Positions 1-36,451 of a DNA stretch of 36,451 nucleotides are shown in pieces. The notes under the pieces are model-generated. The model saw only the letters and a list, made by a program, of their open reading frames with translations. It made no database searches and was not told where the DNA came from. The stretch is from contig JAAYPF010000072.1 of NCBI GenBank assembly GCA_012519925.1, positions 1-36,451 of the forward strand, given 5' to 3'. The DNA is from Clostridiaceae bacterium. GTDB taxonomy: Bacteria > Bacillota > Clostridia > Acetivibrionales > Acetivibrionaceae. The position numbers and the translations under genes were made by a program. Each line of letters opens with the position of its first letter. The stretch's first letter is position 1.

Positions 1-78
1 AAGTATATAGAAGAATGGATGAACAACTATCCAAGAAGGATATTGGGATATAAATCAGCAAATGATTTAGCAAGTTAA
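1..78 (+). CDS. IS30-like transposase, C-terminal end (cut by window edge)
   Basis: The reading frame is open from the first base and stops at 76-78. The last 25 residues include NNYPRRILGYKS, which matches the C-terminal tail of IS30-family DDE transposases (R-P/Y-R-x-x-LGYK-x-P/A-N). The body of the gene lies outside the window, so I cannot tell whether the element is intact. The family call rests on this short tail only. Its position directly before lepA means that a mobile element is inserted next to a housekeeping gene. Confidence 0.6.
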   Translation, partial: KYIEEWMNNYPRRILGYKSANDLAS

Positions 79-422
79 AGAAGAAACCTTGGGACACTGT
101 CCCAAACCCTGTCCTCGCCGGAAGGCATCCGGTCTGCCAGAACAGACCGGGGACAAAAGGATGTAAGTGAAACGGATGTAAAGGGTAAAATGAACGAGCA
201 AAACTCGCTCGCCCTTGACATCCCCCGACTAAGTAACTAACAATATACATTATAAGGGAATTACCAAAAAATGTACGGCATTTAAACTTGCAATAATAAA
301 ACAAATATCCTATTCACAAAAAAGTTCTTATGCTATAATTATAAGCTAGTGAAAATATAATCATATGGTTTCATAGCTACTTATATTTTTTGTATCACCT
401 TATTTTATTGGAGGATGAATTA
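79..422. other. IS right-hand flank with hairpins, then lepA promoter region
   Basis: No gene is seen here. Two strong inverted repeats follow the transposase stop: TTGGGACA/TGTCCCAA at 89-105 with a 1-nt centre, and CCGGTCTG/CAGACCGG at 129-150. The stretch 89-230 is clearly richer in G+C than the surrounding DNA, which fits element-borne sequence. The sequence around 270-296 (GGCATTTAAACTTGCAAT) resembles the terminal repeats of some IS30 elements, so the element may end near 300; this is inference. Downstream DNA is AT-rich and carries the lepA promoter. Confidence 0.45.
311..339 (+). promoter_or_regulatory. Likely sigma-A promoter of lepA (extended -10)
   Basis: TATAAT at 334-339 is preceded directly by TGC, giving an extended -10 box. 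The -35 is poor (TATTCA at 311-316 with a 17-nt spacer). Transcription would start near 346, about 75 nt before the lepA start codon. Confidence 0.5.
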
Positions 423-2234
423 ATGGCAAGTGAAAGACAAAAAAAGATTAGAAACTTTTGCATAATCGCTCATATAGACCATGGAAAATCTACTTTAGCT
501 GACAGAATGATTGAAGAATCCGGGGTTCTTACAAAAAGGGAAATGGAAAACCAGGTTTTAGACAATATGGATATTGAGAGAGAGAGAGGAATAACCATAA
601 AGTCCCAGGCTGTTAAAATGATTCACAAGGCTGAGGATGGACAGGAATATGTGTTGAATCTCATAGATACTCCTGGGCATGTAGACTTTAACTATGAAGT
701 TTCACGAAGTCTTGCTGCCTGTGAAGGTGCAATACTTGTTGTGGATGCTGCTCAGGGGATTGAAGCACAGACATTAGCGAATATTTATCTTGCACTTGAG
801 CATGATCTTGAGATACTACCTGTTATTAATAAAATTGACCTACCTAGTGCACAGCCTGATGTTGTTAAAAAGGAAGTGGAGGATGTCATCGGACTTGATG
901 CGAGTGAAGCACCGTTGATTTCTGCTAAAAATGGTATTAATATCAGAGAGGTTTTAGAAAAAGTAGTAAAGGTTATACCGTATCCTGAAGGGGATGAAGC
1001 GGCACCTTTACGAGCTCTTATATTCGACTCTTATTATGATAGTTATAAGGGTGTTATTGTTCATATAAGAGTTAAAGAAGGAACTGTAAAAGTCGGTGAC
1101 GAAATTCGCATGATGTATACCAAGAAGGATTTTACTGTTACTGAGGTTGGCTATTTCAGACCAGGAACTCTTTCGCCTTGTACAGAGCTAAAAGCTGGTG
1201 AAGTAGGATATATTGCTGCAAGTATAAAGAATGTGACGGATACTAGGGTTGGAGATACCGTTACCTTATCGGAAAACCCTGCTAAAGAGCCACTACCCGG
1301 TTATAAGAAGGTTAATCCCATGGTGTTTTGCGGGATTTATCCTGCTGATGGTTCTAAATATGGAGATTTAAGAGATGCTTTAGAGAAACTGCAACTAAAT
1401 GATGCTTCTCTAACTTTTGAACCAGAATCCTCAGTTGCTTTGGGGTTTGGCTTTAGATGTGGATTTTTAGGACTTCTTCATATGGAAATAATTCAAGAAC
1501 GTCTAGAAAGAGAATACGATTTTGACCTTGTCACTACTGCACCTAGTGTTATTTATAAGGTGACAAGGAGTGATGGTGAGAAGCTCTCTATTGATAACCC
1601 TACTAATTTACCGCCGGTAGCAGAAATTGAGAGCATGGAGGAGCCTGTAGTAAAGGCTACCATTATGTCTCCTACCGAGTTTGTTGGAAATATTATGGAG
1701 CTCTCTCAAGAGAGGCGTGGTCTATATAAGGACATGACTTATATTGATGATACTAGGGTAATGTTGACTTATGAAATGCCTTTGAATGAAATAATATATG
1801 ACTTTTTTGATGCTTTAAAATCAAGAACAAAGGGATATGCTTCTTTAGACTATGAGCTTATAGGCTACAAAGAATCAGACCTTGTGAAGCTGGATATATA
1901 TTTAAATGGTGATATAGTAGACGCACTTTCCTTTATAGTTCATAAGGACAAGGCATATACACGAGGAAGAAGGATAGCCGAAAAATTAAAAGACACTATT
2001 CATAAACAGCAATTTGAAATTCCCATTCAGGCATGTATTGGAGGCAAGATTATTGCTAGAGAGACGGTAAAAGCATATAGGAAAGACGTTTTAGCCAAGT
2101 GTTATGGTGGAGATATATCAAGAAAGAAGAAACTTTTGGAAAAACAAAAGGAAGGAAAGAGGAGAATGCGTCAGGTGGGAAGTGTAGAGGTTCCACAGGA
2201 AGCCTTTATGAGTGTTCTCAAACTTGACTCCTAA
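423..2234 (+). CDS. lepA: Elongation factor 4 (LepA), ribosome back-translocase GTPase
   Basis: This translational GTPase acts on stalled or mistranslocated ribosomes at the membrane-cytoplasm interface. The 603-residue product has the usual family length. The G domain shows AHIDHGKST (P-loop), RGITIKSQ (switch I), DTPGHVDF (switch II), NKIDLP and SAKNG. EF-G-like domains II, III and V follow, with the LepA-specific C-terminal domain ([20 protein letters not shown] near residue 540). I chose ATG 423 because GGAGG at 410-414 sits 8 nt upstream and the product then begins [12 protein letters not shown]; a longer in-frame TTG start at 390 has no Shine-Dalgarno sequence. hemW follows after 14 nt, so the two are probably co-transcribed. 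Confidence 0.96.
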
Positions 2235-2248
2235 GGATGTGTTTTGAT

Positions 2249-3385
2249 ATGAGTAATAGCATTGGTATATATATTCATATACCTTTTTGCAGGGCAAAGT
2301 GTTTTTACTGCGACTTTAATTCTTTTGCATGCAGGGATGAACTTGTCCCTGCATATTTTAATGCTTTGAAGAAGGAAATACTTTTATATTCTGAAAAGCT
2401 TAAAGGATTTAGTATTAAATCAGTTTTCATAGGTGGCGGGACACCTTCCGCTGTGGATGAGCATTATATATATGAAGTTATAAGTCTTTTAGACAGTGAG
2501 TTCTCTTTAGATGAAAGGGTAGAAATTAGTATTGAGACAAACCCTGGAACTCTTACAAAAGAAAAACTTGAATTATATAAGGCGGTTGGGATAAATAGAT
2601 TGAGCATCGGTCTTCAAGCATGGCAAGATCAAATACTCAAAAGTTTAGGGAGAATTCATACAGCTAAAGAGTTTGAGCAAAATATCACTCTAGCGAAAAA
2701 AATAGGATTTAACAATATTAATGTTGATTTGATATTTGGAATTCCTGGACAGACTTTAGAGGATTGGATTGAAACTTTAAAGCATGTAGTAGCTCTAGAG
2801 CCTCAACATTTGTCATGTTATAGCCTCAAGATTGAAGAAGGTACTGTATTTGGCAACAGCTTAGAAAAGGGAGAACTTGTTCCTATAGAGGATGAAATTG
2901 ACAGGGAAATGTACAGTTTCTGCAAAGACTATCTTTCAATAAAGGGCTATAAACATTATGAGATTTCCAATTTTGCAAAACCCGGGTTGGAATGTCGGCA
3001 CAACATGGTGTATTGGAAGGCTGAAGAATATGTAGGTCTAGGTGCTGGAGCCCACTCGTATTTTAAGGGCTTAAGATTTAATAACATTTCTGATATTGAA
3101 AGCTATATAGATGGTATATATTACAATAAAGTCATTACGGAAAATATTGAGGTTATAAATAGCAAGGAAAGCATGGCGGAATTTATGTTATTAGGATTAA
3201 GACTTATAGATGGAGTGTGTATGGAGGAATTTAAAAGTAGATTTAATGAGGAAATCTACAATATATACGGCAACCAAATAGGAAAGATGCAAGAAAAGGG
3301 ATTTTTGATTGTTAGGGATGGTAAAATAGCATTAAGTACAATAGGACTTGATTATGCTAACCAAGTATTTATGGAATTTATTTGA
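2249..3385 (+). CDS. hemW: Radical SAM heme chaperone HemW (HemN-like)
   Basis: HemW is a radical SAM protein that binds heme and delivers it to acceptor proteins; it was long annotated as an oxygen-independent coproporphyrinogen III oxidase. The N-terminus IYIHIPFCRAKCFYC carries the CxxxCxxC cluster motif in the HemW form, without the extra upstream cysteine of true HemN. GGGTPS and SIGLQ motifs follow, and the HemN C-terminal domain occupies the last ~80 residues. The start is ATG 2249, 11 nt after AAGGA (2233-2237); the in-frame ATG at 2237 overlaps that ribosome binding site and would add four residues. Heme-binding function is inferred from family resemblance. Confidence 0.9.
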   Translation: MSNSIGIYIHIPFCRAKCFYCDFNSFACRDELVPAYFNALKKEILLYSEKLKGFSIKSVFIGGGTPSAVDEHYIYEVISLLDSEFSLDERVEISIETNPGTLTKEKLELYKAVGINRLSIGLQAWQDQILKSLGRIHTAKEFEQNITLAKKIGFNNINVDLIFGIPGQTLEDWIETLKHVVALEPQHLSCYSLKIEEGTVFGNSLEKGELVPIEDEIDREMYSFCKDYLSIKGYKHYEISNFAKPGLECRHNMVYWKAEEYVGLGAGAHSYFKGLRFNNISDIESYIDGIYYNKVITENIEVINSKESMAEFMLLGLRLIDGVCMEEFKSRFNEEIYNIYGNQIGKMQEKGFLIVRDGKIALSTIGLDYANQVFMEFI

Positions 3386-3506
3386 ATATTGCTAGGAGCT
3401 ATTAATACATTATGAAGATTTTACAGATAACCCTTGCAATAGAGAAGAAACCAATTGAAGAGAATAATAATATAAGCTAAAAGCAAATAATATCCATAAA
3501 AACATC

Positions 3507-3535
3507 TTGACAAAAGAAAACTAGGATGGTATTTT
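3507..3535 (+). promoter_or_regulatory. Sigma-A promoter of the hrcA heat-shock operon
   Basis: TTGACA at 3507-3512, a 17-nt spacer and TATTTT at 3530-3535 form a near-consensus vegetative promoter. The CIRCE operator starts 10 nt after the -10 box, so it covers the transcription start, as expected for HrcA repression. Confidence 0.85.
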
Positions 3536-3545
3536 TAAAATAGTA

Positions 3546-3572
3546 TTAGCACTCAATCGAGTAGAGTGCTAA
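3546..3572 (+). promoter_or_regulatory. CIRCE operator (HrcA binding site)
   Basis: TTAGCACTC, nine bases, then GAGTGCTAA: both arms match the CIRCE consensus TTAGCACTC-N9-GAGTGCTAA exactly. HrcA binds this inverted repeat and represses transcription until heat shock titrates GroEL away. It is the only CIRCE copy I see in the window; none precedes dnaK or dnaJ, so those genes depend on this site or on other promoters. Confidence 0.97.
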
Positions 3573-3587
3573 CAAAAGGAGAGATAA

Positions 3588-4715
3588 ATGATGTTTTTGG
3601 ACGATAGGAAGAAGTTGATTTTGCATGCTATTATCGACGATTACATCAGTACCGCGGAGCCTATAGGTTCTCGGTCGGTTTCTAAAAAACATGAGTTGGG
3701 GCTCAGTTCTGCTACAATAAGAAATGAAATGTCGGATCTAGAGGAATTGGGGTATCTTATACAGCCTCATACATCAGCAGGCAGAATACCTTCCGACAAG
3801 GGGTACAGATTTTATGTAGATCAGCTTATGAAGGCTTGTGAACTTACAGTTGATGAGATAAATGCCATGAAAATTGAGATGGAGACTAAGATTAACGAGC
3901 TTAGTCAGCTTTTAAGACAGGCTTCGTCAACAATGTCACGTTTTACAAAGTATACCTCAATGGCAGCAACTCCTGAAAGAAAAAACAGCGAATTAAAGGC
4001 TGTCCAGGTTGTTCCTATAGAAAGGGGCAGTGCGTTAGTTGTTGTAGTTACTAATGCGGGGATTATCAAAAACAGTTTGGTTAAGCTTCCAGAGACGGTC
4101 TCTCCTGAGTTTTTAATAAGAGTTTCAAATATTTTTAATGATAAATTGAGTGGACTTACTCTAGAGCAGATTAATATAATGGTTATCCGGGAAATAGAGA
4201 TTTTAATAGGCTCTTCACAAGAAATTTTGATGCCCATTTTAAATGGAGTTACAGAATGTATCAATCAGATAGATACTTCCGAGGTGTATCTCGATGGTAC
4301 AACAAATATATTGAATTACCCTGAGTTTAAGGATGTTGTTAAGGCTAGAGAATTTCTCAACATGATTGATACAAAAGACATTTTACCTCTATTGCTTAAA
4401 AACATAAAAAACGCTGGGGATAATGGAATAAGCATACAAATAGGAAAAGAAAATGAAATTGAGGAAATGCAAGATTGCAGTGTGGTTACAGCTAATTATA
4501 ATCTAGGAGGGCTAGTTATCGGAACCATCGGGATTATAGGGCCTACCAGGATGGAATATGCCAGAGTACTTGCAGCGATGAAATATATCAGAAGAAAGAT
4601 AAACGAAGAGATTGACAGAATTATAGGTAATAGTTTTAAGGATTTTAATAGAGATAGCAAAACAATTAAAGGAGGTTTAACGGATTCCGATGAAGAAAAA
4701 GGAGAACTCATTTAA
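3588..4715 (+). CDS. hrcA: Heat-inducible transcription repressor HrcA
   Basis: HrcA represses class I heat-shock genes by binding CIRCE, which lies just upstream, so the operon is autoregulated. The N-terminal winged helix shows DDYISTAEPIGSR and LSSATIRNEMSDLEELGYL, followed by QPHTSAGRIPSDKGYRFYVD, the family signature. The dimerisation and inserted domains follow. At 375 residues it is longer than the usual ~345, because of an acidic/polar tail after RRKINEEIDRI that overlaps the grpE start. Two adjacent ATGs (3588, 3591) lie after AAAGGAG at 3575-3581; either may be used. Confidence 0.96.
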   Translation: MMFLDDRKKLILHAIIDDYISTAEPIGSRSVSKKHELGLSSATIRNEMSDLEELGYLIQPHTSAGRIPSDKGYRFYVDQLMKACELTVDEINAMKIEMETKINELSQLLRQASSTMSRFTKYTSMAATPERKNSELKAVQVVPIERGSALVVVVTNAGIIKNSLVKLPETVSPEFLIRVSNIFNDKLSGLTLEQINIMVIREIEILIGSSQEILMPILNGVTECINQIDTSEVYLDGTTNILNYPEFKDVVKAREFLNMIDTKDILPLLLKNIKNAGDNGISIQIGKENEIEEMQDCSVVTANYNLGGLVIGTIGIIGPTRMEYARVLAAMKYIRRKINEEIDRIIGNSFKDFNRDSKTIKGGLTDSDEEKGELI

Positions 4716-5283
4716 AGACGCAGAGCAAAATACAAATAAAGAAGGCTTAGATCAGAACATTGAAACATGTGATGAATGTAATTGTGAAAAAGAACAATCA
4801 GATACCCCTTGCTCAAAAGAAGTGGAAGAAATAAAGGCCAAATTAGAGGAAAAATCTAAACAGTGCGAAGATTATTTTGATAAGCTTCAAAGGACGGCAG
4901 CTGAGTTTGATAACTTCAAGAAAAGGACTGTCAAAGAAAAAGAGGCTTTGTATTCTGATGCAACAAGTGAAGTGGTAGCAGCATTTTTGCCTGTTGTTGA
5001 CAATCTTGAAAGGGCAATTGAGGCAGCAAATAAAGATGTGAATGCTAATTCACTTAAAGAAGGGGTAGAATTGGTTTACCGTCAAATGAAAGATGTGCTT
5101 CAAAAGCTTAATGTTGAAGTTATTGAGGCAGTGGGTAATGAATTTGACCCTAATTTGCACAATGCAGTTTCCCATGTGGACGACGAACAATATGGAAATA
5201 ACATAATAATTGAAGAGTTTCAAAAGGGATATATGCTTAAGGATAAAGTTATAAGATACAGTATGGTTAAGGTGGCGAACTAA
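4690..5283 (+). CDS. grpE: Nucleotide exchange factor GrpE
   Basis: GrpE releases ADP from DnaK. The 197-residue product has a charged, Cys-containing N-terminus, a long coiled coil (about residues 45-90, containing FDNFKKRTVKEKE) and the C-terminal beta domain with FDPNLHNAV and GYMLKDKVIRYSMVKV. It overlaps the hrcA 3' end by 26 nt. GGAGG at 4671-4675 is 14 nt from ATG 4690, which is long; an in-frame ATT at 4684 would have ideal spacing, and an in-frame stop lies just upstream of it. Initiation may therefore be weak or coupled to hrcA translation. Confidence 0.95.
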   Translation: MKKKENSFKDAEQNTNKEGLDQNIETCDECNCEKEQSDTPCSKEVEEIKAKLEEKSKQCEDYFDKLQRTAAEFDNFKKRTVKEKEALYSDATSEVVAAFLPVVDNLERAIEAANKDVNANSLKEGVELVYRQMKDVLQKLNVEVIEAVGNEFDPNLHNAVSHVDDEQYGNNIIIEEFQKGYMLKDKVIRYSMVKVAN

Positions 5284-5304
5284 ATTAGTTACTGTCTTAG
5301 TATT

Positions 5305-5327
5305 ACAACAAAAAAGTTGTTTTTTTT
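5305..5327 (+). terminator. Short hairpin plus T-tract between grpE and dnaK
   Basis: ACAAC (5305-5309), a six-A loop, GTTGT (5316-5320) and seven T follow the grpE stop by about 20 nt. The stem is only 5 bp, so it is more likely an attenuator or mRNA 3'-end/processing element than a full terminator. It fits the common finding that dnaK is expressed at a different level from hrcA-grpE. Confidence 0.4.
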
Positions 5328-5443
5328 AAGGTGGTATCAAACATTCTATAGCATAAAGCTGTTTTATATTAATTCAGATAGCAAGAACAAACTTTTAATT
5401 TAGAGATTAAACGTTAATATATTTAATAGGAGGAGGCTTTTTT

Positions 5444-7291
5444 ATGGGAAAAGTAATTGGAATTGATTTAGGAACTACAAACTCATGCGTAGCGGTTATG
5501 GAAGGTGGAGAGCCTGTTGTTATAGCAAATTCTGAAGGTGGTAGAACAACAGCATCAGTTGTAGCGTTTTCAAAAACGGGAGAGAGGCTTGTAGGTCAAG
5601 TGGCTAAAAGACAGGCTATAACAAATCCCGAGAGAACGGTTATGTCTATAAAAAGAGATATGGGTACTGACAAAAGAGTAAAAATTGACGATAATTCATA
5701 TACACCTCAAGAGATTTCAGCAATGGTTCTTCAGAAAATAAAAGCTGATGCGGAAAGTTATTTAGGTGAAAAAGTAACTCAAGCGGTTATAACTGTTCCT
5801 GCATATTTTAGTGATGCACAAAGACAGGCTACTAAAGATGCCGGTAAAATTGCTGGGCTAGAAGTTTTAAGAATTATAAACGAGCCAACGGCAGCGGCGC
5901 TAGCTTATGGTCTCGATAAAGAAACTGATCAGAAAATTCTCGTATTCGACCTTGGAGGAGGTACGTTTGACGTATCTTTACTTGAAATTGGTGACGGAGT
6001 ATTTGAAGTTTTAGCAACACACGGAAACAATAAACTTGGCGGTGACGATTTTGATGACAGAATAATGAATCATTTGGTAGATACATTTAAGAGAGAAAGT
6101 GGTATTGATTTAAAGAATGACAAGATGGCTATGCAGAGACTTAAAGAAGCTGCAGAAAAAGCTAAGATCGAGCTTTCTGGTGTGACAACAACAAATGTTA
6201 ATTTACCTTTTATAACAGCTGATGCTACAGGACCTAAGCACCTTGATATTACAATAACAAGAGCGAAATTCGATGAATTAACAGCTGACCTTGTTGAAAT
6301 GACTATGGAGCCTACAAGACGTGCAATGAAGGACGCAGATCTTAGTCCAGATAAGATAGATAAGATTCTTTTAGTTGGTGGTTCCACAAGAATACCAGCG
6401 GTTCAAGAAGCTGTTAAGAAGTATTTTAACAAAGACCCATTTAAGGGTATAAATCCTGATGAATGTGTTGCCGTAGGTGCTGCTATTCAGGCGGGAGTTC
6501 TTACCGGAGAAGTAAAAGACTTACTACTTCTTGATGTTACACCTCTTTCCCTTGGTATTGAGACTTTAGGAGGAGTATTTACAAAATTAATTGAGAGAAA
6601 CACTACAATACCTGCTAAGAAGAGTCAGGTTTTCTCGACGGCTGCAGACGGACAGACTGCTGTTACAGTAAGGGTATTCCAGGGTGAAAGGCAGATGGCG
6701 GCTGACAATAAGTTGTTAGGCGAATTTAATCTTGATGGTATTCCACCAGCTCCAAGGGGAGTTCCACAGATTGAAGTTTCATTTGATATAGATGCAAATG
6801 GTATTGTTAACGTTTCAGCGAAAGATTTAGGCACAGGTAAGGAGCAAAAAGTGACTATTACAGCTTCTACAAACTTGTCAGATGATGAGATTGACAAAGC
6901 AGTTAAGGAAGCACAAAGATTTGAGTCAGAAGACAAGGCTAGAAAAGAGGCTGTTGATATCAGAAACAATGCAGATTCTATGGTGTTCCAGTCTGAAAAG
7001 GCCTTAAAAGATCTTGGAGACAAAATCGGAACTGAGGACAAGGAAAAGATTGAAGTGGAAATAAACAAAGTAAAAGAAGCTTTAAAAGGTACTGATACTG
7101 AGACTATAAAAAATGCAACCGAAGCTTTGAACAAGGCATTTTATGAAATATCATCAAAGATTTATCAGCAAAATCCAGAAGCGGCAGGAGGCCCTGATAT
7201 GGGTGCACAAGCAGAAGAACAGGCTGGTAGTGCTGATGGACAGGAAAATGTCTACGATGCAGATTATAAAGTGGTTGACGAAGATAAATAA
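5444..7291 (+). CDS. dnaK: Molecular chaperone DnaK (Hsp70)
   Basis: DnaK is the ATP-dependent Hsp70 chaperone, working with the neighbouring DnaJ and GrpE. The 615-residue protein shows [14 protein letters not shown] (phosphate 1), the [17 protein letters not shown] region, [29 protein letters not shown] and [12 protein letters not shown] in the ATPase domain (about 1-360), the [11 protein letters not shown] linker, the beta-sandwich substrate domain and a helical lid. The tail ends YKVVDEDK, as in Gram-positive DnaKs. GGAGGAGG at 5429-5436 gives a strong start 7 nt away. The 160-nt gap after grpE leaves room for separate control. Confidence 0.98.
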
Positions 7292-7320
7292 TATACTTAA
7301 ATTTTACAAATTATATAAAG

Positions 7321-7353
7321 GCCAAAGTCATTGTAAATGGCTTTGGCTCTTTT
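7321..7353 (+). terminator. Rho-independent terminator after dnaK
   Basis: GCCAAAGTCAT (7321-7331), loop TGTAA, ATGGCTTTGGC (7337-7347), one G-T pair, followed by TCTTTT. It sits 30 nt after the dnaK stop and separates dnaK from dnaJ, at least partly. Confidence 0.8.
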
Positions 7354-7380
7354 AACTTAAGGTTCGGTTTTAAATGATAT

Positions 7381-7410
7381 TTGCTATTGTTGCAGACTAT
7401 GTGGTATAAT
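7381..7410 (+). promoter_or_regulatory. Likely promoter of dnaJ
   Basis: TATAAT at 7405-7410 is preceded by TGTGG, and TTGCTA at 7381-7386 can serve as the -35 (18-nt spacer). Together with the terminator just upstream, this suggests that dnaJ-prmA-rsmE can be transcribed without the hrcA promoter. Confidence 0.5.
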
Positions 7411-7453
7411 TTTTTTTATGTGTATAAACTATTGATTTAGAGGAGTTGGTTGG

Positions 7454-8605
7454 ATGGCTAGTAAGAGGGACTATTATGAAGTCCTCGGTATTGACAAAAG
7501 TGCATCCGATGCTGATATAAAAAAGGCTTACAGGAAGTTGGCCAAACAGTATCACCCCGATATGAATCCGGGGAACAAAGAGGCTGAAGCTAAGTTCAAA
7601 GAAGCTAATGAAGCTTATGAAATTTTAAGTGACTCTCAAAAGAGAGCTCAGTATGATCAGTTCGGTCATGCAGGCTTTGAACAGGGAGGCTTTGGAGGTT
7701 TTGGTGGCTTTGAAGGAGGCTTTGGAGATTTTGGAGGCTTTGGAGACATCTTTGAAACAATTTTTGGTGGCTCTGGATTTGGAGGAAGAACATCTTCAAG
7801 AACTCGTAATGGACCTCAGAAAGGTGCAGATCTAAAGTCTTCAGTGGATATAAGTTTTGAAGAAGCAGCTTTTGGCGTTGAAAGAGAAATTTCTATCAAC
7901 AGAATGGAGCATTGTGAAAAGTGTGAAGGTTCGGGATCAAAACCTGGAACAAAGCCTTCAACTTGCCAACATTGTAATGGTACGGGGCAGATTCAGTACA
8001 AACAGAGAACACCTTTTGGACAATTTGTTAATATTAAGACCTGTGATGTTTGTCATGGAGAAGGTAAAGTCATAACAAATCCCTGTGATGCATGTAATGG
8101 TAAGGGAAGAATCAGGAAGCCAAAGAAAATAAAGATTAATATACCTGCAGGTATTGCTGATGGACAGACGATAAGATTAGAAAGAGAAGGTGAACCCGGT
8201 TCAAAGGGTGGTCCGTCGGGAGATTTGTATATTTCTGTAAGGGTAAAGCCCCATGCTATTTTTCAGCGACAGGGTAACGATGTTATCTGCGAAATACCTA
8301 TAACCTTTGTGCAAGCAGCATTAGGTACTGAATTAGAAGTTCCTACCATAGATGGTAAGGTTAAATATCAGGTTCCTGAAGGCACTCAGACGGGAGCGGT
8401 TTTTAGGCTTAAGAACAAAGGAATACCTTTCTTAAGGGGAAATGGACGTGGCGATCAATATGTCAAAGTACAGGTTGAAGTGCCTAAGAAGCTTAATGAA
8501 AAACAGAAAGCAATTTTAAGGGAATTTGCAGAAGTAAGCGGTGATGAAGTACATGAGCAGAGAAAAACTTTTTTTGATAAGATGAAGAATGCTTTAGGAA
8601 TGTAA
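7454..8605 (+). CDS. dnaJ: Chaperone DnaJ (Hsp40, type I)
   Basis: DnaJ delivers clients to DnaK and stimulates its ATPase. The 383-residue protein has all type I parts: J domain (about 5-70) with YHPDMNPG, a Gly/Phe-rich region (about 75-125), four CxxCxGxG zinc repeats ([32 protein letters not shown], about 153-220) and the C-terminal peptide-binding domains. The Gly/Phe region contains short tandem repeats of GGFGGF type that could vary in number between strains. AGAGGAG about 9 nt before ATG 7454 supports the start. Confidence 0.97.
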
Positions 8606-8657
8606 CTTAAGCATTTCAATAGCTTTCAATTTGATGAATGCCCTTAGAAGGATACTT

Positions 8658-8708
8658 ATGAAGGAGGAAGCAAACGTAAGCTTTTATAGAGTTTATGAGC
8701 TTTGCTAA
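8658..8708 (+). CDS. Possible 16-codon leader peptide before prmA
   Basis: AGAAGGA (8646-8652) lies 5 nt before ATG 8658. The frame reads MKEEANVSFYRVYELC and stops at 8706-8708, 10 nt before the prmA start codon. prmA itself has no visible Shine-Dalgarno sequence close to its ATG, so translation of this small frame could feed ribosomes to prmA. Whether it is translated is not shown; conservation in related genomes would decide. Confidence 0.3.
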   Translation: MKEEANVSFYRVYELC

Positions 8709-8717
8709 GCCGTTTAT

Positions 8718-9662
8718 ATGATATGGTACGAAGTAAGGATAAAGACAACAGAAGAGGCCTATGATGCCGTGACTGAAATGCTTACGCGTATAGGAGCCGG
8801 TGGAGTGGCTATTGAGGATCCTAATGACATAATAAGTGAGCTCTCAAAGCCTGATACTTTGGATTATGCCGATGATGAATTTCTAAGTAGTTTAGAAGAT
8901 GGCGTTACAATAAAGGCATATTTTTCTGAGGAAGTGAGTATTTCCGAGCTGACAACGCTAATTGAGGAAAAACTTAAGTTTATAGGTCAGTTTCTTGAGG
9001 TTGGTGAGGGGTTCATCGGAACTTCGCAAGTGAATGATGAGGATTGGAGTACTTCTTGGAAAAAGTACTACAAGCCTCTAAAATTGACAGATAAGCTTGT
9101 TATTAAGCCCTCATGGGAAAATTACGAAAAAAAAGAAGATGAAATTGTAATTGAGATGGATCCTGGCATGGCCTTTGGAACAGGAACACATGAGACTACA
9201 AAAATGTGCTCGGTTTTATTGGAGAAGTATATAAATCATGGGGATACTGTAGTAGACTTAGGCTGTGGAACCGCAATACTTTCAATAATTTCAGCGAAAT
9301 TGGGTGCAAAGTCTGTTACTGCTGTTGATATTGACGAAGTTGCAGTAAAAGTAGCTAAGGAGAATTGCGAAATAAATGATGTAACTTCACAAGTTGCAGT
9401 ATTTAGAGGAGTAATTGATGATTTAAAAAAAGAAAAAGTAGACATTATTGTTGCGAATATTATTGCAAATGTTATAATTGATATATCAGATAAAATTTCT
9501 TCTTACTTAAAGAAGGATGGTCTTTTTATAACTTCCGGCATTATCAAGGAAAGGAAAGAGGAAGTGCTGGAAACGTATACAAAGTTAGGTTTTGAATGCG
9601 AGCAAGTTGATGAACTTGGTGAATGGGTGGCGATTGTATTTAGATGCCTAGATTCTTTATAA
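8718..9662 (+). CDS. prmA: Ribosomal protein L11 methyltransferase PrmA
   Basis: PrmA transfers methyl groups from SAM to ribosomal protein L11. The 314-residue product has the N-terminal L11-recognition domain (WYEVRIKTTEEA) and a Rossmann methyltransferase domain with DPGMAFGTGTHETT, VVDLGCGTAILSI and VANIIANV, the family signatures. prmA after dnaJ is a common Firmicute arrangement. ATG 8718 is the first start after an in-frame stop; the nearest good Shine-Dalgarno (AAGGAGG, 8661-8667) is ~50 nt upstream, so initiation may be coupled or structure-dependent. The 3' end overlaps rsmE by 19 nt. Confidence 0.93.
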   Translation: MIWYEVRIKTTEEAYDAVTEMLTRIGAGGVAIEDPNDIISELSKPDTLDYADDEFLSSLEDGVTIKAYFSEEVSISELTTLIEEKLKFIGQFLEVGEGFIGTSQVNDEDWSTSWKKYYKPLKLTDKLVIKPSWENYEKKEDEIVIEMDPGMAFGTGTHETTKMCSVLLEKYINHGDTVVDLGCGTAILSIISAKLGAKSVTAVDIDEVAVKVAKENCEINDVTSQVAVFRGVIDDLKKEKVDIIVANIIANVIIDISDKISSYLKKDGLFITSGIIKERKEEVLETYTKLGFECEQVDELGEWVAIVFRCLDSL

Positions 9663-10387
9663 ACTCAAAAGATATTTTTGACGATAATATTAATATCAAA
9701 GGTGACGATTATAACCACATTAAAAAAGTATTGAGGCTTAAGTGTGGAGAAATCGTTACGCTCAGTGATGGTGTAGGAAACGAGTATGAAGCAAAAATCG
9801 AGGAGTTTGGCGATGGTTTTGTACATTCAAAGATTATTAAGTCCTACAAGAACTCAACGGAGCCACCTATTAAAATTACCCTATATCAAGGTTTACCCAA
9901 AGCAGACAAAATGGATTTTATTATTCAAAAAAGTGTAGAGCTGGGTATAACTAGAATAGTTCCGGTGTTAACCGAAAGAACTATAGTTAAGCTTGCTAAT
10001 GAGAAGGATGCTTCAAAAAAATGTGAAAGATGGAATCGTATTTCACAAGAAGCAGCGAAACAATCTAACAGAGGTATTATACCTGAAATAGAAATTCCCA
10101 TAACTTTTAAGGAGGCGGTAAAGCAGGCAAAGGATTATGCTTTATCGTTAATTCCGTATGAAAAGGAAGCTAATAACTCATTAAAACAAATTCTTAGATC
10201 AGTAAGCGATATAAAGGAAGCATCTGTTTTTGTTGGACCAGAAGGTGGATTTACAGAGCAAGAGATTGAAGAGGCAGTTAGTTTTGGGATCAATTCTATT
10301 ACACTAGGTCCTAGAATACTTAGAACCGAAACTGCCGGCATTGCTGTTTTATCAATACTCATGTATGAATTGGGAGATGTGGGTTAA
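9644..10387 (+). CDS. rsmE: 16S rRNA (uracil-1498-N3)-methyltransferase RsmE
   Basis: RsmE is a SPOUT-class, trefoil-knot enzyme that methylates U1498 of 16S rRNA. The 247-residue protein has an N-terminal PUA-like domain (MPRFFINSKDIF; DYNHIKKVLRLKCGE) and the knot motifs VFVGPEGGFTEQEIEEA and LGPRILRTETAGIAVLSIL. It starts inside the prmA 3' end and ends one base into the next gene, so translation is probably coupled along prmA-rsmE-receiver. Confidence 0.93.
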   Translation: MPRFFINSKDIFDDNINIKGDDYNHIKKVLRLKCGEIVTLSDGVGNEYEAKIEEFGDGFVHSKIIKSYKNSTEPPIKITLYQGLPKADKMDFIIQKSVELGITRIVPVLTERTIVKLANEKDASKKCERWNRISQEAAKQSNRGIIPEIEIPITFKEAVKQAKDYALSLIPYEKEANNSLKQILRSVSDIKEASVFVGPEGGFTEQEIEEAVSFGINSITLGPRILRTETAGIAVLSILMYELGDVG

Positions 10388-10758
10388 TGAGAAAACTTAC
10401 TTTTGTTGTAATCGATGATGCAGTTTTTATGCGTACTCTATTAAAAAAGATGATTGAAGAAGTTGAAGGGTATAAAGTTGTGGGTGAAGGTGCAAACGGA
10501 TATGATGCAATTGATTTAGCAAGACTGCATCAACCGGATGTAATGACCTTAGATATAACTATGCCTGAGTTAGATGGAATAAATGCAGTAAAAGACATCC
10601 TCAAATATAGTCCCGAAACAAGAATAATTATGGTTTCGGCAATGGGTCAGCAATCAATGGTTATAGAAGCTATCAAACTTGGTGCAAAGGATTTTGTTGT
10701 AAAGCCCTTCGAGAAATCGAGAGTTATACAGGCAATAAGTAATGTTATAATTGATTAA
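10387..10758 (+). CDS. Stand-alone CheY-type response regulator receiver
   Basis: The 123-residue protein is a single receiver domain with no output domain. The acidic pair D10-D11, the phospho-acceptor D56 (MTLDITMPELDG), the switch serine S84 (MVSAMG) and K106 followed by Pro (VVKPF) are all present. The sequence is closest in style to CheY. Its start codon shares one base with the rsmE stop, so it is translated as part of the heat-shock/rRNA-modification operon. No kinase or chemotaxis gene lies nearby, so its partner cannot be named. It could serve chemotaxis, or act as a phosphate sink for another pathway. Confidence 0.85.
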   Translation: MRKLTFVVIDDAVFMRTLLKKMIEEVEGYKVVGEGANGYDAIDLARLHQPDVMTLDITMPELDGINAVKDILKYSPETRIIMVSAMGQQSMVIEAIKLGAKDFVVKPFEKSRVIQAISNVIID

Positions 10759-10773
10759 GTAATTGCATCATAT

Positions 10774-10853
10774 GTTTTTTAGCAAGACAATATATAAAAG
10801 TCCTTAACATTAAATGTTTTCAGAAAGACAATATATAAAAAGTCCTTAACATT
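10774..10853 (+). repeat. Two ~38-bp direct repeats after the receiver gene
   Basis: TGTTTTTTAGCAAGACAATA... at 10774-10811 is repeated as TGTTTTCAGAAAGACAATA... at 10815-10853; both copies continue ATATAAAA(A)GTCCTTAACATT. The second copy leads into the terminator, so the duplication may have copied half of the terminator stem. Confidence 0.75.
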
Positions 10854-10880
10854 CTTAAAAAGGGCTTTTGTTTGTTTTTT
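10837..10880 (+). terminator. Terminator of the dnaJ-receiver transcript
   Basis: AAAAGTCC (second repeat copy) pairs with GGGCTTTT at 10862-10869 with one G-T pair, and a T-rich stretch follows (GTTTGTTTTTT). The upstream repeat copy at 10797 carries the same 5' arm and could compete for pairing. Confidence 0.6.
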
Positions 10881-10910
10881 GTTGCATATAAAAAGGGGGG
10901 GGATTTCTTT

Positions 10911-12641
10911 ATGAAAAAAGTGTTTATTTCACTTGCTTTGGTTATTTTGTTGACTATGCTTACAATTACAATACCATCAATATCTGTTGCTACTGATGGT
11001 ATAATCACAAACGGAGCTCAGTTCAAAGATACATCTGGAAACGCCATACATGCCCATGGTGGTGGGATGATTAATTACGAGGGCTATTATTATTGGTATG
11101 GAGAGTATCGTGACAGCTCAAACTACTTTTTAGGAGTAAGGTGTTACAGAACGAAAGACCTGGTGAACTGGGAATACAGAGGGGAAGTATTATCGCCTAA
11201 TTCAGCATCAGAACTTGCTAAATGCAATGTTGAAAGACCTAAGGTCATGTATAATGAATCCACTAAAGAGTTTGTTATGTGGATGCATTGGGAGAATGGC
11301 GTTCATTATGGTGAGGCAAGGGCTGCAGTTGCCTATTGTAAGACCCCGGACGGTAAATATACATATCAGGGAAGTTTTCGACCCTATGCTAACAGTGGTG
11401 TTATAGATCATGACCTCCCTGGATATATGTCGAGAGATTGTAGTGTATTTGTTGATACCGACGGAAAAGGATATTTCATATCGTCTTCCAATGAAAACAT
11501 GGATTTGCACTTGTACGAACTTACCTATGACTATAAGAATATTGCATCACTAAAAGCAAAATTATATGTGGGCAAACAGAGGGAAGCTCCATGCCTTATT
11601 AAAAGAAATGGGTATTATTATCTTATAACATCGGGTTGTACAGGATGGAGTCCTAATCAGGCTAAATATGCCTATTCAAAGAATTTAGCTAATGGTTGGT
11701 CGGAACTGTACAATCTAGGAGATTCCACTACATATAAGTCACAGCCCACATTTATTATGCCTGTTCAAGGCTCAAAGGCTACGACATACCTCTATATGGG
11801 AGATAGATGGGCAGGAGCATGGGGAGGAAAAGTAAACGATTCTCAATATATTTGGCTGCCTTTGGAGTTTAAAACGGATACAAGTCTTGAATTACCCTAT
11901 TATAGTACCCTAAAGATTAATGCTTCCGAAGGTATTGTTACCGAACCTATTTCCGATACTACTAAGTATAAAATAGTTAATAAGAACAGTGGCAAGGTTC
12001 TTGATGCAAGAGATGGGGCTCGTGCATCACAACTAGTACAATGGACTGACAACGGAAGCTTAAGTCAAAAATGGTACCTAGTTGATGTGGGGAACGGTTA
12101 CAAAAAGATAGTGAGTGCATCGAGCGGATATGTTTTGGATGTTCAAGATAACTCATCTGCCGATGGTGGGGCAATAATTCAATGGTACAGCAATGGCGGT
12201 AATAATCAGCAGTGGCAATTTATAGATGCTGGTGACGGTTATTACAAAGTAAAGAACCGAAGCAGTACGAAAATTCTTGATGTCTATAAATGGTCTACCG
12301 TTGATGGGGGTACAATTCAACAGTGGTCTGATGTAAGTGGGTCTAATCAGCATTGGAAGTTCGTACCTGTAAGTGATACACAAACACCAACGCCTACTCC
12401 GGTTAAGACGCCTTCTCCTACACCTACGAGTCATACTGTTGATAAAGGAGACGTGGATGGGGATGGCACAGTTAATTCTATTGACTTCGGGCATATGAGG
12501 TGGTATTTATTGGGAATAATAAATCAATTTCCTACCGGTGACCCAAATGTTGGATATTGGGCAGCGGATATTGACGGCAACGGAATAGTAGATTCTCTTG
12601 ATTTCGGACGTTTAAGGCTAGTACTACTCGGAATCAGATAG
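10911..12641 (+). CDS. Secreted GH43-CBM13-dockerin, likely exo-beta-1,3-galactanase
   Basis: The 576-residue protein has a signal peptide (1-~26), a GH43 five-bladed propeller (~30-325), a ricin-type CBM13 trefoil (~345-500, repeats with LDVQD/LDVYKW and QQW/QHW), a Thr/Pro linker and a C-terminal type I dockerin. The order GH43-CBM13-dockerin and motifs GYYYWYGEYR, NVERPKV, QREAPCLIKRNGYYYL and SQPTFIMP fit the GH43_24 exo-beta-1,3-galactanase group, for which an A. thermocellus enzyme of this architecture is known. It would trim arabinogalactan side chains from a cellulosome. Dockerin calcium loops DVDGDGTVNSID and DIDGNGIVDSLD carry Ser-Ile and Ser-Leu at positions 10-11. Start: ATG 10911 after a G-rich ribosome binding site; it stands alone between two terminators. 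Confidence 0.88.
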   Translation: MKKVFISLALVILLTMLTITIPSISVATDGIITNGAQFKDTSGNAIHAHGGGMINYEGYYYWYGEYRDSSNYFLGVRCYRTKDLVNWEYRGEVLSPNSASELAKCNVERPKVMYNESTKEFVMWMHWENGVHYGEARAAVAYCKTPDGKYTYQGSFRPYANSGVIDHDLPGYMSRDCSVFVDTDGKGYFISSSNENMDLHLYELTYDYKNIASLKAKLYVGKQREAPCLIKRNGYYYLITSGCTGWSPNQAKYAYSKNLANGWSELYNLGDSTTYKSQPTFIMPVQGSKATTYLYMGDRWAGAWGGKVNDSQYIWLPLEFKTDTSLELPYYSTLKINASEGIVTEPISDTTKYKIVNKNSGKVLDARDGARASQLVQWTDNGSLSQKWYLVDVGNGYKKIVSASSGYVLDVQDNSSADGGAIIQWYSNGGNNQQWQFIDAGDGYYKVKNRSSTKILDVYKWSTVDGGTIQQWSDVSGSNQHWKFVPVSDTQTPTPTPVKTPSPTPTSHTVDKGDVDGDGTVNSIDFGHMRWYLLGIINQFPTGDPNVGYWAADIDGNGIVDSLDFGRLRLVLLGIR

Positions 12642-12669
12642 CTTTGTTTTTCAAAAAAACTATTGTTTG

Positions 12670-12702
12670 AAAAAGCTGTCTATAGAATAAAGGCAGCTTT
12701 TT
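12670..12702 (+). terminator. Terminator of the GH43 gene
   Basis: AAAAAGCTGTCT (12670-12681) pairs with AGGCAGCTTTTT (12691-12702) with one G-T pair and a 9-nt loop; the 3' arm supplies the T-run. It isolates the GH43 gene from yicC. Confidence 0.85.
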
Positions 12703-12762
12703 GCTATTTCTTAGTAAATGAGAGAAAACAGGAAAAAACACAAAAAATATTAAGAAAATCCC

Positions 12763-12790
12763 TTCAAATTATCGATAATTATGTTATAAT
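12763..12790 (+). promoter_or_regulatory. Promoter of the yicC-remA-gmk-rpoZ block
   Basis: TGTTATAAT with TATAAT at 12785-12790 and a weak -35 (TTCAAA, 12763-12768, 16-nt spacer). It lies 55 nt before yicC. Confidence 0.55.
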
Positions 12791-12844
12791 ACATATTGTT
12801 TAGAATAAGACTATATTAAACTCATAAAAGAGGATGAATTGATT

Positions 12845-13723
12845 ATGATAAAAAGCATGACTGGATTTGGAAGGGGTAAGTCACAGACAGATGGAATGGA
12901 GTGTCTTGTTGAGATCAAAACTGTTAATCACAGATACAGTGACGTTTATATAAAAATACCAAGACAAATATCATTTCTTGAAGATAAGGTAAGGGAAGTG
13001 GTAAGTAAGTCTGTATCAAGGGGAAAAGCTGATGTTTTTATAAGCTTTGATGATTTCAGTGAGGATTCAAAGAGTATACTAATTGACGAAAGTCTTGCAA
13101 ACGCATATGTAAATACAGTTAGGCAGCTTAAGGAAAAGTATAGTCTTCAGGATGACATATCCGTTTCCCTCATTGCAAGATTTCCCGATGTATTAAAAGT
13201 TGAGAAAGTAGAACAGGATGAGGAAAAAATATGGAAGCTTTTGAGTGAGGCTTTAGATAGTGCTATAAATTCATTAATAAGTATGCGTCAAATTGAAGGA
13301 GAAGGTTTGAAAAACAGTATTTTGGAGAAAACTGATTTTATTGAGAATATTGTTAAGGAAATTGGTATAAGAGCTCCAGAAGTAGTAAAAGAATATAAGT
13401 GTAAGCTGGAAAACAGAATAAAGGAAATGATGGAACAGCAGGTTATTGATGAAAACAGGATGGCAACAGAAGTGACTATATTTGCAGACAGGTGTAGTAT
13501 CGATGAAGAATTGGTGAGGCTATCAAGTCATATAAATCAGCTTCGTGAGACTTTGAGAACCGGTGATTCTGTTGGAAGGAAACTTGATTTTTTGATACAA
13601 GAGATGAATAGAGAAATAAATACCATTGGTTCAAAGGCTAACGATTTAAGTATAACAAAATTTGTCGTTGAAATTAAGAGTGAATTGGAGAAAATAAGAG
13701 AACAGATTCAAAATATTGAATAA
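12845..13723 (+). CDS. yicC: YicC family endoribonuclease-like protein
   Basis: The 292-residue product begins MIKSMTGFGRGK, the hallmark of the YicC/YloC family, and ends with the DUF1732 region (GRKLDFLIQEMNREINTIGSKAND). E. coli YicC has been reported as an endoribonuclease and RNA-turnover adaptor; its role in clostridia is not settled. ATG 12845 is 11 nt after AAGAGG (12828-12833); a TTG at 12839 would add two residues. It leads the conserved Firmicute cluster yicC-remA-gmk-rpoZ. Confidence 0.9.
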   Translation: MIKSMTGFGRGKSQTDGMECLVEIKTVNHRYSDVYIKIPRQISFLEDKVREVVSKSVSRGKADVFISFDDFSEDSKSILIDESLANAYVNTVRQLKEKYSLQDDISVSLIARFPDVLKVEKVEQDEEKIWKLLSEALDSAINSLISMRQIEGEGLKNSILEKTDFIENIVKEIGIRAPEVVKEYKCKLENRIKEMMEQQVIDENRMATEVTIFADRCSIDEELVRLSSHINQLRETLRTGDSVGRKLDFLIQEMNREINTIGSKANDLSITKFVVEIKSELEKIREQIQNIE

Positions 13724-13742
13724 GTACTAGGAGGAATATTTA

Positions 13743-14021
13743 ATGAAATTAATAAACATAGGGTTTGGAAATATTGTTTCAGCTAACAGACTAGTTGCTA
13801 TAGTAAGCCCTGAGTCTGCACCTATTAAGAGAATAATTCAAGAAGCAAGAGAGCGTGGTATGCTCGTTGATGCAACATATGGAAGAAGAACAAGGGCGGT
13901 AATAATTACCGATAGTGATCATATTATATTATCCGCAGTTCAGCCTGAGACGGTAGCACATAGGTTGAATAGCAAGGAAGTTGAAGTTCCTGCTGAGGAA
14001 GAAGAGATATCAGAAGAATAA
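13743..14021 (+). CDS. remA: RemA-like DNA-binding protein (DUF370)
   Basis: This 92-residue protein belongs to the RemA family, whose B. subtilis member activates biofilm-matrix and osmoprotection operons. The N-terminus [28 protein letters not shown] and the [18 protein letters not shown] segment are the conserved core; the acidic tail ([12 protein letters not shown]) is variable. It sits between yicC and gmk with short gaps, so it is co-transcribed with them. Whether it controls matrix genes in this organism is unknown. Confidence 0.92.
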
Positions 14022-14033
14022 GGGGGAACTGTG

Positions 14034-14651
14034 ATGTTCCGTGAGGGGCTTTTAGTTGTGGTTTCAGGACCATCGGGTACTGGTAAGGGGACACTCCTAA
14101 ATAATATTAGACAAAAAGAAAATAATATAAAATTTTCTGTTTCGGCAACCACTAGAGAGCCAAGAGATGGTGAAGTAGAGGGTGTCAATTACTTTTTTAA
14201 GACTCATGAAGAGTTTGACAGCATGATAAAAAAGGGAGAACTTGTAGAGTGGGTCAAATATTGTGATAACTATTATGGTACACCAAAAAGGTGTATTGAA
14301 GATACTATCAAGTCAGGGTTTGATTGTTTACTTGAAATTGAAGTGGAAGGTGCTTTAAATATTAAGAGTATTTATCCTGATTGTGTATCGATATTTATTT
14401 TGCCGCCTTCTTTTGATGAACTTAGAAGAAGGATTGAGGGTAGAGGCACCGAAAAGCCTGAAGCGATACAAAAACGCATGGAAAAGGCTGTTAAAGAAAT
14501 GAAATTTGTAGATAAGTATGATTATGTTGTTGTAAATGACGATATTGAAGAAGCAGTTAATAGTATTAAATGTATACTCGCTTCCGAGAAGCTTAAGCTT
14601 TGCAGAAACATAAATATACTTGAGAGAATAGGAATAATTTCAGATATTTAA
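14034..14651 (+). CDS. gmk: Guanylate kinase
   Basis: Gmk phosphorylates GMP (and dGMP) to the diphosphate with ATP. The 205-residue protein shows the P-loop SGPSGTGKGT, the GMP-binding TTREPRDGEVEGVNYFF segment, EWVKYCDNYYGTPK, and LLEIEVEGALNIK. AGGGGG at 14021-14026 is 7 nt before ATG 14034; a GTG at 14031 is the only alternative, adding one residue. Confidence 0.96.
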   Translation: MFREGLLVVVSGPSGTGKGTLLNNIRQKENNIKFSVSATTREPRDGEVEGVNYFFKTHEEFDSMIKKGELVEWVKYCDNYYGTPKRCIEDTIKSGFDCLLEIEVEGALNIKSIYPDCVSIFILPPSFDELRRRIEGRGTEKPEAIQKRMEKAVKEMKFVDKYDYVVVNDDIEEAVNSIKCILASEKLKLCRNINILERIGIISDI

Positions 14652-14762
14652 ACCAATATATGATGTGAGTTTAGTTCTAAACGACACAGTTTTACTTAAA
14701 ATAATCGGTCAAATTCTTTAACAGAAAGTTGTAACAAATACAAAATTGGAGGTAGGAAACTC

Positions 14763-14999
14763 ATGAAAGAGATTAACGACAAAAAACAGACAATGATTGA
14801 GCCGGGGATTAGTTCATTGCTCGAGAGGGTGGACAGCAGATATACACTAGTTGTAGCAACTGCTAAAAGAGCAAGGCAGATTACAGAAGGAGCGAATAAG
14901 CTTACTGAATGTGATTCTGAAAAGGCGGTCACTATTGCGATTAATGAAATTGATGAGCAGAAGATTACATACATCAGGACAAAGAGCGGAATAAAGTAA
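14763..14999 (+). CDS. rpoZ: RNA polymerase omega subunit
   Basis: Omega helps to assemble the beta' subunit. The 78-residue protein has SLLERVDSRYTLVVATAKRARQI, the conserved RpoZ helix, and EKAVTIAINEI. It follows gmk by 111 nt, as usual in Firmicutes. GGAGG about 12 nt before ATG 14763 supports the start. Confidence 0.95.
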   Translation: MKEINDKKQTMIEPGISSLLERVDSRYTLVVATAKRARQITEGANKLTECDSEKAVTIAINEIDEQKITYIRTKSGIK

Positions 15000-15059
15000 A
15001 GCTACATGTGTTTTCATTCTAATATATATGGAATAATACCGCCTCTATAATTTCTCGCC

Positions 15060-15112
15060 AAGCCCATTACAAGGGGGAGTGTTAAGAGAAAAAGGGGCTT
15101 ATTATTTTTTTT
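15060..15112 (+). terminator. Possible terminator after rpoZ
   Basis: AAGCCC (15060-15065) can pair with GGGCTT (15095-15100), followed by ATTATTTTTTTT. The loop is long (~29 nt), so this is weaker than the other terminators. The next gene has its own promoter-like TGCTATAAA at 15142-15150. Confidence 0.45.
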
Positions 15113-15175
15113 AGAAGTTACTTAAAAAGGGTAAACATTTATGCTATAAATAATAATTGATGGAGAGGAATTAAT

Positions 15176-16390
15176 ATGTTAGAAGGAAAGACTGTTGTTA
15201 TAGGCGTGTGTGGCGGAATAGCTGCCTATAAGGTGGTTGAGGTTGTGAGTAGGCTAAAAAAGCTTTATGCTGATGTAAACGTAATTATGACTGAAAATGC
15301 AGCTAAATTTGTCACTCCTCTGACTTTTAGGTCTATTTCACATAACCCTGTTATAACAGATATGTTCGACGAACCGGTTAAGTGGGAAATTCAACATATA
15401 TCCCTTGCTACAAAAGCTGATATTATTGTTGTTGCTCCTGCAACGGCGAACATAATTGGAAAGGTTGCAAATGGCATTGCCGATGATATGTTGTCTACTA
15501 CAATAATGGCTACAAAAGCTCCCGTTGTATTCGTACCTGCAATGAATACTAATATGTATGAAAATCCTATTGTTCAGGAAAATATTAAAAAGCTTACCGA
15601 GCTAGGATATATATTTTTAGAACCAGAAACAGGTCTTATGGCATGTGGTACGGCTGGAGCAGGGAGGCTGCCAGAACCTTCGGTTATTGTCGAAAGGGTT
15701 GAGGAGCTTGTTTGTGGCAAGAGGGACTTAAAGGATTTAAAGGTATTGATAACTGCAGGTCCCACACAAGAACCTATAGATCCTGTCAGGTATATAACTA
15801 ATCGATCATCGGGTAAAATGGGCTATGCTATAGCAGCTCAAGCAAGTAAAAGAGGTGCACAGGTCAAGCTTATATCCGGTCCGGTTAATATTAAAACTCC
15901 CGTTGGAGTGGAGAATGTAGCCGTCAAAACAGCCGATGAGATGTTTAATGAAGTTATGAAAAGCTATGAGGCTTTTGATATACTGATAATGGTTGCAGCT
16001 GTCGCTGATTATAGATGTGCTCAAATAGCTGAGAAAAAGATTAAAAAGAAGGGCGAGAACTTAAACATAGAGCTTATTAAAAACCCTGATATAGCTAAAG
16101 AGCTTGGGAAAGTGAAGGGTAATAGAATATTAATTGGTTTTAGTGCCGAAACTAACGATCTTGTTAATAATGCTTGCGAGAAGCTTGCTGCAAAGAACAT
16201 GGATCTGATAATTGCTAATGATGTTACACAGGAAGGTGCAGGGTTTGGCACCGACACAAATATAATAAAGATCATAAAAAGAAACGGTGACATAATTGAT
16301 CTACCGATTATGAGTAAGGCAGAAGCGGGAAATAAAATTTTAGATGAGGCATTACTAATAATTAATAAAAATACTGTTGACAATAATTGA
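15176..16390 (+). CDS. coaBC: CoaBC: phosphopantothenoylcysteine synthetase/decarboxylase
   Basis: This bifunctional enzyme makes 4'-phosphopantetheine for coenzyme A. The N-terminal CoaC flavodomain (1-~185) shows GVCGGIAAYK, the catalytic His in QHISLATKAD, PAMNTNMYENP and the Cys loop MACGTAGAGRLPEP. The C-terminal CoaB domain (~190-404) shows ITAGPTQEPIDPVRYITNRSSGKMG and MVAAVADYR. The length (404) is typical. GGAGAGG before ATG 15176 supports the start. Confidence 0.96.
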   Translation: MLEGKTVVIGVCGGIAAYKVVEVVSRLKKLYADVNVIMTENAAKFVTPLTFRSISHNPVITDMFDEPVKWEIQHISLATKADIIVVAPATANIIGKVANGIADDMLSTTIMATKAPVVFVPAMNTNMYENPIVQENIKKLTELGYIFLEPETGLMACGTAGAGRLPEPSVIVERVEELVCGKRDLKDLKVLITAGPTQEPIDPVRYITNRSSGKMGYAIAAQASKRGAQVKLISGPVNIKTPVGVENVAVKTADEMFNEVMKSYEAFDILIMVAAVADYRCAQIAEKKIKKKGENLNIELIKNPDIAKELGKVKGNRILIGFSAETNDLVNNACEKLAAKNMDLIIANDVTQEGAGFGTDTNIIKIIKRNGDIIDLPIMSKAEAGNKILDEALLIINKNTVDNN

Positions 16391-16431
16391 TTGTAAGGTA
16401 AAAATATATATTGGATAGTTAAAAAAATAAC

Positions 16432-16444
16432 TGGTCAATGACCA
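16432..16444. repeat. Perfect 13-bp palindrome TGGTCAATGACCA
   Basis: TGGTCA and TGACCA flank one A in the 238-nt gap between coaBC and glyS. It could bind a dimeric regulator. A related sequence, GGTCAATGATCATT, occurs near 26223. I see no T-box leader (no terminator-linked TGGNACCGCG) in this gap, although glyS genes often have one. Confidence 0.4.
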
Positions 16445-16628
16445 TTTCTAGTAACATAATATTTTTTACGGATAAGGTGTTTTAAAAAAATTATTAGTCA
16501 AAATTTATAGTTCAGACCCAATAAAATCAGCTTTTTTGAAACACCAATTAACCATTTATTTTTTTGGAATCACCTAATGTTAAATAGGTTATTTTTATAA
16601 TATTGATATTGCTAAGGAGGCATTTTAA

Positions 16629-18029
16629 ATGGGATTTGAAAAGACTATGGATAAGATAGTCGCACTTGCAAAGAACAGAGGTTTCGTATATCCGGGTTCA
16701 GATATATATGGAGGCCTTGCAAATGCTTGGGATTACGGTCCTTTGGGTGTTGAACTAAAAAACAACATAAAAAAAGCTTGGTGGAAGAAATTTGTGCAGG
16801 AGAGCCCTTATAACGTTGGAGTCGATTGTGCAATACTAATGAATCCTAAGGTTTGGGTAGCATCAGGGCACGTTGGTGGGTTTAGTGATCCATTGATTGA
16901 CTGTAAGGATTGTAAGACTCGCCACAGAGCAGATAACATGATTGAGGACTGGAATACAGAGAATCAAGTGGATGTTAAAGTTGACGGTTGGACAAACGAA
17001 CAGCTTGTTGAATATATCAAGGAAAAAGGTGTAAAATGTCCTAATTGCGGATCTAGCAATTTTACCGATGTCAGAAAGTTTAATCTTATGTTTAAGACTT
17101 TCCAAGGTGTAACGGAGGATTCAAAGACAGAAATATACTTAAGACCCGAAACAGCTCAGGGGATATTTGTTAATTTTAAAAATGTACAAAGAAGTATGAG
17201 AAAAAAGATTCCCTTTGGAATAGCTCAGATAGGTAAATCCTTTAGAAATGAGATTACTCCCGGTAATTTTATTTTCAGGACTCGTGAATTTGAGCAGATG
17301 GAGCTTGAATTTTTCTGTGAACCTGGGACAAACATGAAATGGTTTGAATATTGGAAAGACTTCTGCTATAACTGGCTTTTAAGTCTTGGAATAAAAGCAG
17401 ATAATTTAAAAATGCGTGACCATGAGAAAGAAGAGCTTTCCCACTACAGTAATGCAACAACAGACATTGAGTATAAATTCCCTTTTAAGACTCCGTTTGA
17501 GTGGGGAGAACTTTGGGGAATTGCCGACAGGACTGATTATGATTTAAAGCAGCATATGGAGCATTCGAGAGATGACCTTTCGTATTTTGATCCTGTTACC
17601 AATGAGAAATATGTTCCTTATTGCGTTGAGCCTTCTCTTGGGGCTGATAGGGTGACACTTGCCTTCCTTTGCGAAGCTTATGATGAAGAAGAGGTTGCAG
17701 AAGGAGATGTAAGAGTTGTAATTCATTTCCATCCTGCAATTGCACCGGTAAAGATAGCGGTTCTTCCGCTTTCTAAGAAATTGGGTGAGGATGCTTTCAA
17801 GGTATATGAGGCTCTTACTAAGAAGTATGTTTGTGAGTATGATGAGACTGGAAGTATAGGTAAGAGATATAGAAGGCAGGATGAGATAGGTACACCTTAC
17901 TGTATAACTTTTGACTTTGATTCGTTAGAAGACAAAAGTGTAACTATTAGAGATAGGGATAGTATGCAGCAGGTTAGGGTTAAGATTGAAGAGTTGGATA
18001 AATACTTTGAAGATAAGTTTGATTTTTAA
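16629..18029 (+). CDS. glyS: Glycyl-tRNA synthetase, dimeric (alpha2) type
   Basis: This class II synthetase charges tRNA-Gly. It is the single-chain, archaeal/eukaryal-like form (466 residues), not the alpha2beta2 GlyQ/GlyS form. The N-terminus shows [23 protein letters not shown] and a zinc-type insert with CKDC and CPNC. Motif 2 is [25 protein letters not shown], motif 3 is [14 protein letters not shown], and the C-terminal anticodon-binding domain begins near [18 protein letters not shown] precedes ATG 16629. Confidence 0.96.
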
Positions 18030-18048
18030 TTTAAGTGTGATTTCTACA

Positions 18049-18084
18049 AAGCGGGTTTCCTATATTGGGAAGCTCGCTTTTTTT
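18049..18084 (+). terminator. Terminator of glyS
   Basis: AAGCGGGTTTCC (18049-18060), loop TATATT, GGGAAGCTCGCTT (18067-18079) and a T-run. The stem has one or two imperfect pairs. Confidence 0.75.
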
Positions 18085-18174
18085 ATTTTCTAAGAAAGTG
18101 CATTGATTTTCTAAAAAAATAAAACCTTGAGTCGCAGTAAAATGGATCCTATGTCAAGGACATTTTGAAAAAGC

Positions 18175-18374
18175 CTAGGCAGCCAAAAGCTGATTTCTAT
18201 ATTGTATAGGAGTCAGCTTTTTAATCCCCCATTGATATCTAAAGTTATTATAATACTCCATATAATTATCTATCATAAGCTGTAATTCCTCAAATGTAGA
18301 ACAATTTTTAGAAGAATCTATCTCATCCTTCATATGACCTAAGAATGATTCTTGAGGAGCATAGCCCCTTTTGT
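18175..18374 (-). pseudogene. IS3-family transposase relic (C-terminal ~65 codons)
   Basis: Read on the minus strand, the frame runs from about 18374 to a stop at 18177-18175. It contains GYAPQESFLGHMKDEID, YMEYYNNFRYQW and the ending LTPIQYRNQLLAA, which are the typical end of the OrfB transposase of IS3/IS150-group elements (the usual CWDNAPQESFFGHMKDE has decayed to LENKRGYAPQESFLGH). Everything upstream, including the first catalytic residues, is gone. The adjacent TGGATCCTATGTCAAGGACA (18143-18162) looks like the element's terminal repeat. Confidence 0.85.
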
Positions 18375-18738
18375 TCTCTAGGCAGGTGCATTGGCAGTAT
18401 TAAAGGGGATTGATATTCTATGTGGGTTGATAATTTTCGCACACGTTTACGCTAAACGTTACATAGCTTTTTTATTAAAAAAAGTTTGATAATTAGAATA
18501 ATTGCAAATTTTTTGGAGAGAATTATTAACAGCTTTTTATCCGTGGAAGATTATATATAATAATTTAATAATTTTGAGAAAAAGTAATGAAAATTATTTT
18601 TATTATGTTATAATTAGTATGGTCAAGAAAACGAATTCCAGATTAATCCATGTAAAAAAGTGAATAAAAGTATATATAATATACATTTATTGTATAGATG
18701 ATATGAATAATACATAAAGCAAATGGGAGGGTTTTTTA

Positions 18739-21366
18739 ATGGCAAAGTATGTATATCTTTTTAAAGAGGGAAACGCTTCAATGAGGAACCTGCTTGGAGG
18801 CAAAGGGGCTAACCTGGCAGAAATGACGGGATTAGGCCTTCCTGTTCCAAGAGGTTTTACAGTTACTACGGAAGCTTGTACAAAGTATTATCAAGATGGT
18901 AAAGTCATTGCAAAAGAGATTGAAGAAGAGATTTATGCAATGATGTCCGCTACTGAAGATGCTGTGGGTAAAAAATTTGGTGATCCGAATAACCCTTTTT
19001 TAGTTTCTGTTAGATCGGGATCAAGAGCGTCCATGCCCGGTATGATGGATACTATTTTAAATTTAGGGTTAAACGATATTGTTGTAGAAGGTTTAGCGAA
19101 GCTTACCAATAATGAAAGATTTGCCTATGACAGCTATAGAAGATTTATTCAGATGTTTAGTGATGTAGTAATGGAAGTTGAAAAGCCAAAGTTTGAAAAG
19201 ATACTTGAAGCTGTTAAAGAAGAGAATGGGGCAAATTCTGACACTGATCTTACAGCTGATAATCTAAAAGAAGTGGTAAAAAGATATAAAGAACTCTTCA
19301 AGAACGAAAAAGGATTTGATTTCCCTCAAGACCCTAAAGTACAGCTAATGGAAGCTGTTAAGGCCGTATTCCGTTCTTGGGACAATCCTAGAGCAATAGT
19401 ATATAGAAGGCTTAATGATATTCCTGGTGACTGGGGTACTGCAGTTAACGTTCAAGAAATGGTCTACGGAAATATGGGCAATGACTCAGGTACCGGTGTT
19501 GCATTTACTAGAAACCCATCAACGGGAGAGAAGAAGCTTTATGGAGAATTCCTTATGAATGCACAAGGAGAAGATGTTGTTGCGGGTATAAGGACGCCTC
19601 AATCTATAGATCATCTTAAAGAGATTAACCCAGATGCTTATAATCAGTTTTTAGAAATAGCTGAGAAACTTGAAAAACACTATAAAGATATGCAGGATAT
19701 GGAGTTTACAATTGAAAAAGGTAAACTGTTTATGCTACAGACCAGAAACGGTAAAAGAACTGCTACCGCCGCATTAAAGATAGCAGTAGATCTTGTTTCT
19801 GAGGGAATGGTTTCAAAAGAAGAAGCTATTATGAAAGTTGATCCAAAGCAACTAGACGCACTGTTGCATCCAAACTTTGAACCGACAGCTTTAAAAGCTG
19901 CTGCACCTGTTGCAAAGGGATTACCGGCATCACCAGGAGCAGCTACAGGTAAAGTTTATTTTGAGGCTGAAGATGCTGTAAACGCACACAAGAACGGGGA
20001 AGAGAATGTGGTGCTTGTAAGACTTGAAACTTCTCCTGAGGATATCGAAGGTATGCATGTTTCAAAGGGAATACTTACAGGGCGTGGAGGTATGACTTCA
20101 CATGCGGCAGTTGTTGCACGAGGCATGGGAACATGCTGTGTTGCTGGCTGTCATGAAGTAAAAATAAATGAAGCTGAAAAATATTTTATTGATAAAAACG
20201 GTAGGAAGTATGTAGAGGGAGATTGGATATCCCTTGATGGCACAACAGGTAATGTGTATGGCGAAAAGCTACCAACAGTTGAGCCTGAAATGACAGGAGA
20301 TTTTTCAACCTTAATGGGTTGGGCAGATGAAATTAGGACATTAAAGGTTAGAACAAATGCAGATACCCCAGGTGATGCTGCACAGGCACTTAAGTTCGGT
20401 GCAGAAGGTATTGGACTTTGCCGTACCGAGCATATGTTCTTCGATGCCGACAGAATACCTGCTATGAGAGAAATGATAGTTGCAAGAAATGAAGAACAGA
20501 GAAGAAAAGCACTTGATAAGCTGCTTCCAATGCAAAGAGGGGATTTTGAAGGTTTGTTCAGGGAAATGAAAGGTTATCCTGTAACTATAAGATTCTTAGA
20601 TCCTCCACTTCATGAGTTCCTTCCACAAGATGATAAAGACATTGAGGGACTTGCAAAAGAGATGGGTATGCCTTATGAAGAGTTGAAAGGTATAATTGCA
20701 GAACTTCATGAGTTTAATCCAATGATGGGGCATAGAGGTTGCCGTCTTGCGGTTACGTACCCTGAAATTGCAGAAATGCAGACAAGGGCTGTTATAGAAG
20801 CGGCTATTAATGTAAATAAGCAGGGTATGAGTGTTATCCCTGAAATTATGATTCCATTAGTTGGAGAAGTTAAAGAACTAAAATATGTTAAAGAGGTTGT
20901 TGTAAAGACTGCAAATGAAGTTATTGAGAAGGCTGGAGTTAAATTAGATTACACAGTTGGAACAATGATTGAGATACCAAGAGCTGCTATTACTGCTGAT
21001 GAAATAGCAAAAGAAGCTGATTTCTTCTCTTTTGGTACCAATGACCTTACACAGATGACTTTTGGTTTTAGTCGTGATGATGCAGGTAATTTCTTAGAAG
21101 AGTATTACAACAAAAAGATTTATGAATCAGATCCTTTTGCAAGAATTGATCAGATTGGTGTAGGTAAGCTTGTTGAAATGGCTACAAAGCTTGGAAGACA
21201 AGCAAAACCTGATATTAAGCTTGGAATATGCGGAGAACACGGTGGAGATCCATCTTCGGTAGAGTTCTGCCACAAAATCGGATTGAATTATGTATCCTGT
21301 TCACCATTCCGTGTGCCGATAGCAAGGCTTGCTGCTGCACAGGCATCACTACGTCATCCACAGTAA
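18739..21366 (+). CDS. ppdK: Pyruvate, phosphate dikinase
   Basis: PPDK interconverts pyruvate, ATP and phosphate with PEP, AMP and PPi; in cellulolytic clostridia it takes part in PPi-linked glycolysis in place of pyruvate kinase. The 875-residue protein has the N-terminal ATP-grasp domain (GGKGANLAEMT; VSVRSGSRASMPGMMDT), the phosphohistidine domain (GGMTSHAAVVARGMG, His455) and the PEP/pyruvate domain (GLCRTEHMF; LGICGEHGGDPSS, Cys831). His455 and Cys831 fall at the same numbers as in the well-studied Clostridium symbiosum enzyme, so there are no net indels before them. GGGAGG precedes ATG 18739. Confidence 0.97.
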   Translation: MAKYVYLFKEGNASMRNLLGGKGANLAEMTGLGLPVPRGFTVTTEACTKYYQDGKVIAKEIEEEIYAMMSATEDAVGKKFGDPNNPFLVSVRSGSRASMPGMMDTILNLGLNDIVVEGLAKLTNNERFAYDSYRRFIQMFSDVVMEVEKPKFEKILEAVKEENGANSDTDLTADNLKEVVKRYKELFKNEKGFDFPQDPKVQLMEAVKAVFRSWDNPRAIVYRRLNDIPGDWGTAVNVQEMVYGNMGNDSGTGVAFTRNPSTGEKKLYGEFLMNAQGEDVVAGIRTPQSIDHLKEINPDAYNQFLEIAEKLEKHYKDMQDMEFTIEKGKLFMLQTRNGKRTATAALKIAVDLVSEGMVSKEEAIMKVDPKQLDALLHPNFEPTALKAAAPVAKGLPASPGAATGKVYFEAEDAVNAHKNGEENVVLVRLETSPEDIEGMHVSKGILTGRGGMTSHAAVVARGMGTCCVAGCHEVKINEAEKYFIDKNGRKYVEGDWISLDGTTGNVYGEKLPTVEPEMTGDFSTLMGWADEIRTLKVRTNADTPGDAAQALKFGAEGIGLCRTEHMFFDADRIPAMREMIVARNEEQRRKALDKLLPMQRGDFEGLFREMKGYPVTIRFLDPPLHEFLPQDDKDIEGLAKEMGMPYEELKGIIAELHEFNPMMGHRGCRLAVTYPEIAEMQTRAVIEAAINVNKQGMSVIPEIMIPLVGEVKELKYVKEVVVKTANEVIEKAGVKLDYTVGTMIEIPRAAITADEIAKEADFFSFGTNDLTQMTFGFSRDDAGNFLEEYYNKKIYESDPFARIDQIGVGKLVEMATKLGRQAKPDIKLGICGEHGGDPSSVEFCHKIGLNYVSCSPFRVPIARLAAAQASLRHPQ

Positions 21367-21372
21367 TTGATA

Positions 21373-21398
21373 ACGTTCTCCGATATAATTGGAGACGT
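21373..21398 (+). terminator. Hairpin just after ppdK
   Basis: ACGTTCTCC (21373-21381), loop GATATAATT, GGAGACGT (21391-21398) with one bulged T. No T-run follows, so it is more likely a 3'-end stabiliser than the terminator itself. Confidence 0.4.
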
Positions 21399-21507
21399 GT
21401 ACACATTAACCTAGACGTATAATCAAAATGATTGGGCTTGCTTGCAGTGGTATATGATAGGTGGTTAAGTTATAATTAAAATAAAATAATCATTAAATGA
21501 ACATCAG

Positions 21508-21556
21508 ATAAGGTATTGTCGCTTAATTTTTAAGGGACAATACCTTATTTATTTTG
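21508..21556 (+). terminator. Perfect 13-bp hairpin with T-rich tail (module L1)
   Basis: ATAAGGTATTGTC (21508-21520) and GACAATACCTTAT (21536-21548) pair perfectly around a 15-nt loop, followed by TTATTTT. It can end ppdK transcription. The core GGTATTG/CAATACC recurs in the hairpin at 23128-23177, and the distance to the next start codon is similar (187 and 167 nt). Confidence 0.7.
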
Positions 21557-21694
21557 CATTATGGAAATTTATGTTGTGATGAACATAAGTAGAACAGTGC
21601 GATATATGAAGGATGCAAGACGACTCGATAAATAGTAATTTGTTGGACAGTTTAGAACAGAGGATAATTTATATCATAGGAGGGTGTACATTTT

Positions 21695-22503
21695 ATGGAG
21701 ATGAATGAAATACTAAAAACCAATAGAATATATTGGGACTCAAATGCAGATTTATGGTTTAGGACTACTGCACTTCCAACATATGGAGTGAAATTTGTGA
21801 CAGAAGATGATTTACATCTGTTTGGGGATGTTTCTGGTAAAAATTATTGGAAATATGTTGTGGCAGTGGTCACTCTTTAAAATACCACGCTGATAAAAAT
21901 GCCTCTGAATTGTGGGGGGTAGATATTTCCCACAAGCAAATAGAAAATGCTGATGCTTATTTAAAAGAGCATGGACATACTGCAAAGTTTATTTGTTCAC
22001 CTATGGAAGCAGAGATGGCTATCCCGATAAATTATTTTGACTTCGTTTATTCGATATACGGAATTGGCTGGACAACAGACCTACAAGGTACATTCAAAAA
22101 GATAGCATCTTATCTAAAAAAAGACGGCATATTTATATTCAGTTGGCATCATACGTTGAATTACTGCGTGGCTTGGTCATGCAACCAACGCAAAGATGTT
22201 ATAGAAAATGACACATTGATTTTTAATAAAAGCTATTTTGATGAATCATACTTTAGCATGCCAGTTGATGGAAGTGAAATAATATTATGCAATCGAAAAA
22301 TATCAACATATATCAACGCTTTAACAAAAGCAGGATTTATTGTTGAACAAATGGTTGAGCAGACTGATAAAGAAACGATGGAAGCAGTTGGAGATGTCAG
22401 CGACAAAACAAAAAAGCCAAGATGCTTCCGATTTCTTTTTGCATTAAGGCACGAAAACTGTAATTTGAGTTTCATACATTATGAGCAAAAAGGGAAGCTA
22501 TAA
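21695..22503 (+). pseudogene. Class I SAM methyltransferase, split by a -1 frameshift
   Basis: The first frame starts at ATG 21695 after AGGAGGGTG and reads MNEILKTNRIYWDSNADLWF...DLHLFGDVSGK, then goes out of frame near 21840 and stops at 21880. The second frame carries on the same protein from about 21841: LEICCGSGHSLKYHA (SAM motif I), ELWGVDISHKQIENA (motif II), FDFVYSIYGIGWTTD and a normal C-terminus at 22503. Adding one A to the five-A run at 21838-21842 restores a single protein of ~268 residues. It belongs to the UbiE/Methyltransf_11 group; the substrate is unknown. The break is either a real inactivating deletion, a sequencing error in a homopolymer, or much less likely a slippage site. 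Confidence 0.8.
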
Positions 22504-22617
22504 AATTCCAACTTGTAGAGCCTGGGTAATATAAATTTAGATTCAGTTATGTCGTATCTTTTACAAATTTAACATCAGGATAGTAGATTATGATGAAATA
22601 GATGTGGAGGGGATATT

Positions 22618-22944
22618 ATGGTAGGAAAATATAAGGTAATAACTTTGTGTCGGAGCACAAGGTTTAAAGACGAGTTCTTGCAAGTACAAAAACAATTAAC
22701 TCTAGAAGGTAATATAGTTATTTCAGTAGAATTGCTCGGACATGCTGATGGTGAGTTTGGAGAAGTCATCACTTCTGAAATTAAACTAATGCTTGACGAT
22801 ATACATAAAAGAAAAATCGATATGTCTGATAAAATTTATGTCATTAACAAAAACGGATACATAGGAGAAAGTACAAAAAGTGAAATAGGATATGCTATAA
22901 AAACGGGAAAAGGGGTTAATTATTTAGAGTACCATAATGCCTAG
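22618..22944 (+). CDS. Nucleoside 2-deoxyribosyltransferase-like protein
   Basis: The 108-residue protein begins KVITLCRSTRFKDEF and contains KIDMSDKIYVINKNGYIGEST and KSEIGYAIKTGK. This layout (CGSTRF-type loop, D-x-x-x-V-N segment, then EIGYA with E89 as likely nucleophile position) is that of the small nucleoside 2-deoxyribosyltransferase/DUF4406-like superfamily. The usual glycine of the CGSTRF loop is Arg12 here, which may affect ligand binding. GGAGGGG precedes ATG 22618. It follows the broken methyltransferase by 114 nt. A role in nucleotide or phosphoribosyl metabolism is an inference from fold only. Confidence 0.65.
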   Translation: MVGKYKVITLCRSTRFKDEFLQVQKQLTLEGNIVISVELLGHADGEFGEVITSEIKLMLDDIHKRKIDMSDKIYVINKNGYIGESTKSEIGYAIKTGKGVNYLEYHNA

Positions 22945-22993
22945 TCTGTTTTCGAATATATATATTTTATGTAGCAACTTAGAATGGCTATAT

Positions 22994-23070
22994 GATTTAT
23001 AGTACAAGAAGTGTTCCATAATATGCAAAAACGGCGATTGGTCTATTTTGATAGCCGCTGCCCAGGCGGC
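22994..23070. repeat. Repeat R1 (copy 1 of ~77-bp diverged repeat)
   Basis: It aligns with 24196-24271 with about 11 differences including one gap (roughly 85% identity by eye). Long identical runs include AGAAGTGTTCCATAAT and GGCGATTGGTCTATTTTG. The end folds as AGCCGC/GCGGCT around TGCCCAG. Confidence 0.8.
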
Positions 23071-23127
23071 TGTAATCAAAAGAGACTAATGGAGGTTATG
23101 GAGTAAGACTTTAATAATTTGTAAAAA

Positions 23128-23177
23128 GTATAACCAGGGTATTGCCTGTAGATTTTGAGACAATACCCTGGTTATAC
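23128..23177. repeat. Perfect 17-bp inverted repeat before the MBL-fold gene
   Basis: GTATAACCAGGGTATTG (23128-23144) and CAATACCCTGGTTATAC (23161-23177) are exact complements around a 16-nt loop. No T-run follows. It shares the GGTATTG/CAATACC core with the hairpin at 21508-21548. Confidence 0.85.
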
Positions 23178-23203
23178 TCATCGAGCAAACCGATGGATAA
23201 ATG

Positions 23204-23212
23204 TGCTATAAT
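23204..23212 (+). promoter_or_regulatory. Extended -10 promoter of the MBL-fold gene
   Basis: TGCTATAAT (TATAAT at 23207-23212) is a strong extended -10 element; no good -35 is seen. Transcription would begin about 23219, inside the shared leader box, giving a leader of about 75 nt. Confidence 0.55.
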
Positions 23213-23294
23213 TGACATTAGTAGAGAAATGCGAAACAATGATTATTTCTACAGGATTCTAAATAAATAGCAATTTAGAAGGGGGCGATACAAA

Positions 23295-24116
23295 ATGATA
23301 TTAAAGACATTGGTTGAAAATACATCTGTTTCATCTGATTATAAACATAAGCATGGTATGTGCTTTTATATAGAGACAGGTAATCATAAAATATTATTTG
23401 ATTTAGGTAAAAATGGACTATTTCTTAAAAATGCAAAGAAAATGGGGATAGATATTACAGATATTGATATTGTGATAATATCTCATGGGCATGTTGACCA
23501 TGGTGGAGCTTTAAAACTATTCTTGAAAAACAACCATTCTGCAAAGATATATATAAGAGATAATGCTTTTGACAAGCACTATACAAAATTTCTAGGATTT
23601 AAGATTGATATTGGGATTGACAGTGGATTGAAATACCATCCGCAAGTGGTTCTAACTGGGCAAAGAACGGTGCTAGCTGATGGATTAATTTTATTTTCTG
23701 ATATTGAAACAAGAAAATATAATTCCACATCAAATAATGCTTTATTTGCAAAAGTAGGAAAAGATATTTTAGTTGATGATTTTTTACATGAACAAAGCTT
23801 AATTATTTCAGAAAATGAAAAATTAATACTTATAGCCGGATGTTCGCATACAGGAATAATAAATATTAAAAGCAAGGCAGAGCATATAGTAAATGATAAT
23901 ATATCTTACGTTATAGCAGGTTTTCATTTATATAACCCAGTATCAAAAAGAACAGAAAGTAATGCTTTGATACAGAAAATTGCTGAAAGATTAAATAATA
24001 ATTCAACCCATTACTACACTTGCCATTGCACTGGAAAAAAAGCTTTTTATAAGATGAAAGAGGTTCTTTCTGAACGACTTACTTATTTATCTACTGGTAG
24101 TGAAATAGAGATTTAA
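23295..24116 (+). CDS. Metallo-beta-lactamase-fold hydrolase
   Basis: The 273-residue protein has the zinc motif SHGHVDHGG (H64, H66, D68, H69), a further ligand region AGCSHTGIIN and a final GFHLYNP/CHCTGKKAF segment. This layout matches the MBL subgroup that includes archaeal dihydropterin-related enzymes (the MJ0301-type '7,8-dihydropterin-6-yl-methyl...synthase' annotation). The N-terminal VENTSVSSDYKHKHGMCFYIE segment is also typical. The actual substrate is unknown. GAAGGGGG precedes ATG 23295. It is bracketed by two copies of a diverged repeat and has its own leader, as expected for an acquired unit. Confidence 0.85.
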   Translation: MILKTLVENTSVSSDYKHKHGMCFYIETGNHKILFDLGKNGLFLKNAKKMGIDITDIDIVIISHGHVDHGGALKLFLKNNHSAKIYIRDNAFDKHYTKFLGFKIDIGIDSGLKYHPQVVLTGQRTVLADGLILFSDIETRKYNSTSNNALFAKVGKDILVDDFLHEQSLIISENEKLILIAGCSHTGIINIKSKAEHIVNDNISYVIAGFHLYNPVSKRTESNALIQKIAERLNNNSTHYYTCHCTGKKAFYKMKEVLSERLTYLSTGSEIEI

Positions 24117-24195
24117 ATTCTAATTTATTTGCAGATGATATTAACTTTAGATGAACATTATTTATATTTTGTGCAGTTATTCAGAACTGCTCTTA

Positions 24196-24271
24196 GATTT
24201 ATAGTTTCAAGAAGTGTTCCATAATGTGAAGAAATGGCGATTGGTCTATTTTGCTAGCTGCCGCCCAGGCA
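24196..24271. repeat. Repeat R2 (copy 2 of ~77-bp diverged repeat)
   Basis: It pairs with R1 (22994-23070). It lies 80 nt after the MBL-fold stop codon, while R1 lies 50 nt after the stop of the 108-residue gene, so both copies occupy the 3' side of a gene. Confidence 0.8.
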
Positions 24272-24373
24272 GTCATTAAGAAAGAGGGAGACTTAGGGCA
24301 GAAATAGATTTGTTTTAAGTAATGTGTTATTGGTGCCCATAGAGTTATATTTATTATAATGGATAAATAGAAG

Positions 24374-24409
24374 GAGTAAGGTGTAATAAGCACCTTGCTC
24401 TTTTTTTTT
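24374..24409 (+). terminator. Strong terminator closing the accessory island
   Basis: GAGTAAGGTG (24374-24383), loop TAATAAG, CACCTTGCTC (24391-24400), one G-T pair, then nine T. Confidence 0.9.
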
Positions 24410-24415
24410 AGCTTC

Positions 24416-24456
24416 TTAAGAAAGTGCATTGAAATCATTAAAAAACAAACTCCTTG
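24416..24456. repeat. Short repeat shared with 18093-18128
   Basis: AAGAAAGTGCATTGA is exact in both places and is followed by an A-rich stretch and CCTTGA. Each copy starts about 8 nt after the T-run of a terminator. Confidence 0.6.
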
Positions 24457-24700
24457 AACAGTAGAAGATGCAAGGGCTACAAAAGAAATGTAAAAGTATA
24501 CTATGTAGGTTTTATACTTGAAAAAAGCATCTAACAATATTTTGTGTTGTATGTTAAAATTAAATAAGGTGATTGTAACAAGCTATGTAATTATATTACA
24601 AGAAAAATAGGCTGTGTTTGGATGTAAGATGAATTTGATGATTTTAGATTTGTGGGGCTGTTTTTTGATGTACTAGACAATATTCATAGGAGTGATGCAA

Positions 24701-26026
24701 ATGAAAAGGCTGATAGCGATATTTATAATATTTACAATGGTTATTTTGGGTGGTTTGGTGTTTGCACAAAATGATACTTCACAACATATACGAAGTATTG
24801 CTCGTAGTGATTTTGGTTTATATGCAGCTGTGGGGGATGGAGGGCTTATTATTACTTCGGAAGATGCGACTAGTTGGAAGAAAGTATCTATGGAGGCTTC
24901 GGGAAATTTAAATGGAGTAATATGGGCAATGGGAAGGTTTGTGGCGGTAGGAGATGAAGGAATTATCCTAACATCTCTTGATGGCAAGGACTGGGCTAAA
25001 ACAGGCTCAATAAAAGGAACTATTGATTTGTTTAGCGTTGCAAGCAGTGGAAAGGAAATTATTGCGACAGGGAATGATGGAACTGTCTTAATTTCAAAAG
25101 ACGGAGTTTCCTGGGAACAAAGAAGAATGGCTACAGCGGAGAGGATTAACAGGGTTAGGTGGATAAATGACAGGTATATTGCTGTCGGAGGAGCAATGCT
25201 GATTTTAACATCTACAGATGGAGTTACATGGGATGAAGTAAAGGCAGAGCCAAGTTCCACAATTATGTTTACTGATGTGGCATGGGATGGAGATAAATAT
25301 GTAGTTGTGGGTGACCACTTGAGTATATGGGTGTCGAAGGATGGTAAGGCTTGGACACAGGATGAGTCCATACTTAAAAAGGATGAAATGGATTATACGC
25401 TGTGTATTTATTCAATTGTGTGGACAGGAGACAAATTTGTAGCTGTGGGTCAAAAAGGGATTATCCTATATTCTAATGATGGATCCGATTGGTATAGGGA
25501 AGCTGAGGTCACAAGAAAAGTATTAAAGGATATTATATATTCAAACAACAAGTTTGTTGTGATTGGTGATAGGGGTAGTATTCTTACTTCAGAAGATGGA
25601 TCAAAGTGGGTTAACCACAATAGCATAAGTGCTCAATCTAATGAGATAAATCTAAAGGTGGACGAACAGAAATTACTTAATATTATTTTGAATCATCCTT
25701 ATGGTGAGTCGGAGGATATTACTAAGGAGACATTATTTGAGGTTATTGACGGAAAAGATTTGCTTTCGGTTGATAGAGATGGAACTATGAAGGCAAATGG
25801 AGTAGGGCATGCAATAGTAAAAGCAACTTATGATTATGAAACCATAGAGGTATCCGTTAGAGTGGAAAGTTCTACCACTGTGCAAAGTGAGAATAATGAT
25901 AATAGGGATGAAGGCAATAACAAAGCTAACAATAGCACAAAACTATCTGATGTACTACTAACGCTAGGAGGAGTTTTTGCTGTTATAACGTTGATTACAA
26001 TATCAATTAAAAAAGGAAATAGTTAG
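24701..26026 (+). CDS. Secreted seven-bladed beta-propeller protein, membrane-anchored
   Basis: The 441-residue protein has a signal peptide (1-~23), then seven repeats of the form 'f-VAVGD-G-I-ILTS-DG--W' (~35-310), as in BNR/Ycf48-like propellers, then a Big2-like Ig domain (~320-395; LSVDRDGTMKANGVGHAIVKATYDYETIEVSV), an Asn-rich spacer and a C-terminal transmembrane helix with a Lys tail (VLLTLGGVFAVITLITI). It should sit on the outer face of the membrane. No catalytic motif is visible; binding or surface assembly is a guess. The start is ATG 24701, 8 nt after AGGAG; earlier GTG/ATG codons overlap that site. Confidence 0.75.
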   Translation: MKRLIAIFIIFTMVILGGLVFAQNDTSQHIRSIARSDFGLYAAVGDGGLIITSEDATSWKKVSMEASGNLNGVIWAMGRFVAVGDEGIILTSLDGKDWAKTGSIKGTIDLFSVASSGKEIIATGNDGTVLISKDGVSWEQRRMATAERINRVRWINDRYIAVGGAMLILTSTDGVTWDEVKAEPSSTIMFTDVAWDGDKYVVVGDHLSIWVSKDGKAWTQDESILKKDEMDYTLCIYSIVWTGDKFVAVGQKGIILYSNDGSDWYREAEVTRKVLKDIIYSNNKFVVIGDRGSILTSEDGSKWVNHNSISAQSNEINLKVDEQKLLNIILNHPYGESEDITKETLFEVIDGKDLLSVDRDGTMKANGVGHAIVKATYDYETIEVSVRVESSTTVQSENNDNRDEGNNKANNSTKLSDVLLTLGGVFAVITLITISIKKGNS

Positions 26027-26470
26027 ATAAGGAACATGATAAGTTGTTTTTTTTGTTATTTCTTGTTTATTTTGAAAAATGTTGATATAATAATAAATGT
26101 TTGAAAAAATTTTAGCAACTACAGAATATTAATATGCTTGATGTTGCAGGAGTTAAGAAGACTTCTTATTTTATGATAGTATAATAAAGTAGAATATGAA
26201 AAATTCAGTTATAAAAAACTAGGGTCAATGATCATTAGAAAGAAAAAATAATATATTAATTACTGCTGAAAGTGTTGATTGTCACCTTGACAACTCCAAA
26301 AATCATAAAACATAGAATAGCTAAGTAACTTTATTTTTTGCATACTTATTTTTTTGCCATGATGGATAAGTATTTGCCGCTTAGCGAGCATATTATTAGA
26401 ATATTTAAACTTACCAAGGTTGTTCAATGAATAGCTTTACACAAACTTAATTTTAAAGGGGGAATATTTC
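26027..26470. other. 444-nt AT-rich gap, no gene seen
   Basis: TATAAT-like boxes occur near 26085 and at 26180-26185, and GGTCAATGATCATT near 26223 resembles the palindrome at 16432-16444. There is no clear terminator for the propeller gene and no coding potential that I can support. Confidence 0.5.
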
Positions 26471-28591
26471 ATGAAATCTATTTGTTTTGGTGTAAAAAGG
26501 GTTAATAAAAACTTAAAAGGTATTATTACTCTTTTTGCATTGCTTATGACCGTATTTGTATTTAGTAAAAGTGGTGTTGAAGCAAAAATTATTAATAACG
26601 AATTTGTTGATTTAACATTCACCGTTGATTCAAAAGATTATTTATCAAAAAGTATTAAAAAGAAAATGGACTTAGCTCCATTTATTGAAAATGGCTCCAC
26701 ATTAGTTCCTTTCAGAACTATATTTGAAGAGTTGGGATATACTATTAAATGGGATGATAGTGAAAGATCTATCTTTGCATATAAGATGGGAAGTCAAATG
26801 AAGCTTATTATTGATAACAATATCGCAATGATAAATGGGCAAGAAAAAATTATTGGTGTCGCACCTAAAATTGTAAACGGTAGAACTTTTGTACCGTTAA
26901 GATTTGTTTCAGAAAATGCAGGAGCTAATGTAGTCTGGGATGATTCAACGAGAGCGATTTACATAACAAAAGTAGGTAAATATGATACTGGTGGAGTCTT
27001 ATTCTACGAAAAAGGTAAAAAAGGTAATAATACTGTTTACATCTATGATGGCAATGAATTTAAAGTATTGCCATTAAACAACAAGTCTATAGTGAATTGG
27101 TACTCATACAAAGGTAAGGTTCTACTTACAATGTTTGATTCATCTACAAGCAAAAATAACTTTGCACAGTTTAAAAATGGTACATTTGAAGTATTGATTA
27201 ATGATTTTGATATTCAGGAAACATTTGAATATAATAATAATTTACTAATTCATGGATACGATAGAGAGCAAAAATTCAATAAATTATACAGATTTGATGG
27301 ACACTCGTTAATACTTATTAAAGATAATTTTTATGTTGGGAAACACATGGAGATTAATGGCAAATTAGTAATTAATAAATATGATAACACAAGAGACTAT
27401 TCTTTGTTAGTATTTGATAAGAATTCTTCAAACCCTTGGGAACCTAAAGTACTATCAGAAAACTTTATTATTAAGGATTCGGTTATATTTGATAATGTTT
27501 TATATATGACAGGTGTATTAGAGGAAGGAAAATCAAAACCTTTGGCATCTTACAATGGATTAGGTACTGGACCACTTTATTTTAAGATATTGCATGATGA
27601 CATAGATATTAATATAAATGATATTGCTATTTATAAAGATAAAATCTATCTTGTGAAATCTGGAAAACTTAAGTATATATATAATAAAAAATTGCATGAT
27701 GAGCTTGTTACGTATAAAAACAAACAAACTTTTATCGATTATTCTATAAATAAAATAGTAGCATTTAATAATAAACTATACATAGGAGTTAAAGGCGGAA
27801 AATATGTTGATTCAAAAGGTGTTGCGTTGAATGCGAAGGATTATCCTAAAATAAATCCTTTTGTTATGGAGTTTGAAAGCCCGACTGTTACTTCAAATTT
27901 TATTAGCGGTTTTTCCCTTAAAGAATTCAGAATTGAAGGAAATGTGCTTCTTGCACTAGGAAATCTCACTAGTAAGGATTCTGCATTATATATATATAAT
28001 GGTATAAATAAGCCTGTAAGTACATTAGACGTTTTGAGTATAAAAAATACACTGACTGTTAATAACAAATTATTTATTGATGTTACTGATAGAAGCAGAA
28101 TAACTGATAAAAATAGAGATACCATGTTGGTATATGAAGGAAACACTATTAAGAATCTTGTTGTTGATATGAAAACAAAGTATTGGGAAGCTGTTAAGGA
28201 TAGCATGGTGTTTTCGGGTTATGAGAATGGAATTAATGCTAATAAATTGTACTCGTATGGATATGCGTTTAATGAATTGCTAGGTAATTTTGATGTGAAA
28301 TATTGGAGTAAAGTAGAAAATTCACTTTTTGTATGCGGTAGTTCTCCTTTAGATAAGCAATTTGGGCTTTACAAATTTAATGATGCTAATATGTTAAGTT
28401 TAGAGCAAAACATGGAAGCTATAAATGTAATAAAAGCTAAAGGAAAGTATTATCTTGTGTATGCTTATGACAGAGATGCACAGTCACCATTAAAAGGCAA
28501 AAAGATACTTTATATTTATGATGATTCAACAAGAGATTTTGTGGAAATGAAAGTAAATATAGAAATAACTGATATGATTTTTATGGAATAA
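26471..28591 (+). CDS. Secreted protein with copper-amine-oxidase-N-like repeats
   Basis: The 706-residue protein has a signal peptide (~20-38), then two tandem Cu_amine_oxidN1-type repeats (about 60-175) with the hallmarks LVPFRTIFEELGYTIKWDD and FVPLRFVSENAGANVVWDD; in clostridia this domain is a common wall or surface module and does not imply amine oxidase activity. The rest (~180-706) is unassigned; it holds recurring short motifs such as IYDGNEFKVLP, YRFDGHSLILI and YIYNGINK that suggest a kelch-like propeller. AAAGGGGG precedes ATG 26471. There are no dockerin or SLH modules. Function unknown. Confidence 0.7.
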   Translation: MKSICFGVKRVNKNLKGIITLFALLMTVFVFSKSGVEAKIINNEFVDLTFTVDSKDYLSKSIKKKMDLAPFIENGSTLVPFRTIFEELGYTIKWDDSERSIFAYKMGSQMKLIIDNNIAMINGQEKIIGVAPKIVNGRTFVPLRFVSENAGANVVWDDSTRAIYITKVGKYDTGGVLFYEKGKKGNNTVYIYDGNEFKVLPLNNKSIVNWYSYKGKVLLTMFDSSTSKNNFAQFKNGTFEVLINDFDIQETFEYNNNLLIHGYDREQKFNKLYRFDGHSLILIKDNFYVGKHMEINGKLVINKYDNTRDYSLLVFDKNSSNPWEPKVLSENFIIKDSVIFDNVLYMTGVLEEGKSKPLASYNGLGTGPLYFKILHDDIDININDIAIYKDKIYLVKSGKLKYIYNKKLHDELVTYKNKQTFIDYSINKIVAFNNKLYIGVKGGKYVDSKGVALNAKDYPKINPFVMEFESPTVTSNFISGFSLKEFRIEGNVLLALGNLTSKDSALYIYNGINKPVSTLDVLSIKNTLTVNNKLFIDVTDRSRITDKNRDTMLVYEGNTIKNLVVDMKTKYWEAVKDSMVFSGYENGINANKLYSYGYAFNELLGNFDVKYWSKVENSLFVCGSSPLDKQFGLYKFNDANMLSLEQNMEAINVIKAKGKYYLVYAYDRDAQSPLKGKKILYIYDDSTRDFVEMKVNIEITDMIFME

Positions 28592-28622
28592 TATGAATAG
28601 TTATAGACAATTATCATGAACG

Positions 28623-28665
28623 ACAAAGCTCTAGAAGTTTATTCAATATACTTTTAGAGCTTTGT
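28623..28665. repeat. 15-bp hairpin after the 706-residue gene
   Basis: ACAAAGCTCTAGAAG pairs with CTTTTAGAGCTTTGT (one G-T pair, 13-nt loop). No T-run follows on the plus strand. Confidence 0.7.
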
Positions 28666-28748
28666 TATGAAAAAATTAAACTTTTATCGTTTTATACGAA
28701 ATAAAATAAAAATAAGTTCGAATATACTATATAGGAAAGTGTTTGTAG

Positions 28749-28803
28749 TAAATTATAATTCCGGTGAGCATTCTATAGCCACTTTTCAGAGAATTATAAT
28801 TTA
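28749..28803. repeat. Perfect 13-bp inverted repeat
   Basis: TAAATTATAATTC (28749-28761) and GAATTATAATTTA (28791-28803) are exact complements separated by 29 nt. Confidence 0.7.
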
Positions 28804-28827
28804 TCTTACGCTTCCTTTTTCCCTTAT

Positions 28828-28875
28828 AACCGCTTTCTTTCATTTGCGAAATGTTTAGAAAGGGGTTCTTTTTTT
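28828..28875 (+). terminator. Rho-independent terminator upstream of sigI
   Basis: AACCGCTTTCT (28828-28838) pairs with AGAAAGGGGTT (28857-28867); the loop holds a second stem CATTT/AAATG. CTTTTTTT follows. It lies ~240 nt after the nearest upstream gene. Confidence 0.8.
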
Positions 28876-28981
28876 ATATTTACATATTCGCATGAACAAT
28901 ATAGTTGGAAAATAAGCGGTTTCAATATATAATAGAAATATAAGACTTTTCACAGATAAATATAGAAGGGTTTTTGAAATT

Positions 28982-29009
28982 CCCGTCAAAAAAACATTTT
29001 GCAAACGAA
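28982..29009 (+). promoter_or_regulatory. Putative SigI-type promoter of sigI-rsgI
   Basis: CCC at 28982-28984, an A-tract at 28988-28994 and CGAA at 29006-29009 match the published pattern for clostridial sigma-I promoters (A-tract at -35, CGWA at -10). With the first four A as reference, 14 nt separate the A-tract from CGAA, the same as in the candidate before the GH30 gene. It would give autoregulation of sigI. Confidence 0.5.
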
Positions 29010-29093
29010 TTTTAAAATTAGCCTTGAGTATCTTTGAGATGACTATGATGCTAGTTTTTATGTTTATGGGGGGAAGAACTGGAAGATGAAGAG

Positions 29094-29840
29094 GTGGAAC
29101 ATTTGTTATTTGTTTTTTCTATCTATAGCTCGGAGTCTAAGGAGGATTTAGCCAATATCATCGATAGAATCAAAGCAGGAGACGAACAACTCAGGGAAAA
29201 ATTTATTGTAGATTATATACCGTTTATAATTAGAGTACTTTCCAATGCAGTAAAGACTAAAATTGATTTAAAGAATAGTGATGAATATAGTATTGGTTTA
29301 ATTGCGTTTAATGAAGCAATTGAAAAATATGACAACAGCAAAAATAATAAAGGATTTAACTTTTTTTCCTTTGCTGAGCTAGTAATAAAAAGAAGGATGA
29401 TTGATTATTTTAGGGTTAGTTCAAGAAATAAGGAAATGCCCTTTTCATATTTCGAATCGGATGATGAACAATTTGAGGATAAATATCTTCATGATGAGTC
29501 ATGGACAGGATATAATAGGATTGAGGTGTTTCAGGAAATAACGCATTATTCTAAGATGCTTGAAAGGTTTGACATCAAAATAAGTGATTTACATAAATAT
29601 ACGCCTAAACATAGTGATTCTATTAGGATGTGTGTGGACATTGGACGCAAAATTGCTGAAAATAGGGAAGTTTTTAATAAACTTATTAAAAAGAAATATT
29701 TCCCTATGAAGGACATTATGAAGTTTGTAAACGTGCATCCTAGTACAATAGAAAAAAACAGGAAGTTTATTATTTCGGTAAGCATTATTTATGGAAACAA
29801 CTATGAGTATCTGAAAACATACTTTAATAGTGGCAGGTGA
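29094..29840 (+). CDS. sigI: RNA polymerase sigma-I factor (SigI family)
   Basis: The 248-residue protein has a sigma-70 region 2 (about 35-110; EYSIGLIAFNEAIEKYD, FNFFSFAELVIKRRMIDYFR) and the SigI-specific C-terminal domain with FVNVHPSTIEKNRKFIISVSIIY. In cellulosome producers, SigI factors switch on scaffoldin and hydrolase genes when their RsgI partner senses polysaccharide. GTG 29094 is chosen because GGAAG lies 8 nt upstream and no in-frame ATG exists before it; a CTG at 29079 is possible. The 3' end overlaps or abuts rsgI, the usual operon. The closest A. thermocellus type is likely SigI3, judged from its partner's PA14 domains. Confidence 0.88.
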   Translation: MEHLLFVFSIYSSESKEDLANIIDRIKAGDEQLREKFIVDYIPFIIRVLSNAVKTKIDLKNSDEYSIGLIAFNEAIEKYDNSKNNKGFNFFSFAELVIKRRMIDYFRVSSRNKEMPFSYFESDDEQFEDKYLHDESWTGYNRIEVFQEITHYSKMLERFDIKISDLHKYTPKHSDSIRMCVDIGRKIAENREVFNKLIKKKYFPMKDIMKFVNVHPSTIEKNRKFIISVSIIYGNNYEYLKTYFNSGR

Positions 29841-29847
29841 AGTTATT

Positions 29848-31863
29848 GTGGAAATGTATAAAGGTTTGATATTTAGTATGGATAAAAAGTCAGCAGTGGT
29901 GGCTACTCCTCAGAATGCAATATATAAGATTAATCGCAACAAAACGATGTATATAGGTAAGGAAATAGTGTTTTCAGACAAAGATATTATTGATTACAGG
30001 TATTATCTGAAAAGATATTCTGTTGCGGCAGCTTGCTTATTCTTAGTTTTAAGTGTTGCTTTTAGTATCAAATTAAATTTTAATAAGAGCTTTTTAGGTA
30101 TGAAGGAATTTGCTTATATAAGTATGGACATTAACCCTAGTGTGGAATTTACTATTGATAAGACACAAAGGGTTCTTAAGGTTGAGCCTTTGAACAGTGA
30201 TGCAGAGGAAATCATTGCCCACGAAAAGTTCAAGGGTTTGGCACTTGAAGATGCCATAGTTAAAGTATATGCAATATGTGAAGATAGGGGTATTGTTGAT
30301 GCTGAAAGTAAAGTGTCTTTATTGATTTCTGGCTCTGCAAATCCTGACAATGACGATTATAAGAAAGATAATTCAGTTGCAGACGATATTATAGATGATA
30401 TTTTACAGGACTTAAAGGAGAATATTTTAAAAACGAGTGATAAGGAGCCTGAAATCGTTGTTTTTCGAATTATACCGGAAGCTAGAGCTAAGGCTTTTGA
30501 AAATGATATATCCCCTTCTAAATATGCACTCTATTCCGAAATCAAAAGGCAAGGGGAAGAAATATCCATTAATGAAATGAAGAAATCTTCAGTGGAGGAG
30601 CTATTAAGTATTTATAATGATATAAATAAAGATATAGAATCATCCACTAAACCAGTGTTTATTACACCTGAACCTACTGATGCTGGCGATAATATTTCTC
30701 CAAGCCCGACCGTAACGCCAACACCTGTAGAAATAGAAACACCAACGCCATCAGTTGCACAGACACCAACGCCATTAGTTACACCTACAGTGCATTTACC
30801 GGTATTTACTCAGAATACTTCCACAAATACACCGATTCCGACGGTTTTGGCTACACCGTCACCTACGCCTACACCTACACCTACACCTATATCTACGCCT
30901 AGACCTACATATACACCTACGCCTACGCCTACACCTATACCTACGGACAAGCCTATGCCTACAAAAATAAGTTTTGGGACTGGTTTGAGAGGAGAATATT
31001 TTGATAATATAGATCTTACTAATTTCAAATTAACCCGTGTGGACAAAACAATTGATTTCTTTTGGGGAATAAAATCACCGGCAGATGAAATTAGAGACGA
31101 TGAAACATATAGCGTACGCTGGACTGGAAAAATAAGGCCTTTCCATAGTGAAGAGTATACTTTCCATATAGTTCGAGATAATGGGGTTAGACTTTGGATT
31201 GATAATAAGCTGATAATAAACAAATGGGACAATGAAACGAGCTTTGACGATACAGGCAAAATTGTTCTTGAGGCTGGAAAATATTATGATATTAAGCTTG
31301 AGTATTTTAACAATATAGGTAATGGAATTGTCAAACTTGAATGGAGTAGTAAGAGCACAGAAAAGTCTGTTGTTCCTTCTGTATGTCTATATCCTTCAGA
31401 GGCGAAAAGCTATGAAAGTAATTTGCCTGGAAATGGTTTTGGCTTGGCCTATGAGTATTTCGAAGAGGATAATTTGACAAACTTCAAAGAAAAGGGAATA
31501 GACAGTGTTATTGACTTTAACTGGGGTGTGGGTTCACCGAGCAAATCAATTAGTAAGGATCAGACTTACAGTATTCGTTGGAGAGGCTATATACAGGCAC
31601 CTTATGATGAAGACTATGTGTTCTATGTTACTTATGATGATGGTGCTAGTCTATGGATTGGCAGACAGCTTTTGGTGGATAAATGGAATGTTAGTGAGAT
31701 AAATACGGTTAAGACTAAAGCTATACCCTTAAAAGCTGGGGAGAAGGTTGAATTATTACTTCTGTACCATAACAATGGTTTGGCAGGTCAGATTAAGCTT
31801 GAATGGGAGAGCCCTAGCATTAAAAGATCCGTTGTTCCAAAGAATTGCTTATATCCATGGTGA
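29848..31863 (+). CDS. rsgI: Anti-sigma-I factor RsgI with tandem PA14 sensor domains
   Basis: This is the membrane partner of SigI. The 671-residue protein has an N-terminal RsgI_N anti-sigma domain (1-~50), one transmembrane helix (~58-75), a membrane-proximal domain with YISMDINPSVEFTID (N96-P97 is the cleavage position known for SEAL-type domains), an acidic stalk, a Thr/Pro linker (~272-371) and two PA14 domains (~378-525, ~531-670; GEYFDN..., TYSVRWTGKI, DNGVRLWID; YEYFEEDN..., TYSIRWRGYI, DDGASLWI). A PA14 pair is the layout of RsgI3 of A. thermocellus, implicated in polysaccharide sensing. GTG 29848 is 7 nt after AGGTGA; a GTG at 29830 overlapping sigI is the alternative. Confidence 0.9.
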   Translation: MEMYKGLIFSMDKKSAVVATPQNAIYKINRNKTMYIGKEIVFSDKDIIDYRYYLKRYSVAAACLFLVLSVAFSIKLNFNKSFLGMKEFAYISMDINPSVEFTIDKTQRVLKVEPLNSDAEEIIAHEKFKGLALEDAIVKVYAICEDRGIVDAESKVSLLISGSANPDNDDYKKDNSVADDIIDDILQDLKENILKTSDKEPEIVVFRIIPEARAKAFENDISPSKYALYSEIKRQGEEISINEMKKSSVEELLSIYNDINKDIESSTKPVFITPEPTDAGDNISPSPTVTPTPVEIETPTPSVAQTPTPLVTPTVHLPVFTQNTSTNTPIPTVLATPSPTPTPTPTPISTPRPTYTPTPTPTPIPTDKPMPTKISFGTGLRGEYFDNIDLTNFKLTRVDKTIDFFWGIKSPADEIRDDETYSVRWTGKIRPFHSEEYTFHIVRDNGVRLWIDNKLIINKWDNETSFDDTGKIVLEAGKYYDIKLEYFNNIGNGIVKLEWSSKSTEKSVVPSVCLYPSEAKSYESNLPGNGFGLAYEYFEEDNLTNFKEKGIDSVIDFNWGVGSPSKSISKDQTYSIRWRGYIQAPYDEDYVFYVTYDDGASLWIGRQLLVDKWNVSEINTVKTKAIPLKAGEKVELLLLYHNNGLAGQIKLEWESPSIKRSVVPKNCLYPW

Positions 31864-31876
31864 TTGTTGAATAAGA

Positions 31877-31903
31877 CCCCTAAAATCGAGCGATTTTTTC
31901 GAA
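31877..31903 (+). promoter_or_regulatory. Putative SigI-type promoter of the GH30 gene
   Basis: CCCC (31877-31880), A-tract (31882-31885) and CGAA (31900-31903) with 14 nt between A-tract and CGAA, as before sigI. The same bases contain AAAATCG/CGATTTT, a small palindrome followed by TT, which could instead be a weak rsgI terminator. Confidence 0.45.
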
Positions 31904-32030
31904 TATATATAGAGAATAGTTTTTGGTGCAATGGATTGCATAATTTTCTTGAGTTTATTATAGCAAGTGCTTCGTAAGACAATAGTTTAAGAGGCACTTG
32001 TTAAAATATATATTTTTTGGAGGGGATTAT

Positions 32031-34067
32031 ATGGTGATGAAGAAAAAGCTGGCGTTATCGGTTGTGATGTCAATAATATTGAGTTTCATGATTTTTCCCA
32101 AAACCGACGCAGCAAGTTATACAGCTTCAGTGGACATTAACACTACATATCAGACACTTGAAGGGTTTGGTGCAGCAATAGCATGGTATAATGACTATTT
32201 GACAACGCATCCAAACAAAAATGACCTTTATAAAATATTGTTCTATGATTCTGGATTGGACATATTAAGGCTCAGAAATCAGTATAGGAACAGCAACAAT
32301 TTTGCTTATGACGACAAAGAGATTGTTGCATATGGTAAGATAATGAATCCAGATCTTAAGGTTCTACTTTGCTCATGGTCACCACCGGAGGATTTAAAGA
32401 AGGATGGTGTTATGAACGGAGGAACTCTTGCTAAAGAAAACGGATCTTTTGTATATGATAAGTTTGCTGATTATTGGTATAATTCCTTAGTTGCATACAA
32501 AGAAAAAGGCATAGTACCAGATTACATAAGCATTCAAAATGAAGTAGAATACGAGAATGCAGATTGGGAAACCTGTATATTCAGAGAAACTGAAACTTCA
32601 GATTATCCAGGTTATGGAAAGGCGCTTGATATCGTTTACAATAAAATAAAAGATTTGCCTGACATGCCTAAAATATTAGGAGTTGAATCAGCAGGTATAA
32701 TGAATAATACCGTTCAAAATTATGCAAAATATATGGATCTTTCACAGGTATACGGTATAGCTCACCATCTTTATAATGGAGGAGATGCCAATAATCCTGA
32801 CAGCTTTAATAGCAATTTTGAAAGTTTGGCTAGAGATTTCGCCGATAAACCGCTTTTCATGACTGAGTATGATTATGGTACACCTTTTACAACAGCAGAA
32901 TTGATACACAACTCTCTTGTAGTAGAAGGCGTTAGTGGATATTTTTACTGGGATCTTATTTGGGAAAACCAACAAAGACCTTTAGTATTTATTGAAAAGC
33001 CAAGAAATCCGAATGAATGGACTACAGAAGAGGGATATATAATTTCTGATTTTTATCCTATTATTCAGCAATATGCTAAATTCACAGATCCAGGATATAA
33101 GAGAGTAAAAGTTTCTTTAAATGCAAGTGATGTAAAGGCATCTGCCTTCGTGTCACCGGATCAAAGCAAGTTGACTATGATTTTGATAAACAAAGCATCA
33201 TCAGAAAATACAGTTGCCCTAGATTTAAATGGTTATTCATCAAATAAATCAGTGGTATATCGTACTCTATCAAATGGAACAGAAGGATTTAAAAAGGTAG
33301 GAAGCCTTTCGGGGAATACAGTTACTCTTCCTGCTCAATCCGTTGTTACAGTAGCATTTGGAGTTTCAGATGAGGCTACAACACCACCGCCACTTCCGAC
33401 ACCAACACCAAAGCCAGAGTCAAGAAGTGCTTTTGAATTGATACAAGCAGAAGAATACAACAGTATGTATGGTGTGCAGTGTGAAGTGATTTCTGATGAT
33501 GGCAACCAGACTGTTGGTTATATAGAAGGTGGAGATCATATATTCTTTAAAGGTGTAGATTTTGGCACTGGTGCAACTGGTTTTGAGGCGAGAGTATCGA
33601 GTGCTGAAAGTGGAGGAAAAATTGAAATTCGTCTTGATGAGATGTATGGACCTACTGTGGCAACCATTCCGGTTAGCGGAACAGGAGATTGGCATGAATA
33701 TGTGGATGTCAAGGCTAGTATAGAAGGTATTGAAGGTAAACATGATCTATATCTGTTCTTTAGTGGTGGCGGGGGATATCTGTTTAATATAGACTGTTTT
33801 GTGTTTACTGGAGGTTCTGTTGTAGAGCCTACTCCGACACCTATTCCTGAAGTGGAAATTGGTGACATTAGTGGAGATGGAACCTTTGACTCTATAGATT
33901 TTGGATACATGAGACAGTATATGCTTGGAATGATAAGCAAGTTTCCTTCAGAGAACGGTATGTTTGCAGCGGATGTGGATGGAAGCGGAGAGGTGGACTC
34001 TTTAGATTTTGGATTTATGAGGAAGCACCTACTTGGAATGATTGATAAGTTTCCAGCAGAAAAATAA
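32031..34067 (+). CDS. Secreted GH30-CBM6-dockerin, likely xylan-active
   Basis: The 678-residue protein has a signal peptide (1-~27), a GH30 TIM barrel with side beta-domain (~32-445), a Pro-rich linker, a CBM6 (~468-595; FELIQAEEYNSMYG, VGYIEGGDHIFF) and a type I dockerin. The likely acid/base is E171 (SIQNEVEYE) and the nucleophile E279 (FMTEYDYG). GH30 cellulosomal enzymes mostly act on (glucurono)xylan; the unusual nucleophile and barrel motifs suggest a less common subfamily (possibly GH30_10, which includes xylobiohydrolases), not the standard glucuronoxylanase. Dockerin loops DISGDGTFDSID and DVDGSGEVDSLD carry Ser-Ile and Ser-Leu. ATG 32031 follows GGAGGGG; ATG 32037 is the alternative. 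It may be a direct SigI target. Confidence 0.87.
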   Translation: MVMKKKLALSVVMSIILSFMIFPKTDAASYTASVDINTTYQTLEGFGAAIAWYNDYLTTHPNKNDLYKILFYDSGLDILRLRNQYRNSNNFAYDDKEIVAYGKIMNPDLKVLLCSWSPPEDLKKDGVMNGGTLAKENGSFVYDKFADYWYNSLVAYKEKGIVPDYISIQNEVEYENADWETCIFRETETSDYPGYGKALDIVYNKIKDLPDMPKILGVESAGIMNNTVQNYAKYMDLSQVYGIAHHLYNGGDANNPDSFNSNFESLARDFADKPLFMTEYDYGTPFTTAELIHNSLVVEGVSGYFYWDLIWENQQRPLVFIEKPRNPNEWTTEEGYIISDFYPIIQQYAKFTDPGYKRVKVSLNASDVKASAFVSPDQSKLTMILINKASSENTVALDLNGYSSNKSVVYRTLSNGTEGFKKVGSLSGNTVTLPAQSVVTVAFGVSDEATTPPPLPTPTPKPESRSAFELIQAEEYNSMYGVQCEVISDDGNQTVGYIEGGDHIFFKGVDFGTGATGFEARVSSAESGGKIEIRLDEMYGPTVATIPVSGTGDWHEYVDVKASIEGIEGKHDLYLFFSGGGGYLFNIDCFVFTGGSVVEPTPTPIPEVEIGDISGDGTFDSIDFGYMRQYMLGMISKFPSENGMFAADVDGSGEVDSLDFGFMRKHLLGMIDKFPAEK

Positions 34068-34180
34068 TACCTACGATTCTCTTGAATTGAGTGAAAGATT
34101 GGAAAACCTAGGCTTTGAGGCTCATAGTTCTTATTTACAATAGATAAAATAGATGTTATAATTAAATAAAATGTATATTG

Positions 34181-34226
34181 AAAATTATGTAGTTCAAAAT
34201 AGCAGTTTTGACTACATAATTTTTTG
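34181..34226 (+). terminator. Terminator of the GH30 gene
   Basis: AAAATTATGTAGTTCAAAA (34181-34199) pairs with TTTTGACTACATAATTTT (34206-34223) with one bulged T, followed by T-rich sequence. Confidence 0.9.
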
Positions 34227-34331
34227 TTAAGATAGTTTTAAAACAAATATACATTTTATGACACTTTTCAAAAACTTAATTTTTATTTTGTCAGATTTAA
34301 ATTTATTATATTAAAAGGGGGCTTTTCATTA

Positions 34332-36176
34332 ATGAAAGCAAAAAAAGGATTATCCGTATTACTTACAGTGCTGTTTGGATTTACAAGTTTATTTTCAAAT
34401 ATTGTATTTGCAGATACGCTACCAAGCATTAAGATTGAACTGGACAAGACTTCTGCAGCAGTAGGTGAGGTAATAAAGGCATCAATTGTTGTAGATAGCA
34501 TTAATGCTTTTGCAGGATACCAGGTAAATCTAAAGTATGACCCAACAGTATTAGAAGCTGTCAATCTAGATACAGGTGCTGTTTTTACTAATTCTACAAA
34601 TCCTAAAGAGGGAACAATATTAAAAGATTCTACATATGGTGCTTTACCAATTGCTTCCAACAACATATCCCAGGGAATTTTAAATTTTGGTAGGACTTAT
34701 ACAAATCTTGTAAGCTATAAGGCTGATGGTTCGCCAGAAACATCAGGTACAGTTGCGATAATTGGATTTAAGGTTCGAAAGGTTGAAGAGACAAAGATTG
34801 AGTTCGCACAGACAAATACTATGCCAACAGCTGTCTCCGGTGTCATGTTGTTTGATTGGGATGGAAATAAGATGACTAAAGGTTATTCAATAATAAATCC
34901 TCCATCCATTAACCAAACTTCAAGTGAAAGCACTCCTACTCCTATAGTAGTAACAGGTCCATTGGATCCTCCTACTCCTACACCTGTAAAGACCGGTAAA
35001 AAGGGAGAAATTAGCTCTAGTGTTGTAAGCAATCAGAGTGGAAAAGTGACTTATAAGTTTGAAAAGGAAGAATTAGAGATTGCATTAGAAGAAATAATTC
35101 CAGATTCAAGCGGAGTTAAAACTGCTGTTTTACCTGTAAGCGGGGTTGAGGGAGCTACAGAATATACACAGGAGTTTCCAAATCAGGCATTGCTTTCTAA
35201 TATCTTATCCTATAGGATAAATATGAGTACTGCATATGCAGTTTTAAATCTTCCTTCAAATATGCTAAATACAGCTGAATTATCCTCAAGAGTAAAGAGT
35301 GCTTCAAAGGTTGCTGTTACTGTAGCAAAAGATGAATACTCTGATTTGTCCTCGGATATAAAAAATAAAATAGTTGATAGACCAATGATAAAATTAAGTC
35401 TCAAAATTAACGATGTGAATACTGAGTGGAACAACCTGGAAAGTCCTGTGAAGGTATCTATCCCTTATGTGCCAACAGAAGCTGAAAAGAACTCATTAGA
35501 GCATATAGTTGTCTTAAGGATTGACAACACAGGAAAAGCTATAACGGTACCAAGTGGTAAATATGATGAAAAAACAAAAATGGTTACGTTTTCAACTACA
35601 AGTCTTGGGAGATATGCAGTTGCATATGTTAATAGAACCTTTAACGACTTAAAATCCCATACATGGGCAAAGCATCAGATTCAAGTTTTAGCATCAAAGG
35701 GTATAATAAACGGTACTTCCGAAACTACATTCACTCCTCAAGCGTTTATAACAAGAGCAGATTTTATGGTATTATTGGTTAAAGCTTTGGATTTGAATGC
35801 TGTTGTTGATTCCAACTTTGCAGATGTACCATCGGATGCCTATTATTATAATCCAATAGGTATAGCGAAAAAGCTTGGAATTACTACAGGAGTCGGTGAT
35901 AACTTATATAATCCAAAAGCTCAAATTACAAGGCAGGATATGATGGTTCTTATAACAAGAGCTCTCATGGTGTCGGGTAAAATATCCTCCGAGGGTACTG
36001 CTGATGTTATTGCAAGTTATACAGATAAAGACCAGATTGCATCATATGCTGTGACAGGTGTTGCTACTTTGGTTAAAGAGGGAATAGTTGTAGGAAGCAA
36101 TAACATAATTAATCCTAAGGGAAATGCTTCAAGAGCGGAATTAGCAGCTATCGTCTACAAGATTTACAATAAATAA
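34332..36176 (+). CDS. Cell-surface anchor: type II-like cohesin plus three SLH repeats
   Basis: The 614-residue protein has a signal peptide (1-~28), one cohesin (~32-190; IKIELDKTSAAVGEVIKASIVVDS, GYQVNLKYDPTVLEAV), a short Thr/Pro linker, a middle region (~225-430) seen in other SLH proteins, and three S-layer homology repeats (~434-490, ~495-555, ~562-614) with ITRADFMVLL, ITRQDMMVLI and ASRAELAAIV. Size and order resemble SdbA of A. thermocellus, which binds the type II dockerin of a scaffoldin. It would tether cellulosomes to the cell wall. AAAAGGGGG precedes ATG 34332. The GH30 terminator shows that it is transcribed separately. Type II assignment is from general similarity and needs a profile search. 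Confidence 0.88.
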   Translation: MKAKKGLSVLLTVLFGFTSLFSNIVFADTLPSIKIELDKTSAAVGEVIKASIVVDSINAFAGYQVNLKYDPTVLEAVNLDTGAVFTNSTNPKEGTILKDSTYGALPIASNNISQGILNFGRTYTNLVSYKADGSPETSGTVAIIGFKVRKVEETKIEFAQTNTMPTAVSGVMLFDWDGNKMTKGYSIINPPSINQTSSESTPTPIVVTGPLDPPTPTPVKTGKKGEISSSVVSNQSGKVTYKFEKEELEIALEEIIPDSSGVKTAVLPVSGVEGATEYTQEFPNQALLSNILSYRINMSTAYAVLNLPSNMLNTAELSSRVKSASKVAVTVAKDEYSDLSSDIKNKIVDRPMIKLSLKINDVNTEWNNLESPVKVSIPYVPTEAEKNSLEHIVVLRIDNTGKAITVPSGKYDEKTKMVTFSTTSLGRYAVAYVNRTFNDLKSHTWAKHQIQVLASKGIINGTSETTFTPQAFITRADFMVLLVKALDLNAVVDSNFADVPSDAYYYNPIGIAKKLGITTGVGDNLYNPKAQITRQDMMVLITRALMVSGKISSEGTADVIASYTDKDQIASYAVTGVATLVKEGIVVGSNNIINPKGNASRAELAAIVYKIYNK

Positions 36177-36191
36177 AATTAAAGTTATAAT

Positions 36192-36224
36192 CAAGGGTGT
36201 CAACTATGACATCCTTGTTTTTTT
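36192..36224 (+). terminator. Terminator of the cohesin-SLH gene
   Basis: CAAGGGTGTCA (36192-36202), loop ACTA, TGACATCCTTG (36207-36217), one G-T pair, then seven T. Confidence 0.9.
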
Positions 36225-36283
36225 ATTTAAGTATAGTAATTTATAATAAACCAATTATTGTAGATAAAGAGGTATCGAAGATT

Positions 36284-36451
36284 ATGAATTGTGTAGGATG
36301 TAATTGTGAAAAATCTCAACATAAATTGTGTACACGTCGGGTGCCTATATTTACTGCACTAGATGAGGAAGAAATCAGTAAAGTTGCTAATCTCATTAAG
36401 CGTAAAAAGTTTTTAAAGGGCGAGATGATTTTATTGGAAGGAAGCCGTCCA
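36284..36451 (+). CDS. CRP/FNR family regulator, N-terminal part (cut by window end)
   Basis: The visible 56 residues begin MNCVGCNCEKSQHKLCTRRVPIF and continue with LDEEEISKVANLIKRKKFLKGEMILLEGSRP, the start of a cyclic-nucleotide-binding-type beta-roll. Four cysteines (C3, C6, C8, C17) lie before the VPIF motif; FNR-type regulators use such an N-terminal group to bind an oxygen-sensitive iron-sulfur cluster, so redox or oxygen sensing is likely. The DNA-binding helix-turn-helix lies beyond the window. AAGAGG precedes ATG 36284, and TATAAT at 36242-36247 may be its -10. Confidence 0.8.
   Translation, partial: MNCVGCNCEKSQHKLCTRRVPIFTALDEEEISKVANLIKRKKFLKGEMILLEGSRP

Follow-up and report, generated by a model that had tools for sequence, protein, structure and literature searches.

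The closest described systems include the SigI/RsgI pairs of C. thermocellum, whose sigma-I promoters combine an A-tract (AAA), a spacer of 13-14 nt, a CGWA element, and T/AT a few bases past it. The SigI3 regulon of this species is characterized by CCCYYAAA together with CGTA, and a CGTA to CGAA change abolished the use of a promoter by SigI3 (PMC10575876). Here, we compare with these systems a locus of a plant-fiber-digesting bacterium in the window, i.e. the whole analyzed stretch of 36,451 nucleotides, that encodes a SigI factor and a membrane anti-sigma factor with an extracellular sensor, followed by a dockerin-containing GH30 enzyme (Table).

Table. Features of the locus, including predicted and candidate elements
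Feature	Positions	Strand	Basis
Strong hairpin 3' of the upstream copper-amine-oxidase-domain gene	28622..28666	+	Fold of 28588-28690, z -5.6
Candidate distal sigma-I-like promoter, TACGAAAT-AAA-13-CGAA, then TATACT	28695..28722	+	13.3 bits; conservation
Predicted structured non-coding RNA	28733..28878	+	Fold z -5.4; covariance models
Sigma-A-like promoter, TTGGAA-17-TATAAT	28905..28933	+	Promoter scan; conserved in G001
Predicted sigma-I-type promoter of sigI, CGTC class	28982..29009	+	Pattern position, matrix score, conservation; first site of the earlier note
sigI, RNA polymerase sigma factor SigI	29103..29840	+	NCBIfam NF006173, 289.5 bits (cut-off 287); tree
rsgI, anti-sigma factor: RsgI_N, RsgI_M, two PA14 domains (sensor)	29848..31863	+	Pfam; PDB 6QDI, E 5e-157
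Predicted sigma-I-type promoter of GH30, C-run class, ACCCCTAAAA-14-CGAA-TATAT	31876..31903	+	Pattern, matrix, class searches; second site of the earlier note
GH30-CBM6-dockerin xylanase-like enzyme	32031..34067	+	Pfam; PDB 9YWN, glucuronoarabinoxylan endoxylanase, E 5e-188
Cohesin-SLH anchoring protein, no sigma-I-like site	34332..36176	+	Pfam; promoter and matrix scans

Judged by eye, the better start of sigI is TTG 29103, preceded by AGAGGTGG; rsgI starts at 29848 or 29854, and GH30 starts at ATG 32031, preceded by GGAGGGG. The SigI/RsgI pair adjoins a dockerin xylanase in two genera: the neighbor is GH30 in G000 and G001, and it is GH10-CBM6-dockerin in the g2 genomes (five genomes; Pfam assignment in the two tested). 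The two PA14 domains suggested the name SigI3/RsgI3 for the pair; this name was ruled out by the tree, in which the window SigI does not cluster with C. thermocellum SigI3 and falls into one clade with SigI5 (SH-aLRT 100 for the 19 tree rows that comprise the clades of the window SigI and of SigI5). SigI phylogeny is thus separable from the sensor domain, a PA14 sensor being attached here to a SigI5-like factor.

The earlier note described matching sigma-I promoter patterns before sigI and before GH30. Both sites are present on the + strand, in the non-coding intervals that precede these genes, each with a C-run, an A-tract, and 14 nt between the first four A and CGAA: (i) CCC at 28982-28984, AAAA at 28988-28991, and CGAA at 29006-29009 before sigI, and (ii) CCCC at 31877-31880, AAAA at 31882-31885, and CGAA at 31900-31903 before GH30. 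This layout fits the published spacing, AAA plus 13-14 nt, provided that the A-tract is read from one base further downstream; the GH30 site reads AAA-14-CGAA, and the AAAAAAA of the sigI site permits either spacing. The bare AAAA-N14-CGAA core is no rarer than chance (3 occurrences in the window, 1.88 expected, and at least 3 in 26 of 100 shuffles) and therefore proves nothing by itself; a scoring matrix derived from 41 published sigma-I promoters supports the sigma-I type of both sites. As that note also held, there is no clear match before the GH43 and cohesin-SLH genes, where the best scores are 1.0 and -2.6 bits, respectively; the latter gene has an extended sigma-A-like promoter at 34134-34162.

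The GH30 site has the top score in the window, 23.7 bits (24.3 bits against a slightly different background), which was reached in none of 1000 first-order Markov windows (maximum 22.5 bits) and in none of 20,000 simulated gaps, and its CGAA is followed by TAT-AT, as in the published pattern. Among 67 dockerin genes of the genome, a sigma-I site of at least 16 bits was found for seven on the sense strand and for none on the antisense strand, and GH30 ranks third, behind a GH9 gene and GH48. The same sequence contains an inverted repeat (AAAATC-GAGC-GATTTT, then T) whose six pairs include five A-T pairs and precede TT; it could be read as the terminator of rsgI. This reading is highly improbable and was rejected: its fold energy is no better than that of shuffles (z 0.12), the terminator search gave no terminator-like site here nor any terminator-like hairpin in the rsgI-GH30 interval, and the promoter score is among the best of the dockerin genes. 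The GH30 site looks like a real sigma-I-type promoter.

The sigI site scores 16.4 bits (16.8 bits against the other background) and ranks third in the window. The site ranked second (18.4 bits, 17506-17478) lies on the minus strand within an ORF of the + strand, has GGAA in place of CGAA, and is presumably a chance match. One could suppose that the sigI site, too, arose by chance in A+T-rich DNA and that sigI is driven only by the sigma-A-like promoter, perhaps with the distal site. Under the window-wide null, its score was matched or exceeded in 147 of 1000 Markov windows; moreover, the site is degraded in G001 while the sigma-A-like promoter is retained, no candidate was found in G007 and G011, and none was convincing in G003 and G009. 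Against this, P is 0.00085 (about 0.001) inside its own 511-nt gap, and the block GAAATTCCCG-C-A-tract-CAACGAATTTTA is, by DNA alignment, largely common to one sister genome, G002. Analogous CGAC sites also precede orthologous sigI genes of another genus (G017, G031, and G040). The T/AT element is absent (CGAA-TTT-TA), as it is from several published sigI promoters (their Table 1). We therefore regard the chance explanation as improbable, and the CGTC-NN-AAA-13-CGAA element appears to be a real sigma-I-type promoter of sigI.

The two sites match in core and spacing; they do not match in the specificity region, where the C-runs are out of register (relative to the first A, CCC occupies -6 to -4 in the sigI site and CCCC occupies -5 to -2 in the GH30 site). 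The GH30 site has CCCCTA-AAA, as in sigI2 and cel48, and it alone of the two belongs to the C-run ('universal' or SigI2-type) class, CCCC(C)T(A/C)-AAA-14-CGAA. The sigI site has CGTC-AAA, of which a CGAC form is found upstream of orthologous sigI genes and of a GH11 xylanase. The CCCCTNAAA-N14-CGAA pattern has three matches in the 3.9-Mb genome, namely sigI2, cel48, and GH30; in G001, the matches are at sigI2, a cel48-like gene, and a third gene, and in G002, sigI2 alone is matched (backwards control: 1, 1, and 2 matches, respectively). The CCCCTA-AAA-14-CGAA-TATAT class is common in this genome to GH30, sigI2, cel48, a GH9, and a GH5 gene. Four of the six CGWCNNAAA-N13-CGAA matches are upstream of sigI genes, although the backwards control gave 43 matches and the pattern says little on rarity; a looser CGAC search added the match before the GH11 xylanase (25.0 bits). 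The class patterns were picked with some sites already known, so that the sigI2, GH30, and sigI matches in this genome are circular; independent support comes from cel48 in two genomes, from sigI2 of G001 and of G002, and from GH11. Neither site fits the SigI3 regulon, as both have CGAA and the sigI site has CCCGTCAAA.

The recognition residues of the factors also differ, xK(T/S)NKKERR in the SigI2 clade versus YMKHPSEKR in the window SigI. Two observations count against the split: residues 200/203/204 (YMK) of the window SigI are those of C. thermocellum SigI3, a reader of CCC-type sites, and the sigI site is not cleanly of one class (1.7 bits for the C-run and 3.2 bits for the CGWC class). 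In its best frame, the sigI site agrees with the GH30 eight-mer in five of eight positions, whereas only four positions of this eight-mer agree with each of its class members GH9, GH5, and C. thermocellum sigI2.

Because the specificity classes differ, GH30 is more likely a member of the core cellulosome class than of its neighbor's regulon. On balance, we favor two real sigma-I promoters of two address classes, with GH30 under a SigI2-type factor or several SigIs and sigI autoregulated. The link drawn in the earlier note, with the local SigI directly reading both sites and the sensor pair and GH30 forming one regulon, is unsupported by the specificity region and seems to us rather unlikely. 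It would agree with the identical core and spacing, with the pairing of a two-PA14 SigI/RsgI and a dockerin xylanase in two genera, with a glucuronoarabinoxylanase as the nearest solved structure of GH30, and with the fact that several SigIs can share C-run promoters. Furthermore, the C. clariflavum orthologue reportedly binds xylan through its PA14 dyad. Besides the class difference, the GH30 gap of G001 lacks a sigma-I site, and the GH10 sites of G005 and G007 (GTACTC and GTACATC) are unlike the G005 sigI site (GTGAAC). Thus, the sigma-I core alone is an unsafe basis for calling a neighboring gene a target unless the specificity region matches as well, and two testable regulon classes can be proposed within one genome.

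Under the favored reading, the locus would be a SigI/RsgI pair that senses xylan or hemicellulose, followed by a dockerin xylanase. Binding of polysaccharide by the two PA14 domains may lead to RsgI cleavage and release of SigI, which would re-transcribe sigI-rsgI from its autoregulatory site above the sigma-A baseline. GH30, having its own C-run promoter, would most likely be switched on with the core cellulosome via the SigI2-type (CBM3, cellulose-sensing) factor or, alternatively, by several SigIs, as at the 'universal' cipA/cel48S promoters; the local SigI might reach it mainly by read-through from rsgI. The sites with their conservation and classes, the synteny, and the gene families are results of the sequence analysis; the ligand, the signaling steps, the start points, and the assignment of factors to sites are inferred.

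A third candidate sigma-I-like site, absent from the earlier note, is predicted further upstream. By score alone it is within chance; its CGAATATACT is unchanged across G000, G001, and G002, and it is one of five matches in three genomes to CGAMNNAAA-N13/14-CGAATW, a pattern picked post hoc. The site ends about 10 nt before a predicted structured RNA of roughly 146 nt, which consists of a long hairpin, an invariant CU-rich linker containing UUUUUCC, and a terminator-like hairpin with a U-run. Covariance models found this RNA once each in G000, G001, and G002, the three genomes of the genus searched, and the Rfam search gave no known family over the element (the only two matches, sub-threshold at E 0.03, are at 28608-28686, outside it). 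In G002, roughly 8 kb separate this RNA from the closest sigI, and it is therefore probably an independent gene; a role as the sigI leader was made unlikely by this location. The locus thus points to a conserved structured RNA, possibly part of the sigma-I network. A sigma-I-driven small RNA within the sensor locus, likely an independent gene with a single copy detected per genome in three Acetivibrio-like genomes, is a tentative proposal; if true, it would add an RNA arm to a sigma-I regulon that senses polysaccharides. The hairpin at 28622-28666 is an unproven terminator, with no long U-run after it.

Among the genomes compared, G008 was identified as C. thermocellum by the presence of published promoters. 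G003 and G007 were rejected as C. thermocellum/straminisolvens: no published promoter was found in the loci examined, and the search of the two genomes did not detect the sigI3 promoter. Co-loss of the two sites in relatives was discarded as evidence, since a hydrolase follows rsgI in only seven genomes, which are too small in number and too closely related for a meaningful count. A genome-contig scan yielded 80 loci; its two top Clostridium MAGs are apparently, from their equal lengths, the same contigs as G009 and G011, the remainder are nearly all Bacillaceae, and these loci were left out of the comparisons. A search of a plasmid collection gave no match.

Comparison with the known systems revealed several similarities and differences. 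Both sites resemble C. thermocellum sigma-I promoters in the A-tract, CGAA, the 13-14-nt spacing, the variable upstream region, and their placement before sigI and dockerin genes (PMC4711584, PMC6056542), whereas they are predicted only and neither has the CGTA of SigI3 sites. The 'universal' cipA/cel48S type (CCCCTCAAA, CGAA, AT three bases on; PMC6056542) is close to the GH30 site (CCCCTAAAA, CGAA, TATAT), which differs by A for C before AAA and by its position upstream of a GH30 xylanase gene. In C. thermocellum, SigI6 sites (CGAC-NN-AAA; PMC4711584) lie upstream of several genes for xylanases, and this CGAC type occurs here before GH11; however, none of the SigI factors of this genome clustered with SigI6 in the tree, where the long SigI6 branch has no firm placement. 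The C. thermocellum SigI3/RsgI3 system (two PA14 domains, pectin) shares the PA14 pair of the window RsgI, which also matched PDB 6QE7, but not the SigI grouping or the CGTA. PDB 6QDI is presumably C. clariflavum RsgI4; the PA14 dyad of G001 is identical to it across 291 residues, the window dyad is close, and we infer that G001 is C. clariflavum. Unlike the window, G001 lacks a detectable proximal sigI site and GH30 site, despite a SigI 86% identical; its gene order is the same, GH30 included.

In the window, a copper-amine-oxidase-domain gene is followed by sigI, rsgI (RsgI_N, RsgI_M and two PA14 domains), a GH30-CBM6-dockerin gene and a cohesin-SLH gene. The two candidate sigma-I-type promoters, before sigI and before GH30, are present as the earlier note described them. 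Their core, AAAA-N14-CGAA, was found three times in the window against 1.88 expected, and thus the core alone is no evidence. We scored the window with a matrix for which 41 promoters were taken out of the 47 that PMC4711584 lists, many of which are predictions rather than mapped starts. The GH30 site obtained the top score, reached in none of 1000 first-order Markov windows; the sigI site was third, its score being reached in 147 of the 1000, and within its own gap it has P 0.00085. Between them ranks a minus-strand site inside a plus-strand ORF. The matrix scan of the gaps before the GH43 and cohesin-SLH genes gave nothing, in agreement with the earlier negative. The GH30 site is very probably, and the sigI site probably, a real sigma-I-type promoter of known kind.

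Coordinates and matrix scores of the features discussed
Feature	Position	Strand	Score (bits)	Remark
Minus-strand site	17506-17478	-	18.4	inside + strand ORF
Plus-strand site	22928	+	14.1	
Distal sigma-I-like site	28695-28722		13.3	in gap before sigI; within chance by score
Predicted structured element	ends 28878			begins 9-10 nt past CGAA of distal site
Sigma-A-like promoter	28905-28933			TTGGAA-17-TATAAT
sigI site	28982-29009	+	16.4	
sigI start	TTG 29103			more likely than GTG 29094
GH30 site	31876-31903	+	23.7	dockerin set, Pfam family
Site before GH11 gene (L210)	G000:C158:608-634	-	25.0	window's genome
Site before GH9 gene			25.5	dockerin set, Pfam family
Site before GH48 gene			24.9	dockerin set, Pfam family
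Site before gene truncated downstream of its dockerin	on C191		21.1	CCGGACAT
Site before GH5 gene			20.8	dockerin set, Pfam family
Sites before two more GH9 genes			18.4 and 17.9	dockerin set, Pfam family
Second sigI-rsgI pair of G002	L120 5298-8300			reversed stretch

The source genome, a draft of 3.91 Mb that is 99.98% complete, has 10 SigI-like and 77 dockerin matches. For the dockerin control, three matches in uncovered stretches and six running off an edge were left out, and starts were set mechanically for 68 (one, on contig C132, is doubtful because a stop follows soon after); the 67 with at least 120 nt upstream were scored. Sites of at least 16 bits were observed in sense orientation before 7 of these 67 and in antisense before none (best 14.3 bits).

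The bases upstream of the A-tract separate a C-run class from a CGWC class. The GH30 eight-mer scores 8.7 bits as C-run and 0.9 as CGWC; the sigI site is harder to assign (1.7 versus 3.2 bits). Aligned in its best frame, the eight-mer of GH30 agrees with that of cel48 at 7 of 8 positions, with sigI2 of the genus at 6, with the remaining three members of the class at 4, with the window's sigI site at 5 and with orthologous sigI sites at 2-4. The sigI eight-mer agrees at 7 of 8 positions with its counterpart in the relative G002, at 2-5 with the other orthologous sites and at 3-4 with the C-run class. The match that the earlier note saw between the two sites is partial.

The string CCCCTNAAA-N14-CGAA has three matches in the window's genome (upstream of sigI2, of GH48, and the GH30 site), three in G001 (sigI2, a GH48-like gene and another secreted, cellulase-like gene, the latter two assigned by eye) and one in G002 (sigI2). 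Reversed as a control, the string matched 1, 1 and 2 times, respectively, so single matches can be chance and the genomic places of the real ones count. A scaffoldin (cohesin) gene has a C-run site of the CGTA form 657 nt upstream. CGWCNNAAA-N13-CGAA has six matches in the three genomes versus 43 for its backwards control; four lie immediately before sigI genes (the window's sigI plus three from a different SigI clade), and at least one of the other two is inside an ORF. CGWCNNAAA-N12-14-CGWA has five matches in the window's genome (backwards control 58), including those before two sigI genes and CGACAT-AAA-14-CGAATATATATA, about 380 nt before a GH11 xylanase gene. The GH11 call rests on the first 75 residues of a gene cut by the contig end (PDB match 8e-15; Pfam 2.9e-5, 24.2 bits, under the cut-off of 27). 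In C. thermocellum, SigI6 reads CGAC-type sites before three xylanase genes, according to PMC4711584.

A quick tree of 64 SigI proteins (SH-aLRT only), with 8 of the 10 SigI-like matches of the window's genome (the two fused ones were left out), placed the window's SigI, its orthologues and CBM42-type SigI5 in one clade (19 rows, SH-aLRT 100; inner order unresolved). C. thermocellum SigI3 grouped elsewhere with SigI4 (97), and none of the eight grouped with SigI6, itself an unresolved long branch. At the contact residues named in PMC10575876, the window's SigI has YMKHPSEKR, SigI2 xK(T/S)NKKERR and SigI3 YMKNHKQRR; it is thus possible that the DNA sites read by the window's SigI partly coincide with those of SigI3. 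The long SigI-like proteins (536 aa in L163, G000:C116; 431 aa in L164, G000:C210; 315-553 aa in L121 and L122) seemingly carry, by eye, a SigI part fused to an RsgI-like N-terminus and a membrane segment; in L164 the match is limited to the C-terminal half of SigI.

The closest compared relatives, G001 and G002, belong to the same genus. The RsgI PA14 dyad of G001 is identical over 291 residues to PDB 6QDI, which we take to be C. clariflavum RsgI4. G008 contains the rsgI5 promoter and five sigI promoters published for C. thermocellum; the published sigI8 string has no letter-for-letter match there. The window's SigI has an orthologue in 11 of the 60 genomes searched. Upstream of sigI, a site of the right form was found in G000 (the window's genome), G002, G005, G017, G031 and G040, those of G005 and G017 scoring 4.1 bits, no better than an unconvincing candidate in G003 (4.6). 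The site is degraded in G001, unconvincing in G009 and absent upstream of sigI in G007 and G011. GH30 follows rsgI in G000 and G001 and is absent there in G002; in five g2 genomes its place is taken by a similar gene, GH10-CBM6-dockerin by Pfam in the two tested (G005, G007). A sigma-I-like site precedes the hydrolase in G000, G005 and G007 (9.0 bits in the latter two) and was not found in G001, G003, G009 and G011; in these four the gap measures 61-141 nt and transcription probably reads through from rsgI. Thus, sensor and xylanase are tied by neighbourhood, not by a conserved promoter match. By eye, the short G001 gap (L119) has an inverted repeat, CTCTTCCC...GGGAGAG, in place of the promoter, and CGTCAATAAAACATGTTCGCGACCGAA upstream of the G006 GH30 orthologue (L175) is more like the sigI site of the window than like the GH30 one. 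G002 has a second sigI-rsgI pair, located immediately upstream of its orthologous pair.

Also within the gap upstream of sigI lie a distal sigma-I-like site and, after it, a predicted structured RNA with a terminator-like end. The predicted element folds with z -5.4 in the window and -4.5 in G001; its covariance model had a single match in each of G000, G001 and G002 and no match in 37 other genomes. A three-sequence model with stricter filters, run on 58 genomes, returned the same three and a weak G049 match (E 0.004, 35 bits), probably chance. Rfam gave no match over the element. In G002 the element has no sigI closer than about 8 kb, yet CGAATATACT is retained ahead of it with unchanged spacing. 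Similarity falls off in the upstream half of the site (10.4 bits for G002, 11.4 for G001). Both sides changed in 3 of the 47 predicted pairs, versus 12 with a broken pair or gap in one sequence, so covariation support from the three sequences is modest. TATACT of the distal site could alternatively be a sigma-A -10, with no visible -35. The sigma-A-like promoter, which lies downstream of the RNA and ahead of the sigI site, is kept in G001, and AGAGGTGG precedes the TTG start of sigI, which aligns with the SigI5-type start.

The A-tract, CGAA, a region of specificity and a universal cipA/cel48S type are defined in PMC6056542. The direct link from the window's SigI to GH30 drawn in the earlier note is possible, but it is not the best reading. 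For C. clariflavum, the abstract of Grinberg 2019 reportedly states that the PA14 dyad binds xylan and that the SigI4 promoter occurs upstream of xylanase genes; in that case, some of the regulon idea has already been published for the sister species.
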